Shown here piece by piece: positions 1-64,000 of a stretch of 64,000 bases of DNA. Source of the DNA: Bacteroidales bacterium. GTDB taxonomy: Bacteria > Bacteroidota > Bacteroidia > Bacteroidales > Salinivirgaceae. The stretch covers positions 1-64,000 of the forward strand of contig JAAYQU010000031.1 of NCBI GenBank assembly GCA_012519055.1, read 5' to 3'. How positions within the stretch are numbered: position 1 is the stretch's first letter; each line of letters begins with the position of its first letter. The notes under the pieces are model-generated. The model did no database searches. It saw nothing but the letters and a program-made list of their open reading frames with translations, and was not told the DNA's origin. Both the position numbers and the translations under genes were made by a program.

Positions 1-72
1 AATTTCCAACTCGGCAATAATTTCAAATGCCTTTTCTATATTTCTTTTCGAGATACTTTCTAAATTTTCCAT
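1..72 (-). CDS. 5' end of an unknown protein, cut by the window edge
   Basis: An ATG at 72 opens a frame of 24 codons that runs off the left edge without a stop. The visible residues begin MENLESISKRNIEKAFEII and look like an amphipathic helix, with no signal peptide. It begins 33 nt after the stop of the LtaS-like gene on the same strand, so it is probably the next gene of that transcription unit. Too little is visible to assign a family. Confidence 0.5.
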   Translation of the reverse strand, partial: MENLESISKRNIEKAFEIIAELEI

Positions 73-105
73 ATTATCTACTTATTTCTGTCGGCTCAAA
101 CTGCA

Positions 106-2010
106 CTACCTTGGCATTACCGCTAACTTGTTGTTTATTAATCTGTAGCGATAGTCTTGAATAATGGCTTTCAGTAACTGTAATTCTGTAAGTTCTCGAT
201 AGTTGTGTTGTTTAACTAAATTTTTATTCAAAAGCTTATCGTTCAATGGGTCATACACACCGATCAGCTTTTCGCCATCAAATTGAATTAGCAGTGAATC
301 GGCAATTAATTGGTAAACATTATTGAGATAATTTATAGCCCAACCAGAATCACGATTAAATACCGAAGTACCATAACATAAAATTGTATCTTTTAGGTTA
401 AGATAATTAATCACCGAAGGGAAAATATCGGTCTGTTGCACTACATGGTTTTTAGCACCTATCATATCCTCGTTGGAGGGGTCAAAAAACACCAACGGTA
501 TTCTGTAGTTTCCGTGCATATTGGCAAATTCGGGAGTGTAGCTTTGTGCTGTATGGTCGGCGGTTAAAACAAAAAGTGTGTTTTTGTACCAATCTGATTT
601 GGAAATCCTGTCGAAAAATTGTTGCAATGCATAATCGGCGTAGCCAATTGATTCCAATATTGGGATATTCCCTTTTGGAAATTTTCCTGAATATTCGTTC
701 GGTATTTTGTACGGATGATGTGACGACAACGTAAAAATACCGGCAAAAAACGGAGATTTTACAGTATCAAGATAGTTGGCAATATATTGAAGATAAGGCT
801 CATCGTAAATACCCCAGCTACCATCAAAATCTGCTTTATTGCCAACATATTCGTTCTGCCCAATATAGTTGTCAATACCGGCAGCCTTTGAAAAATTGTC
901 GAAACCCATTGTTCCGTTTATTCCGCCATGGAAAAAAAATGTTTCGTAGTTGTATTTTTCTAAAACAATTGGCAATGAATTAATCATGTTAGAATTGTAC
1001 TGGCTTGTAATATAAGGATTTTCTAAAAGTGCTGGTATTCCACTTATTATTGCGGGCAACGCTTCCATTGACTTCTTGCAATTTGAGTATGCACGTGTAA
1101 AATAACACGACTTCAGCATTAGACTATCTAAAAACGGTGTATATCCAAAATCATTTCCCGACAAAAGAAGGCTGTATTCTGCACTGAAACTCTCTAAAAT
1201 AAGTATTATTACATTTTTTTTCGTAGGCAATTTTGTCTGATGATATATTTGTTTAGGTGTGAAAATATCTGACAACTGTTTTTGCGGAAAATAGTTTACT
1301 TCTTCAATTCTGTCAGGCGAGTATGAGTTTATTAGTGTGAATGTTGAGTTAGTTACCAATGCAACTTTGTTGGGTTTTAAATATTTTACTGCCGTAAGTG
1401 TATTTATGGGCCTTAATTGCAAGCCTCCTCGAGCACCTATTATCATTAAGCCAAAAATTGCAACAGATATAGCTGTTTGATATGTAGCTGTTTTTAAGGT
1501 AAGCTTTGTTTTTCTATACTCATGTTTTTTCCCGGGGTATAGTTTAAATAATCCAAAAACAGTTAATCCCCAAAGCAATATTATGTGCCAGTAATCGATA
1601 ATAAAAACAGGTATCAAGTTCCATATATCACCGCTTGTTTGTACAAAATAGAACAAGTCCCATGTTGAGCGTTTGTTAACGAAAGAATAGTATTCAATAT
1701 CAATAAAGTTGAGTAGTAAAAAGGTAGAGTTAACAATAATAAATATCCAAAATGTGATCTTTTGAACCTGTTTACGATATTTCCACTCACCTGGAATAAG
1801 ATGTAACAGTATGAAAATAAAGTTTGTATATAATATTGCTGATATGTCAAACCGCAACCCGGCAACAAACGCTATCAAAAGTTCGATAGCATCAACACGA
1901 AAATAGTTGGTGTTAAAAATATAGAACAAAAATCTACAAACAGAGTATGCCGCTATAATCAGCAGTAGCCTGTATAAAAGTAACTTTTGAGTTTGTATAT
2001 AATTTTTCAC
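106..2010 (-). CDS. LtaS-like membrane sulfatase-fold protein (phosphoglycerol transferase type)
   Basis: A 634-residue protein with about five hydrophobic segments in the first 200 residues, then an extracytoplasmic alkaline phosphatase/sulfatase-fold domain (about 260-560). This is the architecture of lipoteichoic acid synthase and its Gram-negative relatives, which transfer phosphoglycerol or phosphoethanolamine groups onto envelope glycans or lipids. Visible metal-site candidates are E273 (ILESFSAEY), D485-H486 (TADHTA) and H361. The nucleophile position (KKSMEALPA) holds S314, where LtaS of Firmicutes has threonine. The start is GTG, 11 nt after the stop of the alkaline phosphatase gene, so the two are probably co-transcribed. 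The fold call is firm. The substrate is unknown, as the organism should not make lipoteichoic acid. Confidence 0.85.
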   Translation of the reverse strand: MKNYIQTQKLLLYRLLLIIAAYSVCRFLFYIFNTNYFRVDAIELLIAFVAGLRFDISAILYTNFIFILLHLIPGEWKYRKQVQKITFWIFIIVNSTFLLLNFIDIEYYSFVNKRSTWDLFYFVQTSGDIWNLIPVFIIDYWHIILLWGLTVFGLFKLYPGKKHEYRKTKLTLKTATYQTAISVAIFGLMIIGARGGLQLRPINTLTAVKYLKPNKVALVTNSTFTLINSYSPDRIEEVNYFPQKQLSDIFTPKQIYHQTKLPTKKNVIILILESFSAEYSLLLSGNDFGYTPFLDSLMLKSCYFTRAYSNCKKSMEALPAIISGIPALLENPYITSQYNSNMINSLPIVLEKYNYETFFFHGGINGTMGFDNFSKAAGIDNYIGQNEYVGNKADFDGSWGIYDEPYLQYIANYLDTVKSPFFAGIFTLSSHHPYKIPNEYSGKFPKGNIPILESIGYADYALQQFFDRISKSDWYKNTLFVLTADHTAQSYTPEFANMHGNYRIPLVFFDPSNEDMIGAKNHVVQQTDIFPSVINYLNLKDTILCYGTSVFNRDSGWAINYLNNVYQLIADSLLIQFDGEKLIGVYDPLNDKLLNKNLVKQHNYRELTELQLLKAIIQDYRYRLINNKLAVMPR

Positions 2011-2021
2011 GACGTTTAATA

Positions 2022-3494
2022 CTATTTTTTATCGTTTATATGTTCAATTTGCATAAGTTCGGCTAGTTTCCAAGCCAAGTCGGTATTATCATGGAATCCT
2101 GCAAAAAGTTCAGAACCAGTTCCGCTTGCAAACACCATAGTTGGTTGCCATGTGTGTGCACCTGTTGCCCAAGCAATTCCAGCTTTCGAAGCTAAAATAT
2201 TAATTGCTTTTGACGCGAGTTTAAACATTTCAGAGTCAGTTTTGTCGGAATTGCGTTTCACGGCGTTGTTAAAGCAGTTCTCCAAATCGGTTAACTCTTC
2301 TTTAGTTAATTCCATTTCAGAATTCCCAATTCCAACATATTTTTTCAATGTGTCGGCAATTTCGGCAAAGTTGACATTCTGTTTTTTTACCTCTCTGTAG
2401 TTTTTTAAAATCCTCGATAATGAGTCTACTGATACTTGTTGATATTTTAACAATGCGGGATTGCTTTCATATTTACCTTCACGATTGCCGAGGCTTAGCC
2501 CGCCTGTCTCGTGGTCAGAGCAGACTACAATTAACGTATTTTCGGGATGTCTTTTGTAAAACTCTAACGCAATAGCTATTGAGTTGTCAAAATCTATAAT
2601 ATCGCGAATACTCGTAGCAGCATCATTTGAGTGATTTGCCCAGTCGATTTTTCCGCCCTCAACCATTAAGAAAAAACCATCGGAATTGTAGAGAAGTTCT
2701 GTAGCTTTTGCAACTGTTTGTGCCAGAGTTAAATCCGTTTCGTTAAAATCTATGGCGTACTGCATAGCGTTTTCAGTATCGAGGTTCTGATTAATGAAAA
2801 TAAGACTTTTATCTAATTTCTGTAAGCTCAAAAACTCGTTGTTACTGCTTAGTACGTTAAATCCTTTGTTTGACAGTATTTCAATCAGTGATTGTTTGTC
2901 TTTATCCTTGCCAGTTATTTGATCAAAACCACCTCCGCCAAAAAGGTCAAAATTTGATTCACCTATTTGTAATCCTATATCATAATATTGGCTTCTTTCG
3001 GGAACGTGAGCATAAAAAGCTGCCGGCGTAGCGTGGTTGATTGTTACTGACGATATCATTCCAACTTTATAGTTTGCTTTCCTTGCAGAGTGGGCGATTG
3101 AATATAACGGCTCTTTTTTGTCTGCCGTCATTCCAATGGTGTTAATCGTTGTTTTAGAGCCAGTTGCCAACGCAGTACCCGCTGCCGCGCTACCTGTTAT
3201 AAGTCTGTTTTTTGCGTGCGTTCGGGCTAATCCGACATGCTCCATCTGGGTCATATTTAAACGTGGCGTGCTATGGTTGTTGTCTGATATTGCTGCTAAA
3301 TAGCTTTCTGTTAGGATTATATGCGAAAGTCCCATTCCATCGCCAATAAAATAGAACACATATTTTGCTCTGTTTTGTTTTTGTGCTTTATTATTACTGT
3401 CGCAACTACTCCAAAGTAATGCTGATACAATGGTAATTGTAAATAAGACAAACGAGATTTTTTTAATTTGATTTAGGGTTTTAAATGGTTTCAT
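2022..3494 (-). CDS. Alkaline phosphatase (PhoA family), lipoprotein
   Basis: A 490-residue metal-dependent phosphomonoesterase. The N-terminus has a lipoprotein signal ending in the lipobox LLWSSC (C31), so it should be membrane-anchored outside the cytoplasm. Family motifs are in order: FIGDGMG with metal ligand D52, the nucleophile motif TGSAAAGTALATG with S102 preceded by Gly where E. coli PhoA has Asp, EGGKIDWANHSND, CSDHETGG and the late metal-ligand histidine in GAHTW. All expected catalytic elements are present and the length is normal for the family. The ATG at 3494 is the only start that gives a complete signal peptide. It lies 30 bp after the flavoprotein gene and 11 bp before the LtaS-like gene. 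Phosphate-dependent control is plausible but no Pho-box-like site was recognised. Confidence 0.93.
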   Translation of the reverse strand: MKPFKTLNQIKKISFVLFTITIVSALLWSSCDSNNKAQKQNRAKYVFYFIGDGMGLSHIILTESYLAAISDNNHSTPRLNMTQMEHVGLARTHAKNRLITGSAAAGTALATGSKTTINTIGMTADKKEPLYSIAHSARKANYKVGMISSVTINHATPAAFYAHVPERSQYYDIGLQIGESNFDLFGGGGFDQITGKDKDKQSLIEILSNKGFNVLSSNNEFLSLQKLDKSLIFINQNLDTENAMQYAIDFNETDLTLAQTVAKATELLYNSDGFFLMVEGGKIDWANHSNDAATSIRDIIDFDNSIAIALEFYKRHPENTLIVVCSDHETGGLSLGNREGKYESNPALLKYQQVSVDSLSRILKNYREVKKQNVNFAEIADTLKKYVGIGNSEMELTKEELTDLENCFNNAVKRNSDKTDSEMFKLASKAINILASKAGIAWATGAHTWQPTMVFASGTGSELFAGFHDNTDLAWKLAELMQIEHINDKK

Positions 3495-3524
3495 AAGGTT
3501 TTAAATTAGAAATTTATAAATCTG

Positions 3525-3992
3525 TTATAGTTTACCGTACTGTTTACATTTTAATTCTTTAGGCTTTAATATAAATACAATAACGTTGTTAACTGCCGGG
3601 TCGCTGAATGTGAAATCTTTATCTGAGTACTGTTTCATAAAAATTTTCAAAGCCTCAATTTTCTGTTCCTTATCTTCAATGAATTTAATTTCTCCTTGTG
3701 CATATAAACTTCTGTAACTCAATCCGTAGGAGCAAGCTACGTTTTCGTTTTGATGAAAATACCGATGATTTGTGCTAAGTGCAATTGACACACTAGGGTT
3801 TCTTTTCAAACAATCTATTTTTTTACCTTTTGGGTCGCTGTGAAAATAGAAAACACCGTCTTTGTATCCGAAATTCATCAGTATAACGTAAGGTTTTCCG
3901 TTTTCGTCAACCATAGCAAGGCTACACGTATCGGCACTTTTTATTACCTCATTAATCTGCTCATCTTCTGTTATCCATATAGTTCTTCTCAT
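3525..3992 (-). CDS. Pyridoxamine-phosphate-oxidase-fold flavoprotein (NimA-like)
   Basis: A 155-residue cytosolic protein of the FMN-binding split-barrel group, resembling the nitroimidazole-resistance (Nim) branch. Typical features are the N-terminal helix containing EDEQINEVIKSADTCSLAMVD, the strand pair PYVILMNFGYKDGVFYFHS, then GKKIDCLKRNPSVSIAL, where the Lys/Asp region normally contacts the FMN phosphate. No signal peptide. It starts 18 bp after the peptidoglycan hydrolase gene and precedes the alkaline phosphatase by 30 bp. A reductase role on nitro or other small substrates is known for relatives; nothing here identifies the substrate, and a resistance function should not be assumed. 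Confidence 0.85.
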   Translation of the reverse strand: MRRTIWITEDEQINEVIKSADTCSLAMVDENGKPYVILMNFGYKDGVFYFHSDPKGKKIDCLKRNPSVSIALSTNHRYFHQNENVACSYGLSYRSLYAQGEIKFIEDKEQKIEALKIFMKQYSDKDFTFSDPAVNNVIVFILKPKELKCKQYGKL

Positions 3993-4010
3993 AATGTAAA
4001 CTGTTTATTT

Positions 4011-4991
4011 TCAACTATTTTCAGGTTTCCGTTTGCGTAAATACATTTTTTGTCCAACTTCGGGCTCTTCGTCTGCTTCCATTCTGTTGAGCTTATACAA
4101 TCGGTTCAATCTAATACCGTATTTCTGTGATATTGACCACATTGTCTCTCCTTCTGTGACTGTGTGATAACGAAAATCGCGATCTGCTTTCCTTCTTTTT
4201 GGTTGTAAAAATATTACCTGTCCTTGCTTTATTTCGGCTGACATTTCGCGTGAAATATCGTTGTACTTGTACAGCTCCCAAGGCATTTTGTTATGTTTTT
4301 TTGTTAAACTTCGCCAGGTGTCATTTTTTTGTGCAATCACATAATCTATGCGATTGATTTGTCCGCCTTTTACGCCGTATAGGTCTATTTCAGTTGACTC
4401 AGGTGTTTTGACAATTGGTTTTGTGGGTTTAACATCTTTTATTATTTGTGTGGTAGTGGTTTGTTGGGCTATTCTGGGCTGAACCTTAACATCTTGGTCG
4501 AACAGATAGAGTTGATTCTCCTCGATAATTCTTATTAACATGTTGTCGTAATTTTTTTCTGTAGCGTAACCAGCAGCCTTTAAGCCTCTACACCAACCTT
4601 TGTAGTCGGATGGCGACAATTCGAATAAAAATGCGTATCTGCTACCTTGTGATAAAAAGTCACTATGATCTCGAAATGACTCTTCGGCGTTATCGTAAGC
4701 TCTGAAACATTCGCCTTTGTGGTCGTCGTCGTGAGTTATCTTTCTTCCTGTCCAGTTCTTGTGGCACTTAATTCCAAAGTGGTTGTTTGCCTCTTTTGCC
4801 AACCTGCTGTTACCCGAACCCGACTCTAAAATCCCCTGTGACAGTGTAATAGATGCAGGAACACCTGTCCTTTGCATCTCTTCAATAGCGATATCTTTAT
4901 ATAATAAAATATATTCTTCGCGAAGTATCTTCTGGGAGAAAAGTAGCTGTCCCAGAAAAATTAAAATAAGACTAAAATTTACTTTTGACAT
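4011..4991 (-). CDS. Secreted peptidoglycan N-acetylglucosaminidase (GH73) with two LysM domains
   Basis: A 326-residue exported hydrolase. The signal peptide (residues 1-20, ending FSQ) is followed by a mannosyl-glycoprotein endo-beta-N-acetylglucosaminidase-type domain (about 25-165) with the catalytic-region motif ASITLSQGILESGSGNSRLA and the conserved stretches NNHFGIKCH and AGYATEKNY. Two LysM modules follow, at about 215-265 (YVIAQKNDTW) and 273-320 (YHTVTEGETMWSISQKYGI), which bind peptidoglycan. Homologues in Bacteroidota act in wall turnover and daughter-cell separation. It is the first gene of a minus-strand run toward 106, with a candidate promoter at 5067-5074. Confidence 0.93.
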   Translation of the reverse strand: MSKVNFSLILIFLGQLLFSQKILREEYILLYKDIAIEEMQRTGVPASITLSQGILESGSGNSRLAKEANNHFGIKCHKNWTGRKITHDDDHKGECFRAYDNAEESFRDHSDFLSQGSRYAFLFELSPSDYKGWCRGLKAAGYATEKNYDNMLIRIIEENQLYLFDQDVKVQPRIAQQTTTTQIIKDVKPTKPIVKTPESTEIDLYGVKGGQINRIDYVIAQKNDTWRSLTKKHNKMPWELYKYNDISREMSAEIKQGQVIFLQPKRRKADRDFRYHTVTEGETMWSISQKYGIRLNRLYKLNRMEADEEPEVGQKMYLRKRKPENS

Positions 4992-5035
4992 TTGTTGGTA
5001 GTTTTACGTAAAACACTTTATCTTGCTAATTGTGT

Positions 5036-5074
5036 TATTTTTGTAGAAATAAATTGATCTCAATTGCAAATATA
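5036..5074. promoter_or_regulatory. Divergent promoter elements between LysM hydrolase and cdd
   Basis: Two matches to the Bacteroidota -7 element TAnnTTTG lie in the 138 bp gap. TATTTTTG at 5036-5043 reads toward cytidine deaminase. The complement of CAAATATA at 5067-5074 (TATATTTG) reads toward the GH73 gene. No convincing -33 TTTG was found for either, so these are candidates only. Confidence 0.45.
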
Positions 5075-5129
5075 CCTATTTGTAGATATTGAAAAAACGA
5101 TATTTGTGATAATTTAGCAAAACAAGACT

Positions 5130-5612
5130 ATGAAGACAATAGAGATTAAATCAATAATAAATGAATATAGCTCATTAGAAGAGCTTAGTGAGGTATCGAA
5201 AAACTTGTGTAATTCGGCTTTAGAAGCGGCAAAAACTGCTTACGCTCCCTATAGTAAATTTCAGGTAGGGGCTGCAATAATGTTGGAAAATGGGGTGGTG
5301 GTAAAGGGTAGTAATCAGGAGAATGCGGCTTATCCAAGTGGATTGTGCGCAGAGCGTGTTGCTCTGTTTTATGCTAACTCAACTTATCCCGATCAAGCAG
5401 TTGAAGCTATTGCTATTACAGCAATTCATAATGGAAGTCAAGTTGAAAATCCAATTTCTCCGTGTGGTAGTTGCAGGCAGGTTATTGCAGAAACGAAACA
5501 AAGATTTAACAAAAAAATAAAGATACTTTTATACTCTTCTAGCAAAATTTTGGAAATAAGTGATTCTGATACACTGCTTCCTCTTTCTTTTGTAATGGAT
5601 GATTCAGAGTAG
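5130..5612 (+). CDS. cdd: Cytidine deaminase
   Basis: A 160-residue homotetrameric-type zinc deaminase converting cytidine and deoxycytidine to the uridine forms in pyrimidine salvage. The zinc and catalytic motifs are complete: GLCAERVAL supplies C73 and the proton-shuttling E75, and SPCGSCRQV supplies C112 and C115. The substrate-binding stretch KFQVGAAIMLENG is also present. Length is standard apart from about 20 extra N-terminal residues. It is a single gene whose last 9 bp overlap the 3' end of hddC on the opposite strand, so the two transcripts converge. Confidence 0.95.
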   Translation: MKTIEIKSIINEYSSLEELSEVSKNLCNSALEAAKTAYAPYSKFQVGAAIMLENGVVVKGSNQENAAYPSGLCAERVALFYANSTYPDQAVEAIAITAIHNGSQVENPISPCGSCRQVIAETKQRFNKKIKILLYSSSKILEISDSDTLLPLSFVMDDSE

Positions 5613-6305
5613 TTGATTAATATCGCTTTGCGCCTTTTCGTAATCTTCAGGAATACCAATATCAATAAAATATCCATCGGAGACAGTTCCGTAAACAGTT
5701 TTATTCTTGACCTCTTTTTCTAAAACATCTTTCTCAAACGAGAATTTTTCTGCACTTACGGAGTTAACAATGTCTTTATCAACAACATATACGCCTGTAT
5801 TGATAAGTCCAAATTTGCAAAACTGCTTCTCCTGAAACTGAGTTACCAATCCCGATTTATCTGTTTTAACCGAGCCGTAGCGGTCAAAGTTTTTAAGCTC
5901 TTTAAGCGACAAAGTTATTTTGGCACCATTTTGTTTATGAAAATTTGCTAACTCTCTTAAATCCGATTTGAAAAAACTGTCGCCATTCAGCAAAAAGAAG
6001 CAGTCAGATTTAATGCTGTTTGATGAGAACTTTACTGCCCCGCCAGTTCCTAAAGGCTGGTTTTCAATTGCATAGACCAACTCTAAATTTTCAAACTTTT
6101 CGCCAAAGTACTCAATAATTGTCTCGTGACGGTACCCTACACTAAGCACAACTCTATTTAATCCAAACGAGTTGATGTACTTCAAAATATAGTAAATAAA
6201 TGGCTTGTTGCCAACTGGAGCCATTGGTTTAGGCACATCAGAAACAACTGATTGTAAGCGTGTTCCGAAGCCACCGGCGAGAATTATAGCCTCTTTGCAA
6301 ATCAT
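5604..6305 (-). CDS. hddC: D-glycero-alpha-D-manno-heptose 1-phosphate guanylyltransferase
   Basis: A 233-residue nucleotidyltransferase. The N-terminal signature EAIILAGGFGTRLQSVVSD and the following KPMAPVGNKPF define the sugar-phosphate nucleotidylyltransferase fold, with NGDSFF as the metal-binding site. Similarity to HddC and the position directly after gmhA and hddA point to GTP-dependent activation of heptose 1-phosphate, giving GDP-heptose for surface glycans. The start overlaps the gmhA stop by 4 bp (ATGA), showing translational coupling. By sequence alone a hexose-1-phosphate substrate would be possible; the cluster makes heptose much more likely. Confidence 0.88.
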   Translation of the reverse strand: MICKEAIILAGGFGTRLQSVVSDVPKPMAPVGNKPFIYYILKYINSFGLNRVVLSVGYRHETIIEYFGEKFENLELVYAIENQPLGTGGAVKFSSNSIKSDCFFLLNGDSFFKSDLRELANFHKQNGAKITLSLKELKNFDRYGSVKTDKSGLVTQFQEKQFCKFGLINTGVYVVDKDIVNSVSAEKFSFEKDVLEKEVKNKTVYGTVSDGYFIDIGIPEDYEKAQSDINQLL

Positions 6306-6880
6306 GGCTTAGGAAATAGTGTTGATTCAACAATTTCGCAAATAATGTGACCAATCATAATATGAGATTCCTGTATGCGTGGAGTATCGTTCGATGGCAC
6401 ATTTATCAGAATATCAGAGACTTCTTTCATTTTTCCGCCAGTTGAGCCAGTTAACGATATAGTTTTCATTCCTAGCTTCTTAGCTTGCTCCATTGCTTTT
6501 ATAACATTTTTGGAATTTCCAGATGTACTTAGCCCAATAAGAATATCTCCACTGTTCCCGACTCCCGCAATGTATCTTGCATAAACTTCGTCGTAAGAGT
6601 AGTCGTTGGCGACGGCAGTCATATATGAAGTGTTTACGTGAAGTGCTTCAGCTGCAAGAGGAGGACGGTCGTAATAAAATCGCCCACTAAGCTCTGCAGC
6701 AAGGTGTTGCGCATCAGCTGCTGAACCTCCGTTACCGCAAAACAGAACCTTTTTATTGTTTTTATAGGCATCAATTATTGTTTCTGCCGCATTTTCAATC
6801 GATTTCAGTAATTTCTCAGAGTTTAAAATCTCTTTTTTTACCTCAATCGAATTGTTTATTATATTTGATATTCTTCCCAT
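6302..6880 (-). CDS. gmhA: Sedoheptulose-7-phosphate isomerase
   Basis: A 192-residue single-domain SIS protein. It converts sedoheptulose 7-phosphate to D-glycero-D-manno-heptose 7-phosphate, the first step to nucleotide-activated heptose. The family signature CGNGGSAADAQHLAAELSGR spans residues 48-67, including H59 and E63, which occupy conserved positions of the GmhA active site. A second conserved stretch, LIGLSTSGNSKNVI, binds the sugar phosphate. It starts one base after the hddA stop and overlaps hddC by 4 bp, so all three enzymes are translated from one message. Confidence 0.93.
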   Translation of the reverse strand: MGRISNIINNSIEVKKEILNSEKLLKSIENAAETIIDAYKNNKKVLFCGNGGSAADAQHLAAELSGRFYYDRPPLAAEALHVNTSYMTAVANDYSYDEVYARYIAGVGNSGDILIGLSTSGNSKNVIKAMEQAKKLGMKTISLTGSTGGKMKEVSDILINVPSNDTPRIQESHIMIGHIICEIVESTLFPKP

Positions 6881-6881
6881 A

Positions 6882-7907
6882 CTATTTTATTGTCCAAGTA
6901 GTTAAACCATATTTTACAAATTCGTATCTATGTAAAGATCCTCCAAACTGTTTCAGAGTGTTAATCACGTTAAATCTCACGTTTTCAGGGCAATAAAATA
7001 CCATAAATCCTCCGCCACCTGCACCGCTTATTTTCCCTCCAGTAGAACCCGCCTTAATAGCAGCTTTGTATATATCTTCAATCAGCGGGGTTGTAATTCC
7101 TTGCGCCATTTTTTGTTTTTGCTGATGTCCGTAATCTAATATTTCTCCTATTTTATCTAACTCCTCTTTTAAAATAGCTTCTTTCATTATAATAGCCTGA
7201 TTTTTAATCTCATGCATCGCATTAACAGACTCCTGGTTATTTTGCCTTACGTTGTTTTGTTGTCGTTCAATTATTTTGGCAGATTCACGGCTTGTGTCAG
7301 TATAGAACAGTAACATATTATGCGCGAGCTCGTTTAGTATTTTTGTTTTAATTCTCAACGGGTTTATAATCACTTTGTTATCATTGTAAAACTCCATAAA
7401 GTTGATTCCCCCAAAGGTTGCAGCATATTGGTCCTGTTTTCCGCCAGCCATTCCTAAGTCTATCCTTTCGATTTCATAGGCAAGATGAGCCAAATCGTAG
7501 TGTCCTAATGGTAAAAGTTTCCATTCGGCAAAGGCTCCAAGAATTGCCGTTACCAAAGTTGAGGATGTGCCTAATCCACTACCGGCGGGAGCGTCAACCC
7601 ACGTAGTTAGTTCAAAACTCATAGGCTTTTTTATGTAGTCTTTAACAATGCGGTTATATACGCCTTTTGCCAAATCTAGCTTTCCGTCAATTGGCAGTGA
7701 CATTTGCGCATCGTATTCAATTTTATCGTTCTTGTCGTAGGCATGTATAATTATTTTGCCATCGAAACGTGGTATAATTGTGGCATAAGCGTACATGCTA
7801 ATAGTTCCATTCAAAATCGCACCTCCGTAAAGGTCGCTATATGGCGATACGTCACTACCTCCGCCTGCTAAACCAATTCTTAAGGGTGCTTTACTTCTAA
7901 TAATCAT
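6882..7907 (-). CDS. hddA: D-glycero-alpha-D-manno-heptose 7-phosphate kinase (GHMP family)
   Basis: A 341-residue GHMP kinase that phosphorylates heptose 7-phosphate at C1. The N-terminal substrate motif PLRIGLAGGGSDV is typical of HddA and related fucokinase-like proteins. The phosphate-binding motif 2 is APAGSGLGTSSTL near residue 107, and motif 3 is KISGAGGGGFMVFY near the C-terminus. It overlaps the upstream glycosyltransferase stop by 4 bp and is followed at once by gmhA. The pathway also needs a bisphosphate phosphatase (GmhB), which is not in this window. Confidence 0.9.
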   Translation of the reverse strand: MIIRSKAPLRIGLAGGGSDVSPYSDLYGGAILNGTISMYAYATIIPRFDGKIIIHAYDKNDKIEYDAQMSLPIDGKLDLAKGVYNRIVKDYIKKPMSFELTTWVDAPAGSGLGTSSTLVTAILGAFAEWKLLPLGHYDLAHLAYEIERIDLGMAGGKQDQYAATFGGINFMEFYNDNKVIINPLRIKTKILNELAHNMLLFYTDTSRESAKIIERQQNNVRQNNQESVNAMHEIKNQAIIMKEAILKEELDKIGEILDYGHQQKQKMAQGITTPLIEDIYKAAIKAGSTGGKISGAGGGGFMVFYCPENVRFNVINTLKQFGGSLHRYEFVKYGLTTWTIK

Positions 7908-9043
7908 AATGTTATCTGTTTGTAAACAGTTTGTATAGTGTTAATCATTCTTTCCCAAGAATACTTTTGTTTCTCCTCTTTTATCCCTTGAACGAATTGT
8001 TCAGTTCTATTGTTGGTGAAGAAGTCAGCTATGGCATTAGCGATTTCTGTAGTATCAATATCTACAACGTAGCCAACCTTACCATTTGGAACAATCTCGC
8101 TTAATCCTCCAACATTCGTAACAACCATAGGTTTTTCAAAATGGTATGCTATCTGCGTAACCCCACTTTGAGTAGCACTTTTGTACGGTTGAACAACTAA
8201 AGAGGCTGCACCAAAGTATAAGTTTACTTCATTATCGGGTATAAATTTCGGATAAACAATAACTCTATTGGTTAAATCAAGTTTTTCAATCATTTGATAG
8301 TATTTTTCACTATCAGAATAAAACTCACCGGCAATAATTAATTTTACAGGAAGTGTTTTAAGAATCTCATTTGCAAAGGCTTCCAAAAGTAAATCTAAAC
8401 CTTTGTAATCGCGTATTAGTCCAAAGAATAGAATATATTTGTAGTTGTCATCAAGTTTCAATTGCTTGAATGACTCTTCTGTTGTTAAAGATTTGCCAAA
8501 ATTATCATAAAGTGGGTGAGGGCATAGTCCTCTTGGTTTTTCTTTGTTGAAGATTTCCAAATCTGATTGAACGCTTTCCGACATTGAAACAAATCCGTCT
8601 ATATGTTTAATAAACCAACGGGTAAATATTTTGTCGCCAAATCGTTTTTCATGAGGAACCACATTGTCTAAAATTGATATGACTTTTGTGTGACCGTTTT
8701 TTCTAATTTGCCTTGCTATGGTTCCAAAGCACGGACCCATAAATGGCAACCAGTATTTAATAATAACTATATCGTATTTTTCTTTTCGCAATCGTCTGCC
8801 TACATTAATCCAATTTAGTGGATTGATTGAGCTTATAGTACGTTTAATACTAATATTTCCTTCATATTCCCATTCGGCATATTGAGTTTTTCCCGGAAAT
8901 AGAAATCCGGGGTATTGTAGTTTGAAAGTTTCAATTTTTACTTCGTCGCCATTGTCGGCAAATGCTTTGGCAAGTCGCTCGTTATAAACAGCCAAGCCTC
9001 CACGATAGGGATATGCAGTACCTATAATTAATACTTTTGCCAT
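7904..9043 (-). CDS. Glycosyltransferase, GT4-like (GT-B fold)
   Basis: A 379-residue cytosolic glycosyltransferase. The N-terminal half opens with VLIIGTAYPYRGGLAVYNERLAK, the glycine-rich acceptor-side motif of GT4 enzymes. The C-terminal half has the donor-binding pattern LFFGLIRDYKGLDLLLEAF, a loop with QPYKSATQSGVTQIAYHF, and GGLSEIV, where the second glutamate of the EX7E motif is expected. It is the first gene of the heptose operon and overlaps hddA by 4 bp, so it may use the GDP-heptose made by its neighbours. The donor and acceptor are not shown by sequence. A -7 element lies at 9063-9070. Confidence 0.85.
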   Translation of the reverse strand: MAKVLIIGTAYPYRGGLAVYNERLAKAFADNGDEVKIETFKLQYPGFLFPGKTQYAEWEYEGNISIKRTISSINPLNWINVGRRLRKEKYDIVIIKYWLPFMGPCFGTIARQIRKNGHTKVISILDNVVPHEKRFGDKIFTRWFIKHIDGFVSMSESVQSDLEIFNKEKPRGLCPHPLYDNFGKSLTTEESFKQLKLDDNYKYILFFGLIRDYKGLDLLLEAFANEILKTLPVKLIIAGEFYSDSEKYYQMIEKLDLTNRVIVYPKFIPDNEVNLYFGAASLVVQPYKSATQSGVTQIAYHFEKPMVVTNVGGLSEIVPNGKVGYVVDIDTTEIANAIADFFTNNRTEQFVQGIKEEKQKYSWERMINTIQTVYKQITL

Positions 9044-9062
9044 AAAGATATTGTTTCAGTTA

Positions 9063-9070
9063 CAAAAATA
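9063..9070 (-). promoter_or_regulatory. Candidate promoter of the heptose operon
   Basis: The complement reads TATTTTTG, matching TAnnTTTG, 20 bp before the ATG of the glycosyltransferase. No clear -33 element is visible. Confidence 0.45.
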
Positions 9071-9162
9071 CCTTTTTTACTTGTGGATTTCGTATAAATT
9101 ATGAAAATGAGAGAATTTTTTGTGATAATGCTCGTATTTTAGCATTATCAATGAGGTTTTGA

Positions 9163-9198
9163 CTTACAAAAATAAGCCCGACACTGGGTGCCGGGCTT
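9163..9198 (-). terminator. Intrinsic terminator of gapA
   Basis: On the minus strand, a hairpin with arms AAGCCCG/CGGGCTT (9174-9180 and 9192-9198), extended inward by CAC/GTG after one mismatch, is followed by ATTTTTG. It lies 23 bp past the gapA stop. Confidence 0.85.
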
Positions 9199-9220
9199 CT
9201 GTTATATAGATTTTTACTTT

Positions 9221-10228
9221 CTATTTAAAAGCTAATCTTGCTAAATCTACAACTCTGTTCGAATATCCCCATTCGTTATCATACCATGCTACAACTTTAA
9301 TCATTTTGCCGTTAACCATGGTTAATTTAGAATCGAATATTGAGCTGTGTGGATTGTGAATAATATCGCAAGAAACAATCTCATCTTCAGTATATTCAAC
9401 AATGCCCTTCATCTTACCTTCAGCGGCTTTTTTAACAGCTGCATTAATCTCTTCTTTTGTAACCTCTTTTTTCAAAGTAGCTGTGAAATCACATAGTGAG
9501 CCAGTTGGGGTTGGAACGCGAATTGAAAGACCGTCAATTTTACCGTTTAGTTCAGGGATAATTTTTCCTACTGCTTTGGCTGCACCTGTTGTGGTTGGTA
9601 TTTGAGAAACAGCTGCCGAACGTGCTCTTCTTAAATCAGAGTGCGGAGCATCTAATATCATTTGATCGTTGGTGTATGCGTGAATAGTATTCATATATCC
9701 CAACTCAACGCCGAAGTTTTCATGTAATATTTTCACAATCGGAGCCAGACAGTTGGTTGTACATGACGCATTTGAGATACATTGATCTGTTGGTTTTAGA
9801 TCAGAGTCGTTTACGCCTAGAACAATCATTCTGTCAATGGTGTCAGCAGCGGGTACTGTTAATATTACTTTTTTTGCACCTGCTTTAATATGGTCGCCGT
9901 AACCACCTTTTGGACTCTCTTTTGAGCGGAAAACACCTGTTGCTTCAATCACAATATCAGGAGTTTTAGCCCATTTAATTTGTGCAGGAGATCTTTCTGC
10001 CGACACGGGAATTTTTGCTCCATTTACAATTATATTGCTTTCGTCGAAATCTACCGTACCGTTAAATTTACCTTGAGTAGAGTCGTATTTAAGCAAGTGC
10101 GCTAAAATTTTAGTGCTTGTAAGGTCATTAATACCTACAATTTCAAATCCTTTTTGTTCGACCATGATTTTGAACACATTACGTCCAATTCGGCCAAATC
10201 CATTAATTCCTACTTTTATTGTTGCCAT
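9221..10228 (-). CDS. gap: Glyceraldehyde-3-phosphate dehydrogenase (phosphorylating)
   Basis: A 335-residue glycolytic enzyme oxidising glyceraldehyde 3-phosphate to 1,3-bisphosphoglycerate. It has the NAD-binding start IKVGINGFGRIGRNVF, the catalytic motif SNASCTTNCLAP with nucleophile C156, and the conserved C-terminal WYDNEWGYSNRVVDL. The length is the family standard. It is monocistronic: a -33/-7 promoter pair lies at 10258-10289 and a strong terminator at 9163-9198. The residue after the NAD fold (GINDLTS) contains the Asp expected in an NAD-preferring enzyme. Confidence 0.97.
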   Translation of the reverse strand: MATIKVGINGFGRIGRNVFKIMVEQKGFEIVGINDLTSTKILAHLLKYDSTQGKFNGTVDFDESNIIVNGAKIPVSAERSPAQIKWAKTPDIVIEATGVFRSKESPKGGYGDHIKAGAKKVILTVPAADTIDRMIVLGVNDSDLKPTDQCISNASCTTNCLAPIVKILHENFGVELGYMNTIHAYTNDQMILDAPHSDLRRARSAAVSQIPTTTGAAKAVGKIIPELNGKIDGLSIRVPTPTGSLCDFTATLKKEVTKEEINAAVKKAAEGKMKGIVEYTEDEIVSCDIIHNPHSSIFDSKLTMVNGKMIKVVAWYDNEWGYSNRVVDLARLAFK

Positions 10229-10257
10229 ATGTGTTGTTATTTATGTTAATTAATAAA

Positions 10258-10289
10258 CAAAATTAACGAATTATTTTTGAATTATCAAA
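10258..10289 (-). promoter_or_regulatory. gapA promoter with both Bacteroidota boxes
   Basis: On the minus strand, TTTG (10286-10289) is followed after 20 bp by TAATTTTG (10258-10265), an exact TAnnTTTG. The predicted transcript starts about 25 bp before the gapA ATG. Confidence 0.7.
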
Positions 10290-10350
10290 ATGTAAAGAGC
10301 TTAAAGGTATTTTTGGGGATGTATATTATATATGTGTCGACATATCAACA

Positions 10351-10378
10351 TAAAAAAGGGCACTTTTAGGGTGCCCTT
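10351..10378 (-). terminator. Intrinsic terminator of the 999-residue T9SS protein gene
   Basis: An 8 bp perfect stem AAGGGCAC/GTGCCCTT (10371-10378 with 10356-10363 on the plus strand), loop of 7, followed on the minus strand by TTTTTTAT. It sits 22 bp past the stop codon. Confidence 0.85.
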
Positions 10379-10399
10379 AAATTTATTTAGTGAAAAACA

Positions 10400-13399
10400 T
10401 TATTTTACTAACAACTTTTCTGTTTTTCTTGCGTTGCCAGAAATGCATTGAACTAAATATGTTCCTTGTGTAAATTCAGAAACAGGTATGGTCAAATTAT
10501 GTGTGCCAGCCTCAAGTTTTGATGTTTTGTGGCTATAAACTAATTTGCCTGTTAAATCGTAAACAACAATCTCAATAACCGATCTGTTATCAACAGAAAT
10601 ACTAATATTTGCAATGTCAGAAGCAGGATTTGGAAACACTTTAATATTTAGAGAATTATCCGCACTGTTATGATCACCAATTATTGGGTCTTCAATACCT
10701 ACAAATATTGATGATGTGTCTGTAAATACTCCACGTCCGTATGTTGCAATAATAAATTCTCCATAAGTATATATTCCTGGTTGCTTTCTTTCATTATATC
10801 TTTGTTTGATACTAAGTACAGGATAGTGTCCCAATCCATTGTTACCCTCTTGCCATATTACGTTTGAACTTAAATAGTTGTCTGTAATGAATACGCCATG
10901 TTCTGTTCCAACAAGTAGCTGGCCGTCAGCAACTGAATATGGGTTTTTGTTTACACATGCTGAATAAACAGGCATTTTAGGAAGGTTTCCTTGAATTGAA
11001 GCGAAATTGTCATTCCATATTGTACTGCTAGTGCTTGCTGCATGCTCTGCAACATATATGTGCTCCTCGTTACCATATTGTCCCATAGTAACAATTAGAA
11101 CTTCGGGATTTTTTGGGTCAGTCTCTAAGCTTGAAATATATCGTCCTTTAACTGCACCAATTTTTTGAACATGGGTTATTCTTGAGATAGCTGAGTCTAG
11201 AACCGCGTGGTAAGCAGAAAATGCTGCATGTCTAGGTCTTGTACAAGCGTGCAAGTTCGAAATTCTATAAATAATTGCCGAATCTTGATGATTTGGCTCA
11301 GTAGCTCCGTAAGCAATGTCACCGTCTGGAGAGAAAGCAACTGCCACAAAGCGAGTTGCAGGTTCTGAAGTACCGACACTGTCAAATAATGTTCTATTGT
11401 GAATATCCCACCAGTCAAAACGTTCTATAGGATTAAAGTTTAAAGCCTTTTTGGTGTACCATATTCTGTTACCCATGCCAAATAGAAATACAGCTTGATA
11501 AGGGTCTGGAAATGATATTGTGTCACCAACTTCATAGTCTCGATCGGGTGTCCACCATATCATTTGACCGCCAACATTGGCAGATTGAATTAGGTATGGT
11601 ACGCCACATACGTAAGGTACTATAGCCATAACTCTTGATGTGTCAACCCTTATATGTGAAAAGTCATCACACTCCCATAATGCTACTGGAGTTTTCCATG
11701 AGGCATTTCTACCCTGCCAAATTAAATTGTCTGAACTCCAGCCATTATCAGAGGCCATTTTTGAAGACCAGAAATAGAAAAAGTCATCACCACCAGTGTT
11801 AGAACGCTGCATATTTCCTCTCTCATACGAAGAAATTATAACATTGTCGCTTAGGCTAGAGAATAAGCACTCTGTACCGTTGCCCCCTTGGATTTTTCTT
11901 CCATATTGATACTGTGAGCCTGGTAAATCATGTTTAAGAATGTAAGTGCCGTTATCTTGAGTTCCAACAATAATTTCCCCTTTGCTATTGATATCAGCAC
12001 TATAACACAAGGTTGTGCGATAATAAGTATTCATAGGTTGGATACCGTTGCTGCCTATTCTATAAATTCCACCATCAGTTGCAGCAAATATGCTTGTCCC
12101 AGATGGATGTGGTGCAAAATCATGGATGCCTGAGTGAATATATGCTGTATGTTGTCCTTCTCCCACAGAGTAGTATATTTTGTTCCACTCGAATGCATGA
12201 GAACCTTCAACACCACTACCTCGCCAGACATCAACTCCAGCAATAAGAACTAGATTTTTAGATAATGCTAGTAATGAGTGTGCGAAAATTCCTGTTTTTG
12301 CAGACCATCCAAAAGGAATAAACTGGCTACTGTGTCCAAAACCAATTTTTTCCCATGTTTGTCCCTTGTTAAGAGTTCTGAATACACCTTCTAAATCACC
12401 TACAGAATCGGAGATTGAAGCAAAAATACATGAGGGGTCACTTTTTAATATTTGGTACACATATCTTCCGACTATTTGAGGAAGTTTACCTTCTTCAGTA
12501 CCAGAAACAGACTCAAAAGTGCTAGAATTAGGTATACGAATATAAGTTTCATTGTATATGTTCGCTATGACCGTACCATCGGAACCCATTGCAACATCCC
12601 AAGATTGACCTTCAACATCAATTGCTTTTGCCCAAGTTTCTCCACCATTTGTAGTTTCCCATAAGCCAGTTGTTGTTGCAGCTAGTAATATATTTGGGTT
12701 TTGTGGGTGTGCTACAAGTCTTCTAGTGCCATAAAAGTTAGCTGAATTACTTGGAGAGGTTGATTCTAATCTAACAAAGGTGTCACCTTGTTGTTTAAAT
12801 ATTCCACCGCCTTTTATTAGAGGTACATCCTGAACTGATCCTGTGAAAAAATCATTATCTGTACCTGAGGCAATAAAATGTTTGTCAAATGGCTCGCCTG
12901 TCCCAAAATATATTGTTCCGTCGGCTGTTTGTGCAATTGATGATACAGATGTTGGGGTGTACCCTTCTGCAACTGAATAATCAACCTTGTACCAGTACTG
13001 ACCACCGGTTGTTGACTTCCATATTCCACCTGATACAGATCCTGCCCACATAACATTTGGGTTGTCTTTATCAATCAAAACAGATCGTGTACGTCCACCG
13101 ACATTATTTGGACCCTCTTCAATCCAATTAAATCCTTGGTGAATCCTAGATTTGGTCATGAATTGTTTCATCTCTTCATTGGCCTTAGCAATCATTTCAG
13201 GGCTTATGTTGCGTGTGTTTTGATTTGCTTTCATTTGAAACAACCATTCCTGAAACTGATCGGCTGAGTACATCTCTTTTACAGCATTTTGAGGTACGTA
13301 AGTTCTCTCGTATGTCGCTGTATTTGTATAGTTTAGGGTAATTCCCCCGGCTATTGCAGCCGCAAATAACATTAGTAAGTGTTTAGTTCTCATAAACAT
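10400..13399 (-). CDS. Secreted BNR/VPS10-like beta-propeller protein with T9SS type A sorting domain
   Basis: A 999-residue exported protein. The first 22 residues form a signal peptide (two ATGs, at 13399 and 13393, give almost the same protein). Residues about 95-880 contain repeated Asp-box-like and WxxGxxxGGxWKSTTGG/TTNGGETWAKA strands typical of BNR/sortilin-type propellers (GPNNVGGRTRSVLID, IYFGTGEPFDKH). The C-terminus carries a type A T9SS signal: VFPNPASDIANISI about 80 residues from the end, closing with KTEKLLVK. It should cross the outer membrane through T9SS and be surface-attached or released. Relatives are often called glycosyl hydrolases, but no catalytic residues are evident here. 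It is monocistronic with its own terminator. Confidence 0.88.
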   Translation of the reverse strand: MFMRTKHLLMLFAAAIAGGITLNYTNTATYERTYVPQNAVKEMYSADQFQEWLFQMKANQNTRNISPEMIAKANEEMKQFMTKSRIHQGFNWIEEGPNNVGGRTRSVLIDKDNPNVMWAGSVSGGIWKSTTGGQYWYKVDYSVAEGYTPTSVSSIAQTADGTIYFGTGEPFDKHFIASGTDNDFFTGSVQDVPLIKGGGIFKQQGDTFVRLESTSPSNSANFYGTRRLVAHPQNPNILLAATTTGLWETTNGGETWAKAIDVEGQSWDVAMGSDGTVIANIYNETYIRIPNSSTFESVSGTEEGKLPQIVGRYVYQILKSDPSCIFASISDSVGDLEGVFRTLNKGQTWEKIGFGHSSQFIPFGWSAKTGIFAHSLLALSKNLVLIAGVDVWRGSGVEGSHAFEWNKIYYSVGEGQHTAYIHSGIHDFAPHPSGTSIFAATDGGIYRIGSNGIQPMNTYYRTTLCYSADINSKGEIIVGTQDNGTYILKHDLPGSQYQYGRKIQGGNGTECLFSSLSDNVIISSYERGNMQRSNTGGDDFFYFWSSKMASDNGWSSDNLIWQGRNASWKTPVALWECDDFSHIRVDTSRVMAIVPYVCGVPYLIQSANVGGQMIWWTPDRDYEVGDTISFPDPYQAVFLFGMGNRIWYTKKALNFNPIERFDWWDIHNRTLFDSVGTSEPATRFVAVAFSPDGDIAYGATEPNHQDSAIIYRISNLHACTRPRHAAFSAYHAVLDSAISRITHVQKIGAVKGRYISSLETDPKNPEVLIVTMGQYGNEEHIYVAEHAASTSSTIWNDNFASIQGNLPKMPVYSACVNKNPYSVADGQLLVGTEHGVFITDNYLSSNVIWQEGNNGLGHYPVLSIKQRYNERKQPGIYTYGEFIIATYGRGVFTDTSSIFVGIEDPIIGDHNSADNSLNIKVFPNPASDIANISISVDNRSVIEIVVYDLTGKLVYSHKTSKLEAGTHNLTIPVSEFTQGTYLVQCISGNARKTEKLLVK

Positions 13400-13663
13400 T
13401 TGATTTATTGTCTTGTAAATATTTTCTTAAATTGTGCGACAAGATAGAAATAATTTAACGAATAATGAATACAAAAATTTAATTTTCTTAATAAAATGTT
13501 AACTTATATCTACAACGTCAAGTTAATAAATAAATGTAATTTTTATTTATAGTTCTAATAACAAAGAAGAACAATAATATATTATTTAGCTGATGGTTGG
13601 GAAGATACGTAGTAAATATAACTATTTTAAAATACTATGTCGCCCAACTATTGCCTATGTTTG

Positions 13664-13789
13664 TTATTGCTCTTGGACTACCTTAATTTCATTTTGTGAA
13701 TAGGCAGAACATTTTGACGACGACTGGCAAGAAATAAATATCAATGCAAATAAAAGTATTGATATTGCCACAATAAACTTTTTTTTCAT
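13664..13789 (-). CDS. Small lipoprotein of 41 residues
   Basis: A short frame from ATG 13789 to TAA 13664 encodes MKKKFIVAISILLFALIFIS-C followed by QSSSKCSAYSQNEIKVVQEQ. The Lys-rich start, hydrophobic core and lipobox (FIS-C, C21) make a convincing lipoprotein signal, leaving a mature peptide of 21 residues with a second cysteine. The gene stands alone in the 597 bp gap between two minus-strand genes; the rest of that gap (13400-13663, 13790-13996) is AT-rich and shows nothing else I can support. Function unknown. Small size means chance cannot be fully excluded, but a random frame would rarely give this signal. Confidence 0.6.
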   Translation of the reverse strand: MKKKFIVAISILLFALIFISCQSSSKCSAYSQNEIKVVQEQ

Positions 13790-13996
13790 AAACTTCACGG
13801 TTTTATATTTTTATAGTTATTAATTTTTTGTATCATTGAGTAGTGTGATTAAATCAAGAAATATATTAAATAGCAGTAACGACCGGTAATGCATGTATGG
13901 TTTAATACAACTACTGATGTGTTATAAACTCTTTCGGTGTACAAATATATTGCATAAATCTAAATGAACAAATAAGTATTTCAAAAATTTCCTTAT

Positions 13997-15481
13997 TTAT
14001 AATTTATTTAATTCTGATTTTGCTTTATCCTCAATATCTTTTCTGTTAGCTTTTTTAGCATATTGAATACTCTGATTGAAATAGTTACGCGCTTTTTCAA
14101 TATTGTTTTTAATTACATAAATTTTACCACAATCGTATGCGGACTGAGCTTTGTAATAACTTTTTTCGGGCATGTCAGGATCTAAAGCTTTTTGAAATTT
14201 TTCTAAAGAATAGTCATAGTCTTGTAATTGGAATAAAATTCTCCCATATCTGTAGTAATATTCGAGTTTGAATTCTGGAGATAACTTTTTGACGTTTACT
14301 GAGTTTAGTTCGTTTTTAGCTTTACTATATAGCTTAGCATCAAATAATAGTCTGGCTTTCAATAGTTTTGGATGATGTTCTGTTTTTATTTCTCTTTCTG
14401 CCATTTTATCCCGAAAAAAATTGCTCTTTGGCATTAGTGACAATCTGTTCAGATACAGAGTTCGTGATGATTTTGAACCGTTAATTATTTCAATGTAATA
14501 TAATCCCAAAAGTGATGCTCGCTTAAATACAACGTTTTCGGGACTTTCAATGTGTTTATTAAATTGTTTTTCTGCAAGTCGATAATTGCCTAGTGTTAAA
14601 TTTGCCCAACCCTTAATGTAATTGTCCAAAGGGTTGTTAATTAACGAATTATTATTTGAGATATCTATTGCATTTTGAGAAAGTCCCGAATTAAGGTAAT
14701 AGAATGCATATATTAACTTTTCAGTTTCAGTCTTAACTTTGACCTCTGTTTTATTTTCACTATTCTCGTTTAAAAGATTATTTACAATGGCATCAAAAAT
14801 GGGCTTTTCTGATTCTGACCAATTGATTTTTATTAGGTTGCTATCTACTTTAAATGGTTTTGATATAAAATACTCGATAAATGAGTTTTTTTCAATAACT
14901 ATCTTAACACCTAAATTGTAAACAGAGGCTAAAGCGTGTAGAGGAGGATAATCCGGATACTTATAGTAAGTTTCAGAAAACAGACTATTGGCTCGATATG
15001 CTGACCATAAAGCAGAAAAATATTCTTCGCGAAAAAAGTGTATTAAAGTTTTGTTTATCAATAAGCGGGTTTTAACATAGCCCCATTCGGCTGAGTTTTT
15101 TTCAAGTTTTTCAATTTTGTCTAGCAGATTAGTATTGATCTCGTACTCTTTGTGTAATCTTTCGGAATCCGTCGTGTAAAAGAGAGTCTTTAGAAGAACC
15201 TGATTGCATGTTGGCAATATATCTAATGGAGAAGTTGTGTTTTTTACTTTAGCAGACAGCTCGTAATTTGTTTTTGAAAAATCAAAATTCAGTACTTTCT
15301 CTAATCTAAGATCAAGTTCTTTTGGATATTTATAGGATTGGGGTATTGCAATTGCAGGTATGCAGAAAAGGAAAAAAAACGCTACGCTTACACTTGACAA
15401 TTTTATCTTTTGCCTAATGAAACGAACATACCAACCTAACTTGGAACACAAGAAAATGATTATAATGCATGTGAGTTCCAT
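13997..15481 (-). CDS. TPR-containing exported or membrane-anchored protein, unknown role
   Basis: A 494-residue protein. Two hydrophobic stretches occur in the first 48 residues (2-12 and 31-46); the second, VAFFFLFCIPAIAIPQ, looks like a signal peptide. The ATG at 15481 has a good upstream AAGG, so I keep it. The C-terminal half (about 270-490) is a helical tetratricopeptide array, best seen in LEYYYRYGRILFQLQDYDYSLEKF and SYYKAQSAYDCGKIYVIKNN. The middle region is helical without recognisable repeats. TPR arrays mediate protein contacts; no partner is suggested by the neighbours. Confidence 0.7.
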   Translation of the reverse strand: MELTCIIIIFLCSKLGWYVRFIRQKIKLSSVSVAFFFLFCIPAIAIPQSYKYPKELDLRLEKVLNFDFSKTNYELSAKVKNTTSPLDILPTCNQVLLKTLFYTTDSERLHKEYEINTNLLDKIEKLEKNSAEWGYVKTRLLINKTLIHFFREEYFSALWSAYRANSLFSETYYKYPDYPPLHALASVYNLGVKIVIEKNSFIEYFISKPFKVDSNLIKINWSESEKPIFDAIVNNLLNENSENKTEVKVKTETEKLIYAFYYLNSGLSQNAIDISNNNSLINNPLDNYIKGWANLTLGNYRLAEKQFNKHIESPENVVFKRASLLGLYYIEIINGSKSSRTLYLNRLSLMPKSNFFRDKMAEREIKTEHHPKLLKARLLFDAKLYSKAKNELNSVNVKKLSPEFKLEYYYRYGRILFQLQDYDYSLEKFQKALDPDMPEKSYYKAQSAYDCGKIYVIKNNIEKARNYFNQSIQYAKKANRKDIEDKAKSELNKL

Positions 15482-15567
15482 ACGACCTTATACTTAAAAA
15501 ATTATAAACATATGAAAGTGGTTGTTTTTATATAAGTGAGAGTTTTGCGTAGGGACTCAAAAGTGGT

Positions 15568-16041
15568 TTAACTATTTGCTTTGTTGATATTTGCGAGATG
15601 GGTTAGCGCTTGTTCTAATGCCTCGCGCTGAGCCTTGGTAAGGGCAGAAATGCTAACTTCAGGATATTTTGCGATTTCTCCGCGCATTGATACATAAATT
15701 GTGATTTTGGGAACTAATCCAAACATCGTTTTTTTTATTTTATACCCTCTAAACAGTTCGGGTTTTATTTGGTAAGCTTTAAACTCTTTGTTCAATGGTC
15801 CTACACCATGAAATCTAAATAGAAGTGATTTTTGAGAAATTTCGCAATAAAAATAGCGGTACTGCATTATGCTTAAAGCGGCAAAAGCTACAGCCATAAC
15901 TGCTGCCGATATTCCAATTATCCAGTATCCATTCTTTAATTCAAGAAACAATGCTATTATAGCTATTAATGCAAACACAACAGGAATAATTAAAAATATA
16001 GTTTTTACTCTTTGTGCTTCTTTGGTGTTTTCTACAATCAT
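15568..16041 (-). CDS. Small membrane protein with two N-terminal TM helices
   Basis: I place the start at ATG 16041 (157 residues); a longer frame opening at 16074 would use TTG and add a very basic 11-residue stretch. Two transmembrane helices (about 13-34 and 38-60) form a hairpin, followed by a cytosolic domain of about 95 residues with alternating strands (RYFYCEISQKSLLFRFHGV, KITIYVSMRGEIAKYPEVSI) and a final amphipathic helix, reminiscent of bacterial PH-like membrane-attached domains. I do not recognise the exact family. It reads away from the regulator cluster on the other strand. Confidence 0.65.
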   Translation of the reverse strand: MIVENTKEAQRVKTIFLIIPVVFALIAIIALFLELKNGYWIIGISAAVMAVAFAALSIMQYRYFYCEISQKSLLFRFHGVGPLNKEFKAYQIKPELFRGYKIKKTMFGLVPKITIYVSMRGEIAKYPEVSISALTKAQREALEQALTHLANINKANS

Positions 16042-16429
16042 TTTTATTAACCCTCTTCGTTTCCTTTTTTGCAAAAATAGTGATAATTCTCTTTCATTCT
16101 GTTATTTAATGAAACTTTTTATCTGTCGGATTAATTCCCGTTTCCGTATATTAGGCAGTCTGTTTTATTATTTCATTAGAACATAGTTGTATAAATGTTA
16201 TAATTTAGATAAAGAGACCAGTCTCACAGTTGATTGGTTCAAAGGTATATAGAAAAATAAATGAAAAACATTGAGAGTTTGTAAGTAAATAATATTATAT
16301 TTGAAACACGATATTCCTTTAGAAATGTGGTTGAGCTGAAGTTAATTCATTGTAGCTTTTCGCATAGTGCAAAGGAGATTATATTAATATGGAAAATTGT
16401 ATACAAATATTATAATATAAAGAGGAAAT
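16042..16429. promoter_or_regulatory. Intergenic region with candidate promoter and a short leader frame
   Basis: TATATTTG at 16296-16303 matches the -7 element and reads toward the Cys-rich gene. Further down, AAAGGAG precedes an 8-codon frame (ATG 16389 to TAA 16415, MENCIQIL) ending 14 bp before the Cys-rich gene. Whether this tiny frame is translated is unknown. The rest of the 388 bp is AT-rich with no other signal. Confidence 0.4.
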
Positions 16430-16651
16430 ATGTCAGAATGTGAATGTTTACCAGGATGCCCATTTTTCAATGATAAGTTAAAAGATGTGCCTGCAATTGC
16501 TCAAATTTATAAAAAGAAGTATTGTTTAGGCGGCGATAAATACAGTTGTGCTAGATATATTGTTAGGAACGCCATAGGGAAAGACAAAGTGCCAATTGAT
16601 TTATATCCCAATCAAATAGAAAGAGCAAATGAATTAATATCATCAAAATGA
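16430..16651 (+). CDS. Small conserved Cys-rich protein, possible metal or Fe-S binder
   Basis: A 73-residue soluble protein with the N-terminal pattern CECLPGCPFFN (C4, C6, C10) and later YCLGGDKYSCARYIV (C32, C40), followed by GKDKVPIDLYPNQIERANELI. The five spaced cysteines suggest metal or iron-sulfur binding. I recall this pattern as a recurrent small uncharacterised family in anaerobic bacteria, but have not been able to check. A clear AGAGGA ribosome site lies 5 bp before the ATG. The next gene, 113 bp downstream, is a response regulator, so a redox or signalling role is possible but unproven. Confidence 0.75.
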   Translation: MSECECLPGCPFFNDKLKDVPAIAQIYKKKYCLGGDKYSCARYIVRNAIGKDKVPIDLYPNQIERANELISSK

Positions 16652-16764
16652 TTTACTTGTTAGCTGAAAACAGTATGTGAAAAATAATTTTTAAATATAT
16701 TTGTTTCGAAAAATATGTACTAGCCGGTTTTAAAAGAGATACGGTATAATTAAAGCCATTTATT

Positions 16765-17457
16765 ATGACACAAAAAACAAAGATATTGATAGTTGAAGAT
16801 AGTCTTCCAGAAGGAGCCATGCTGGTTGATATTTTAGAAGATGAAGGTTTTGAAGCTAATCATGTTATTGATGCAGAACAAGGAATACGAGCATATCGCG
16901 AAGGAGGCTATGATTTGCTTTTACTCGATATAATGCTCCCTGGGAAAGATGGTTTCCATCTTGCAAAACAAATCAAAGCCATAAATGAAGATGTTCCAAT
17001 AATATTCCTAACAGCACGGACATTAAAATCGGATGAGATACAGGGGTTTACAATCGGAGCAGACGATTATCTTACTAAACCATACGACAGAGAATTGCTT
17101 ATATGGCGCATTAAAGCAGTGTTAAAACGACACATATCTGCAGAATCCAGTATTCCGGATATTTTTCAAATCGGGAAATATCTATTTGATTATAAAAACC
17201 TTACTCTTACGCGAGGTTCTAATGTCCGCAGAATGACAAGGCGTGAAGCTGATATACTGCAAATGCTTTGTATAAATGAGGGTCAACTTGTTAAACGAGA
17301 TGATATATTAATTTCCATATGGGGCTCAAATGATTATTTCAATGGTCGTAGTCTTGACGTTTTTATTACCAAATTACGTAAGTATCTGAAAGATGATCCA
17401 AAGGTTATTCTTGAAAATATTCATGGGGTTGGATATGAGTTAAAGTATCCAAAATAG
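16765..17457 (+). CDS. OmpR/PhoB-family response regulator
   Basis: A 230-residue two-domain regulator. The receiver domain (1-120) has the acidic pair E11-D12, phosphoacceptor D55 (LLLLDIMLPG), T83 (FLTAR) and K105 (YLTKPYD). The DNA-binding winged helix (about 130-230) has TRREADILQMLC and the recognition region RSLDVFITKLRKYL ending in NIHGVGYEL. Every phosphotransfer residue is intact. No histidine kinase is encoded within several kilobases on either side, so it is an orphan here; its kinase must lie elsewhere. It is followed after 8 bp by the yggS-like gene. Confidence 0.94.
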   Translation: MTQKTKILIVEDSLPEGAMLVDILEDEGFEANHVIDAEQGIRAYREGGYDLLLLDIMLPGKDGFHLAKQIKAINEDVPIIFLTARTLKSDEIQGFTIGADDYLTKPYDRELLIWRIKAVLKRHISAESSIPDIFQIGKYLFDYKNLTLTRGSNVRRMTRREADILQMLCINEGQLVKRDDILISIWGSNDYFNGRSLDVFITKLRKYLKDDPKVILENIHGVGYELKYPK

Positions 17458-17465
17458 GTCTTAAA

Positions 17466-18134
17466 ATGATTAAACAAAATATTCAAACCATTCTCTCACA
17501 ATTACCGGAGCATGTTACATTAATAGCAGTCTCAAAAACACATTCTACAGACACCATTTTAGAAGCGTATAATGCTGGATTAAGAGATTTTGCCGAAAAT
17601 AAAGTACAAGAACTTACCGCAAAGCAACCGCTATTGCCAGCCGATATTAGATGGCATATGATTGGGCATTTGCAACGAAATAAAGTCAAATATTTAATAC
17701 CCTTTGTACATTTAATACATTCGGTTGATAGTGAGCGACTTCTGAATCAAATTCAAAATGAAGCCACAAAAGCAAATAAAACAATATCGGTACTTTTGCA
17801 AGTACATATAGCTCAAGAAGATCATAAATTTGGATTTAACTCAGAAGAGATCAAAGAGTTTTTTGAACAATTGAAGAATAAAAACTATCCAAACGTCTCT
17901 ATTAAGGGACTTATGGGTATGTCAACTTTTACCGATGACGAATCAATAGTAAAAAAAGAGTTTGATACTTTAAAGGATCTATTCGATTTGATAAAACTTA
18001 ATCATGGAGACCAACTACCAGATTTTAAAGAGTTAAGCATGGGAATGTCGTCCGATTTTTTATTAGCAGTAAAACGCGGTAGTACAATGGTAAGGGTTGG
18101 TAGCTCAATATTCGGAGAAAGAGATTATAGTTAA
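17466..18134 (+). CDS. YggS-family PLP homeostasis protein
   Basis: A 222-residue alanine-racemase-N-fold protein binding pyridoxal 5'-phosphate without known catalysis; relatives (YggS, PLPBP) keep vitamin B6 and amino-acid pools in balance. The PLP lysine is K24 in LIAVSKTHS. Other family motifs are FAENKVQE, RWHMIGHLQRNK, GLMGMSTFTDD and the phosphate-binding end LSMGMSSDFLLAVKRGSTMVRVGSSIFG. Length is typical for the family. It follows the regulator by 8 bp and precedes the DHOD-like gene by 37 bp, so the three may form one unit. Confidence 0.95.
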   Translation: MIKQNIQTILSQLPEHVTLIAVSKTHSTDTILEAYNAGLRDFAENKVQELTAKQPLLPADIRWHMIGHLQRNKVKYLIPFVHLIHSVDSERLLNQIQNEATKANKTISVLLQVHIAQEDHKFGFNSEEIKEFFEQLKNKNYPNVSIKGLMGMSTFTDDESIVKKEFDTLKDLFDLIKLNHGDQLPDFKELSMGMSSDFLLAVKRGSTMVRVGSSIFGERDYS

Positions 18135-18171
18135 AAAAATTAAATTTTAAACAATTAAAACTAACTACGAT

Positions 18172-19149
18172 ATGCCTAATTTAGAAACAACATTTGCAGG
18201 ATTAAAACTGAAAAATCCTATTATTGTGGGCTCAAGCGGATTGACAAATAGTGTTGATAAAATCAAAGAGATATCTCAAAAAGGGGCCGGTGCCGTTGTT
18301 CTTAAAAGTTTGTTTGAAGAGCAGATAATTCACGATGTAAATAGCACCATAAAACATGGTACTTATCCGGGAGCTGATGACTATATTGCAGAATACATCA
18401 AAAGCAATAATGTCAACACATATCTAAATTTGATTAAAGAGGCTAAGGCAAAAACTGATATACCTGTTATAGCAAGCATTAATTGCCAAAACAGCACAAA
18501 ATGGATAACTTTTGCAAAAGATATTGAAAGTGCCGGTGCGGATGCATTAGAGGTTAACGTTTATTTCTTGCCTATTGATAAAAACAAACCTTCGTCTGAA
18601 TATGAGCAGACCTATTTTGATTTGTTAAAGTCACTCAAAGAAAACACAAAAATCCCTCTGATATTTAAGCTCGGAAACAACTTTACAAATCTCACCTATT
18701 TGACTAACCGATTAAATGCAAATGGAATATCGGCCATAACTCTTTTTAACAGGTTTTACGAGCCTGATATTGACGTAGATAATCTTAAACTTACAGCAGC
18801 AGAAATATTTAGTCATCCATCTGAGTCAAGAAAAGTTATTCGTTGGTTGGCTCTTTTGACCGATAAAGTAAAAGGGTTAGAAATATCGGCAAGCACTGGA
18901 GTTCACAGTAAAGAGACTGCAATAAAATATTTATTGGCAGGAGCAACAACTGTTCAGCTGTGTTCCGTAATTTATAAAAATAGTGTTTCTACTATTTCCG
19001 AAATAATTGATGGTATTAGCAAATGGATGGAATCTAAAAAGTTTGAGAAAATTTCAGATTTCAGAGGAATGATGAGTTATAAACAAATTTCAGATCCTAC
19101 GATTTACGAACGTGCACAGTTTATCAAGCATTTCTCTAATTTTGAATAA
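18172..19149 (+). CDS. Dihydroorotate dehydrogenase-like flavoprotein
   Basis: A 325-residue TIM-barrel flavoenzyme of the DHOD/PreA superfamily. Residues 1-30 (LKNPIIVGSSGLTNSVDKI), PVIASINCQNSTKW, DALEVNVYFLP, and LKLGNNFTNL correspond to the FMN-contacting strands. The usual class 1 catalytic cysteine/serine loop is not obvious, and the C-terminal half has ALLTDKVKGLEISASTGV and LLAGATTVQLCSVIY, the standard phosphate-binding end. This branch is annotated as DHOD-like rather than PyrD and may reduce a different substrate. No other pyrimidine-synthesis gene is nearby. Confidence 0.82.
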   Translation: MPNLETTFAGLKLKNPIIVGSSGLTNSVDKIKEISQKGAGAVVLKSLFEEQIIHDVNSTIKHGTYPGADDYIAEYIKSNNVNTYLNLIKEAKAKTDIPVIASINCQNSTKWITFAKDIESAGADALEVNVYFLPIDKNKPSSEYEQTYFDLLKSLKENTKIPLIFKLGNNFTNLTYLTNRLNANGISAITLFNRFYEPDIDVDNLKLTAAEIFSHPSESRKVIRWLALLTDKVKGLEISASTGVHSKETAIKYLLAGATTVQLCSVIYKNSVSTISEIIDGISKWMESKKFEKISDFRGMMSYKQISDPTIYERAQFIKHFSNFE

Positions 19150-19366
19150 TCGTTAACTTTTATTTTAATATTTTTAAAATAGTGTGATTATTTTTGCTAA
19201 GGTCTGTGTTTCATATAATTATAAGACATTGAATTGAGTTTATATGGAAAACAGATATTTCATAATCATGTTTTTGTGTGTCAAATAGTTAGTAAAGTAT
19301 TTGAATTTTGCTTTTTAATACTTACTTTTACGCCTGATACATAATAACATTTATATAAATATTTTG

Positions 19367-19374
19367 TATCTTTG
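19367..19374 (+). promoter_or_regulatory. Candidate -7 promoter element
   Basis: TATCTTTG, an exact TAnnTTTG, 35 bp upstream of the ATG at 19409. The remaining 259 bp gap after the DHOD-like gene is AT-rich with no other feature. Confidence 0.5.
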
Positions 19375-19408
19375 AGAGTTAAATTTATCACTTAAATAAC
19401 ACCTAAAC

Positions 19409-20320
19409 ATGAGATTACTGTGTAATATATTCATAATATTATTAGCTTCAATGTTATGGATTTCTTGTGGTGCAGACCAATCAAAAAAGGTTGAAAAATC
19501 GTTAACTGAGCAGGAAGCAGATGAGCTTGATAAGATGAGTCAAGACTTTAATAAAGCAAAGCAAATTTTTTATTCGCTGCCATCACCAATTGAAACGGCA
19601 ATGCTTATAAAGCGTTCGGGAGTTCAATTTAACGAAAGTTTGTTGAACAGAACCGACAATTATTCAAAATACACTACAACATTACAAAAAGCCTTAAACC
19701 TAGGTATATACAGTGCCGATTTGAGTTATGCCAGTATGTTCGACCAAACTCAAATTGCAATTCAGTATATGGGTATATCGAAGATTATGGCTCAAGATCT
19801 GGGAGTACTAAATGCAATTGACGAAGAAATTATACACAGGCTTGAAACAAATATTAACAGTCGTGATTCGATTATGGAAATTATCACAGAGTCGTTTATG
19901 AACAGTGATATTTATTTAAAAGAGAACGGACGACCTGAAACAGCCGCTATTATTCTTGCAGGTGGTTGGATTGAAGGGCTTTACTTGGCTGTAAAATCAG
20001 TTGATAGCAAACGAAGCGGTAACGATGATTTAGTTGATAGAATTATTGATCAAAAAATAAGTCTAAGCTCACTAATTCAACTTCTCGAAAGTTATCATAA
20101 TATTGAAATGGTAAACAGGTTGTTGATAGATATTCGTAAGGTTTCGAATGTTTACGAAAATTTCGATGTTGTATATTCTCACATTGAAACACTTACTGAT
20201 CCTGATGATCGTACAACAGTTTTAAAAGCTCGTACCGATGTTTTTAAATCAGCTAATGCATTAAAGTCGTTGGGTTACGTTGTAGATAGCTTGCGTACAC
20301 AGTACGTTAAAGGGATGTAA
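19409..20320 (+). CDS. Conserved lipoprotein, unknown function
   Basis: A 303-residue protein with a lipoprotein signal ending LWISC (C20) and a mature part that is nearly all alpha helical (for example TEQEADELDKMSQDFNKAKQ, LEKA-type helices around 90-130, and a final helix ending SLRTQYVKGM). A conserved-looking central segment, TAAIILAGGWIEGLYLAVKS, carries small residues as in helix packing. I believe this resembles an uncharacterised Bacteroidota family but cannot name it. It stands alone, with its own promoter element at 19367-19374. Confidence 0.75.
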   Translation: MRLLCNIFIILLASMLWISCGADQSKKVEKSLTEQEADELDKMSQDFNKAKQIFYSLPSPIETAMLIKRSGVQFNESLLNRTDNYSKYTTTLQKALNLGIYSADLSYASMFDQTQIAIQYMGISKIMAQDLGVLNAIDEEIIHRLETNINSRDSIMEIITESFMNSDIYLKENGRPETAAIILAGGWIEGLYLAVKSVDSKRSGNDDLVDRIIDQKISLSSLIQLLESYHNIEMVNRLLIDIRKVSNVYENFDVVYSHIETLTDPDDRTTVLKARTDVFKSANALKSLGYVVDSLRTQYVKGM

Positions 20321-20443
20321 GATTCACTCAATAAGTAGCGTAACTTGTTAGAAGTTAACATGGCAGATTAATACGGCATACTGATATGTGTTCGTAGTAG
20401 TCTGGATATCATATTTTTATAATATTTTACAATTTAAGGTCAT

Positions 20444-22180
20444 ATGAAACGAACCCTATTAATTTTCATTTCTCTATTTTGTTTAACATTTAGTTCTACC
20501 CCTTGTACGAGTTATTTGGTTTCAAAGGGAGCTTCAGTTGATGGCTCGACAATGATTACCTATATTGGCGATTCGCATATAAGATATGGTAATTTATATT
20601 TCAAACCGCGCGGTGTGTGGTCCGATGGAACAATGATAACCATATACGACCGCAGTTCAAACAAACCTTTAGGTCAGATAGCGCAAGCAAAAGAGACTTA
20701 TCAGGTTATTGGCTTTATGAACGAGTATCAAGTGTCAATCGGCGAGACTACGTTTGGCGGACGTTCAGAGTTGAAAGACTCAACTGGAATTATTGACTGG
20801 GGTAGCATTATGTTTCTTGCTTTGCAACGTTCCAAAACAGCACGCGAAGCTATTAAGGTAATTGCCGAATTAACAGCTGAATATGGATATCACAGTAGCG
20901 GAGAGTCCTACTCAATTGCTGACCCAAATGAAGTTTGGATAATGGAGATTGTTGGCAAAGGCACAGATTTAAAAACCGATAAAAAGACAAAAGCAAAATA
21001 TAATGCTAACAGAGGAACTGTGTGGGTTGCAATGCGAGTTCCGGACGGTTATGTGTGCGCACATGCCAATCAGGCGCGAATAACTACTTTTCCTCTTGAG
21101 GATGGAGTTAAGTCAATCAGTTCCAAAAGTTTAGATAAAATTAATAATCCTTCGATTGAGGTAGTTTATGCGTACGATGTTATAGATTTTGCCCGCAGTA
21201 AGGGATACTTTTCCGGTAACGATGCCGATTTCAGTTTTTGCGAAGCTTATGCTCCATTGGATTTTGGTGCTGCACGTTTTTGCGAACTGCGTGTTTGGGC
21301 GTTTTACAATCGTGTTTGTGGCGATATGCAACAATATTGGGATTACGCCACAGGCAAAACAAAATCAGGCGCCATGCCACTATTTGTAAAACCAAATCGC
21401 AAATTGAGCTATCAGGATTTAACGGCAGCAATGGGCGATTACCTACAAGGCACCGAGTTGGATATGTCAAAAGATGTCGGAGCGGGTCCACACGGACTTC
21501 CATATCGTTGGAGACCAATGACCTGGAAATATAACGACAAGGAGTATTTTCACGAACGTGTTACAGCAACTCAACAAACTGCTTTTTCGTGGGTTGCCCA
21601 GATGCGAAACTGGTTGCCAAATCATATCGGAGGTCTGTTTTGGTACGGTTTAGATGATGCAAATCACACTGTTCACACACCTTTCTATTGTGGAATGTCA
21701 AGTGTGCCACACTCTTACGCTGAAGGGAACGGCGATATTCTGACATACTCCGATAATGCAGCATTTTGGGTGTTTAACCGAGTTTCACACTTTTCGTATC
21801 TGTTTTACGATAGGGTAATTGTCGATATTCGTAAGAAACAAAACGAGTATGCCGAAAAGTATAAAGCGTACATTCCGGTAATAGATGCTGGAGCAGTGAG
21901 CCTACATAAAGAGAATCCCGAAAGGGCGGTTGAGTTTATTACCGATTTTTCGCACAACATGGCAAATGCATTGGTTAACGATTGGAAAAACTTCAGTAAC
22001 TTTTTGTTGGTCAAATACTTAGACGGAAATATAAAACAGGAAATAGATGGCGAGTTTATACGCACGCCTTACGGATTTCCAAAAGGATTAAAGCAATTTG
22101 ATTACCCCGATGAGTGGAAAAAAACAATTATCGACCAAACAGGCGATAAGTTTTTAGTTCCAAAAGAAAAATCTGAGTAG
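20444..22180 (+). CDS. Exported C69-family dipeptidase
   Basis: A 578-residue N-terminal-nucleophile hydrolase of the C69 (PepD-like) family, which cleaves dipeptides. The signal peptide ends FSSTP and the next residue is C21 (CTSYLVSKGASVDGSTMI), the nucleophile exposed on cleavage, followed by the family DGST motif. Further motifs are NEYQVSIGETTFGGR, EYGYHSSGESYSIADP and EVWIMEIVGKG. The protein is therefore predicted to be periplasmic or surface-located. It precedes the fetAB-like pair by only 5 bp, so the three may share a transcript, although no functional link is obvious. Confidence 0.92.
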   Translation: MKRTLLIFISLFCLTFSSTPCTSYLVSKGASVDGSTMITYIGDSHIRYGNLYFKPRGVWSDGTMITIYDRSSNKPLGQIAQAKETYQVIGFMNEYQVSIGETTFGGRSELKDSTGIIDWGSIMFLALQRSKTAREAIKVIAELTAEYGYHSSGESYSIADPNEVWIMEIVGKGTDLKTDKKTKAKYNANRGTVWVAMRVPDGYVCAHANQARITTFPLEDGVKSISSKSLDKINNPSIEVVYAYDVIDFARSKGYFSGNDADFSFCEAYAPLDFGAARFCELRVWAFYNRVCGDMQQYWDYATGKTKSGAMPLFVKPNRKLSYQDLTAAMGDYLQGTELDMSKDVGAGPHGLPYRWRPMTWKYNDKEYFHERVTATQQTAFSWVAQMRNWLPNHIGGLFWYGLDDANHTVHTPFYCGMSSVPHSYAEGNGDILTYSDNAAFWVFNRVSHFSYLFYDRVIVDIRKKQNEYAEKYKAYIPVIDAGAVSLHKENPERAVEFITDFSHNMANALVNDWKNFSNFLLVKYLDGNIKQEIDGEFIRTPYGFPKGLKQFDYPDEWKKTIIDQTGDKFLVPKEKSE

Positions 22181-22185
22181 CTACG

Positions 22186-22806
22186 ATGTACGTAAAAATC
22201 AAAGATTTACGTTATGAGGTCAATGGACAGGTTATAATTAATAATCTGTCTGTTGATATTTCCGAGGGGTGTAAATATCTGTTAGACTGGCCCTCGGGCA
22301 CAGGAAAAACATCGCTATTGCGGATTTTATTTGGGTTTGCTGTGCCAACATCTGGAGAGATTTTTTTCGATGGAAAGATTGCTCAAAGAAATGATTTCAG
22401 AAATATCAGAAAATCAATAAGTTATATAAATCAGCATGCCGATTTACATTCGGGAGTTGTGAAAGAGGCTTTAGATGAGATTTTTTCGTATCCTGCCAAT
22501 GCTACGATAGAAAATCCTGTGCAGAAATTAACAGAACTGTTGCCACAACTGAATTTACAACCCGAAATATTTACAAAACAGAGTGCAGACCTCTCTGGTG
22601 GCGAACGCCAAAGATTGTTGTTCCTGATTTGTAAGGTGTTAGACAAGCCGTTGTGGTTATTCGACGAAATTACATCAGGTCTCGACATAGATAACAAACG
22701 AACGGTAGTTGAAATGGTTGCAAAATCGAAACAGACAGCAATAATAAGCTCGCACGATACTGTTTGGCGCGAGAATCCTAACTTTATCTCAATTAAACTC
22801 AAATAA
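22186..22806 (+). CDS. ABC transporter ATPase, FetA/YbbL-like, with altered Walker A
   Basis: A 206-residue ATP-binding subunit paired with the UPF0014 permease that follows after 3 bp. The signature LSGGERQRLLFL, Walker B LWLFDEITSGLD and H-loop SSHD are normal. The Walker A loop reads DWPSGTGKTS: the first glycine of GxxGxGK is replaced by W35 (TGG codon), while K41 and T42 are kept. The family otherwise has GPSGCGKS here. In E. coli FetAB exports iron and protects against oxidative stress; that role is inferred for this pair. The substitution could reduce nucleotide binding or be a sequencing error. Confidence 0.85.
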   Translation: MYVKIKDLRYEVNGQVIINNLSVDISEGCKYLLDWPSGTGKTSLLRILFGFAVPTSGEIFFDGKIAQRNDFRNIRKSISYINQHADLHSGVVKEALDEIFSYPANATIENPVQKLTELLPQLNLQPEIFTKQSADLSGGERQRLLFLICKVLDKPLWLFDEITSGLDIDNKRTVVEMVAKSKQTAIISSHDTVWRENPNFISIKLK

Positions 22807-22809
22807 AAC

Positions 22810-23598
22810 ATGGGAGCATCAGACATCACGTATATAGGAATGATTTGGGCAATACTGTTGCTGATACCTGTTTTTTTAATAAACTATTTATTTGATTTAA
22901 AGCAGTTTAAGCCTTATGTCGTAGCCGCTATACGAATGATTGCGCAACTTGCTTTCGTAGGAGTTTACTTGCACTATATTTTTGAATGGAACAAGCCTTG
23001 GGTCAATTTTTTGTATTTAGTTGTGATGATTTTTATTGCTGTTTATCAGTCAATTAAACAAACAAAAATACCATTTCGAAGGTTTATATTTCCTGTAATT
23101 TTGGCAACATTTATCCCAACGGTTACTATTGTTCTATACTTCAATTATTTAATTGTTGGAATAAGTGATCTGTTCGATGCCAAATACTTGATTCCTATTG
23201 GAGGAATGATTTTAGGAAACTCAATGAAATCAAATATTATTGCGCTTGAGCGTTTTTATGGGGAGTTATCGACCAATACGCGAGATTATTTGGTTCCAAT
23301 ATCGTTTGGAGCGGACAGAAACAGGGCAGTAAAACCTTTTGTGCGAAAAAGCATTTTAGCCGCCATGAGTCCTATTGTTGCTACAATGTTAACAATCGGA
23401 TTGGTTTCACTTCCGGGCATGATGACCGGACAGATTTTAGGCGGAAGTATGCCCGTAACTGCCATAAAGTACCAAATAGCTATAATGTTGGCAATATTTT
23501 GCTCAAACATTGTTGGCGTAGCGATGACGTTAAAGTTGGTTATTCCCCGTTCGTTCGACTGTTACGATATGCCTATTAAGTTGAAAGTTAAAAGTTGA
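22810..23598 (+). CDS. UPF0014 membrane permease, FetB/YbbM-like
   Basis: A 262-residue polytopic inner-membrane protein with about seven hydrophobic helices. Family-defining segments are YVVAAIRMIAQLAFVGVYLHYIF at the N-terminus, LIPIGGMILGNSMKSNIIALERFY in the centre, and GLVSLPGMMTGQILGGSMPVTAIKYQI near the C-terminus. Together with the preceding ATPase it forms an ABC exporter of the FetAB type, which exports iron in E. coli. Length matches the family. It is the last plus-strand gene before the minus-strand region at 23.8-33.0 kb. Confidence 0.9.
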   Translation: MGASDITYIGMIWAILLLIPVFLINYLFDLKQFKPYVVAAIRMIAQLAFVGVYLHYIFEWNKPWVNFLYLVVMIFIAVYQSIKQTKIPFRRFIFPVILATFIPTVTIVLYFNYLIVGISDLFDAKYLIPIGGMILGNSMKSNIIALERFYGELSTNTRDYLVPISFGADRNRAVKPFVRKSILAAMSPIVATMLTIGLVSLPGMMTGQILGGSMPVTAIKYQIAIMLAIFCSNIVGVAMTLKLVIPRSFDCYDMPIKLKVKS

Positions 23599-23700
23599 AA
23601 GACGACATGCCTCTTCTCTAAAATAGCTACAATTGTTGATTGTTCACTTCGGCTACGCTTGCTTCGACATGTACGCCATCACTTTAAAACTTTGTTTCGT
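23583..23700. repeat. Intergenic word-repeat hairpin DNA
   Basis: Between the convergent fetB-like and barrel genes, short words repeat (GAAAGTTAAAAGTTGAAAG at 23584-23602) and partly pair with CTTTAAAACTTTG (23682-23694); the centre has GTTCACTTCGGCTACGC, echoed near 57.7 kb in reverse orientation. No gene is visible in 23599-23780. Confidence 0.35.
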
Positions 23701-23780
23701 GTTTTTATGTTTGATTTACAGTTAAGATATTTTAATATGATGGTTTTTGAATATTTGTAGCTTGTTGTGTGGTGTTTTTA

Positions 23781-24974
23781 TTAATACTCTCTTTTTACAT
23801 TTCTTTCCATATTTCCTAATCCAATAGTTATATAGTGCATGTTCCCAGACATTCCATGATATTTTTTCTCAAACCTTGGAATAGTGTAGCCATATCTAAT
23901 TCTCATAAACCAGTAACTTGTTTTAGGACTATATTTAGGCGTATGTTTTGGTCCAAATTTTATATCGAAGTTTATTCCAGCAATATATGTTGTTGTAAAA
24001 TTTAATGATACTTCTTTTAGTTCAGGTGTTTTTTCTATATCTTTAGTCGTAGGACTAATATTCATTGTTCCAATACCTGCAAACGGTGATAGTTTAAACC
24101 TATTGCTATTATATGTCGCATAACCTAACGAAGCCTCGAGTAGATAACCCGTAGTTTTAGAACCTTTTTCCCAAGTACCCAAAGAGTAACTAAAATCCTT
24201 TTTTGTTTTATTGTATCTTGTATTGGCTCTGAGATACAATTCAAATTTTTTATAGCAAATATCAAGTGAAACTCCTAATGGGACATTGTTTGTATAGTTG
24301 TCGCTCAAATTTCCAGTGTATATGCCATAACCACTAAAAAGTTCATAAGCTATTCCCCAATTTTCTGGGATTAGTTTATACCTAATGTGCTTTTTTGTAA
24401 AGTCTTCAAATTTACTTTGTGGATATGTTTTAAGAAAATTGTCTGCTTGTTCGTTTAAAGAGTCTTGAGCATAAATATTTTTTAAATCCAATAAAATACA
24501 TTCAAGGTTTAGATCTAATATCTGTTTTGTTTCGGAATCTAAATCGGAATCTTGTATTTGCCCTTTTATCAGTGTTTTATTCTTAAGAGTCATTTCTTTT
24601 AACCTGTCAAAAAGCTTATTGTATGGTTGACGAATACGTATGCAATAATTGTCAACTTTTGCTGGGGCGTAGTTCAGAAGATTTTCTGCTAACTCTGAAT
24701 AATCCTTAGTCCAGTATAAAACAAACCAATATTCTCTTGGATAAAAGGCTATAAAATAATCATCTTCAATTTTTATTAAGTAATCTTTAATTTCCTTAAC
24801 TTTCGCCAAATCTCCCTCAATAAACTTATCCAATAATAATCCCCGACCTTTAGAAATTATTATTGATTTTGAATCTTCATAATTAAGAATCTGTGATCTA
24901 ATACTATCATCTTGACTATAGAGACAATTTGAGAATATTATTAAAATAAATGTGAGTTTAAATACCCTTATCAT
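23781..24974 (-). CDS. Putative outer-membrane barrel protein with helical N-domain, unknown family
   Basis: I start at ATG 24974 (397 residues, beginning MIRVFKLTFILIIFSNCLYSQ, a signal peptide); a longer frame would need TTG at 25001 and overlap the upstream gene. After the signal comes a helical domain (about 25-200; LDKFIEGDLAKVKEIKDYLI), then about 190 residues of alternating aromatic strands ending ITIGLGNMERNVKREY, as in outer-membrane barrels (GIAYELFSGYGIYTG, FELYLRANTRYN, WFMRIRYGYTI). It aligns along its length with the broken gene just upstream (24988-26151). Both look like a lineage-specific family. Function unknown. Confidence 0.65.
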   Translation of the reverse strand: MIRVFKLTFILIIFSNCLYSQDDSIRSQILNYEDSKSIIISKGRGLLLDKFIEGDLAKVKEIKDYLIKIEDDYFIAFYPREYWFVLYWTKDYSELAENLLNYAPAKVDNYCIRIRQPYNKLFDRLKEMTLKNKTLIKGQIQDSDLDSETKQILDLNLECILLDLKNIYAQDSLNEQADNFLKTYPQSKFEDFTKKHIRYKLIPENWGIAYELFSGYGIYTGNLSDNYTNNVPLGVSLDICYKKFELYLRANTRYNKTKKDFSYSLGTWEKGSKTTGYLLEASLGYATYNSNRFKLSPFAGIGTMNISPTTKDIEKTPELKEVSLNFTTTYIAGINFDIKFGPKHTPKYSPKTSYWFMRIRYGYTIPRFEKKYHGMSGNMHYITIGLGNMERNVKREY

Positions 24975-24987
24975 GATAAACAATCGT

Positions 24988-26151
24988 TTAAAATTGTCCA
25001 ATCCCCCAAACTATTGCACATATAACGTAGGGTGTATCGCCTTTTGCATAATGGTCATTGAACTTAAGTATTTTATTATATCCGGCTTCTAATTTTAAAC
25101 TAAAGTATCCTTGTGTATAATGGTATCCGTAGTACATGTTGGGATAACTATACTCATGTAATTTAATTTCTGTGTGAATACCAGCTCCGTAGGTAAATGA
25201 GTCAAAGATTTTATACTCTAAATCATTGTCCTCGGAAGATTTGTACTTATTGCTTTCTAAATTGCTTCCAGATATTGAAACATATGGAGCTAAATGAAAT
25301 CTATCATTTCTAATTATAAAATATCCGCCTTTTATTCCAGCATCTATGTAAGGGAATTTGTCATCCACTTTAAAATCAAGTGTATCTACTTCCGAAACCG
25401 CAATAAAAGGTTCTTTCAATTTCAAGCTTGTTGCATGCATATATAAAGAAGTAAAGACTTTACCAATATTTATATCCATTGCCATATTGAAAGAGGCGTT
25501 GTTTGCAAAGTTCTTAGATAGATCATCTGTTGTAAATATCATACCTGAACCGAATGAGAAACCCCATGAAGCTCTTATCGTTTTTGCTGGCAGAAAGCCC
25601 TTTTCAAATGATTCATACTCTTTGTTTTTAAAATCGCGTTTATAGGATTCAAGTTTTTTGTTATACTCATTATCAGTACCTTCACGCTCAATAAATGTAA
25701 TCAAAATATCAATAAGTCTTTTTGCTTGCTCATTAATCTGTGAACTATTGCAATTTGATAGAATCTGTTGGCTATTTTTCAGAATCATATCTTGGAGTTT
25801 TGGGATTAAATACTGGGAATTAGGATATATAACACGGTCTTTATTCTTCTCATAATCAAGCATAAGCGCGTTTGTTGTTTCTCAATCATTGGCTAACATA
25901 TTGATATAAAAATCCTCTACGTAATAAAAAGATGAGTATGGTCCATCTTTTGTTTGTGCTGTCAGATAATCGTAAATCTCTTTAACTTTAGTTATGTTCC
26001 CATCGTTTAATTCTTTAATAATCAAACGTCTGCCGTTTAGCACTAAAATTTCAGTGCTATCTACGTAAGAGGCGATTTCATTGGCTATTTGTGTAAATGC
26101 GTTACTATACAATAATAGTATTGTAGTTAGTGTTAACAGTGTCTTTTTCAT
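24988..26151 (-). pseudogene. Paralogue of the barrel gene, interrupted by one in-frame TGA
   Basis: Two open stretches lie in the same frame: ATG 26151 to TGA 25882 (89 residues, with signal peptide MKKTLLTLTTILLLYSNAF) and 25881 to 24988. They are separated only by the TGA; the second also has an internal ATG at 25863. Read through, they make 387 residues, close to the 397 of the neighbour at 23781-24974, and match it in order (LNDGNITKVKEIYDYL against IEGDLAKVKEIKDYL; later KNFANNASFNMAMDINIGK against DNYTNNVPLGVSLDICYKK). The stop falls where an aromatic residue is expected (AND*ETT), consistent with TGG changed to TGA. It may be a real nonsense mutation or a base-calling error; TGA is used as a normal stop elsewhere (gmhA). 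Confidence 0.75.
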
Positions 26152-26163
26152 ACGTTTTATCTA

Positions 26164-26466
26164 TTAGTCAGTTACATTAATTGTTACAGTTTTTTCATCT
26201 GATTTTAGTCCATTGTGGGCTCTTAAATCAATAATATAATTTCCTTTTCTTTTATAAATATGGGTAGGATTGGTTTCGTTACCAATAGACATATCTCCAA
26301 AGTTCCATGAATAAGACTTTGCGTCAGTTGAAAGGTTTGTGAATTTTACTTCTTGTCCAGCCTTTGGTTCTTTGGGCTCCCATGTGAAATCAGCGACTGG
26401 TTTTTTTCCACAACTTGTCATAATTAATCCTAAAGCCAACCCCATTAAAATTTCTCTTGCTTTCAT
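26164..26466 (-). CDS. Small PKD-domain lipoprotein
   Basis: A 100-residue protein: lipoprotein signal with lipobox IMTSC (C19), then one PKD (Ig-like) domain filling the rest. The domain has the standard pattern KFTNLSTDAKSYSWNFGDMS, NPTHIYKRKGNYIIDLRAHN and a final strand KTVTINV. PKD domains give protein or glycan contacts at the surface. It is 12 bp upstream of the broken barrel gene, and its ATG lies 17 bp after the attC-like site 26483-26614, the position expected for the first gene of an integron cassette. Confidence 0.8.
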   Translation of the reverse strand: MKAREILMGLALGLIMTSCGKKPVADFTWEPKEPKAGQEVKFTNLSTDAKSYSWNFGDMSIGNETNPTHIYKRKGNYIIDLRAHNGLKSDEKTVTINVTD

Positions 26467-26482
26467 GTGTTTATATTTTTTC

Positions 26483-26614
26483 GTTTAACTGTTGACAATA
26501 TGACAAGTGGCTGTTTGCGGAGCGCGTCTGTATCCCTCGTTGAAAAAGTTTAAAGTGGGCTACAATGCCCGAATTTACTAGAATACCCGCCATTTGCTAT
26601 ATTATGTGTTAGGC
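26483..26614 (-). repeat. attC-like recombination site A (132 bp imperfect palindrome)
   Basis: On the minus strand it begins with GCCTAAC (fits RYYYAAC) at 26614-26608 and ends with GTTAAAC (fits GTTRRRY) at 26489-26483. The arms continue to pair: AATATAGCAAATGGC near one end against AATATGACAAGTGGC near the other (12 of 15 identical as inverted repeat). Length, box sequences, an imperfect stem with unpaired bases, and the place between the stop of one gene (26655) and the ATG of the next (26466) all match integron attC sites. No integrase is present in the window. Confidence 0.6.
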
Positions 26615-26654
26615 AAAGTTTTTCATTCTCATTTATTCTCTTTTCTGCAATCAT

Positions 26655-27398
26655 TTATTTAACCGTAATAGAATTAGACTTTGATAAATCAATTAAATCC
26701 GTATTAAAGATATTTTCGTTTGTCTTAATCTCAATTGATGAAGTCTGATATGTTTCATTGCTAATTTTCTTAAACGATGCAATCTTTGAAGGTGAAGGTG
26801 CTACCTTTTTGGTAATCCTAATATTAGGCATGTCATTAAACATTCCTTCAATATATCCCTCAAATTGATACTCTCCTAAAAAATATGCTGAATTTGGTTC
26901 AATTTTTATCACATTAGATATCGTGTCTGAATATACCAAGTTTTTGTCGCCAGTTAAAATAACTCCAGAAAAAGACAATCCAGCCATTGGGTTATGAAAT
27001 TGATTTACATTTGCTAATCCAATAGTTTTTGTAATTGTTTTTGTCGAATCATTAAATACTATAGATTTAGCAATCGTTGGTTCCTTGATTGTTATTAGCA
27101 GAATTCGATACTCACCTGGCTCAATGTTAAAATACATATTTGTAAATTCATCATCTCTGTAATCAGGTGCGATAATCTTTCCTGTATTTATTTCTTTAAA
27201 ATAGAATTTTACATCCCTTGATGAACTCATATTCATTTTATAATCAGCAGACACGGCTATTATCGCAGTATTAACACTGGAAATCATTGTGTTTTTAATC
27301 TTTGGAACTGTTGATAATTGAACCATACAAGAACTTAAAAGAAGGAATGGTACAATACGTACTAACTTAAAAGAAATCAAGGTTTTAGTTTTAGTCAT
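26655..27398 (-). CDS. Lipoprotein of unknown function
   Basis: A 247-residue protein with a lipoprotein signal whose lipobox is LLLSSC (C24). The mature part is mostly beta strands (VKFYFKEINTGKIIAPDY, FNIEPGEYRILLITIKEPT, YFLGEYQFEGYIEG), suggesting one or two Ig-like or barrel-shaped domains. The stretch NIEPGEYRIL followed by a later FLGEYQF segment resembles carboxypeptidase-regulatory-like folds, but I cannot assign a family. It lies between attC-like sites A and B and so would be a one-gene cassette. Confidence 0.6.
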   Translation of the reverse strand: MTKTKTLISFKLVRIVPFLLLSSCMVQLSTVPKIKNTMISSVNTAIIAVSADYKMNMSSSRDVKFYFKEINTGKIIAPDYRDDEFTNMYFNIEPGEYRILLITIKEPTIAKSIVFNDSTKTITKTIGLANVNQFHNPMAGLSFSGVILTGDKNLVYSDTISNVIKIEPNSAYFLGEYQFEGYIEGMFNDMPNIRITKKVAPSPSKIASFKKISNETYQTSSIEIKTNENIFNTDLIDLSKSNSITVK

Positions 27399-27453
27399 AA
27401 TCTTTATGCTTTAATAATATTTTTTATCGGCTAATGTGTCGACTTAAAATTTT

Positions 27454-27586
27454 GCACAACGTTTTGCGTTAAATTCTAGTTGCCGATTTCGGAGCCGTTT
27501 TCCTGTCGAGCTACACACTGCTGTTGCGGGCTGCGAACTTCTTTGTCCGAACTAAGCCGGCAATTAAATTTAGTGTCGTGTTACCA
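27454..27586 (-). repeat. attC-like recombination site B (133 bp imperfect palindrome)
   Basis: On the minus strand it starts TGGTAAC (27586-27580) and ends GTTGTGC (27460-27454), each one base off the RYYYAAC/GTTRRRY consensus. Inner arms pair well: TAAATTTAATTGCCG against TAAATTCTAGTTGCCG, extended by ...CGGA. It begins 8 bp past the stop of the 475-residue gene and ends 55 bp before the next ATG (27398). Orientation and size are the same as site A. Confidence 0.55.
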
Positions 27587-27593
27587 AACGTAT

Positions 27594-29021
27594 TTATTTG
27601 ATTATAATCTTTTTACTTAATATCTTTTTTTCTGTCTTAACTTGAATAAAGTACATTCCGACAGGAATATCACCAATCCACAATTTATTCTGATTTCCAA
27701 TTATTCTTTTTTGTAATCTTCCTTGCAAATCAATTATTTCAATTGACTGAATATTTTCCAACTCAATGTTTAAATAATCAGATGCTGGATTAGGATATAT
27801 AAAATTTGAAACTTGAATCTCTCTGTCATAAATTCCAGTTGTAGCTTTAAAATTTCCTAGACTATCGGACAATATTAAATACATATCGTATCCACCATTT
27901 GTTAAATAATCCGTAGCACCAATCATTGCAAACTTATTTTCATTTATTTCAATCAATGAACCTGACATTTTATTTCCAGGGTTGTCCAATACTTTTGTAT
28001 ATAAAGTATCGCCAGTATTATTCATTTTAATAAAAAACAAATCACGAATTTGCTCTGCACCATTTGTTCCATCCGATAGATTACCGAATACATATATATA
28101 TCCACTACCTGTTTCAATAATTGATTGCCCAGTACCTGAACAATATAATTCCTCAGAGTCTTCCCATAAATTAATTTGCCGTTCCCATAATATATTTCCA
28201 AGATTATCAATTTTGGAAACTAAAATGTCTTTTCTACTTTTTATTAAATCGTATTTATCTCCAGTAATAATTAATTGATTCGATGTATTTTCAAGCACTT
28301 CATTACCAACATATATTCCTTCATAACTATAAACGGTATCAATTAATGTATTCAATTCAGAATCAACTCTAACTAAAAACAAATTCGGCATTCCATCATT
28401 ATAGCTATATCCAGTAATAACAATATCATCATTACTTGTTTTAATAATATCATTACCATTTTCAAAATCATAATCAGCGAAATTAAATATCAATTCATTT
28501 ATTAGTTCTCCATTAAAACTAATTTGTTTCATTACAATGTCTGAATAGAAAACGCTGTCAATACCACCATCTGGAATTGTATCAATGTGGCTAAAAGCTA
28601 GTTTACTTCCTGTTAACAAGAATGATGTGTCATTATATAAAGTTCCCGAAGAAAAGGAATAATCACTATTATGCTTTATCCAATCAATTTCTCCATTATT
28701 GTTAATTTTCATAATTCCGCCATTTTCTCCAACTAAAATGTATTTATTATCTGGGAGTTGAACAATATCAATTCCAGAATTATAATAGTTAAAATCATAG
28801 GTCTTGGTTAAAATTGTATCACCTTTTAAATTACACTTAACAAAATAGAAAGAATATTCTGCACCCCATCCAAATAATACAAGGATAGAGTCATTTTCTT
28901 TTAATATTTTTTGTCCGACTTCGTTTTGAGTTTTTCCAAAAGTGCGATCAAAATATTCTTGAGAATACGATTTACTTAAAAGTGCAAAAATCAATGTAAA
29001 GATGATGACTAGTTTTTTCAT
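27594..29021 (-). CDS. Secreted repeat protein with T9SS type A sorting domain
   Basis: A 475-residue exported protein: signal peptide (1-20, SKSYSQ), then about 370 residues of repeating strands of the type GDxxLxKTYDFNYYNSGIDIVQLPDNKYILVGENG and DDIVITGYSYNDGMPNLFLVRVDSELN, as in the large outer-surface propeller proteins of Bacteroidota. The T9SS type A signal starts YPNPASDYLNIEL and ends KKIIIK. The gene is strikingly AT-rich compared with mutS2 next to it. The decamer GTTACCAAAC just upstream (29042-29051) is repeated, reverse-complemented, at its 3' side (27580-27589), where attC-like site B begins. Confidence 0.82.
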   Translation of the reverse strand: MKKLVIIFTLIFALLSKSYSQEYFDRTFGKTQNEVGQKILKENDSILVLFGWGAEYSFYFVKCNLKGDTILTKTYDFNYYNSGIDIVQLPDNKYILVGENGGIMKINNNGEIDWIKHNSDYSFSSGTLYNDTSFLLTGSKLAFSHIDTIPDGGIDSVFYSDIVMKQISFNGELINELIFNFADYDFENGNDIIKTSNDDIVITGYSYNDGMPNLFLVRVDSELNTLIDTVYSYEGIYVGNEVLENTSNQLIITGDKYDLIKSRKDILVSKIDNLGNILWERQINLWEDSEELYCSGTGQSIIETGSGYIYVFGNLSDGTNGAEQIRDLFFIKMNNTGDTLYTKVLDNPGNKMSGSLIEINENKFAMIGATDYLTNGGYDMYLILSDSLGNFKATTGIYDREIQVSNFIYPNPASDYLNIELENIQSIEIIDLQGRLQKRIIGNQNKLWIGDIPVGMYFIQVKTEKKILSKKIIIK

Positions 29022-29108
29022 GTGTTCCTCGTTTTTAATATGTTTGGTAACTTATAATTTACGTAACAAATATAATACATTCGTAAATATAAAACTTATA
29101 ACTAATTG

Positions 29109-31571
29109 TTAATTGGAAAGTTTTACAACCGTAATCCCGTCTCCTCCGTGTTCAACATGTTCATCGGATATTTCGGCGACTTTGTTTACCGAACGCAAGT
29201 ATTCTCGTATAACCTGTCTAAGTATTCCGTTTCCGCGACCGTGCAAAATTCGCAGGTCGTGCGAGCCAAACATTATAGCGTTGTCGATAAATTCGGCGAC
29301 AATTTGTATTGCCTCGTCAGCGTATTTTCCTCTCACATCAATATAGGGTTTGAAAGAGAGTTGTTTTTTTGAAAATTCGCTGCTATGCATCGTCGGGCGA
29401 CTTGCTCTCGATTGCTTGCGAGCCTTGTTGTTTGAGATATATTCAAGTTTTTCAGGCGATACCGTGGTTATAAAATCGCCAAAAGCAATAACCGCTGTCT
29501 TTTCCGATATTTCTAATATTTGCCCAATAGTGTTTTGTCCAACAATGCGAACGTAATCGCCTTTCTCATAGCTTTTTATCTCTTGTTCGGAACTCTTTTT
29601 ATTGTTTGCTATTTTATGCTTACGCGCTATTCTGTTGACATGCTCGATACGTTGCTCCAACTCATCTTTGTTTTGGCTGTCTCTGCTCTTTAGATTATCT
29701 CGCAACAGGTCTAAATCCTTACGTGCTTCCGCTGTTTTCTCTTTATCGGCTTGCGACTCTTTGATTTCGCGTATAGTGTTCTCTATCTTCCTGTTAACGC
29801 CGTCTAAAAGTTTTTCGGCTTCGGAGGTTGCCTTTTGCTTAATATCAGATTTTAGTTTTTTTGCCTCATCAAGGAATGTAAGCTGTTTTTGGATAACCTC
29901 TTCCAATCGCTTCTCCTGCTTTCTGATTTGGTCGCGCTTCTCTTCCCAATATCGTTTGTCACGTAATATTTCGCGAAGGTGTTTGTCAAAGTTAACAGTA
30001 TCTTCTCCCGCTCTTTTTTTGGCATCGTCGATTACATCGGGCGAGAGACCAATTTTATGAGCAATTTCGATGGCAAATGAGCCACCGGGCTTGCCCTGTT
30101 CGAGCTTAAATGTTGGCTCAATGCGTTGAGTATCAAACATCATGGCTCCATTCATAATGCCCGATGTTTGCGACGCATAATGCTTTAAGTTGCTGTAATG
30201 CGTTGTGATTACGCCAAATACACGATTTTGGTTTAGTTTATCCAAAATCGCCTCGGCAATGGCTCCGCCAATAATTGGCTCCGTACCGCTACCAAACTCA
30301 TCAATCAAAACCATTGACATTGAGTTGCAATTGCGTAAAGTGTTTTTCATATGTAGCAGGTGCGAGCTGTAGGTCGATAAATCGTTATCAATGCTTTGGT
30401 CGTCACCGATATTTACAAACATTTTTTGGAAAATCCCAAGAGTACTGCTTTCACAAGCTGGGACTAACAATCCGCACTGCATCATATATTGTAAAATGCC
30501 TACTGTTTTGAGTGCCACAGACTTACCGCCGGCGTTAGGTCCTGATATAAGTAAAATTCTGTTTTCTGAGTTCAGTGAAATATCAAGCGGAACGACTGTT
30601 TTCTTCTCGGAAACAAAGTTCAAATGCAGTATCGGGTTAATCGCCAATCGCAAATCGACTATGGGGTCTTCGACAACCTCAATTTTTGTAGCAGTCATAG
30701 ACATTGCCAAAAGAGCCTTTGAACGTGTAAAGTCGAACATCCCAAGAATATTGTAAGACTCCAATAAATCAGGAACATAGGGTCTTATTTCGTCAGCAAA
30801 TGCTATCAGAATACGCCGTATCTCGCGTTTCTCTTCGAGCATATCTTCACGTATCGAGTTGTTTAATTCGACAGCAGCGGAAGGCTCTATATATACAGTT
30901 TTTCCAGTGGCAGACTCATCATGAACTATCCCTTTAATTTGCCGTTTATGTGTAGCTAGTACAGGAATCATTAAGCGACCTTCGCGTATAACTGGTTGTA
31001 AATCAGAATCTACCCAGCCAGAAAGTTGGGCTTGTTTGAAAATCTGTGTTACAGTTTTTGACACATGTTGCTGTTTCTCTGAAATGGAGCGTCTAATTTG
31101 TGCAAGTCCGGGCGATGCGTTGTCGCGTACAGTTGCGTTTTTGCCTATAATTTTATCGCACAGGTCGTAAACAAAGGGGTATAGCTTGAGCTTTTGAGAT
31201 AATTTTGTAAGGTTTGGATACTGTTCTTGTCGCTCATCAGATTTAAAAAAGAGTGCAATTGCTTTTAGGGTTTTTAGCGACATTTTTAGATTTAAAACCT
31301 CTTCGGGAACGGGGAAGGTTCCGTGTGGCTTAATCCTTGCAAATACAGGTCTTAGGTCGTGATAGTTGTCTGTAGGAAAATCGTGTTGGTTTTGAATTAT
31401 TCTTACAAATTCAAATGTCTGGTCGCGTTCTAACAGAACCGAATTAAAGTCGGTCATAAAGGACATTGAGAGAACTAACTCTTTGCCTTGCTCGCATAAG
31501 CATTTGTTTAACAACTTATTGCGAATAATGTCAAATCCTAATTTCTCTTCTATCTCTTTTGGATATAGCAC
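29109..31571 (-). CDS. mutS2: MutS2 ATPase/endonuclease
   Basis: An 820-residue MutS paralogue without the mismatch-recognition domain. It acts on recombination intermediates and, in some bacteria, on collided ribosomes. The ATPase core has Walker A LISGPNAGGKSVALKT near residue 345, Walker B MVLIDEFGSGTEP, and the composite motif THYSNLK. A long coiled coil (about 520-640) separates it from the C-terminal Smr nuclease domain (about 745-820) with LRILHGRGNGILRQVIREYL. The start is GTG at 31571; family members begin at this point with (M)xYPxxxEEKxGF. All domains are intact. Confidence 0.95.
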   Translation of the reverse strand: MLYPKEIEEKLGFDIIRNKLLNKCLCEQGKELVLSMSFMTDFNSVLLERDQTFEFVRIIQNQHDFPTDNYHDLRPVFARIKPHGTFPVPEEVLNLKMSLKTLKAIALFFKSDERQEQYPNLTKLSQKLKLYPFVYDLCDKIIGKNATVRDNASPGLAQIRRSISEKQQHVSKTVTQIFKQAQLSGWVDSDLQPVIREGRLMIPVLATHKRQIKGIVHDESATGKTVYIEPSAAVELNNSIREDMLEEKREIRRILIAFADEIRPYVPDLLESYNILGMFDFTRSKALLAMSMTATKIEVVEDPIVDLRLAINPILHLNFVSEKKTVVPLDISLNSENRILLISGPNAGGKSVALKTVGILQYMMQCGLLVPACESSTLGIFQKMFVNIGDDQSIDNDLSTYSSHLLHMKNTLRNCNSMSMVLIDEFGSGTEPIIGGAIAEAILDKLNQNRVFGVITTHYSNLKHYASQTSGIMNGAMMFDTQRIEPTFKLEQGKPGGSFAIEIAHKIGLSPDVIDDAKKRAGEDTVNFDKHLREILRDKRYWEEKRDQIRKQEKRLEEVIQKQLTFLDEAKKLKSDIKQKATSEAEKLLDGVNRKIENTIREIKESQADKEKTAEARKDLDLLRDNLKSRDSQNKDELEQRIEHVNRIARKHKIANNKKSSEQEIKSYEKGDYVRIVGQNTIGQILEISEKTAVIAFGDFITTVSPEKLEYISNNKARKQSRASRPTMHSSEFSKKQLSFKPYIDVRGKYADEAIQIVAEFIDNAIMFGSHDLRILHGRGNGILRQVIREYLRSVNKVAEISDEHVEHGGDGITVVKLSN

Positions 31572-31641
31572 CTTATTTTTTTAGACAAAGTTAAATAGCA
31601 AATGCGATTTTGCAAATAGGAGCGAGATGCTGTGTAAAAGG

Positions 31642-33042
31642 TTAACGATAAACATGGACAAATCCGCTGGCTTTGTGTTTATGACCGTCCCAACCCTCTC
31701 CCAGAACAATGTAAAAATATACACCAGGTTGTACCATCAAGCCATGTCCCATTCTGCGTCCGTCCCAACCTTCCCAGTCATCGTCATCACCAATGTATTC
31801 GTAAACTTTATCGCCGGCACGGCTATAAATATATACCTCTAATCTTTTTATTGACCGTGTTCCTTCCATTGTGTTGTCTCCGCTGCCGGTTGTATTCTCT
31901 TTATCTTTGAAAGTGAAAACATCGTTAACGCCATCCCCCGAAGGAGTAAAAACATTAGGAAGTTCGCCCAATGCGCTGTTATATACCGTAATATAGTTCA
32001 ATATTGAATCGACACTTACGCATGCCTTTTCAGTATCAGAGGTAAAGAAAGATCTTCCTGTAGCCTTTAGTTTCACGGTATAACTTCCTGCGTCAACATA
32101 TACAATAGAGTCTAAAGGTTCAAAATTGTGGAATCTTCTCCAAACCGTGTCGGGGCGATTTGAAAGTGACTCAGTCCTGTGCCATAGCGACCATTCATAT
32201 GATACAGCATTTTTACTCAGGTTTTTAAACTGAACTTTAAAAGGTGCCTGTCCTTTAATATTTATTTCGCTTTCGGGTTTATCTTCGCCGTCTATTGACG
32301 CTACAAAGTCCGCTTCAACGCTAATGGACTGATATATCATTGTATCAACAGCATAGTGTCCGAGAGTGTCAGATATTTGAACAATAATCCTGTAATGTTC
32401 TTGTTCTCGAGGGATCGGAACAATTCGCGGAGCGAACGGAGGTGTAAAGGTACGTTGAACAGTATCTGGAATCCATGCATCATCGTATGTAGGATCCAGA
32501 AAATCTATTTGCCAATTATATCGTACTTTATTATTTAGCACTGTCTCTACATGGGGTAGAATATGCCTATTTAGGTAACGAAACTGTTCTGTTGTGAGTA
32601 TTCCCTGTACTTTCAACTCATCGCAATCGGGACGATAAAAAAGTTTTGCACGCATATTATCGGCAAATAGAGCAAAATAATATATAGTATCTGTCTGACT
32701 ATTAGTTACTTGAAGTTTATAAACGCCAGAATTGGTTGTGGTAAATTCTGAAACAGTCTCATTTTGATCAATTTGTAGTGTATCCCAAAAACCGTCAACG
32801 TCAACTTTTAGTTCTGACCAGGTAAATGTTGAGCTTAAGTTATTGATATCACGACCAGTGGCTTTCATTTTTAAATCCCAGCCACCTTGTCCGGGTCCGT
32901 AAAATACATAAATCGAATCCTGCTCAGCTTCAGGGCTGTAATTGGTAACAATAACCGTATCGGGTGATATGACAGTTAGTTGCGCCGATAGCTTTACATT
33001 AATCGTAATAAATATGAGTAAAAATAATATGTACTTTCGCAT
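31642..33042 (-). CDS. PKD-containing protein with T9SS type B (gliding-associated) C-terminal domain
   Basis: A 466-residue exported protein: signal peptide 1-20 (ending KLSAQ), a region of Ig-like strands, one PKD-like domain (about 240-340; FKVQFKNLSKNAVSYEWSL and VYVDAGSYTVKLKATG), and a type B T9SS domain (about 375-466): PNVFTPSGDGVNDVFTFKD, IKRLEVYIYSRAGDKVYEY, DWEGWDGRRMGHGLMVQPGVYFYIV. Proteins with this C-terminus are exported by T9SS, often together with a dedicated PorP/SprF-like partner; none is encoded nearby. Confidence 0.9.
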   Translation of the reverse strand: MRKYILFLLIFITINVKLSAQLTVISPDTVIVTNYSPEAEQDSIYVFYGPGQGGWDLKMKATGRDINNLSSTFTWSELKVDVDGFWDTLQIDQNETVSEFTTTNSGVYKLQVTNSQTDTIYYFALFADNMRAKLFYRPDCDELKVQGILTTEQFRYLNRHILPHVETVLNNKVRYNWQIDFLDPTYDDAWIPDTVQRTFTPPFAPRIVPIPREQEHYRIIVQISDTLGHYAVDTMIYQSISVEADFVASIDGEDKPESEINIKGQAPFKVQFKNLSKNAVSYEWSLWHRTESLSNRPDTVWRRFHNFEPLDSIVYVDAGSYTVKLKATGRSFFTSDTEKACVSVDSILNYITVYNSALGELPNVFTPSGDGVNDVFTFKDKENTTGSGDNTMEGTRSIKRLEVYIYSRAGDKVYEYIGDDDDWEGWDGRRMGHGLMVQPGVYFYIVLGEGWDGHKHKASGFVHVYR

Positions 33043-33315
33043 TAATATAGTTCTCTGTGTTTTAAATATTGGCTTGTGTGTTAGTCGTACAAAATAATTG
33101 TGGACTTCTTTAACGAAAACCTTGCAAAGTTATTATTTTTTTTGGCAGTATAAATATTTAAAGAGTAAAAGGAGAAAGGTAAAATTAGAAAGTTGGTGTA
33201 CTGTAGTTCTTCGACTTCGGACACTAACAATCTTTTAACTTTACAAACTTTTAATTTTTAACCGTCATTGACCATTGCCTTGGTTTTTTTACTAACTTTG
33301 TCGAAAAGAGTCGGA

Positions 33316-33945
33316 ATGGTTAGCGTAGTTTTAAGCACCGCGTATTTTCCTAATATACAATATTTTACAAAAATAATTTCTAATGAGATAGTTTTTATTG
33401 AGTATCACGAACATTTTATGCGTCAGAGCTATAGAACACGTAGTTGTATATATGGTGCCAATGGGCTTCAATCGTTAAATGTTCCTGTTGAAAAATACTC
33501 AAATAACACTAAAATATCGGAAATAAAGGTTGCTTATTACCCTGAATGGCAAAAAAATCATTGGAAAAGCATTATGTCGGCTTATAAAAATTCGCCCTAT
33601 TTTGAGCATTATGCCGATAGTATAAAACCAATATTTCAAAGAAAATATGAATTGTTAGTCGAAATGAACTTAGAGATATTGCAAACGTTAATTAAAATTT
33701 TGAAAATCAGTGCAGATATTAGAAAAACTGATAATTATGAAACATCGGTTGATAACGATTGGAGGAACGGTATTCATCCTAAAAGGCAGTATGAGAAAAA
33801 TGATGATAGTTTTGAACCGTTCCAATATTATCAGGTTTTCGCCTATAAATATGGCTTTATTCCAAACTTATCAATACTTGACGCCATTTTTTGCGAAGGA
33901 CCGGCAACGATTAATATAATAAATAAATCGATAAAAGCTGTTTAA
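33316..33945 (+). CDS. WbqC-like family protein
   Basis: I start at ATG 33316 (209 residues, MVSVVLSTAYFPNIQYF); an open frame continues upstream to a TTG at 33268 but adds a hydrophobic stretch foreign to the family. The motifs LSTAYFPNIQYF, EHFMRQSYRTRSCIYGANG, LNVPVE and HWKSIMSAYKNSPYFEHY are those of WbqC-like proteins, which occur in O-antigen and other glycan loci and are thought to act on amino-sugar donors. Catalytic detail is unclear. It stands 50 bp before the large sensor gene. Confidence 0.88.
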   Translation: MVSVVLSTAYFPNIQYFTKIISNEIVFIEYHEHFMRQSYRTRSCIYGANGLQSLNVPVEKYSNNTKISEIKVAYYPEWQKNHWKSIMSAYKNSPYFEHYADSIKPIFQRKYELLVEMNLEILQTLIKILKISADIRKTDNYETSVDNDWRNGIHPKRQYEKNDDSFEPFQYYQVFAYKYGFIPNLSILDAIFCEGPATINIINKSIKAV

Positions 33946-33994
33946 TCAAATTCAAAATCACTATATTGACAGCCTGAAATATACATAGCAATTT

Positions 33995-36900
33995 ATGAGC
34001 CGTTTTATTCTTGTTATAACCATCATATTTCTGAATATTAGTTATTTAGCTGCGAAAAAATTTGACCAGCTACAGTTTGTTAGATACACAACAGAACATG
34101 GTTTACCTGTTGGTACTGTCTGGAAAGTTTATCAAGATTCATGCGGCTATATTTGGTTTGGTACTGAAAATGGGCTTACTTTTTTCGATGGTTTGCAGTT
34201 TAAAACATTCTCTACTAGTGGTTCAAAAGTAAAATCTTTGAGTAATAATAAAGTTTACGACATTATTCAAGGTTACGATAAAAAGACATACATAGCAACT
34301 GCTGAAGGGATAAACGTATTTGACAAAATATCGGGGAATTTCTCTGTTTTAGAGATTAACGATACAGTAGTCAATTATCAAAATCAGCCTGTTAGGAGTC
34401 TTTTTGTTGAATCTGATTCAATTCTTTTAGCTGGATATCAAACACTCGGACTTGTACGTATCAATCTAAAAACAAAAAATGCAACAATTGTTAAACTAGT
34501 TGACGGCAATTTATATGTCCGTTCAATAGCAAAAACAGATGATCAAAAGCATTTAATATCAACTTTTGGGAAAGGTTTTTTTGTAATTGATCAAAATGGA
34601 AAAATTGAAAACTATCGCGTATGTGATAGTCACAAAGACCCAGTTGAACTTGAGGGACGAAACCGTGTTAATCAGGTGTTTGATCATAATGAAAAGTACA
34701 GTTTGATAGCTACTGAACGAGGTTTATTTAGGTTCAATAAACGTAGTAAAACTATTTCTGAAGTAGTTATTACAAGTCTTAAAAATAAAAACGGAGCAGC
34801 TCCACAAGTCAGAAAAATATTGCGAGATAGTAATGGCGACATATGGATTGCGACTTACGCAGGATTACTATACGTAGAAAATAACAACATAGAAAGCGGA
34901 CACCTGTTTGAAACAGAGGAAAATAGTGAGTATTGTATATCAAGTAACCGACTACTTGACATAATGGAGGATAAGGGAGGCTCAATTTGGATAAGTAATT
35001 TTGATGTGGGAGTTAATGTTATACACGGGACAGATGTGCGTTTCCATCATATTTGTAAATCAGACGCTCCGAACTCACTTCCTGCAAATATTGTAACAGC
35101 TTTTGAAAAACTAGATAGTCGCAGAATGCTAATAGGTACTACCGGAGGAGGTATATCAATATTTAATATAGATACAGACGATTTTATTAATCTTAATCAA
35201 AAATATAAAACGTTAAGTAGCAGAGTATTATCTATACATAAAGATAGAGCAGGAATAATATGGATTGGAACATGGGGAGAAGGACTACAAAAGTTAGATA
35301 TCGAAACCGGAAAAGTAAGTTCATATAAAAAAGGACATGATCAAGACAAATCTCTTGACAACAACACGGTTATTCAAATAGTCCAAGACGATGCAGAACA
35401 CTTGTGGATAGCAACATTTAGTGGTTTAAATAGACTAAACATTATAACCAACGAAATAGAGCAATTTGATGAATATTTAGGAATAGGGAATACAGCCATA
35501 TACACTATATTCAAGGATTCTGACAACTCTCTTTGGTTGGGAACAAACGGGAAAGGTCTTATATTATTTCATCCCAAAACGAAATCTGTCGAACGATATG
35601 TAACCGATGAATCCGATTCGCTTTCAATTGCAAGCAATACCATATATTATATAACAAAAGACACGCAAGGTAATTATTATATAGGTACAGAAAAAGGTAT
35701 ATCGGTTTTGAAATCGGGGAAAAACAAGTTCTATACCATTGATGAATCGCATGGGATTTCAAACAATATTGTTTGGGCAATAATTGAGGATAGCAAACAA
35801 AACTTCTGGATTAGCGGAAACAAGGGAATAACCCGATATAATTCCAACCTAGAAATATCAAATCCCGAAGCTTTTAAAACTTATGGAAAAAAAGATGGCT
35901 TAAGAAGTCTTGAGTTTAGTCAAGGAGCATATTACTATGACAAGAGCTTAAATCTTATATACTTTGGTGGCATACAGGGTTTTTATTACTTTAATCCATT
36001 GAAGATTGAGCCTAGAAAGTTTGCGCCCGAAATACAAATTACCTCGATAAAGGTTATGGATAATGAGTATGATTCTGACACATCGGTTACATTTATGAAG
36101 TCGTTGACACTACCGTACTCAAAAAACTTTTTATCATTCGAGTTTGTAAGTCTCGACTATTTTGAACCAACCAATAATCTTTTTCAATATAAGTTGTCGG
36201 GTCAGACAGAAAAATGGTCGCAACCAAGTACAAGAAATTACGTGTCATTTCCTGACTTGAAAGAAGGAAGTTATGTTTTACATATTCGTGGAACTAACAG
36301 CGAGGGGTATTGGAGCGATAAGCAACGCTCAATAAATATAACCATCACCCCACCTTGGTGGAGAACCAACGCTGCATACATTTCATATGTTTTAACAATA
36401 ATAATAGGCGTTTTAAGTTTTGTACGGTGGCGGACATATAAGCTTGCACACGAGAAAAAGGTTTTGGAGGCAATTGTTGCAGAGCGAACCAAAGAGTTAA
36501 AACAGAAAAACGAAGATATTACAGCTAGCATTCAGTACGCAAAACGAATACAGCAAGCAATAATATTTCCTAAAATTACTGAATTCTTACGCGTTTTTCC
36601 TGAATCATTCGTCTTTTTTAAACCTAAAGATATTGTAAGTGGAGATTTTTTCTGGTATGGGAAAAAGGGTGATCGTCAATTTTTTGCCGCAGCTGATTGT
36701 ACTGGTCATGGAGTTCCAGGTGCATTTATGAGCATTATTGGAAATAATTTGTTGGAAAAAGTTGTGTATGAGTACGGAATGTCAGAGCCACACGAAATAC
36801 TCACTCAACTTGATATAGAAGTAAAAAGAAACTTAGGTCAGAAAGGCCGTCGCAATGATACGTTTGATGGAATGGATATTGCCCTGTGTGCTATTGATGA

Positions 36901-37282
36901 AGGCAGTAACAAACTTCTTTACTCGGGAGCTTATCGACCCTTAATGTTAATAAGAAACAACGAAATTATACAATATAAAGCTACAAGAGGCTCTATTGGT
37001 GGAAGTCAAATAAAACAAGAAAAAATATTTGATACCGAAATAATTGATCTACAGAAAAATGATACTATATATATCTATTCTGATGGAATAACCGATCAGT
37101 TTGGAGGTCCACAAAATAGGAAATTCAGCTCTTCAAATTTATACAAAACTCTGTTGGAGATACAAGATAAATCCATGTTGGAGCAAGAAGTCATTATTGA
37201 AAATATCATGCGCGAATGGTTAGAAGGTTACGTACAAATTGATGATATTATACTGACAGGTGTTAGATTTGAAAACGTATAG
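33995..37282 (+). CDS. Periplasmic propeller sensor fused to cytosolic SpoIIE-type PP2C phosphatase
   Basis: A 1095-residue one-protein signal transducer. After a signal/anchor (1-20) come 12 or more two-component-regulator propeller repeats (about 25-660; DSCGYIWFGTENGLTFFDG, AGIIWIGTWGEGLQKLD, NSLWLGTNGKGLILF), a Y_Y_Y domain (about 690-780), one transmembrane helix (about 790-810), a coiled coil (about 815-850) and a SpoIIE PP2C domain (about 860-1095) with DIVSGDFFWY, AAADCTGHGVPGAFMSIIG and YSDGITDQFGG supplying the metal aspartates. In Bacteroidota the same sensor half is usually joined to a histidine kinase or AraC output. The target, presumably a phosphorylated anti-sigma antagonist, is not encoded nearby. 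Confidence 0.93.
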   Translation: MSRFILVITIIFLNISYLAAKKFDQLQFVRYTTEHGLPVGTVWKVYQDSCGYIWFGTENGLTFFDGLQFKTFSTSGSKVKSLSNNKVYDIIQGYDKKTYIATAEGINVFDKISGNFSVLEINDTVVNYQNQPVRSLFVESDSILLAGYQTLGLVRINLKTKNATIVKLVDGNLYVRSIAKTDDQKHLISTFGKGFFVIDQNGKIENYRVCDSHKDPVELEGRNRVNQVFDHNEKYSLIATERGLFRFNKRSKTISEVVITSLKNKNGAAPQVRKILRDSNGDIWIATYAGLLYVENNNIESGHLFETEENSEYCISSNRLLDIMEDKGGSIWISNFDVGVNVIHGTDVRFHHICKSDAPNSLPANIVTAFEKLDSRRMLIGTTGGGISIFNIDTDDFINLNQKYKTLSSRVLSIHKDRAGIIWIGTWGEGLQKLDIETGKVSSYKKGHDQDKSLDNNTVIQIVQDDAEHLWIATFSGLNRLNIITNEIEQFDEYLGIGNTAIYTIFKDSDNSLWLGTNGKGLILFHPKTKSVERYVTDESDSLSIASNTIYYITKDTQGNYYIGTEKGISVLKSGKNKFYTIDESHGISNNIVWAIIEDSKQNFWISGNKGITRYNSNLEISNPEAFKTYGKKDGLRSLEFSQGAYYYDKSLNLIYFGGIQGFYYFNPLKIEPRKFAPEIQITSIKVMDNEYDSDTSVTFMKSLTLPYSKNFLSFEFVSLDYFEPTNNLFQYKLSGQTEKWSQPSTRNYVSFPDLKEGSYVLHIRGTNSEGYWSDKQRSINITITPPWWRTNAAYISYVLTIIIGVLSFVRWRTYKLAHEKKVLEAIVAERTKELKQKNEDITASIQYAKRIQQAIIFPKITEFLRVFPESFVFFKPKDIVSGDFFWYGKKGDRQFFAAADCTGHGVPGAFMSIIGNNLLEKVVYEYGMSEPHEILTQLDIEVKRNLGQKGRRNDTFDGMDIALCAIDEGSNKLLYSGAYRPLMLIRNNEIIQYKATRGSIGGSQIKQEKIFDTEIIDLQKNDTIYIYSDGITDQFGGPQNRKFSSSNLYKTLLEIQDKSMLEQEVIIENIMREWLEGYVQIDDIILTGVRFENV

Positions 37283-37329
37283 CCTAAAATATACCAGAAG
37301 TTCATTTTCATTATAATTAAAAAAATAAA

Positions 37330-37337
37330 TACTTTTG
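37330..37337 (+). promoter_or_regulatory. Candidate -7 promoter element
   Basis: TACTTTTG, an exact TAnnTTTG, 45 bp before the ATG at 37382. Confidence 0.4.
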
Positions 37338-37381
37338 TAAACTTAAAGTCAAATTGATTACAAACCAAAATAGCACTTTCC

Positions 37382-38071
37382 ATGACTAAAGTTTTCGAAT
37401 CATTAATAAAAAAACCATTAAAAGAACTTGACAACAGCACAGGAAAAGTATTTAGAACTTCGTTTTATTATATCTTTAAGTTATTAGCAGTCATAGTTTT
37501 AATACTTGGATTGTATTTAATAATTAGTGGGCTTTTTGGTAAAACAGGATATTTTGCAACACTTAAGGGTTATTTTTCTGGTTTTGAGTTAACAAGATCA
37601 ATAATATGTTTTATTATAACCATTGCACTAAATTTTCTAATGTTTTTTGCTGTAGCAGGAGTTCTTTGGTACCGTGCAAATGATTTTAAAACCCGTGAGT
37701 TCTACAACGTCCTTTTTATTTTACCTCGTTTGATAAAAATATTTGGTGAAGCTGTTTTTTTGCTTCCAGCCATAGCGTCAACCATATCATTCATTGCAAT
37801 ATTATTTGCAGCTATTCCATACGCACCAATTGAGGGTTTAATTAGCATTACAGGCGGTTTTAGTACGAATCTTATAAATAACTTTATTGGAAATACTTTC
37901 AGTGCGATGTTTGTACAAAACTTCCACGATTATATATCGCTGTTATTTAGCGGTGGGATAATGGGGCTTATTACAGGATTTGCCTTGTCTTTTGCCATTC
38001 TACTTGGAACATACATGTTAGCTGAATTCTTTGAACTTGTTTTTAAGTTTCTAATGCGTAAAAACGATTAA
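37382..38071 (+). CDS. Integral membrane protein, unknown family
   Basis: A 229-residue protein with about four to five transmembrane segments (approximately 28-50, 76-98, 115-143, 176-215) separated by short loops rich in Gly and Phe. A short N-terminal cytosolic tail (LIKKPLKELDNSTGKVFRTS) precedes the first helix. No catalytic or transport signature is recognisable. It has its own candidate promoter and is followed by a perfect palindrome at 38079-38106 that may end the transcript. Confidence 0.65.
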   Translation: MTKVFESLIKKPLKELDNSTGKVFRTSFYYIFKLLAVIVLILGLYLIISGLFGKTGYFATLKGYFSGFELTRSIICFIITIALNFLMFFAVAGVLWYRANDFKTREFYNVLFILPRLIKIFGEAVFLLPAIASTISFIAILFAAIPYAPIEGLISITGGFSTNLINNFIGNTFSAMFVQNFHDYISLLFSGGIMGLITGFALSFAILLGTYMLAEFFELVFKFLMRKND

Positions 38072-38078
38072 ACGCCAT

Positions 38079-38106
38079 GTAGAGACGGAGCATGCTCCGT
38101 CTCTAC
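38079..38106. repeat. 28 bp perfect palindrome of the GTAGAGACG family
   Basis: Arms GTAGAGACGGAGCA and TGCTCCGTCTCTAC are exact reverse complements with no loop. It starts 8 bp after one stop and ends 10 bp before the comB ATG, so it could act as a terminator or simply be a mobile-type repeat. The same GTAGAGACG/CGTCTCT ends occur at 45274-45431 and 61807-61831. Confidence 0.85.
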
Positions 38107-38115
38107 TTATTAAAT

Positions 38116-38832
38116 ATGGAAACAAAACCACATTTAGATATTTGCTTCTCTCCATTGCAATATAACGTTTATCACAGACCCGGTAATATAGTGGTTCTTG
38201 TAGATGTTATAAGAGCAACAACAGTTTTTGCGACAGCTCTATTCCACGGAGCAACAAAAATAGTAGCTCTGCAGGAAATTGAAGAGACCATGGAGTATGG
38301 TAAGATGGGCTACTTGACTGCCGGTGAAAGGGATAGTTATAAGTTAGAAGGTTTCGACTTTGGCAATTCCCCTTTAGAATATTGCAACGATAAAATAAAA
38401 GGCAAATCAATTGCAATAACTACAACCAACGGTACGCAAGCATTAAGTGTTGTTCCCGAATCGACAAAAGTAATTACAGGCGCATGGGTTAACGAAACAG
38501 TACTATTAGATTATTTAAGAAACTGTGATAAAAACATCTTACTACTTTGTGCAGGCTGGAAATTTGCCGACAGTATAGAAGACACACTTTTTGCGGGGCA
38601 ACTCGCCTCAAAATTGCTTGCTGATAGTCATTATACAACTTCTGATAGCACACAAATAGCAATCTCGTTGGCAAATATTGCAAAAAACAATGAACTTGAG
38701 TTTATACTAAGTCACTCCCCGAGACTAAAATCAAAATATGATATGCTGAAAGATGATATCGCATATAGTTTAAAAAGAGATGTTGCTCCTGTAATTCCAA
38801 ATCTTGTAAACAAAGCATTTGTTTGCCAATAA
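38116..38832 (+). CDS. 2-phosphosulfolactate phosphatase (ComB family)
   Basis: A 238-residue Mg-dependent phosphatase. I start at ATG 38116; a longer frame from 38092 would begin inside the palindromic repeat. Family motifs are VLVDVIRATTVFATALFHGA, LTAGERDSYKLEGFDFGNSP, SIAITTTNGTQAL and the GAWVNE ... LLCAGW region. ComB hydrolyses 2-phospho-3-sulfolactate, known from coenzyme M synthesis in methanogens. Bacteroidota make no coenzyme M but do make sulfonolipids, so a role in a sulfonate pathway is possible; this is inference. No other sulfonate gene is nearby. Confidence 0.88.
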   Translation: METKPHLDICFSPLQYNVYHRPGNIVVLVDVIRATTVFATALFHGATKIVALQEIEETMEYGKMGYLTAGERDSYKLEGFDFGNSPLEYCNDKIKGKSIAITTTNGTQALSVVPESTKVITGAWVNETVLLDYLRNCDKNILLLCAGWKFADSIEDTLFAGQLASKLLADSHYTTSDSTQIAISLANIAKNNELEFILSHSPRLKSKYDMLKDDIAYSLKRDVAPVIPNLVNKAFVCQ

Positions 38833-38931
38833 TTATCAACACAATAAATGCAACAAATCAAAATTTTATTAAACAACTAATATTTTTCTTTGTATATTGC
38901 AATGCAGATAATCAAAAACAGTAACTTTGTA

Positions 38932-38939
38932 AGAATAAC
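38932..38939 (+). promoter_or_regulatory. Candidate -7 promoter element
   Basis: TAACTTTG, an exact TAnnTTTG, 78 bp before the ATG of the beta-helix T9SS gene. No -33 element seen. Confidence 0.45.
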
Positions 38940-39016
38940 ATAATAGAAGATATTTAAACATAGTTATTAATAAGCAGTATAAATTTAGTATAAACACAAA
39001 TTAAAAATATAAACAA

Positions 39017-41314
39017 ATGAAAACTAACAAATTATCTTTTTTACTAGCTATAGTATTAATTTTTACTATTTCAGCACATGGTCAATATGTGACCCCAGGA
39101 AACAATTCATCTTTTACGTTAACTGACTTGGTAAACGTGTCGACTGGTGTTGTAACCGGAGGGGACGGGCACTTTTTAATCAGTAACGCTCTTACAATTT
39201 CTGCAACCGACACACTTAAAATTCTTACTGACGACACGGTTTTAGTAAGTGCCACAATGCGCATAACAGTAGAAGGAGTTTTAATTTGTAATCCTCCTAA
39301 TTTAGCAGTTTTTAGAGCACAAGACACAACTGCACCATTTGATGGGTTCAGGTTTAATGATTCTCACAATTCGTTATTGCAAAACGCATCAATTGAGTTT
39401 GCTGGAGGGAATAGGGTTATAGGTTCAAACATGACAATCAATAACTGTAGATTTTACAAAAACGCTTATAGTCAAACTAGCGGTGCAATTGATGTTTTTC
39501 AGTGCAATCCGACTATATCTAACTGTACATTCGATCAGAACCAACGTTGTGGAGTTTCTAGTGGAACCAATGCATCGGCTTCACCAAAGATTTTGAACTG
39601 CTATTTTTATAAAAATGGTACACTAAACCAAAACCGCCCACAAATAAATCTCGGGTCAGGCTCATCTGAGTCCGATACTGTAATTATTCGTGGAAATACA
39701 ATAATTGGTGAGTACCCTAGAGTAGGAGGTATTTCGGCAGCCACACTTACGGGTGGACAACTAAAAATTGTTGTTGATTCTAACTATATTGTAGGCAACA
39801 GATACGGTATCAACATGCAGGGAGCAGGTGTGAATTATGTAATCACAAACAACGATATTATTGACAATAATTTAGAAACAAATCCCAACCTTGGAGGTAG
39901 TGGAATTAGCTTCAGTACGGGCAATTCCGGTATCGTATCGAATAACCTGATAACAGGAAACCTTTGGGGAATAACGATACTGAACTCAGCACAGCCTAAT
40001 ATTGGAGAGATTGAACCATCAGTTGTTAATACAGGTAAAAACCATATATACAACAACGGAAACAATGGTCAAACATATAATTTATATAACAACACTTCAG
40101 GACTGATAAAAGCACAAAATAACTACTGGGGCACCAATGATGTAGATTCTGTTGAGTTGGGTATTTTTCACTATCCAGACGATAGTACATTGGGATTAGT
40201 TGATTATTTGCCTATATATCAAAATAACCAAATGTTATCGTTTGAGTTAACTGACGGTTCTGTTAGTGCAACTGGTAACATAGAAGGAGAAACTATTACA
40301 GTACAATTTAACACGACAGTTAATGTTGAAAACCTTACAGCTACATTTACCGTATCGGACGGAGCAACAGTATTTGTAAATAATGAACAGCAAATATCGG
40401 GTGTGTCAACTCAAAATTTCAACGATACTGTTATTTATACAGTTGTAGCTGAAAACTTAGAAACAAGAGATTACTCAGTAGTAGTAACGATTTACGAAGC
40501 AAGTAACGAGAATCAACTACTTACATTTTCACTAACCGATGGAAATGAAACAGCAGTGGGTGTAATTACAGGTAACATTGTTAATGTTGATTTTGATTCA
40601 GAAGTAGATCTTTCACAATTAACAGCAACATTTACTTTATCAGATAGTGCAACAGCTTGGGTTAATGGAGAGTTGCAAGAGTCGGGCGTTTCAATTCAAA
40701 ATTTCAGTGATACTGTTATTTATACTATTATGGCAGAGAATTTAGAAACAAGGGATTATGCAGTAGTTGTAACAGCTTATGTTCCAAGTAACGAGAATCA
40801 ATTGCTCACATTCTCATTAACCGATGGAGAGCAAACAGCAGAAGGCGAAATTACAGGAAATGTTGTTAAGGCTGTATTTTTTGCATATACAGATCTTTCG
40901 CAGTTAACTGCAACTTTCACATTGTCCGATAAAGCGACAGCTTTGGTTAACGGTGTTGAGCAAGTTTCAGGCGAAACCGTAAACGACTATACAGATACGG
41001 TTACATACGTAATTAGAGCGGAGAACGGTGAAACCAACGAATATATAGTTATAGCTGAAATACATGTTGGCATCAATCATGCAAATATTGATGTGAAAAT
41101 TATGCCAAACCCTGCTAATGAAAACGTTATGATTCAAAGTGACTGTAAAATATTGAACATAAATTTGTATGAAATTAACGGAAAACTAATAAAATCGTGG
41201 GAGGCCGATAGTGACAGTAAACTTATTGAAGTGGGAGATATTAGCGGAGGTGTTTACATATTGAAAGTCGAAACAGCCCAAGAGACTATTACACAAAAGT
41301 TAATTATTCATTAA
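39017..41314 (+). CDS. Secreted beta-helix protein with three tandem domains and T9SS type A signal
   Basis: A 765-residue exported protein. After a signal peptide (1-22) comes a right-handed parallel beta-helix (about 60-390) with NCRFYKNAYSQTSGAIDV, ISNCTFDQNQRCGVSSG and NNYWGTNDVD, typical of NosD/pectate-lyase-like helices. Three near-identical domains of about 95 residues follow (about 400-494, 495-590, 591-684), each running LSF/TFxLTDG ... TATFTxSDxAT ... VIYTxxAENLETRDYxVVV. The C-terminal sorting domain starts IMPNPANENVMI and ends TQKLIIH. No catalytic motif is obvious; adhesion or glycan binding is likely. The 370-residue gene follows after 12 bp. Confidence 0.88.
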   Translation: MKTNKLSFLLAIVLIFTISAHGQYVTPGNNSSFTLTDLVNVSTGVVTGGDGHFLISNALTISATDTLKILTDDTVLVSATMRITVEGVLICNPPNLAVFRAQDTTAPFDGFRFNDSHNSLLQNASIEFAGGNRVIGSNMTINNCRFYKNAYSQTSGAIDVFQCNPTISNCTFDQNQRCGVSSGTNASASPKILNCYFYKNGTLNQNRPQINLGSGSSESDTVIIRGNTIIGEYPRVGGISAATLTGGQLKIVVDSNYIVGNRYGINMQGAGVNYVITNNDIIDNNLETNPNLGGSGISFSTGNSGIVSNNLITGNLWGITILNSAQPNIGEIEPSVVNTGKNHIYNNGNNGQTYNLYNNTSGLIKAQNNYWGTNDVDSVELGIFHYPDDSTLGLVDYLPIYQNNQMLSFELTDGSVSATGNIEGETITVQFNTTVNVENLTATFTVSDGATVFVNNEQQISGVSTQNFNDTVIYTVVAENLETRDYSVVVTIYEASNENQLLTFSLTDGNETAVGVITGNIVNVDFDSEVDLSQLTATFTLSDSATAWVNGELQESGVSIQNFSDTVIYTIMAENLETRDYAVVVTAYVPSNENQLLTFSLTDGEQTAEGEITGNVVKAVFFAYTDLSQLTATFTLSDKATALVNGVEQVSGETVNDYTDTVTYVIRAENGETNEYIVIAEIHVGINHANIDVKIMPNPANENVMIQSDCKILNINLYEINGKLIKSWEADSDSKLIEVGDISGGVYILKVETAQETITQKLIIH

Positions 41315-41326
41315 AAACATAAGTTT

Positions 41327-42439
41327 GTGAGAAGGAATATTAGGAAATATTGGTTTGCTGTCAACTTATTGCTAACGGTTTTAGTTCTGCAAACAAATGT
41401 TGTTAAAGGCTCAGGATTAGCTTGTGCCAATACGTATGACCGATATTTCCTAATATTTGATAATGGACGAATAATCAAGCAGGATCATAACGTTGCGCAA
41501 AAGTATTGGGTAGGACACAATTATATTGCTTTTGTAGATTATATGAGTTCTTTAAGAGTGTATTACAACTCACATGCACTTGAGCTTACATCAGGTATTT
41601 CTGAAATTACTCCAGACGATTCGATGTTTGTGTGGTTGTCAGCTGGAACTCTTAGAGCATGGAAAGACGGGGAGGTTTTTTTAATAAACAGGTTTGTTGA
41701 GTTTTACAAAGTAAACGAAGGAACAGTTGTGTTTTTTGATCAAAACGAACGTACATTAAATGTATGGTATGATGGTCAAACTTACATTCTTGACGAAAAC
41801 CATGTTGAATTCCCGCTAACATCTATGCAAATTAGCTATCAAACAGTTGCATGGCAAACTCCTGATTATCAGTTCAAACTCTTTTTTAACGGTAATATTA
41901 TTAGCAAGCCAATTTATGAGGAGAACCTGTTGTATCAAACAGGCAAGCATTTCTGCGTAATTAACAACCCAGTCTCGCATGAATTTGAGATGCTTACCCC
42001 AAATGGAATATATACTTTAGAAAGTACTCATGCTAAGTGGTGGCAAACTAAATACGACAAATTATTATATCTATCAAATAGTGATGATTTGAAAGTTGTA
42101 GTAGGAGACTATAACTCAATTATTGGCAATAGTAAGCCAGAAATGAATTCGCTAACAAACAGAGGATTATATTATGATAGATCACAGCATGTTTACTATT
42201 ATGAAAATCACATCGAACGATTTATAATCAATTATATCCCACATTATTATTACGTATTCAATGACTATTTTATGTTTCGTAACGAGCTAGGTCAAATTCA
42301 AATATGGGATAAGGGGGAAGAGGAGTTTCCTCCATTATCGCCCGCAGCAGAAATTACTCCCATGACCGATGTATTGGTCATAAGCGAGGCGACTAAAACA
42401 TCGTTTTGGTATAAAAACAAACGGTGGGATTATCAATAA
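41327..42439 (+). CDS. Exported protein of unknown family, likely beta-propeller
   Basis: A 370-residue protein starting with GTG at 41327, 12 bp after the beta-helix gene, so probably co-expressed with it. Residues 1-27 form a signal peptide. The rest consists of short repeated strands in the pattern W/F-x-D/N-G-x-x-x (LRAWKDGEVFLINRF, LNVWYDGQTYILDEN, FKLFFNGNIISKP, IWDKGEEEFPP), which suggests a degenerate beta-propeller. There is no T9SS sorting domain, so it may remain periplasmic or act at the outer membrane. Family not recognised. Confidence 0.7.
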   Translation: MRRNIRKYWFAVNLLLTVLVLQTNVVKGSGLACANTYDRYFLIFDNGRIIKQDHNVAQKYWVGHNYIAFVDYMSSLRVYYNSHALELTSGISEITPDDSMFVWLSAGTLRAWKDGEVFLINRFVEFYKVNEGTVVFFDQNERTLNVWYDGQTYILDENHVEFPLTSMQISYQTVAWQTPDYQFKLFFNGNIISKPIYEENLLYQTGKHFCVINNPVSHEFEMLTPNGIYTLESTHAKWWQTKYDKLLYLSNSDDLKVVVGDYNSIIGNSKPEMNSLTNRGLYYDRSQHVYYYENHIERFIINYIPHYYYVFNDYFMFRNELGQIQIWDKGEEEFPPLSPAAEITPMTDVLVISEATKTSFWYKNKRWDYQ

Positions 42440-42443
42440 TTCA

Positions 42444-42513
42444 AGGTACAAGGAACAAGGTAAAAGGTGCAAGTGGATTTCTTCTTGTACCTTTCTCCTT
42501 TTACCTTGTACCT
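42444..42513. terminator. Bidirectional hairpin built from AGGTACAAGG words
   Basis: AGGTACAAGG (42444-42453) pairs exactly with CCTTGTACCT (42504-42513), and the inner parts pair imperfectly (AAGGTAAAAGG against CCTTTTACC). It fills the gap between two convergent genes and probably ends both transcripts. Related words occur at 45454-45559. Confidence 0.65.
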
Positions 42514-42516
42514 ATA

Positions 42517-43845
42517 TTATAGTAGATTACTCGCCATTTCAGCCAAGGCACTTCGTTCACCCTTTTGTAAATGAACGTGCATAAACAACGGCTGTTTTCT
42601 TATTCTGTCGGTTAAATATGATAATCCGTTAGAACGAGCATCGAGATATGGAGTGTCAATTTGCTGAATATCACCAGTAAAGACAATTTTTGTTCCTTCT
42701 CCTGCTCGGGTAATTATTGTTTTTACTTCGTGTGGTGTTAGGTTCTGAGCCTCGTCAATAATAAAGTAAACGTTGCTAAGACTACGTCCACGAATATATG
42801 TCAGTGGAGTTATAACTAATCGTTCATCATTAAGCATTTGGTCAATTTTTTCCGATTGCTTACTGTGCTTTTTATTCGCTGTTTTAATGACACCTAAATT
42901 ATCAAACAAGGGCAACATGTATGGACCTATTTTTTCTTTCACATCACCGGGAAGAAAACCAATATCGCGATTAGATAGTGGAATTATTGGACGCGCCAGC
43001 AAAATATGATCAAATTCGCTTGCCATCTCTAAAGCAGCTGCAAGAGCAAGTAAAGTTTTTCCTGTACCAGCCTTTCCCGTAATGCTTACAAGTGGTACTT
43101 GTGGATTAAGCAGTGCGTGAAGTGCAAATCGCTGTTCAATATTTCTCGGTTCGATGCCATAAGCAAAATTCTTAGTGACAGCGTGCAACTGTTGCGTTTC
43201 CATTTCATAATAGACAGGTATAGTTTGCTCGCCATCTTTTGAGCTGAAAATCATATGCTTATTCTCATCGGGGAGTTTTGGCAACGGAATATTTTTTGCT
43301 TCAACAGGCTCTTTTGTTTGGTACATGTTGTATATAAACGTTGGATCAATATTTTTTATCTCCTCGGCACTTGAAAAAATATTCATATCCGTAACCATGT
43401 CGGTTTCATAGTCTTCGGCAGGAATGCCAAGCGCTAATGCTTTGATTCTCAAGTTTATATCCTTTGAAACAAATATTACTGGCTCTTTTCTTTTATTCTT
43501 TACATATTCGGTTATAGACAGTATGTTGTGATCAGGAGTATTTGCAGGAAAATTGCTTTTAAGTATTTCTGAAAACTCATGATTTGGTTCAATATACAAT
43601 TTGCCTAAACCTTTGCCGAGCGAGACACCATTGTTAAAAAGACCGTCTCCAGCAAGACTACTTAAATCGCGAGCAATTTGTCTAGCATTAAAATTTATTT
43701 GATCAAAGCCTTTTTTGAAATTATCAAGTTCCTCTAAAACGGTTATAGGAATTACAATATCATTATTCTCAAAATTTTGCAGACATTTAAAGTCGTGTAG
43801 TAACACATTGGTATCTAGTACAAATACTTTTTTCTTTGAAGCCAT
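42517..43845 (-). CDS. PIN-PhoH fusion ATPase (PhoH2-type)
   Basis: A 442-residue cytosolic protein. The N-terminal PIN nuclease domain (about 5-150) has KVFVLDTNVLLHD, VLEELD, and DHNILSI with FVSKDINLRIKA, giving the acidic metal site. The C-terminal PhoH RNA-helicase-like ATPase (about 225-440) has Walker A ITGKAGTGKTLLALA near residue 251-260 and Walker B VYFIIDEAQNLT. PhoH2 proteins of this layout are reported to unwind and cut RNA. Both halves appear catalytically intact. It is a single gene divergent from folC. Confidence 0.93.
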   Translation of the reverse strand: MASKKKVFVLDTNVLLHDFKCLQNFENNDIVIPITVLEELDNFKKGFDQINFNARQIARDLSSLAGDGLFNNGVSLGKGLGKLYIEPNHEFSEILKSNFPANTPDHNILSITEYVKNKRKEPVIFVSKDINLRIKALALGIPAEDYETDMVTDMNIFSSAEEIKNIDPTFIYNMYQTKEPVEAKNIPLPKLPDENKHMIFSSKDGEQTIPVYYEMETQQLHAVTKNFAYGIEPRNIEQRFALHALLNPQVPLVSITGKAGTGKTLLALAAALEMASEFDHILLARPIIPLSNRDIGFLPGDVKEKIGPYMLPLFDNLGVIKTANKKHSKQSEKIDQMLNDERLVITPLTYIRGRSLSNVYFIIDEAQNLTPHEVKTIITRAGEGTKIVFTGDIQQIDTPYLDARSNGLSYLTDRIRKQPLFMHVHLQKGERSALAEMASNLL

Positions 43846-43880
43846 AGTTTAAAAATTATAGTTTTTGTAAAGTTAACAAA

Positions 43881-43888
43881 TATCTTTG
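43881..43888 (+). promoter_or_regulatory. Candidate folC promoter element
   Basis: TATCTTTG, exact TAnnTTTG, 31 bp before the folC ATG. Confidence 0.5.
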
Positions 43889-43918
43889 CAAAATAAATTT
43901 TCGAAATGTTAATTTTTT

Positions 43919-45229
43919 ATGACATATCAAGAGACCTTAAATTACCTGTTTTCACAATTGCCAATGTATCAAAGAATTGGTGGTGCAGCTTATAAAGCTG
44001 ATTTATCGACAACTCAAAAATTAGATGAGTACTTTAATCATCCACACCAGAGGTTTAAGTCGATACACGTTGCAGGTACCAATGGAAAAGGATCGGTTTC
44101 GCATATGTTGGCATCGGTTTTTCAAAATGCAGGTTTCAAAACAGGACTTTATACATCTCCCCATATGTTGGATTTTCGTGAGCGAATAAAAATTAATGGT
44201 CAAATGATACCTGAAAACGAGGTGGTTGAGTGGGTTGAGCAACACAAAGCCATTTTAACCAAACTATCGCCAAGTTTTTTTGAAATGACTGTGGCTTTAG
44301 CTTTTGACTATTTCGAACGGCAAAATGTTGATATTGCAATTGTGGAAGTCGGCATGGGCGGGAGACTAGATTCTACAAATATCATTACGCCGGAACTATC
44401 TATTATTACAAATATTGGTCTCGATCATACACAGTTCTTGGGTAATACTTTAGCCGATATTGCAAGAGAGAAAGGCGGTATTATAAAAGAAGGTATTCAT
44501 GTGGTTGTTGGCGAATATAACAACGAAACATTGCCAGTTTTAAAACAGTTGGCAGATAATGCAAAAACTGTGTTAACAACTGCAGACGAGCAATTTAGAC
44601 TACTGGACAGCAAAGTAGAAGAAAATGGCATTAAAAAGTTTTTTGTTGAGGATGTAAAAGAGCGCAATAAATTTGTTGTTGAGTTGGATTTAATAGGTTT
44701 ATATCAGGACAAAAATATAATTACGTTTTTAGCGTCATTAACAGAGATTTGTAAAATATTTAATTTAGATTTCAAAGAGTCAATTAAGGCAGTTAAACAT
44801 ACTGCATCTACTACAGGATTGATGGGACGTTGGCAAGTTTTAAAACAAAAGCCATACGTTGTTGCCGATATTGCACACAATGCAGATGGAATAATAGAAA
44901 CATTTAAACATGTCAAAGGTCTGAAATACAAAACCTTACATATAGTATTGGGTGTTGTTAACGACAAAGATGTAAAATCAATGCTAAAAATGTTGCCCGA
45001 AAATGCTAAATTTTATTTCACGCAACCATCGGTGCCACGTGCATTAGACTTTGAAAAATTATACGATTTAGCTAAAGCCGCAGGTTTCGATGGAGAAAAA
45101 TTCCCAAAAGTAAGTATGGCTATCCAATCAGCAATAAACAAAGCTCAACCTGATGATATGATATATATTGGCGGCAGTGCATTTGTTGTTGCTGACGCTC
45201 TGCAATTAGCAATCGAGTTAAAAAGTTAA
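43919..45229 (+). CDS. folC: Folylpolyglutamate synthase / dihydrofolate synthase
   Basis: A 436-residue Mur-ligase-family enzyme adding glutamate to folates (and to dihydropteroate if bifunctional). The ATP loop is VAGTNGKGSVSHML (about 44-57); the family motifs YTSPHMLDFRERI, VEVGMGGRLDSTN, and NIGLDHTQFLGNTLADIAREKGGIIKEG follow, then the C-terminal-domain sequence VADIAHNADGI. All ATP- and glutamate-site motifs are intact and the length is standard. It is a single gene with a candidate promoter at 43881-43888. Confidence 0.95.
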   Translation: MTYQETLNYLFSQLPMYQRIGGAAYKADLSTTQKLDEYFNHPHQRFKSIHVAGTNGKGSVSHMLASVFQNAGFKTGLYTSPHMLDFRERIKINGQMIPENEVVEWVEQHKAILTKLSPSFFEMTVALAFDYFERQNVDIAIVEVGMGGRLDSTNIITPELSIITNIGLDHTQFLGNTLADIAREKGGIIKEGIHVVVGEYNNETLPVLKQLADNAKTVLTTADEQFRLLDSKVEENGIKKFFVEDVKERNKFVVELDLIGLYQDKNIITFLASLTEICKIFNLDFKESIKAVKHTASTTGLMGRWQVLKQKPYVVADIAHNADGIIETFKHVKGLKYKTLHIVLGVVNDKDVKSMLKMLPENAKFYFTQPSVPRALDFEKLYDLAKAAGFDGEKFPKVSMAIQSAINKAQPDDMIYIGGSAFVVADALQLAIELKS

Positions 45230-45273
45230 AAGTAATTTACGATAGCAATAAATCAATTGAATGTCAGGATATT

Positions 45274-45431
45274 GTAGAGACGTCATATTATACCAATTGT
45301 AATTTTAAAATAGTACAATCTTTTTAAAATTTTACAATTGTAAATGCCGATGTTACAGATACATAGTTCAAACGAACGATAGTGAGGTTTGGACTATAGT
45401 AGCTGTCCAATCGGTATTATGGCGTCTCTCT
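45274..45431. repeat. 158 bp composite palindromic element with GTAGAGACG ends
   Basis: The ends pair (GTAGAGACGTCATATTATACC against the complement of GGTATTATGGCGTCTCT), enclosing two further hairpins: 45294-45340 (arms begin and end CAATTG, long A/T stem) and 45363-45397 (ATAGTTCAAAC with GTTTGGACTAT). The nested shape resembles a MITE or a structured RNA. No coding frame is visible inside. Confidence 0.6.
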
Positions 45432-45453
45432 GCAATTAGCAATGAACAATGAT

Positions 45454-45559
45454 AGGTGCAAGGAGCAAGGTACAAGGAGCAAGTGTAAGCCTTTCGGCTT
45501 TTTGGTGGACAACGCTTGCGTTGTCTATACTTGTACCTTTCACCTTGTACCATTTACCT
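45454..45559. repeat. Second AGGTACAAGG-word inverted repeat
   Basis: Left arm holds AGGTGCAAGG (45454-45463) and AGGTACAAGG (45468-45477); right arm holds CTTGTACCTT (45530-45539) and CCTTGTACC (45543-45551). The loop carries two small hairpins, AGCC/GGCT (45488-45499) and GACAACG/CGTTGTC (45508-45525). Same words as 42444-42513. Confidence 0.6.
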
Positions 45560-45574
45560 TTTATACTATATTTG
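45545..45574 (+). promoter_or_regulatory. Promoter of the formate/nitrite transporter gene
   Basis: TTG (45545-45547), 19 bp, then TATATTTG (45567-45574), matching the -33/-7 arrangement. The -33 part lies inside the right arm of the repeat 45454-45559, so the repeat supplies promoter sequence. Confidence 0.55.
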
Positions 45575-45607
45575 CGGATTGAAAATTAACATTAAATTAT
45601 TAGTTAT

Positions 45608-46393
45608 ATGGATAATATTAAACCTGCAGAGATTGTTAGAGATATTACCTTAATGGGAGCACAGAAAGCCAAACTTCCAATTAAGGACATACTTATTCGT
45701 GGATTTTTAGCCGGAGCTTTTTTAAGTTACGCAACTACACTTGCTTTTACAGTTGCAACGCAATCCGGATTGAGCTATGTTGGAGCAATGGTTTTCCCCG
45801 TAGGATTTATTATGATTGTTTTGCTTGGTTTAGAACTTGTTACGGGAAATTTTGCAATCGTTCCAATGGCTGTTATGGACAAACAGATAACCATGCGAGG
45901 GCTTTGGCACAATTGGTTTTGGGGCTTTACTGCTAACTTATTAGGTGCACTATTTTTCGGAATCTTGTTTGTGCTTTATAGTACCAAACTGGGAACAACG
46001 TATAATTTTGAGACAGCAGAAAGACTCATTGCAGTAGCTACCGATAAGACATTAGCTTATAAACAGCAAGGTGCAGGCGGAATGGTTGTAGTAATAATAA
46101 AAGCTATTCTTTGTAACTGGATGGTAACCTTGGGCATTGTAATGGGAGCCACTTCAAACTCTACAGTAAGTAAAATTTTTGCAATTTGGATTCCGATATT
46201 CACTTTCTTCGCAATTGGCTTAGAGCACAGCGTAGTTAATATGTTTGTTATCCCAACGGCTATGATGGCTAATGCACCTATAACCATGTACGACTGGTGG
46301 ATATGGAACCAAATACCTGTAACTTTGGGTAATATAGTAGGGGGCTTTGTATTTACGGGGCTCTTCTTACACCTAACCTACAAAAATAGATAG
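45608..46393 (+). CDS. Formate/nitrite transporter (FNT family) channel
   Basis: A 261-residue inner-membrane protein with six transmembrane helices, forming pentameric anion channels for formate, nitrite or hydrosulfide. Typical features are the N-terminal helix, KDILIRGFLAGAFLSYATTLAF, the broken helix around GLELVTGNFAIVPMAV, WFWGFTANLLGAL, and AILCNWMVTLG with EHSVVNMFVIPTAMM, which contains the central histidine of the pore. No formate or nitrite enzyme lies beside it, so the ion carried cannot be assigned. Confidence 0.93.
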   Translation: MDNIKPAEIVRDITLMGAQKAKLPIKDILIRGFLAGAFLSYATTLAFTVATQSGLSYVGAMVFPVGFIMIVLLGLELVTGNFAIVPMAVMDKQITMRGLWHNWFWGFTANLLGALFFGILFVLYSTKLGTTYNFETAERLIAVATDKTLAYKQQGAGGMVVVIIKAILCNWMVTLGIVMGATSNSTVSKIFAIWIPIFTFFAIGLEHSVVNMFVIPTAMMANAPITMYDWWIWNQIPVTLGNIVGGFVFTGLFLHLTYKNR

Positions 46394-46445
46394 TTAAAGA
46401 GTTAAAAGTTATCCGTGTTTTCCAAAAAAAGAAATAATATCAAAC

Positions 46446-46480
46446 TTTGTTATGTCCAAAGGATATTTTTTATATATTTG
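46446..46480 (+). promoter_or_regulatory. Candidate promoter of a long untranslated or noncoding transcript
   Basis: TTTG (46446-46449), 23 bp, then TATATTTG (46473-46480). The next gene starts 498 bp further on, so a transcript from here would include the hairpin 46614-46733 before any coding sequence. Confidence 0.4.
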
Positions 46481-46613
46481 TTAATGAAAAGGTTGCATTT
46501 GGTAGTTGAAGCTATCAGTGTTTACTTTTCAGACAAAATTTTTTAATGTTTAACTAAATGAATAATAGTATGTAAATAAAATTGAAATATAAAATATAGC
46601 GTTTAGCCGAATT

Positions 46614-46753
46614 CTCTCATCGAAATCTACCAAATTTCCAAACTGAACGGGATATTAAGCGAAACGCCACGCCAAGGCGTGGTCGTTGCTTTACTTGTTC
46701 AGTGGGTTTTGGTAGAACCTCGATGAAAGTGAGCTTCAGACCACGTTTTTTTT
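46614..46753 (+). other. 120 bp imperfect hairpin with an alternative terminator
   Basis: 46614-46733 folds on itself: CATCGAAATCTACCAAA, AACTGAAC, AAGCG and CGCCACGCC of the left arm pair with GGCGTGG, GCTT, GTTCAGT, TTTGGTAGA and TCGATG of the right. The apex segment CGTGGTC (46678-46684) can instead pair with GACCACG (46739-46745), which is followed by eight T. These exclusive folds look like an attenuator or a noncoding RNA with a terminator. The 46394-46613 flank is AT-rich with only the promoter candidate. A further small hairpin (TGGTT ... AACCA) lies at 46833-46861. Confidence 0.5.
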
Positions 46754-46898
46754 GTATTAACCGAAAGCAAAAAAACAAATAAGTAAACCGTAATAAATTT
46801 ATCAACATTAAAATTTTTAAATTAAACTAATATGGTTCAGCGAAAGCCAACGGGCTAACCACCCAGCGTGACAACAAAAATTTATTAATCTAATCAAA

Positions 46899-46977
46899 AA
46901 GTGGAGTCCAGAAATCACTTAAATAAACGGGGCGGAACTGAAAAGCCAGATGAGTAAGAAATTTAAAACAAACAAAT
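46899..46977 (+). other. Repeated 5' leader motif, copy 1
   Basis: A stem AAGTG/CACTT (46899-46903, 46916-46920) carries the loop GAGTCCAGAAAT, then AATAAACGGGGCG, GAAAAGCC and ATGAGTA follow, all shared with copy 2 at 47503-47584. It ends at the ATG of the lipoprotein gene. Likely a structured 5' untranslated region; I cannot match it to a known riboswitch. Confidence 0.55.
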
Positions 46978-47445
46978 ATGAAAGTTTTTAGATTATTATT
47001 AGGTAGCCTTTTACTGTTAGGCGTAGCAACATTAAGTGGTTGTAAGAAAGAAAAAGAAGAAGTAAAAGTTGATAAAAGAGATCAATATGTTGGGACATGG
47101 AATTATACTCAAACAGGTAGCATGACACTTTATCATAATGGTGAAGCTGTTTACACTGTACCAATGGACGGAAGTGGAACAATGTCAATTACAAAATCTG
47201 GTGAAAATGATTTAATAATTGATGGAGTGAAATTTACTGTTAATGGTAACAATTTGACTGCTCCTACGCAGAGTCTAACCGATGCCTCTGATGGATTTAA
47301 TTATGTAGCAACAATAACTACTGATAATGGCACCTTAGCTCCAAATGTTATTACTATTAATAATTCAATTACAGGAACATGGAATAACAGTGATGGAGAT
47401 ACAGGAAATCTTTCAGGTACATTAACAACCATTTTAACCAAGTAA
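46978..47445 (+). CDS. Small lipocalin-like lipoprotein
   Basis: A 155-residue protein with a lipoprotein signal (lipobox TLSGC, C22) followed by a charged linker KKEKEEVKVDKRDQ and a domain of about eight strands starting YVGTWNYTQTG, then GSGTMSITKSGENDLIIDG and ending GNLSGTLTTILTK. The opening Y-VGTW and the strand pattern are those of small lipocalin-like lipoproteins of Bacteroidota. Ligand unknown. It has the repeated leader motif directly upstream and another copy of that motif precedes the next gene. Confidence 0.75.
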   Translation: MKVFRLLLGSLLLLGVATLSGCKKEKEEVKVDKRDQYVGTWNYTQTGSMTLYHNGEAVYTVPMDGSGTMSITKSGENDLIIDGVKFTVNGNNLTAPTQSLTDASDGFNYVATITTDNGTLAPNVITINNSITGTWNNSDGDTGNLSGTLTTILTK

Positions 47446-47502
47446 AAAATAAATTAGATTACTAAAGTAGCCATAATGTATCAATCTTTGTTATGGCTTT
47501 TA

Positions 47503-47584
47503 AAGAGGAGTCCAGATACCTCTCTAATAAACGGGGCGACAGCGAAAAGCCTTATGAGTAGCATCATTTAAAAAAAATAAAAAA
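47503..47584 (+). other. Repeated 5' leader motif, copy 2
   Basis: Aligned with copy 1, the same columns form a stem (AGAG 47504-47507 with CTCT 47520-47523), with one compensating base-pair change (T-A in copy 1, A-T here). The loop GAGTCCAGATAC and blocks AATAAACGGGGCG, GAAAAGCC and ATGAGTA are retained. The lipoprotein ATG follows at 47585, 78 nt after GGAGTCC (75 nt in copy 1). Confidence 0.55.
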
Positions 47585-47998
47585 ATGAAAGCATATAAAT
47601 TTTCAATATTTGCAATACTTTTAACAGCGTTAATTTCATTTTCAAGCTGTTCGTATCGTTTAGTCGATTTTACAATAATAAGTTCAAAAAACCACTCTTT
47701 AAATCTTGACCTAAGCCAAGGAAAGCAGGTAGAAGGTTCAAGTAAAGGTTTTTTGGGACTTGGAGCAACGATTAAAGATGCTATGGATAAAGCATTACAA
47801 AGTGCAGGTTCAGAGTATGATTTACTTGTAAATGGAGTTGTAAGAGTACAAGATTACTTCTTTGTATCGGGGTATAAAGTAACAGGAACAGCCGTTAGTT
47901 CTGCAAAATTAAAAGCAATGTTAGGGGAAAAAGGTTTTGAAGAGTGGTGTAAAGCAAATAATATATTTGACCCTGAGCAAGCAGTAGTTATGAAATAA
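47585..47998 (+). CDS. Small lipoprotein, unknown function
   Basis: A 137-residue protein: lipoprotein signal with lipobox SFSSC (C22), then a compact alpha/beta domain. Visible features are DFTIISSKNHSLNLDL, a Gly-rich turn GSSKGFLGLGATIKDAMDKAL leading into a helix, the strand LLVNGVVRVQDYFFVSGYKVTG, and a C-terminal helix LKAMLGEKGFEEWCKAN. The pattern resembles TRL/lipoprotein families that assemble on the membrane surface, but I cannot assign it. It shares its leader motif with the preceding gene and ends in a strong terminator. Confidence 0.72.
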   Translation: MKAYKFSIFAILLTALISFSSCSYRLVDFTIISSKNHSLNLDLSQGKQVEGSSKGFLGLGATIKDAMDKALQSAGSEYDLLVNGVVRVQDYFFVSGYKVTGTAVSSAKLKAMLGEKGFEEWCKANNIFDPEQAVVMK

Positions 47999-48009
47999 CA
48001 AACAACCTA

Positions 48010-48039
48010 AAAGGGCGGAGAATCAAACTTCCGCCCTTT
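48010..48039 (+). terminator. Terminator between convergent lipoprotein and speA genes
   Basis: A 10 bp perfect stem AAAGGGCGGA/TCCGCCCTTT (48010-48019, 48030-48039) with a 10-base loop. The downstream T-tract is weak on the plus strand; it may serve both strands. Confidence 0.75.
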
Positions 48040-48087
48040 AATATAAAATTCGTGTAAAATCTGTTTAATCCGTGTTATCTGTGTTCT

Positions 48088-49977
48088 CTACTCCAAGTAA
48101 GTATATCCATACAATCCCGACCGATAATTCGATAAAAACTCTTTTCCCTCTTCGGTGGTTATTTTGCCAGCTTTTACTGACGACGTAACCCAAGTCTCAA
48201 CGGTTCTTACCATTTTCTTTGGATTATACTGTACATATTCAAGTACTTCGGCAACGGTCTCACCATCAATAACCTGGTCGATTGTATATCCTTTTTTATC
48301 CACAGAAATATGCACTGCATTTGTATCGCCAAACAGATTGTGTAGATCGCCCAAAATCTCTTGGTATGCTCCAACTAAAAAGACTCCGATGTAATATGAA
48401 TCCTTTTTTGGAGTGTGTATTGGCAAGTAGTATGAAAAGTTGCGTGTAGAAATAAAGTTTTCAATCTTACCGTCCGAATCGCAGGTAATATCTTGAATGG
48501 TTGCAGAGCGATTGGGCTTCTCATCATGTTGTTGTAAAGGAATAATAGGGAAAATTTGGTCTATCGCCCAAGAGTCTGGCAGAGATTGAAAAAGCGAGAA
48601 GTTACAGAAGAACTTGTCCGAAAGGAACTTAGGCAGTTGTCTTAATTCGTCGGGGACGTGCTTCATAACTTGTGTCATTGAGTATATCTCGCTTGCGATT
48701 GTCCAGAAAAGACGTTCAACCTGTGCTCTTGTTCTCAAATCCAAAAAGCCAAGGCTAAAGCGGTCTAAAGCCTCTTCGCGGATCTGTTGTGCATCATGCC
48801 AACTCTCAAACATTCGTGGTTGATTTAAGTTGTCCCAAATGGAATAAAGTTCTTTGACAAGCTCATGGTCAGTTTCAGCAGCCTCCTCGTCGTTATCCCA
48901 TTTCGGAAGGCTTGTGGCTTCCAAAACCTCAAACACTAAAATAGAGTGGTGAGCAGTTAAAGAACGCCCCGATTCGGTTATAACGTTCGGGTGGGGGAGC
49001 TCATTTTTATCAGCTGCATCGGCAAATGTTGATACAGCATCATTAACATACTCTTGTATGGTATAGTTTACGCTACTGCCAGTCTCTGATGATCGTGTTC
49101 CGTCATAATCCACTCCTAAGCCTCCTCCGATATCGACAAACTCGATGTTATATCCTAATTTTGATATTTGTACAAAAAATTGTGCGGCTTCCCTTAAAGC
49201 TGTTTTTATGCGCCGTATTTTGGTTATTTGACTACCTAAATGAAAATGCACTAACTTTAAGCAATCGCGCATCTTGTATTTTTCTAATAAATCGAGAGCA
49301 TCTAAAATTTCGCTTGACGATAATCCAAATTTGCTGACATCGCCACCGCTATCTTCCCACTTACCGCTGCCAGAGCTCGCGAGTTTGATTCTAATTCCTA
49401 GGTTTGGTTTGACTTTTAATCGTCTGGCTATTGTTGCGATAAGTTTAAGTTCGTTAAGTTTTTCGACAACCAAAAATATTCTGCGACCCATTTTTTGTGC
49501 TAGCAGTGCCAGTTCAATATAGTCTTCATCTTTGTAGCCGTTACAAATAATGAGGGAGTCGCTGTCGGTATTAATTGCAATTACAGCGTGCAGTTCTGGT
49601 TTTGAGCCAGCTTCCAAACCGATATTGAATTTTTTCCCGTGTGTAACAATCTCTTCAACAACAGGTTGCATTTGGTTGACCTTGATTGGATATATAATAA
49701 AAGTCTCTGCTTTGTAGTTGTACTCTTTCCGAGCTTCTTGAAAACAGCTTGCCATTTGCTCAATACGCATATCCAAAATATCGGGAAACCTGATGAGCAT
49801 GGGAGTTGAAAGGTCTCGCAGTTGAAGTTCATCAACCAACTCTTTAAGGTCAACCGGGTGGTCGCCTTTTCTGGGAGTAACAACAACATTTCCTTTTTCA
49901 TTTATTGAAAAATAGGGCGATCCCCAACCTTCAACGTTGTACAACTCCATTGAGTCTTCAATTCTCCATTTTCTCAT
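48088..49977 (-). CDS. speA: Biosynthetic arginine decarboxylase
   Basis: A 629-residue fold III PLP enzyme converting arginine to agmatine, the entry to putrescine and spermidine synthesis. The PLP lysine is K99 in FIIYPIKVNQMQ. Further family motifs are NIGLEAGSKPEL, LIICNGYKDEDYIELA, KFGLSSSEIL, LVHFHLGSQI and FVDIGGGLGVDYDG, and the substrate cysteine region near the C-terminus (ITCDSDG) is present. The length matches the family. No agmatinase or agmatine deiminase lies beside it. It reads in the same direction as the acyltransferase upstream, with 109 bp between. Confidence 0.95.
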   Translation of the reverse strand: MRKWRIEDSMELYNVEGWGSPYFSINEKGNVVVTPRKGDHPVDLKELVDELQLRDLSTPMLIRFPDILDMRIEQMASCFQEARKEYNYKAETFIIYPIKVNQMQPVVEEIVTHGKKFNIGLEAGSKPELHAVIAINTDSDSLIICNGYKDEDYIELALLAQKMGRRIFLVVEKLNELKLIATIARRLKVKPNLGIRIKLASSGSGKWEDSGGDVSKFGLSSSEILDALDLLEKYKMRDCLKLVHFHLGSQITKIRRIKTALREAAQFFVQISKLGYNIEFVDIGGGLGVDYDGTRSSETGSSVNYTIQEYVNDAVSTFADAADKNELPHPNVITESGRSLTAHHSILVFEVLEATSLPKWDNDEEAAETDHELVKELYSIWDNLNQPRMFESWHDAQQIREEALDRFSLGFLDLRTRAQVERLFWTIASEIYSMTQVMKHVPDELRQLPKFLSDKFFCNFSLFQSLPDSWAIDQIFPIIPLQQHDEKPNRSATIQDITCDSDGKIENFISTRNFSYYLPIHTPKKDSYYIGVFLVGAYQEILGDLHNLFGDTNAVHISVDKKGYTIDQVIDGETVAEVLEYVQYNPKKMVRTVETWVTSSVKAGKITTEEGKEFLSNYRSGLYGYTYLE

Positions 49978-50086
49978 TTTTTTCTCAAATTTTAAATTGG
50001 TTAAATATTAAGACTTTGTTAGCCATTTTTTTCATAGCAAAAATAGCTCCATATTTTAATATAAACTCATTTAAAATAACAATAAT

Positions 50087-51802
50087 TTAACTCTGCTTGT
50101 TAAATCTTTCTAGAATACTTTCATCTTCAATCTCTTTTGAAAGTGATTCGATTGTGCTATACGGAACTTCATAAAGGTCAAGAACAAGCAAGCCGTCTAA
50201 AGCGTCATTAAATTTTGGATCGATGTTGAAACCAATAATTTTTGCGTTAAGTTTGAGATACTTTTTTAGCAAAATAGGCATCTTGTTTTTATCTGGCTCA
50301 ATATCACTTATATATTTGTCTATCTTACTCATATCATCTTTTGCCTTTTCAAGAATGATATTAGTGTCGAACTTCATATTTGGTTTAAAACGTGTTCGTG
50401 GTGTGATATATTTAGCCATGCTTTCATCGTAGTAGTACTCTTTTAGAAAGCTTGTAATCAAATCTTTACTAAATTTTGAAAATTGATTACTTATACTTAC
50501 AGGTCCTATCAGATATCTATATTCGGGGTGTTTTAATAGAAAATATAAAATCCCTTTCCATAGCAAGAATAGTGGAAGGGGTTTACGTTGATACTTTTCA
50601 ACAATAAACGAGCGACCTAATTCCAAACTCTGTTCCATTATTGGCAACATTTCCGAGTCGATTTTGAATAGAGCGCTCAGATAAAAGCCGTTAATACCGT
50701 ATAGTTGTGTTATATCCTTGCCTCTACCAACACGGTATGCCCCAACAATGTTAGAATCTATCTCGTCCCAAATAAACAAGTGGTAGTAATATAAATCATA
50801 CTCATCAATGTCGATGCTTGAGTTGGTGCCCTCTCCAACGGCTCGGAAAGTAATTTCTCGTAAACGTCCGATCTCTTTCAAGATATTTGGGATAAGGCTA
50901 CTGGGTGTACAAAAAACAGTCATATCTCCACTTTGGAAAAGAGTATAATGTTTTCTAACCTGTTCAACCTCAGCTATCTGTACTTCTATTGGAATAGGCT
51001 CAACAATCTGTTCCGGAGTTTTTGATCTGCCTAAGCGTGGAACAAAGAATTTTTTCACATCTATTTTATTGTCCAAGGCGTAAGTTCTTGCACGTAAATA
51101 TCGTCCATACTTTTCGTTATCAGTAAACTCTTCGGTCTCTTTTGGCAAAATAGGGCTTCCTATTCTTATCTGAATATTGCTGTTTCGTTTTGATATCAAA
51201 TCTCCTGCAGAGCCTAATATTGGAGACATTGATCCAATAAGATGGAATAGGTTTCCGCTCGATCCACTGATATGTATTGGGATAACTGGAAGATCAACAC
51301 TTCTGATAAATTTTATATACTCCTCGCGCCAACGCCTGTCTGTAATCCCTTTGGTATCAATGCTGTATGTGCTTACTCCGCCTGCCGGGAATATACACAG
51401 AGGATGTCCATTACTAAGGTGTATAAGTGCCTGTCTTATTTGTCCAATTGAGCTGATAAAAGGATTGGTGTTTTTTCCAGTTTTAAATTGAATCAGGTAA
51501 TCTTTTACAATAGTTACCTTGTTTATTAAGTCGGTGGCAAATATTTTTACATCGTGGCGTTTTTTTGCTAATGTGTTTATCAGCAACAGTGCATCAATAC
51601 CTCCAAATGGGTGATTGCTAACAACAATAAAACTGCCAGATTCAGGAATATTATCAAGCTCTTTTTCAGTAATTACGATATTTAGTCCCAATTCATCCAG
51701 AGTATCATTAATAAGCTTTTCGCTGTCGCGATTATCAGTTTTCTCTTTTGGGTGAACATCAATTATAAATCGAAATATTCTTTTCAGTAAAGCTTTTACC
51801 AT
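50087..51802 (-). CDS. Fused lysophospholipid-type and OlsB-type acyltransferase
   Basis: A 571-residue protein with two acyltransferase halves. The N-terminal half (about 30-260) is a PlsC/LPLAT domain with VVSNHPFGGID, giving the HX5D pair H64 and D70, and LCIFPAGGVST. The C-terminal half (about 280-430) is a GNAT-like OlsB domain with LREITFRAVGEGTNSS and LFIWDEIDSNIVGAYRVG. A tail of about 100 residues follows. Such fusions (OlsF) make ornithine lipids, and split relatives make glycine lipids in Bacteroides. I infer synthesis of an amino-acid-containing lipid; the head group cannot be read from sequence. A role as a haemolysin, sometimes given to this family, is unlikely. Confidence 0.82.
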   Translation of the reverse strand: MVKALLKRIFRFIIDVHPKEKTDNRDSEKLINDTLDELGLNIVITEKELDNIPESGSFIVVSNHPFGGIDALLLINTLAKKRHDVKIFATDLINKVTIVKDYLIQFKTGKNTNPFISSIGQIRQALIHLSNGHPLCIFPAGGVSTYSIDTKGITDRRWREEYIKFIRSVDLPVIPIHISGSSGNLFHLIGSMSPILGSAGDLISKRNSNIQIRIGSPILPKETEEFTDNEKYGRYLRARTYALDNKIDVKKFFVPRLGRSKTPEQIVEPIPIEVQIAEVEQVRKHYTLFQSGDMTVFCTPSSLIPNILKEIGRLREITFRAVGEGTNSSIDIDEYDLYYYHLFIWDEIDSNIVGAYRVGRGKDITQLYGINGFYLSALFKIDSEMLPIMEQSLELGRSFIVEKYQRKPLPLFLLWKGILYFLLKHPEYRYLIGPVSISNQFSKFSKDLITSFLKEYYYDESMAKYITPRTRFKPNMKFDTNIILEKAKDDMSKIDKYISDIEPDKNKMPILLKKYLKLNAKIIGFNIDPKFNDALDGLLVLDLYEVPYSTIESLSKEIEDESILERFNKQS

Positions 51803-51850
51803 TGTTCTTGATTAATTTTAGATTGTTTAACAATTGAATTAATAGAAAAA

Positions 51851-52627
51851 TTAGTTAATTGTTTTGCTGTCAGATTGTTCGAGGTTGTCTTGTTTGTCGA
51901 TTTTTAAATCAAACAAAGCCTCCATCTGCTCTTCAAGATTTATGAAATTAAGAACAGTATCCTGACGTTCGGTTACGGTGTTATCGGTACAAATTATAGT
52001 CCTTGATTTGAATTTGTTTAAAATAACCGTATCGTGTGTTGCCATGATTACTGTAGTACCTTCGTTTTTCAAATTTGTGAGTAAGTTCATAATATTCTCA
52101 GATGTATCAGTATCAAGGTTCCCCGTGGGTTCGTCTGCAAGTATAAGATCAGGATTATTAAGAATAGCTCTTGCTATTACTACGCTTTGTTGCTCGCCAC
52201 CAGACAGTTCATGAGGCATTTTGTACCCTTTAAAACTCAGTCCTACGCGTTCAAGGACCTCATTTATACGTTTATCGATAAGCTTCTTTTTTGTCCAGCC
52301 AGTTGCTTTCAAGACAAATGATAGATTATCATGTACTGTTCTATCTGTAAGTAGTTGAAAATCTTGAAAAACAAATCCCATTTTTCTTCTCAAAAATGGA
52401 ATCTCTTTCCTCTTTAGTTTGTCAATTTTGAAACCGCAAACGGTACCTGTACCAGATTTTAATGGAATTTCGCCATACAAAGCCTTAAGTAATGTCGATT
52501 TCCCTGAACCGGTTTTCCCGATTATATACAAAAGTTCGCCTTTTTTTACCGTTAAATTGACATTCCGTAAAACTGAGTACTCTTTGTGAGAGATGTCAAC
52601 ACTGTTTAATTCGCAAATTACATCCAT
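51851..52627 (-). CDS. FtsE-like ABC ATPase
   Basis: A 258-residue ATP-binding protein. Walker A is IIGKTGSGKST (36-46), the Q-loop is VFQDFQLL, the signature LSGGEQQSVVIARA, Walker B LILADEPTGNLD, and the H-loop ATHD. The FxxRxMGFVFQDFQLLTDRTVHDN stretch is characteristic of FtsE and close relatives, which with FtsX regulate wall hydrolysis during division. A C-terminal extension of about 35 residues (LNFINLEEQMEALFDLKIDKQ) is unusual. No FtsX permease is adjacent, so the partner lies elsewhere. Confidence 0.88.
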   Translation of the reverse strand: MDVICELNSVDISHKEYSVLRNVNLTVKKGELLYIIGKTGSGKSTLLKALYGEIPLKSGTGTVCGFKIDKLKRKEIPFLRRKMGFVFQDFQLLTDRTVHDNLSFVLKATGWTKKKLIDKRINEVLERVGLSFKGYKMPHELSGGEQQSVVIARAILNNPDLILADEPTGNLDTDTSENIMNLLTNLKNEGTTVIMATHDTVILNKFKSRTIICTDNTVTERQDTVLNFINLEEQMEALFDLKIDKQDNLEQSDSKTIN

Positions 52628-52743
52628 TTATTCTCTTTTTTGACAAATATATCAATAAAACAAACCTTTACAAACCATTTTACCTGTTTATTTTTTTTGG
52701 ATAACAAGTACTGTTTTTTTAGGCAAATTTAGATAATGTTTGT

Positions 52744-52751
52744 TATATTTG
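52744..52751 (+). promoter_or_regulatory. Candidate promoter of the TPR/barrel pair
   Basis: TATATTTG matches TAnnTTTG, 122 bp before the ATG at 52874. No -33 box is clear. The 246 bp gap otherwise shows nothing notable. Confidence 0.4.
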
Positions 52752-52873
52752 AGCGTTTTAGTACAAAGACGAATATGTACTTTAAGGACAGATATAATAT
52801 CTATTCGTGTTTTTGCCTTTATATACTGTATTTTATAAATAAAACTTCAAAAAACACTTGATAAAAAGCGAAT

Positions 52874-55800
52874 ATGACAACAACTCAAAAGAATCCCATT
52901 TTTGCGATCAAGAATCTGCTTTTGTTAATAACTCTTTTTATTTATCCCTTTACAATCGTTTTTTCGCAAGACTACAGCTTAACGTTTGATCCCGAACGCG
53001 ACTACAAGGAGGGATTGCGTCTTTTTAATGAAAAGCGTTATGCTTCTGCTCAGCAATATTTTGATAGGCTCAGTGATCGCGAACAAAGAGTAGGGTTTAG
53101 CGATATTTCATCAGATGCCGAATATTTTGGAGCTATTTGTGCTATTGAACTACACAACAAAGATGCCGCAGCCCGTATATTGAGATATATTGAAAATCAT
53201 CCGGGCAGTCCACGAATAATGATGGCGCATTTTCAAATGGGACGACATTTGTATAGATTAAAAAACTATTCGGCAGCTGCAAAATGGTTCGACAAGGTTA
53301 CGCGGCAAGATTTAGTTGAAGACCAATTAGCAGAGTTCTATTTCAAAAAAGGATACTGTGCATATATGACAGAAAATTATGTTTTGGCAAATAGAATGTT
53401 TTACGAACTTGTAGATAAGCCAAAATCAGATTTTTATGAACCAGCCCTCTATTACTATTCACATCTTGAGTACGAAAAGAAGAATTACCAAACAGCACTA
53501 CAAGGGTTCGAGAGACTAACTGAAAGTCAGGTGTTTGGTAAATATATGCCATATTATATATCTCAGATATATTTTCTTCAAAAACGATATCAGGAGGTAA
53601 TTGATTACGTTCCGCAACAAATTGATAAGGTTGATGATGAGCGCGTTCCGGAACTAAAACGAACTATTGGCGAGTCGTACTTTAGATTAGAGAAGTTCGA
53701 TAGTGCAGTCCACTATCTTGAACAGTATAAAGAGGTCGCCGAAAGCTACGAAAGATATGATATTTATCAACTTGGATTCGCCCATTATAAAATCGGGAAT
53801 TATGAGCAAGCAACAAAAAATCTAAGCATGGTAACAAACACTACCGATTCGTTGTCGCAAAATGCTTATTATCACTTAGGAGACAGTTATTTAAAATTAA
53901 ATGATAAGAAAAATGCTCACTTAGCTTTTGGTAATGCCTGGCGTATGCCGTTTTTAAAAGATATCCAAGAAGATGCACTGTTTAACTATGCAAAACTAAC
54001 TTACGAGCTTAGCTATGCCCCATTCAATGAGACAATTAGAAACTTTGAAACCTATCTTGAAATGTTCCCAAATTCGGGACGTAGAAATGAGGTTTACGAC
54101 TATTTGGTAAAAGTTTATCTAACCGGACGAAACTACAAAGAAGCTCTCGCTTCATTAGATAGGATAAAAGATACGAATAGGATACTCGATAATGCCCGAC
54201 AACGCACCACTTTCTATTACGGGATAGAGTTGTTTACTAATCAAAATCTCACCGAAGCTGCAAAAATGTTAGAGCAGTCAATTGCTTCCAAAGGCGATGA
54301 TCATAAAATGAGAGCAATGACAAGTTATTGGTTAGCAGAGGTTTACAATCGTCAAAATAAATACAGTGCAGCGTTAAGCTCATACGATCAGTTTCTTACA
54401 ACGCCCGGTGCATATAACACTAAAGAGTATAGACTAGCAAACTATAATATTGGTTATATCTACTTTAATAAAAAAGATTATAACAACGCAATCCATTGGC
54501 TAAAACTGTTTGCCGAAAGACCCATTGCCGACAAACGATTTGAAATTGATGCTTACCTAAGACTTGGTGATAGCTATTTTGCACAGAAACAGTATTCTCG
54601 CTCGGTTGAAAATTATGAAAAAGCAATTGTTGCAAGTGATGGTACAAGTGAATACGCTTATTTCCAGAAAGGTATATCTTATGGGTTGATTGAAAAACAG
54701 AAAGAAAAAATAGAAACACTAAACTATTTTTATACAAACAACAGATCAATTTATGCTGATGTTGCAATTTACGAAATTGCCAAAGCCTATACACGTATGG
54801 GTAATAACGAGAAAGCAATAGAGTCGTACCAATATATCGTAAATTCATTTCCCAATAGCTTGTTAAACGTAAAATCGCAGTTACAAAGCGGACTTTTAGC
54901 TTTTAATTCGGGCGAAAATCAACGTGCGGTAAACTATTTAAAACGTGTAATCGAGAATTATCCCGCAAGTCCCGAAGCTAACGAGGCAGCTGCAACATTG
55001 AAAAATGTCTATGTTGAAATGAACGATGTTGACAGCTATTTTTCCTATGCTAAAGCAATTAATCGAGATGTAAGCGCAATCGAAAAAGACTCGCTAACAT
55101 TTATAACCGCTGAAAAAGCTTATTTGTCAAGTGATTACAATAAAGCAATATCAATGCTGACAGACTATTCTAAAAAGTATCCCAACGGAAAATTTCTGTC
55201 AAATTCCGAGTTCTACAGAGGAATGAGTGCATTAAAGATTAAGGATACAACAATGGCAATAGCTGCTTTTACTAAAGTTGCTGAGCTTCCAAGAAATATT
55301 TACTCAGTGCTTGCTGTGACAGAATTGTCGAGACTTTGCTATAGAACAGGCGATTACGCTTTAGCCATTAAATCATATGAAAAATTGATAGAGATAGCCG
55401 ATGCAGAAGAGCTTCTTGCTGAGGGACATATCGGAATAATGCGCTGTAACTATAAGCTAAACAATTGGGACAAAGTTCCAGAGGCGGTCGAAGATGTTTT
55501 AAAATTGCCAGGTGTATCGCAAGAGATTCAAATTGAAGCTATATACTCTCGTGCTAAAGCCCTATACGCTATGAATAGCTATGGTAAAGCTTTGATAGAT
55601 TTTAAGGAATTACAAGCAAATACTAGAACACCCGAAGGAGCAGAGGCAAGGTATATGGTAGCGCAAATATTACAAAAAACAGGTAAGCCCGACGATGCAG
55701 AAAAAGCAATTCTTGAATACATAAAAGTATCGACACCGCATTATAAGTGGTTAGGTGAGAGCTTCTTATTATTAGCAACAATTTTGAAAGATAAAGGCGA

Positions 55801-55963
55801 TAATTTTCAAGCAAAAGCATATTTACAAAGCCTGTTAGATAGTTATCCTGATGATAACGATGGAGTGAAAGTCCGGGCTAATGAGATACTAAGCTCAATT
55901 TCAATGATTGAAAATGAACCCTTTGAAAAACAAGGCGAAGATGTTTTAATAGATGTACAGTAA
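52874..55963 (+). CDS. Large exported TPR protein
   Basis: A 1029-residue protein with a signal peptide (ending VFSQ, about residue 34) followed by some 20 tetratricopeptide repeats over its whole length. Clear units are YKEGLRLFNEKRYASAQQYFDRL, MAHFQMGRHLYRLKNYSAAAKWFDKV, DAYLRLGDSYFAQKQYSRSVENYEKA and EFYRGMSALKIKDTTMAIAAFTKV. It is presumably periplasmic. The next gene, 24 bp downstream, encodes a barrel protein, and this pairing of a TPR protein of about 1000 residues with a barrel recurs in Bacteroidota as far as I recall. The TPR protein may hold cargo or an envelope complex at the outer-membrane partner. Confidence 0.85.
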   Translation: MTTTQKNPIFAIKNLLLLITLFIYPFTIVFSQDYSLTFDPERDYKEGLRLFNEKRYASAQQYFDRLSDREQRVGFSDISSDAEYFGAICAIELHNKDAAARILRYIENHPGSPRIMMAHFQMGRHLYRLKNYSAAAKWFDKVTRQDLVEDQLAEFYFKKGYCAYMTENYVLANRMFYELVDKPKSDFYEPALYYYSHLEYEKKNYQTALQGFERLTESQVFGKYMPYYISQIYFLQKRYQEVIDYVPQQIDKVDDERVPELKRTIGESYFRLEKFDSAVHYLEQYKEVAESYERYDIYQLGFAHYKIGNYEQATKNLSMVTNTTDSLSQNAYYHLGDSYLKLNDKKNAHLAFGNAWRMPFLKDIQEDALFNYAKLTYELSYAPFNETIRNFETYLEMFPNSGRRNEVYDYLVKVYLTGRNYKEALASLDRIKDTNRILDNARQRTTFYYGIELFTNQNLTEAAKMLEQSIASKGDDHKMRAMTSYWLAEVYNRQNKYSAALSSYDQFLTTPGAYNTKEYRLANYNIGYIYFNKKDYNNAIHWLKLFAERPIADKRFEIDAYLRLGDSYFAQKQYSRSVENYEKAIVASDGTSEYAYFQKGISYGLIEKQKEKIETLNYFYTNNRSIYADVAIYEIAKAYTRMGNNEKAIESYQYIVNSFPNSLLNVKSQLQSGLLAFNSGENQRAVNYLKRVIENYPASPEANEAAATLKNVYVEMNDVDSYFSYAKAINRDVSAIEKDSLTFITAEKAYLSSDYNKAISMLTDYSKKYPNGKFLSNSEFYRGMSALKIKDTTMAIAAFTKVAELPRNIYSVLAVTELSRLCYRTGDYALAIKSYEKLIEIADAEELLAEGHIGIMRCNYKLNNWDKVPEAVEDVLKLPGVSQEIQIEAIYSRAKALYAMNSYGKALIDFKELQANTRTPEGAEARYMVAQILQKTGKPDDAEKAILEYIKVSTPHYKWLGESFLLLATILKDKGDNFQAKAYLQSLLDSYPDDNDGVKVRANEILSSISMIENEPFEKQGEDVLIDVQ

Positions 55964-55987
55964 AACTTTTCGAAAAATTATAAACGT

Positions 55988-57655
55988 ATGAAAATTTACA
56001 CCAAATCATTAATTAGCATATTGTTCGTAGCCGCTATATATACGTCAGCACAAGCCCAAGAGCCTAAAAAAGAGCAAACTAAAGAGGTAGTGGTTGAGAA
56101 AGAGTATGAACCAGTTGTTCGTGAAGCCGAACGCATTACGTTACTACCTGAATTTGAAGATACTGCAAAAGTTCAAATCGATTTTGATTATAATATAAGG
56201 TCTTCAGCTATGTACGGCAAATTTGCACCTCGAGCAATTAAGCCAGCTAAGCTTATGGGAGAACCTATCTATCCAATTGAGCATGCGTATATTTTGTTAG
56301 GAGTAGGAAATTATCTTTCCGGAATAGGTCAAGTTAGAGTAAATTCGTTGAGAAACCAAGAGCATCAATGGTTTGCAGGAGCTGATTTTTTTGGTTCATT
56401 TGGAAAAATCAAAGACCAGTGGAACCGTGATGTTAAACTAAACTCCACAGATACGGAAATATTGGCAAACGGGAAAAAGTTTTTCAAACGCTCAGCGCTG
56501 GAGGGCAATATACAATTCAACAATAATAGATGTAACTACTATGGTCAAGCCATTTCTCCCACTGAAATTACCATCCCCGACTCGCTACTAACAGATGATT
56601 ATCAATCTGTTACCCGTTTTAATGCTGATATTTCGCTTTATAGTTTCGATCGTAGCAGCAAGAAAGCCAATTTCACTACTACGTTAACATTTAATCATTT
56701 ACAAGCAAAAAATGATGTGGTTGAGGATAAGTTTGGTCTTAACGTTTATGTTGATAAATATTACGACAAGCAATTTCTTGGCATGGAGGCGAAATTCAAA
56801 TACATTAACAATGAAAACCTGCCCGACACCATAAGTAACTTTTTTATAGATTTTAACCCTTGGTTGGGATTATTCGGGAAAACATGGCGTATCCAGGTGG
56901 GAGCCAACTCTACTTACAACGAGCATATTACAAAATACTATTTATATCCTAATGTTAAGCTACATTACAATATTGCGGCGTTTTTCTTGGTGCCTTATGT
57001 CGAGGTGACTGGGAATTACCAATTGAATACATTTGAGCGAATGGTTGATGAGAACTTTTTTATCAATCCACGGTTGTCGGTCGAACCCACAAATAATAAA
57101 TTGATTGTTAACGGTGGGATAAGAGGTATGGTTAGTAGTCGTTTAGGTTTCAATGCTAATGCAACATATCAGAAAACAGCAAATCAATATTTTTACGTGC
57201 CCGACACATCAGACCTTCGCGGACGCTTCTTTACAGTTGAATATGACAATATGTCAATCTTTTCAGTAGGTGGCGAGCTTTCTTGGAAGCAGTCCGACCA
57301 ATTAAATATTATTTTGCGTGGACAATATTCAACCTATACCCTCGATTCACTTGCAGCACCTTGGCACTTGCCACGTATTGTTGCAGACTTAACCGTCCGA
57401 TATCGTTTGATAGAAAAATTGACACTCTCAAGTGACCTATTTTATCGTGGCGAAAGAACTGTCAAAAAAGTTGACGGAACACAGGGAGTTTTAGATCCTT
57501 TAGTCGATTTAAACATAATGGCAGAGTACCAGCTAAACCGTATTTTCGGGTTTTTCATCAAAGGATGCAATATTCTTAATCGTCGTCAGTATGTCTATGA
57601 CAACTATCAAATGCATAGGTTGCATGTTTTGGCGGGGGCTAAGATACTATTTTAA
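55988..57655 (+). CDS. Outer-membrane beta-barrel protein, TonB-receptor-like without plug
   Basis: A 555-residue protein: signal peptide (ending TSAQAQ), then a polar linker EPKKEQTKEVVVEKEYEPVVREAERI that repeats Glu/Val, then about 480 residues of alternating amphipathic strands of the kind found in 16- to 22-strand barrels (AGADFFGSFGKI, NFTTTLTFNHLQ, LTVRYRLIEKLTLSSDLFYRG). The C-terminus, LHVLAGAKILF, ends in Phe as in outer-membrane proteins. No TonB-box/plug domain is visible. It follows the TPR gene by 24 bp. Confidence 0.8.
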   Translation: MKIYTKSLISILFVAAIYTSAQAQEPKKEQTKEVVVEKEYEPVVREAERITLLPEFEDTAKVQIDFDYNIRSSAMYGKFAPRAIKPAKLMGEPIYPIEHAYILLGVGNYLSGIGQVRVNSLRNQEHQWFAGADFFGSFGKIKDQWNRDVKLNSTDTEILANGKKFFKRSALEGNIQFNNNRCNYYGQAISPTEITIPDSLLTDDYQSVTRFNADISLYSFDRSSKKANFTTTLTFNHLQAKNDVVEDKFGLNVYVDKYYDKQFLGMEAKFKYINNENLPDTISNFFIDFNPWLGLFGKTWRIQVGANSTYNEHITKYYLYPNVKLHYNIAAFFLVPYVEVTGNYQLNTFERMVDENFFINPRLSVEPTNNKLIVNGGIRGMVSSRLGFNANATYQKTANQYFYVPDTSDLRGRFFTVEYDNMSIFSVGGELSWKQSDQLNIILRGQYSTYTLDSLAAPWHLPRIVADLTVRYRLIEKLTLSSDLFYRGERTVKKVDGTQGVLDPLVDLNIMAEYQLNRIFGFFIKGCNILNRRQYVYDNYQMHRLHVLAGAKILF

Positions 57656-57759
57656 AGTCAATTAGCAATGTGCAATGCTTGCACTCGGTCGCTGGCTTGT
57701 CGAAGTGAACAATTAACAATAACGAATTGAGAATAGAATAAGCTTCACAAAACACTAAT

Positions 57760-57788
57760 GGCACACGCAATATACGTCGTATAGTGCC
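57760..57788. promoter_or_regulatory. Inverted repeat upstream of the DUF4249 gene
   Basis: GGCAC (57760-57764) and GTGCC (57784-57788) flank the palindrome TATACGTCGTATA (57771-57783), 20 bp before the ATG. This could be an operator or a leader hairpin. The rest of the 153 bp gap contains word-like repeats near 57661-57720. Confidence 0.35.
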
Positions 57789-57808
57789 GTTAAAATCAAA
57801 AATTTTAT

Positions 57809-58693
57809 ATGCAAAAATTATATTCTATTTCCCTGTTTCTAATTTGCATTGCATTTTTTTCGTGTCGCGAATTAGTTACAGACCAATTTCCTCACTACGA
57901 CCAGAAGCCAGTTGTAAACGCTGTAATAGTTGCAAATGATACCATGCTTGTACACTTATCATATGCAAGTAGTATTGGAATCGAGCCTTTGGCTGTAATT
58001 GAAAATGCAATAGTCGAAATATCAGATAGTTCGGGATATGCAGAGGTGTTGGATTATAGAGGTGACGGCATTTACAAGTCGCAAACAACGGCAGTGGCTG
58101 GAGCGACATACTATATTACTGTTAAAGTAGATGGCTTTGAGACCGTTACAGCTCAATGCACTGTTCCCAACGCAGAACAAATTGTGGACATTGTACACGT
58201 TGATATTGCAGGGGTGAATGACGAGGGAGCAACCTACCCCTCGGTTTCAGTTACATTTACTAACAATCCCACCGAGACACAATATTTCGAGATTGTTCTA
58301 AGGTTGTTAGAGTACGACAGCGAAAGACATGCCGAGCTTATAAACGTAACCGACCCTATAATAATGAACGAGGGAATTAATTTGGCAATGTTTAGTAATA
58401 GTATGTGTGTCGATTCTGTACATACGGTTACTCTTAACTATACGACTAACCATTTTAATATGAGCACTATGGAGCTATTTCCGCTTATCGTTGAGTTCAG
58501 AACCATTGATTTGTCGTACTATCAATATTGCAGACAGCTATACTTGTATCAATTGGGTCGATACCCTGAAGCTTTCTCAGGGAATGTAAGTCCCACCGGG
58601 CTTTATAGCAACGTGAAAAATGGTCTTGGAATATTTGGGGCTTATTCGGCAGTTGTTGCAGATACTATATTTCCAACCCACGATATAAGATAG
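57809..58693 (+). CDS. DUF4249 family lipoprotein
   Basis: A 294-residue protein with a lipoprotein signal (lipobox AFFSC, C19) followed by Ig-like strands: KPVVNAVIVANDTMLVHLSYASSIG, ENAIVEISDSSGYAEVL, GATYYITVKVDGFETVTAQCTVP. This order (DxKPVVxAxI ... AxVxIxDxxG ... YxLxVxxxGxxxxxAxxxVP) defines DUF4249, proteins regularly paired with TonB-dependent receptors in Bacteroidota and presumed to act in substrate binding at the surface. It ends 3 bp before the receptor gene, so the two are co-expressed. Confidence 0.9.
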   Translation: MQKLYSISLFLICIAFFSCRELVTDQFPHYDQKPVVNAVIVANDTMLVHLSYASSIGIEPLAVIENAIVEISDSSGYAEVLDYRGDGIYKSQTTAVAGATYYITVKVDGFETVTAQCTVPNAEQIVDIVHVDIAGVNDEGATYPSVSVTFTNNPTETQYFEIVLRLLEYDSERHAELINVTDPIIMNEGINLAMFSNSMCVDSVHTVTLNYTTNHFNMSTMELFPLIVEFRTIDLSYYQYCRQLYLYQLGRYPEAFSGNVSPTGLYSNVKNGLGIFGAYSAVVADTIFPTHDIR

Positions 58694-58696
58694 AGT

Positions 58697-61117
58697 ATGA
58701 AGCGTTTAGCAATACTATTAACTGTTATTTTACTCAAAACGCTTTCAGTGCAAGCGCAGAGCTCTGTACGATTATCGGGGATTGTGAAAGATGCATCCAC
58801 AGGCGAAACTATTATAGGTGCTTATGTATCAGATACTGTGTTTAAAAAAATTACTGTTACCGACAATAACGGATATTTTAATTTAAGTGTAAAAACATCG
58901 TCAGTTGTAAGGATATCGTTTATTGGTTTTGCTGACAGTTTTTTGTTACCGCCATTTTTGACAGATACCATTGTATCAATAGAGTTGACGCCGGGACAGG
59001 AGCTTGCCGAGGTTGTAGTTGTAGAGTCACGGTATACGCAGTCTAATGTTGCGTCTTTGGGTAGGAGGGAGCTAACACTAATTCCTGCAATTGGCGGAAA
59101 ACCTGATATTGCCAAAGGATTGCAACTTTTGCCTGGCATAGCAAGTCAAAATGAGGGGTCGAGCCTTTTGCTTGTGCGTGGTGGAGATCCCGGACAGAAC
59201 CTTTATCATTTCGACAATGTACCGGTATTGTATGTGAACCATTTAGGAGGATTTATGTCGGTCTTTAACCCCGAAATAATCAATAATATAGATGTTTACA
59301 AAGGCGGTTTTCCTGCGCGATACGGTGGCAGGCTCTCTTCGGTTGTTGATATAATTCAGCGCGAGGGCAGTAATGTCGGACATAAGGGATCGTTTGGGAT
59401 AGGGATTACAGATTTAAACTTTTCAGTCGAGGGACCAGGATTTACAAAACGGACAAGCTATATTATCACAGGGCGAAAAACTATGATTGACCCGTTGATG
59501 TATGCGGCAAGTAGATTTTTTGAAAACGAATATCGAGTTATGTACGGATTTCACGATTTGAATGCCAAATATACGTGGAAGCCGACCGAAAAGACATCAC
59601 TAAGTTTTAATTTTTATCAGGGTGATGACTATATCGTGTACTGGAGGAACAACGATTATTCCAGATACAAGGAAAAACACAACAACGTTAATGTTTGGGG
59701 AAATATTCTCACTTCGGCAAACCTAAAGCATGTTGCAACACCACGACTTTATGTCACTGCGGCAGCGCACTACAGTCGATATCGAATAAAAAATCGTACA
59801 AAGTATGAATTTAGTGGAGCAGAGGAGTCGCTGTCGATAGATAAAACGCAACTATCTAATGTACAAGACGTTGGCTTGCGTTTTTCTGCCGACTACAGTC
59901 TTACATCTTTTTGGAAAATTGAGGCAGGTAGCAATGTGTCGTATTTTAACCATTTGCCAAGTGCTCTTTATCAAGGAAGTAGAAGAAATTTGGTACAGTC
60001 GGGCAGTATAGAGTCGTTCGAAGCCGTATTATTTGCAAACAATAAGCTCTTTATACTTGAGAAAACTGAGCTAAATCTAGGACTCCGCCAGACAAACTAT
60101 TTTGCTAAACGTTATAGCGATAATCAGTTTGAACCACGTCTTACAATTTCGTCCGAACTGTTTAAGAATAACAGACTTAACGCCAGCTATATGTGGGTTC
60201 ATCAAAATGCACATTTAATGTTAACGTCTGGTAGCATAGCTAATAGCGAGATATGGATTCCTGGCACGTCCGCTACCCCGGGAGCTGAATCACAGCAATA
60301 TACGGTTGGTTGGAACAGCATATTTTTGAAAAACAGATACAGTTTTGATATAACGCTGTATTACAAGACATTAAGCAATTTAGCAACCTACAAAGAGGGA
60401 TACAGTAACTTTTGGGGCGATACGGATTGGCAATCGAAAATAGAATCTGGTGGCGTGGGAGAATCCAAAGGGGTTGAGGTACTTCTAAGAAAAAACAGCG
60501 GTACGCTGACAGGATTTTTATCCTACACCTATTCGCTGACAAATCGTAAATATCCTAACATAAACAACGGAAAACCATATATTTACGATTACGACCGTCC
60601 GCACTCGTTGTCAATTTCAGCAATCTATAAGTTTAACGAAAAATTGTCACTGTCGGCCACATGGGTCTATCAAACCGGATTGCCATATACGCCGGCAATT
60701 GGGCGACAAATTGTTATCGCGCCAAATGCGAATGGAGAAGGCGAACACCTATATTACGAAGCCCTGATTTTTGGAGAGCGAAACAGCGCACGAATGAGTG
60801 ATTATCATCGTTTGGACGTAGCTCTAAACCTCAAAAAACAGTCAAAAAAGGGTCGTTTAGTTGAGTGGACATTCTCTGTTTACAATCTTTACAACAGACG
60901 AAACGCATTCTATTATTACTATAACGATAATGCAACAGGTGAAATTCATCGCCCCGATTTAGGAAACGAATTTAAGCCAATGGCTCTGTATAAAATGTCG
61001 CTTTTCCCGATAATGCCATCTTTTTCGTACAAAATTTATTTCGATGGTCAAAATAGAGATAAGCGAAAAACGCAACCATTTAAACAGAGATTTAAAAACT
61101 GGTTGGAGCACAAATAA
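58697..61117 (+). CDS. TonB-dependent receptor with N-terminal carboxypeptidase-regulatory-like domain
   Basis: An 806-residue outer-membrane transporter. After the signal peptide (ending SVQAQ) comes a CarboxypepD_reg-like domain (about 25-110; SGIVKDASTGETIIGAYVSD), then a plug domain (about 115-230; QLLPGIASQNEGSSLLLVRGGDPGQNLYHFDNVPVLYV and YKGGFPARYGGRLSSVVDI), then a 22-strand type barrel ending PSFSYKIYFDG near the C-terminus. It imports a substrate using TonB energy. The DUF4249 partner upstream is the usual one for this receptor group; the substrate is unknown. Confidence 0.93.
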   Translation: MKRLAILLTVILLKTLSVQAQSSVRLSGIVKDASTGETIIGAYVSDTVFKKITVTDNNGYFNLSVKTSSVVRISFIGFADSFLLPPFLTDTIVSIELTPGQELAEVVVVESRYTQSNVASLGRRELTLIPAIGGKPDIAKGLQLLPGIASQNEGSSLLLVRGGDPGQNLYHFDNVPVLYVNHLGGFMSVFNPEIINNIDVYKGGFPARYGGRLSSVVDIIQREGSNVGHKGSFGIGITDLNFSVEGPGFTKRTSYIITGRKTMIDPLMYAASRFFENEYRVMYGFHDLNAKYTWKPTEKTSLSFNFYQGDDYIVYWRNNDYSRYKEKHNNVNVWGNILTSANLKHVATPRLYVTAAAHYSRYRIKNRTKYEFSGAEESLSIDKTQLSNVQDVGLRFSADYSLTSFWKIEAGSNVSYFNHLPSALYQGSRRNLVQSGSIESFEAVLFANNKLFILEKTELNLGLRQTNYFAKRYSDNQFEPRLTISSELFKNNRLNASYMWVHQNAHLMLTSGSIANSEIWIPGTSATPGAESQQYTVGWNSIFLKNRYSFDITLYYKTLSNLATYKEGYSNFWGDTDWQSKIESGGVGESKGVEVLLRKNSGTLTGFLSYTYSLTNRKYPNINNGKPYIYDYDRPHSLSISAIYKFNEKLSLSATWVYQTGLPYTPAIGRQIVIAPNANGEGEHLYYEALIFGERNSARMSDYHRLDVALNLKKQSKKGRLVEWTFSVYNLYNRRNAFYYYYNDNATGEIHRPDLGNEFKPMALYKMSLFPIMPSFSYKIYFDGQNRDKRKTQPFKQRFKNWLEHK

Positions 61118-61149
61118 AACGTAATACATAAACCTAAATAATTAAATTC

Positions 61150-61779
61150 ATGAGAACAAAACTAACCCTCCTTCTTATTTGTTTTACGATATTGGGTATA
61201 GAAAAGGCTTCATCGCAAAATTCCTATATCAAGGATAGGTTAAACTTAAAAATCGGTTATTCGCGATATAATGAGGGATATTCTTCAACTTTAGACGGTC
61301 CTGGAAAAAGGACTTCTCATATCAGATTTGAGGGCAATTACGGATTTCATAATTTGTTGGAAGGTGGTATTTATGCAGGGCTTTCAAGGTTTAAAGTTTT
61401 TCATTTCGTACCGCCTGATACCATACACATCAATGATTCTGTCTTTATTGATTACTCAAATTCCGTTGTTAAAGATTGCATAGTACTTTTTTATGGAGTG
61501 GGTCTTAATTTTCATATCCTTCCTCTTTTCGTTAAAAGTGAGCAATTTAGGATAGATACGTATGCAACTGTAAAATTTGGAGATATGTTTTTCCCAACCG
61601 TGAGAGCAAGCGGTTTCAAAAGACATCAAATCGAATACGGCGCAGGTCTTGGGCTTGCGCTCTACACCTGGCAACGAGTAGGTTTCTTTGCCGAATATAC
61701 GGCCGGGAAATATTATAATAATTCGAATACTAATTTACGTTTTGGCTTGAGTTTCAAGATTTACAAAGATAAAGAATAG
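61150..61779 (+). CDS. Small outer-membrane barrel-like protein
   Basis: A 209-residue exported protein: signal peptide ending EKASSQ, then eight or so alternating strands (RLNLKIGYSRYNEGYSS, HIRFEGNYGFHNLLEGGIYAG, YGVGLNFHILPLFV, TYATVKFGDMFFP, RVGFFAEYTAGKYYN, LRFGLSFKIYKDKE). This is the pattern of small 8-strand outer-membrane barrels. It follows the receptor by 32 bp and a hairpin at 61807-61831 ends the unit, so it may be an accessory of the receptor system. Confidence 0.75.
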   Translation: MRTKLTLLLICFTILGIEKASSQNSYIKDRLNLKIGYSRYNEGYSSTLDGPGKRTSHIRFEGNYGFHNLLEGGIYAGLSRFKVFHFVPPDTIHINDSVFIDYSNSVVKDCIVLFYGVGLNFHILPLFVKSEQFRIDTYATVKFGDMFFPTVRASGFKRHQIEYGAGLGLALYTWQRVGFFAEYTAGKYYNNSNTNLRFGLSFKIYKDKE

Positions 61780-61806
61780 TTATTAGGTTGAAAATCATAA
61801 CACTGT

Positions 61807-61831
61807 AGAGACGTCACATCGTGGCGTCTCT
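61807..61831. terminator. GTAGAGACG-family hairpin acting as terminator
   Basis: AGAGACGTCA (61807-61816) pairs with TGGCGTCTCT (61822-61831) with one G-T-type mismatch, followed by TTTTCCC. It lies 28 bp past the barrel gene and shares GTAGAGACG ends with 38079-38106 and 45274-45431. Confidence 0.7.
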
Positions 61832-61964
61832 TTTTCCCTTCTTAATCTCTCTTAATTCGTTAATGGTTTAAAACCAGTAACGCTCTAATTTATTACTTTG
61901 TTAATTTTATTCATAAATAGCTTAACAAAATTAAACAATAATTTAATTTTATTAAAAAATGTAT

Positions 61965-61972
61965 TATCTTTG
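61965..61972 (+). promoter_or_regulatory. Promoter of the DUF2089 operon; decides its start codon
   Basis: TATCTTTG, exact TAnnTTTG, 28 bp before ATG 62001. An in-frame ATG at 61959 lies upstream of this box and so cannot be the start of a transcript begun here. Confidence 0.6.
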
Positions 61973-62000
61973 TAGCATTATTAATAAAAAAAATAAAATT

Positions 62001-62270
62001 ATGTTACCTACATCTTGTCCGAGTTGTCAAGCACAGCTAAAAGTAATGGCTTTGAAATGCGAGAGTTGTCAGACAGAAGTTTCTGGACTGTACGAACTTC
62101 CGGTACTACTCCGTCTTTCAGAAGAGGAGTTGCAGTTTATTCTCCGCTTTGTGAAGAACAGCGGAAGTCTAAAAGATATGTCGGCGGAGCTCAAACTGAG
62201 TTATCCTACCGTGCGAAATATGTTAAATGAAATCATTCAAAAAATTCAAAATTATGAAGAAAAGAACTAA
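62001..62270 (+). CDS. DUF2089 family zinc-ribbon/helix-turn-helix regulator
   Basis: An 89-residue protein. The N-terminal half is a zinc ribbon with PTSCPSCQAQL and KCESCQTEV (four cysteines), the C-terminal half a helix-turn-helix with LSEEELQFILRFVKNSGSLKDMSAELKLSYPTVRNMLNEII, typical of DUF2089. I take ATG 62001 because the promoter box lies inside the longer frame. It overlaps the next gene by 17 bp. Members are thought to regulate the membrane-protein gene beside them; here that would be the Yip1-like gene. Confidence 0.88.
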   Translation: MLPTSCPSCQAQLKVMALKCESCQTEVSGLYELPVLLRLSEEELQFILRFVKNSGSLKDMSAELKLSYPTVRNMLNEIIQKIQNYEEKN

Positions 62271-62829
62271 CAATTGGAGCTTAATTTGGAACCCATTTAC
62301 ACGCATTGCTGGTTGGCAGGCTTTTGGCGTGGGAATAGTTATTGTAGTTATATCGGCGGTGCTGGCAAGCTACGGCAATCTGGTTTTTGATGGTGCTGTT
62401 GACGCTCATTTCGGAAGCAATGTCGGAGTTGCTAAATCGCTTATAATTACAGGCATAAGTCTGTTTTCTGTTGTGCTCACAATGTACGTTGTTGGGATAA
62501 TTATTTCAAAAAACTTTAGGTTTGTTGATATTTTAGGCACAATGACGCTTGCTCGAGCACCATATCTATTGTTAGCGGTTTTAGCACCGTTTGCTACTTT
62601 ACCTGATGTGGAGCAAATGCTTCAAAATCCAATGATTGTACTTGAATATCCCTCCATTATAATAATTGTAATAATTTCCGTACCGATTATTGTTTGGAGC
62701 ATTGCGTTAATGTACAACGGGTTAAAAGTTTCTACAGGAACAAAAGGCATGAAGCTAACGGTTGGCTTTATTATTGGAGTCCTTGTGGCTGAAATTATTT
62801 CTAAACTATTTATTCACTTAATCTTATAA
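62254..62829 (+). CDS. Yip1-like integral membrane protein
   Basis: A 191-residue protein with five transmembrane helices (about 23-45, 64-90, 95-115, 130-155, 165-190), of the Yip1 type. I start at ATG 62254 (MKKRTNNWSLIWNPFTRIAGW); an upstream ATG at 62227 would overlap further into the regulator. The motif IWNPFTRIAGWQ and DILGTMTLARAPYLLLAVL are the characteristic parts of bacterial Yip1 proteins. Function unknown. It lies between the DUF2089 regulator and a hydrolase lipoprotein gene 5 bp downstream, all on one transcript. Confidence 0.78.
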   Translation: MKKRTNNWSLIWNPFTRIAGWQAFGVGIVIVVISAVLASYGNLVFDGAVDAHFGSNVGVAKSLIITGISLFSVVLTMYVVGIIISKNFRFVDILGTMTLARAPYLLLAVLAPFATLPDVEQMLQNPMIVLEYPSIIIIVIISVPIIVWSIALMYNGLKVSTGTKGMKLTVGFIIGVLVAEIISKLFIHLIL

Positions 62830-62834
62830 TAATT

Positions 62835-64000
62835 ATGACACGTTTAATATCAATATTCACACTTTTATTAATCGCACTTTCATCTTGTAGTAAATCTACT
62901 CAAGAAATTACCGGAAAATGGAGTGGTGCGTTAAATGTTCAGGGAATGCAATTAAGACTTGTTTTAAATATCGAAAAATCGGAAGCAGGCTACAAATCTA
63001 CCATGGATAGTCCTAACCAAGGGGCTTATGGCATAGAGTGCAACGAAACAAGCTTTGCAAGTAATGTGCTGAAAGTTAAGATTAGTTCCATTGGAGCGAG
63101 TTATGAAGGCACACTAAAAAAAGATAGCATTATCGGTACTTTCACTCAAATGGGAATGAAATTTCCACTCAATTTGAGTCGCGATGAGATTGAAAAAGTG
63201 GAACAAAAACGCCCGCAAGAGCCAAAACCGCCATTTCCTTACTACATCGAAGATGTAAAGTTTGAAAACAAAAAAGATGGAAACACACTTGCAGGCACGC
63301 TGACCTTGCCAAGTGAGAATGGGGAATACCCTGTAGTAGTGCTTATCTCGGGTAGCGGACCGCAAAATCGCGATGAGGAGTTAATGGGACATAAACCCTT
63401 TTTGGTAATTGCCGACTATTTGACTCGAAACGGAATAGGAGTACTTCGCTACGACGACCGTGGAACAGCACAATCGACTGGAGATTTCAACAAAGCAACA
63501 ACGCTCGATTTGGCAAACGATGCCGAAAGTGCTGTAAGCTATCTGCTTGGTAGAAAAGAGGTTGACAAAACGAAAATTGGTTTAATGGGACACAGTGAGG
63601 GAGGAATTATTGCCCCTATAGTAGCAGCGAGAAACGAAAATGTTTCATTCATAGTCCTGCTTGCAGGAACAGGCGTGCGTGGTGACCAACTGCTTTTAAT
63701 GCAGCAACGAGCTATTTCTAAGGCTTCGGGCTTACCTGAAACGATGTTTTTAGAAAACGAAAAAATGAATATATCTCTGTATGAGCATATTATTAACACT
63801 TCTGACACAATAAACTTGCGAGCCGAGCTAACTGAAATAATGGAAAATAGTTTCAGTAATAGTACAGTATTAACGGCACAAATGACTACTGAGCAAAAGG
63901 ACGGACTGGTAAAAGTAACTGTTAATCAACTTGTTTCGCCTTGGATGTACTATTTTATCAAGTATGACCCTTATCCTATGTTGAAAAAGGTTAAATGTTC
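62835..64000 (+). CDS. Alpha/beta hydrolase lipoprotein, 3' end outside the window
   Basis: The frame from ATG 62835 runs to the right edge without a stop (388 codons). A lipoprotein signal ends in the lipobox ALSSC (C18). An N-terminal strand-rich domain (about 20-120; TGKWSGALNVQGMQLRLVLNI) precedes a serine-hydrolase domain (from about 140) with VVVLISGSGPQNRDEE, LRYDDRGTAQSTGDF and the nucleophile elbow GLMGHSEGGIIAP, followed by LLAGTGVRG. The acid and histidine of the triad lie beyond the visible part. Relatives are annotated as esterases or peptidases; the substrate is unknown. Confidence 0.88.
   Translation, partial: MTRLISIFTLLLIALSSCSKSTQEITGKWSGALNVQGMQLRLVLNIEKSEAGYKSTMDSPNQGAYGIECNETSFASNVLKVKISSIGASYEGTLKKDSIIGTFTQMGMKFPLNLSRDEIEKVEQKRPQEPKPPFPYYIEDVKFENKKDGNTLAGTLTLPSENGEYPVVVLISGSGPQNRDEELMGHKPFLVIADYLTRNGIGVLRYDDRGTAQSTGDFNKATTLDLANDAESAVSYLLGRKEVDKTKIGLMGHSEGGIIAPIVAARNENVSFIVLLAGTGVRGDQLLLMQQRAISKASGLPETMFLENEKMNISLYEHIINTSDTINLRAELTEIMENSFSNSTVLTAQMTTEQKDGLVKVTVNQLVSPWMYYFIKYDPYPMLKKVKC

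Follow-up and report, generated by a model that had tools for sequence, protein, structure and literature searches.

A short array of putative gene cassettes between fetB and mutS2 suggests an integron-type system in Bacteroidota

The window analysed here, a stretch of 64,000 nucleotides, contains between a fetB-like gene and mutS2 a block of six counted genes (89 to 475 aa, from the open reading frame list), all on the minus strand as the first-pass annotation had stated; two plus-strand reading frames, of 95 and 98 aa, run antisense within these genes (Table 1). The block is also richer in AT than mutS2, as had been judged by eye, with a GC content per 500-nt window of 0.27-0.34 against 0.40-0.43 inside mutS2. 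Two hairpin sites, e1 and e2, lie in it about 0.84 kb apart in the same orientation, each after a gene, and correspond to the palindromes of 133 and 132 bp that had been noticed after two gene ends. Both were recovered by a covariance model (R1) built from 13 relatives, from which they were held out, and they are its top two matches across the 64 kb. A larger model (R2), trained with e2 and without e1, gave in a 7-kb search 75 bits (E 8.9e-17) for e2 and 50.4 bits (E 6.9e-11) for e1; under the covariance models both sites score lower than many of their relatives. No Rfam family reaches its gathering score in the block, and the two chance-level matches in the block and flank lie away from the sites. 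Of the genome search that had been proposed, one half yielded a recombinase of the array family on contig C45; the other found no further copy of either palindrome by DNA similarity (for e1 no match, for e2 one other match of 18 nt, E 0.6).

Table 1. Features of the block and of its flanks, with positions in the window
Feature	Position	Strand	Remarks
fetB-like UPF0014 permease (flank)	22810..23598	+	PF03649, E 6e-71
Third unit without recognisable closing site	23781..26486	-	Begins at GTT of e2
Hairpin site e2, putative attC-like recombination site	26484..26615	-	132 nt; R1 58 bits, E 2.3e-12, held out
Cassette 2, 971 nt	26487..27457	-	Holds ORF 26655-27398, 247 aa; start directly after GTT of e1
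Hairpin site e1, putative attC-like recombination site	27455..27587	-	133 nt; R1 23.7 bits, E 8.2e-4, held out
Cassette 1, 1591 nt	27458..29048	-	ORF 27594-29021; boundaries from end complementarity
Array left boundary, cassette 1 start	29042..29051	-	GTT then ACCAAAC; 7/7 bases complementary to those preceding AAC of e1
AT-rich stretch, mutS2 stop to first cassette	29049..29108	-	Presumed insertion point, either attI-like or secondary, judged by position only; without adjacent recombinase gene
mutS2 (flank)	29109..31571	-	MutS_V, Smr and MSSS domains

Among 45 GTT positions over the 3 kb lying 5' of e1, the start of cassette 1 ranks first (runner-up 5/7), and the A that the family has at start position 8 is present there, in this case opposite C. 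For cassette 2, 9 of 12 bases match the end before the AAC of e2, and the runner-up among 20 GTT positions matches 6 of 12. The gene of cassette 1 encodes a secreted protein with the T9SS sorting domain Por_Secre_tail (Pfam PF18962, E 6e-13), which bears out the T9SS cargo announced for the array. The product of cassette 2 is lipoprotein-like as judged by eye, and it has no relatives at E 1e-8 among the 391 other genomes of the phylum and no Pfam match at E 0.1. The third unit holds a gene for a lipoprotein-like PKD-domain protein (26164-26466; PKD_4, E 1.8e-13) and two related genes, one of them apparently split (25882-26151 and 24988-25863), its two parts matching the other (23781-25001) in blastp at E 8e-12 and 4e-14. 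Neither a boundary scan nor a search with R2 found a third closing site in the rest of the block (23599-26486, 2.9 kb). The cassette array that had been proposed for the whole block follows integron logic from about 29048 to 26487, and cassette boundaries are confined to that part; the other 2.9 kb opens as a cassette would, with no recognisable end. Beyond the other end of the array, no clean empty site is available for comparison, because in the one relative read in that direction (G002, of the same genus) a proline-dehydrogenase-like gene, identified by eye, lies downstream of mutS2.

Folded alone as they are read in the array, neither site clearly beats shuffled sequences on either strand (z 0.19, 1.12, -1.10 and -0.03), because the outer arms come from the start of the cassette itself. 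When e1 is closed with its own cassette start, the bottom strand reaches -26.2 kcal/mol, with z -5.8 against mononucleotide shuffles, and e2 closed in the same way reaches z -1.2, hardly above shuffles. The fold energy expected of the palindromes is not clearly found in the sites alone and emerges on closure, strongly in e1.

The two sites belong to a family of hairpins of approximately 130 nt whose base pairing covaries strongly. The initial pattern search gave 15 matches against 10 in a backward control, which as a count is barely above it, and the signal came from aligning the matches, of which L040, unlike the rest, was dropped and L039, the site of the window, was kept out. An unguided fold of the 13 founder sites displays compensatory change in 9 of 17 pairs. 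With the alignment fitted to the model, paired cells amount to 94.2% against 65.3% in shuffles, and the covariation score is 0.666 against 0.149 in shuffles and at most 0.071 in slid controls. Hairpin arms kept by compensatory change, the criterion for attC sites, are thus found in this family. The attC core boxes RYYYAAC and GTTRRRY, which the first-pass annotation had invoked, are not: both are matched in 2 of 163 distinct sites. Within an independent set (21 loci outside model building), AAC is present in 71 of 71 sites and GTT in 67 of 71. When four IntI loci were searched, crudely, for canonical attC sites, hardly any turned up.

The site arms contain conserved A.C mismatches, in alignments fitted to the model without bulges, and these would read as G.T wobbles in the opposite, bottom strand, which could make it the better folder. 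It is the better-folding strand in 85 of 107 sites and in 73 of 76 closed cassettes. In classical attC sites, it is extrahelical bases that give the bottom strand this advantage. As for position, 102 of 146 site records have the end of a same-strand reading frame within -60 to 40 nt, against 19 of 146 in the opposite-strand control, and the distance from stop codon to AAC has a median of 18 nt.

The ends of the cassettes obey a rule: the first 11-12 nt of a cassette are the complement, save for one regular mismatch, of those before its closing site, and together they form the outer arms. At least 5 of 7 bases are complementary in 32 of 52 consecutive pairs of the discovery set, and at least 6 of 7 in 44 of 50 pairs of the independent set; in both sets, none of 5000 shuffles matched the observed value at any of positions 1-7. 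The complementary start and end of a unit are separated by 300-5800 nt, and end sequences vary between units of one genome yet stay complementary pairwise. Both window cassettes satisfy the rule. Exceptions amount to 20 of the 52 discovery pairs (at 5/7), six of which involve a repeated insert in genome G020, and to 6 of the 50 independent pairs (at 6/7). An all-against-all comparison of cassettes (matches of at least 250 nt) revealed repeated stretches within single genomes and only one match between genomes, of 258 nt at 78% (G003 and Algibacter onchidii), which covers a site and the preceding gene end.

Sites of this family were found in 181 of 392 sampled Bacteroidota genomes, with up to 48 per genome. 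Such sites are not rare in the phylum, for which integron arrays had been said to be rarely discussed. Flavobacterium enshiense and Algibacter onchidii are site-rich species. The arrays lie mostly downstream of a recombinase gene and an attI-like point, and less often diverge from the gene. Sites accompany 21 of 80 recombinase loci, all 21 from Bacteroidota by record title, and in 18 of these 21 the recombinase and the cassettes point the same way; in genome G032 the direction of the genes is reversed relative to the sites. Of the 21 loci with sites, 18 were scored for the first-cassette start: the best one follows a GTT after the recombinase gene in all 18 and lies 40-330 nt past the recombinase stop in 17, in a scoring that gives a bonus for GTT, has no shuffled control and is weak for three of the 18 (L166, L177 and L184). 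Sites and recombinase co-occur in 97 of the 392 genomes where 52 are expected (odds ratio 14, from raw genome counts that ignore kinship); at the strict cut-off, 84 of the 181 site-bearing genomes are without a recombinase, and of 113 genomes with a recombinase 16 are without a site. Among the 80, four Bacteroidota relatives with lower scores (L224, L231, L232 and L242; 188-231 bits) have no sites, and 36 non-Bacteroidota genomes with related recombinases gave one marginal match.

The recombinase associated with the arrays is a tyrosine recombinase related to IntI and XerA that lacks the IntI insertion of approximately 42 residues: all 40 family rows have 57-63 residues between the KDR and HxLRH motifs, compared with 100-101 in all four canonical IntI. 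The cut-off of TIGR02249, the NCBI integron-integrase model, was reached in none of 22 genomes searched and by no family member tested. In the tree, which leaves out Bacteroidota or unnamed sequences that are short, split or unplaced (L169, L181, L201 and L214) and the four low-scoring relatives listed above, IntI forms a clade apart and nine Xer rows another separate clade (SH-aLRT 100). Xer rows score 168-197 bits with model A4, against 308-428 bits for the 40 family rows of the tree (four of them in the A4 training set); by tree and scores, the family does not group with XerC/XerD. The top Foldseek match of a structure model in the PDB is the integron integrase 2a3v (E 9.6e-16), and VIA-align places the archaeal Xer 4a8e (Z 23.8) ahead of it (Z 20.6). 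Most family members listed carry an extra N-terminal module, for which Pfam at E up to 1, with scores under the cut-offs, gives HARP in 2 of 30 and DUF5710 in 10 of 30; there are three more weak HARP matches, and the SMARCAL1 HARP domain comes second in Foldseek (E 0.4). A HARP domain is a lead for this module.

The integrase-type matches listed in the window's own genome lie on contigs C45, C5, C34 and C8, and the window array lies on C31. The genome's own family recombinase (G000:C45:206-1081) has an intact frame. The array had been described as integrase-less, which is correct for its surroundings and incorrect for the genome; it is a satellite array, because the family recombinase sits on another contig. 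An array beside that recombinase is not visible, since the gene sits at the end of C45.

Classical integrons (class 1-3 and chromosomal, with IntI, attI and attC) have AAC/GTT joints, complementary cassette ends and a bottom strand that folds better. The Bacteroidota arrays share these features, in which the ends of one cassette complete the site, together with an IntI-related tyrosine recombinase, an insertion point beside its gene and cassettes arranged head to tail, each gene being followed by a hairpin site. They differ in the recombinase, which lacks the IntI-specific insertion and mostly carries the extra module; in the sites, with their mismatched outer arms, conserved A.C mismatches and lack of the core consensus; and in the shared direction of recombinase and cassettes. 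With two sites and no recombinase nearby, the window has the at least two sites by which a CALIN is recognised, but these sites are of another family than canonical attC and the matching recombinase is encoded on another contig of the genome. For the known XerA proteins the substrate is a fixed dif-like site, whereas the Bacteroidota recombinases are tied to cassette arrays. Like the XerA/NF040815 group, however, the latter fold like XerA, and the 12 members tested score 196-238 bits with NF040815, whose cut-off of 220 is passed only by the window genome's own recombinase; the NCBI name of this model, "site-specific tyrosine recombinase/integron integrase", already joins both functions. Insertion-less members of the "integron-like" subgroup are not linked to cassettes or hairpin sites in the sections drawn on here of Smyshlyaev et al. 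2021 (PMC8138268).

Several explanations of the block have to be weighed. That it is a classical integron or CALIN, with canonical attC sites moved by a canonical IntI, is very unlikely: the common layout, in which cassettes with hairpin sites accompany a recombinase and an insertion point, the AAC and GTT letters and the integrons reported from Bacteroidota (PMC8618304; PMC2426708) speak for it, but such reports are sparse in the excerpts available (these two and PMC9024848), the canonical core boxes are nearly absent, the IntI insertion is missing from the family rows, TIGR02249 stays under its cut-off in the genomes searched and IntI forms a separate clade. In addition, besides finds in Chlorobi and Ignavibacteriae, the excerpt by the IntegronFinder authors names a complete integron in Bacteroidetes only for Salinibacter ruber (PMC9024848). 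The alternative of a distinct recombination system, which the first-pass annotation had left standing, is well founded. The complementary 11-12 nt ends of each unit might be taken for the terminal inverted repeats of small transposons, on which a transposase would act. This is extremely improbable, since units of one genome have different end sequences that stay complementary as pairs, and the ends form one hairpin site rather than two transposon ends, and belong to head-to-tail arrays of one orientation beside one recombinase. Almost no weight can be given either to the idea that the palindromes take no part in recombination and are RNA structures, terminators or REP-like repeats. Their position just past stop codons would suit it, but it predicts neither a unit start complementary to a distant end nor the tie to one recombinase family, and no Rfam family attains its gathering score in the block.

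For the window alone, a frozen remnant that is no longer mobile is a serious possibility, somewhat short of an even chance. The array has two sites only, its last unit has no end, e1 and e2 score under many relatives and closed e2 is only slightly above shuffles; on the other side, both cassettes have kept complementary ends, e1 folds strongly and the genome has a family recombinase in intact frame.

Taken together, the sequence evidence makes it highly probable that the block represents a small array of mobile gene cassettes belonging to a Bacteroidota system of the integron type. In this system a cassette would comprise one gene, or a few, and the hairpin site behind them; the recombinase, acting on the bottom strand of the site folded as a single strand, would release cassettes as circles, and these would be inserted next to its gene at the attI-like point or, as in the window, at a secondary position. 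The cassette-specific outer arms, the missing core consensus and the conserved A.C mismatches suggest a system that works like an integron and represents a separate lineage. In the portion available of PMC9668308, integron integrases are defined by the IntI-specific additional domain. It is somewhat more probable than the contrary that cassettes are captured through folded single-strand sites across Bacteroidota by a lineage without this domain, held to be essential; that such capture either evolved twice, the second time out of XerA-like ancestors, or preceded an IntI domain added later to an older system; and that strand choice is encoded by A.C mismatches turned into G.T wobbles.

No description of such a system was found in open-access full texts, a coverage outside which preprints and most subscription journals lie, and this integron branch is widespread and apparently overlooked in Bacteroidota. 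If the proposal is true, sites of such a system occur in almost half of the genomes sampled from a phylum that is among the largest in bacteria, and software that demands the IntI-specific profile, as far as the same portion of PMC9668308 describes it, should miss its recombinase. It would also give access to a large reservoir of cassette genes that are still uncharacterised and, as a natural test, could show what single-strand cassette recombination requires of IntI and attC.

Every gene between fetB and mutS2 lies on the minus strand, as the first-pass annotation had claimed, and the AT-richness that it ascribed to this block is borne out by base composition. The same annotation placed palindromes 3' of two genes, and both (e1 and e2; see the table) are indeed found there, although nothing remarkable emerges when each is folded by itself. 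Closer to fetB, positions 23781-26151 (-) hold a tandem pair of relatives of unknown family, the first of which is apparently in two frames (25882-26151 and 24988-25863). A pattern derived from e2 and run on 41 related genomes gave 15 matches, against 10 for a backward control, and the 15 could nonetheless be aligned end to end. The alignment behind the covariance model R1 comprises 13 sequences (L040 was dropped, and e2, which is L039, and e1 were held out), in which RNAalifold, unguided, proposed 17 pairs, with compensatory change in 9; these pairs plus four core pairs form the structure of the model. At E 0.1, R1 has matches in 44 of 60 related genomes, and 7 of these 44 had given training sequences. 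In the window, its top two matches are the held-out e2 (E 2.3e-12) and e1 (E 8.2e-4). In the source genome e1 and e2 are each single-copy as DNA; R1 finds 12 matches there at E <4e-5, a listing that includes e2 and from which e1 is absent.

The paired structure of the family is evident in 109 distinct matches, in an alignment that is itself fitted to the model: 94.2% of paired cells are satisfied (65.3% when shuffled), and the covariation score is 0.666, versus 0.149 shuffled and at most 0.071 slid. At two positions of the arms most rows have A opposite C (A 0.83/C 0.85 and A 0.98/C 0.97), mismatches that would read as G.T wobbles on the complementary strand, and this strand is the better folder in 85 of 107 sites. 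Matches are about 131 nt long as a rule, but the length varies in L174 and in L166, L167 and L178: several reach about 165 nt in Flavobacterium enshiense, and some others have a span of about 68 nt.

Strong matches share one orientation within each of 20 stretches, mostly several in a row at a spacing of 0.3 to several kb; the reverse-strand matches in these stretches (up to 31 bits) are the same palindromes read backwards. For 102 of 146 site records, an open reading frame on the same strand has its end between -60 and 40 nt from the site, compared with 19 of 146 in the control, some sites being counted twice in overlapping loci. Genome G032 (L098) is an exception, with genes opposed to the site direction; the site at the opening of a cassette is there the one at which its gene ends. 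In another genome, G020 (L090, L091, L092, L093), a unit of about 295 nt that has inverted repeats but no gene occupies the crossover point of sites at 12 places (three cut by contig ends), and this unit could possibly be a promoter-type or parasitic mini-cassette. Stretches of 253-336 nt recur at 95-99% identity from one cassette to another in G034 (L079 at 2450, 6321 and 10464; L083, L084) and are perhaps another gene-less unit. Several contigs of G034, G020 and the window's source genome end in or beside a site or a recombinase gene; assemblies seem to break there, and site counts from drafts may be too low.

The decisive test lies in the cassette ends: if the cassettes are integron-like, the bases that come after the opening GTT of each must be complementary to those before AAC at its own end. 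Over 52 consecutive pairs, complementarity at positions 1-7 is 0.56-0.79, versus 0.25-0.50 when shuffled (none of 5000 shuffles was as high); the same comparison within a single site gives 0.26-0.53. At least 5 of 7 bases match in 32 of the 52 pairs and fewer in the other 20. In the 32 matching pairs the complementarity extends to position 12, ends at 13 and is interrupted at 8, where the start side has A in 32/32 and the end side C in 26/32. An independent set of 71 sites from 21 loci, none of them used in model building, repeats the rule: 6 or 7 of 7 bases match in 44 of 50 pairs, and complementarity reaches position 11 with the break at 8 (A 44/44, C 33/44). Closure with a cassette's own start, rather than its neighbour's, gives the more stable hairpin in 76/76 cassettes, a result that illustrates the rule and adds no support, given that these cassettes were preselected for matching ends.

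Judged by their sequence, both cassettes of the window obey this rule. The end of e1 is complementary to GTT^ACCAAAC at 29051-29042 in 7/7 bases with the mismatch at position 8, and this GTT ranks top of 45 within 3 kb; the end of e2 matches the bases directly after e1 in 9/12, top of 20 positions within 1.5 kb. The orphan gene of cassette 2 has no relatives at E 1e-8 among 391 other genomes. The remaining 2.9 kb of the block has a cassette-like start, and a closing site was not found in it.

Sites and cassettes between fetB and mutS2
Feature	Positions	Strand	Content
Site e1	27455-27587	(-)	
Site e2	26484-26615	(-)	
Cassette 1	29048-27458	(-)	T9SS cargo
Cassette 2	27457-26487	(-)	orphan gene

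The NCBI integron-integrase model has no match above cut-off in 22 genomes; matches below it occur in all 22, mostly at the level of Xer. A distinct class of tyrosine recombinase scores above those and aligns to model positions 1-180 and 238-315, but not to the part between, where the IntI-specific domain lies. It heads an array in several genomes (G003, G034, G029, G007), and the R, K, H, R, H and Y that are catalytic in tyrosine recombinases are invariant in the 12 members aligned. The best 80 of 590 relatives kept from a genome scan include Winogradskyella, Flavobacterium, Seonamhaeicola, Algibacter, Algoriphagus, Rufibacter and Pontibacter; sites lie at 21 of these 80 loci, all 21 in Bacteroidota, and several further Bacteroidota contigs stop <1 kb from the recombinase gene. 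The sites are downstream in gene direction at 18 of the 21 loci and divergent at three. At the 18 loci with downstream sites the top-scoring start of the first cassette follows a GTT; it lies 40-330 nt past the gene at 17 of them and 930 nt past it at the other, under a scoring that gives a bonus for GTT and with L166, L177 and L184 weak. A palindrome precedes this start in several of the 18, and the point after the recombinase gene is an attI candidate. An N-terminal module of about 65 residues is present in most of the full-length members listed, where one to three copies can be made out by eye; it weakly resembles DUF5710 and HARP and might bind branched or folded DNA. L199 and L204, recombinases of about 680 aa, seem by eye to have more than one copy.

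The family is related to IntI and XerA. Where IntI has its insertion, the motif gap spans 57-63 residues in 40/40 rows of the family; four canonical IntI have 100-101 there, and nine Xer have 64-66. A quick tree of 72 rows recovers Xer and IntI as one clade each (SH-aLRT 100) and puts 39 of 40 family rows under one fork with support 93, IntI excluded and L194 outside. For a structure model of the recombinase (pLDDT 82), the top Foldseek match is the integron integrase 2a3v (E 9.6e-16), and VIA-align places the archaeal Xer 4a8e first (Z 23.8 vs 20.6 for 2a3v). Two neighbouring recombinases near the family (270 and 319 bits) lie on an archaeal contig of Undinarchaeales (L195, 8316-10897), on which no Bacteroidota-type sites were found.

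Among 392 genomes at least 90% complete, with the phylum Bacteroidota taken from named relatives, sites at E 1e-3 occur in 181, the site counts being lower bounds with 8 candidates scored per genome, and the recombinase at E 1e-80 occurs in 113. Both occur together in 97 genomes versus 52 expected (odds ratio 14, uncorrected for phylogeny). Named genomes hold 48 sites (F. enshiense), 30 (A. onchidii), 24 (W. ursingii), 23 (S. aphaedonensis) and 8 (Algoriphagus ornithinivorans), and 36 non-Bacteroidota genomes with related recombinases gave one marginal site match in total. Passages of two papers count Bacteroidota or the Bacteroidetes/Chlorobi group among the phyla with integrons or intI genes (PMC8618304, PMC2426708), intI being selected, in the relevant passage of the latter, by its additional domain or patch; a passage of PMC9668308 identifies IntI with two profiles, one of them for the IntI-specific domain. 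A word search of PMC8352920 for "Bacteroid-" was without match, and searches of an open-access library, which has no preprints and lacks most subscription journals, showed no paper with this system in its title or opening abstract.

At the level of sequence comparison, hairpin sites with covariation, paired cassette ends, arrays and a link to one recombinase are established. The family recombinase would excise and insert the cassettes, probably working on the folded bottom strand of the site, where the A.C mismatches may play a role, and the cassettes of the window may be mobile.
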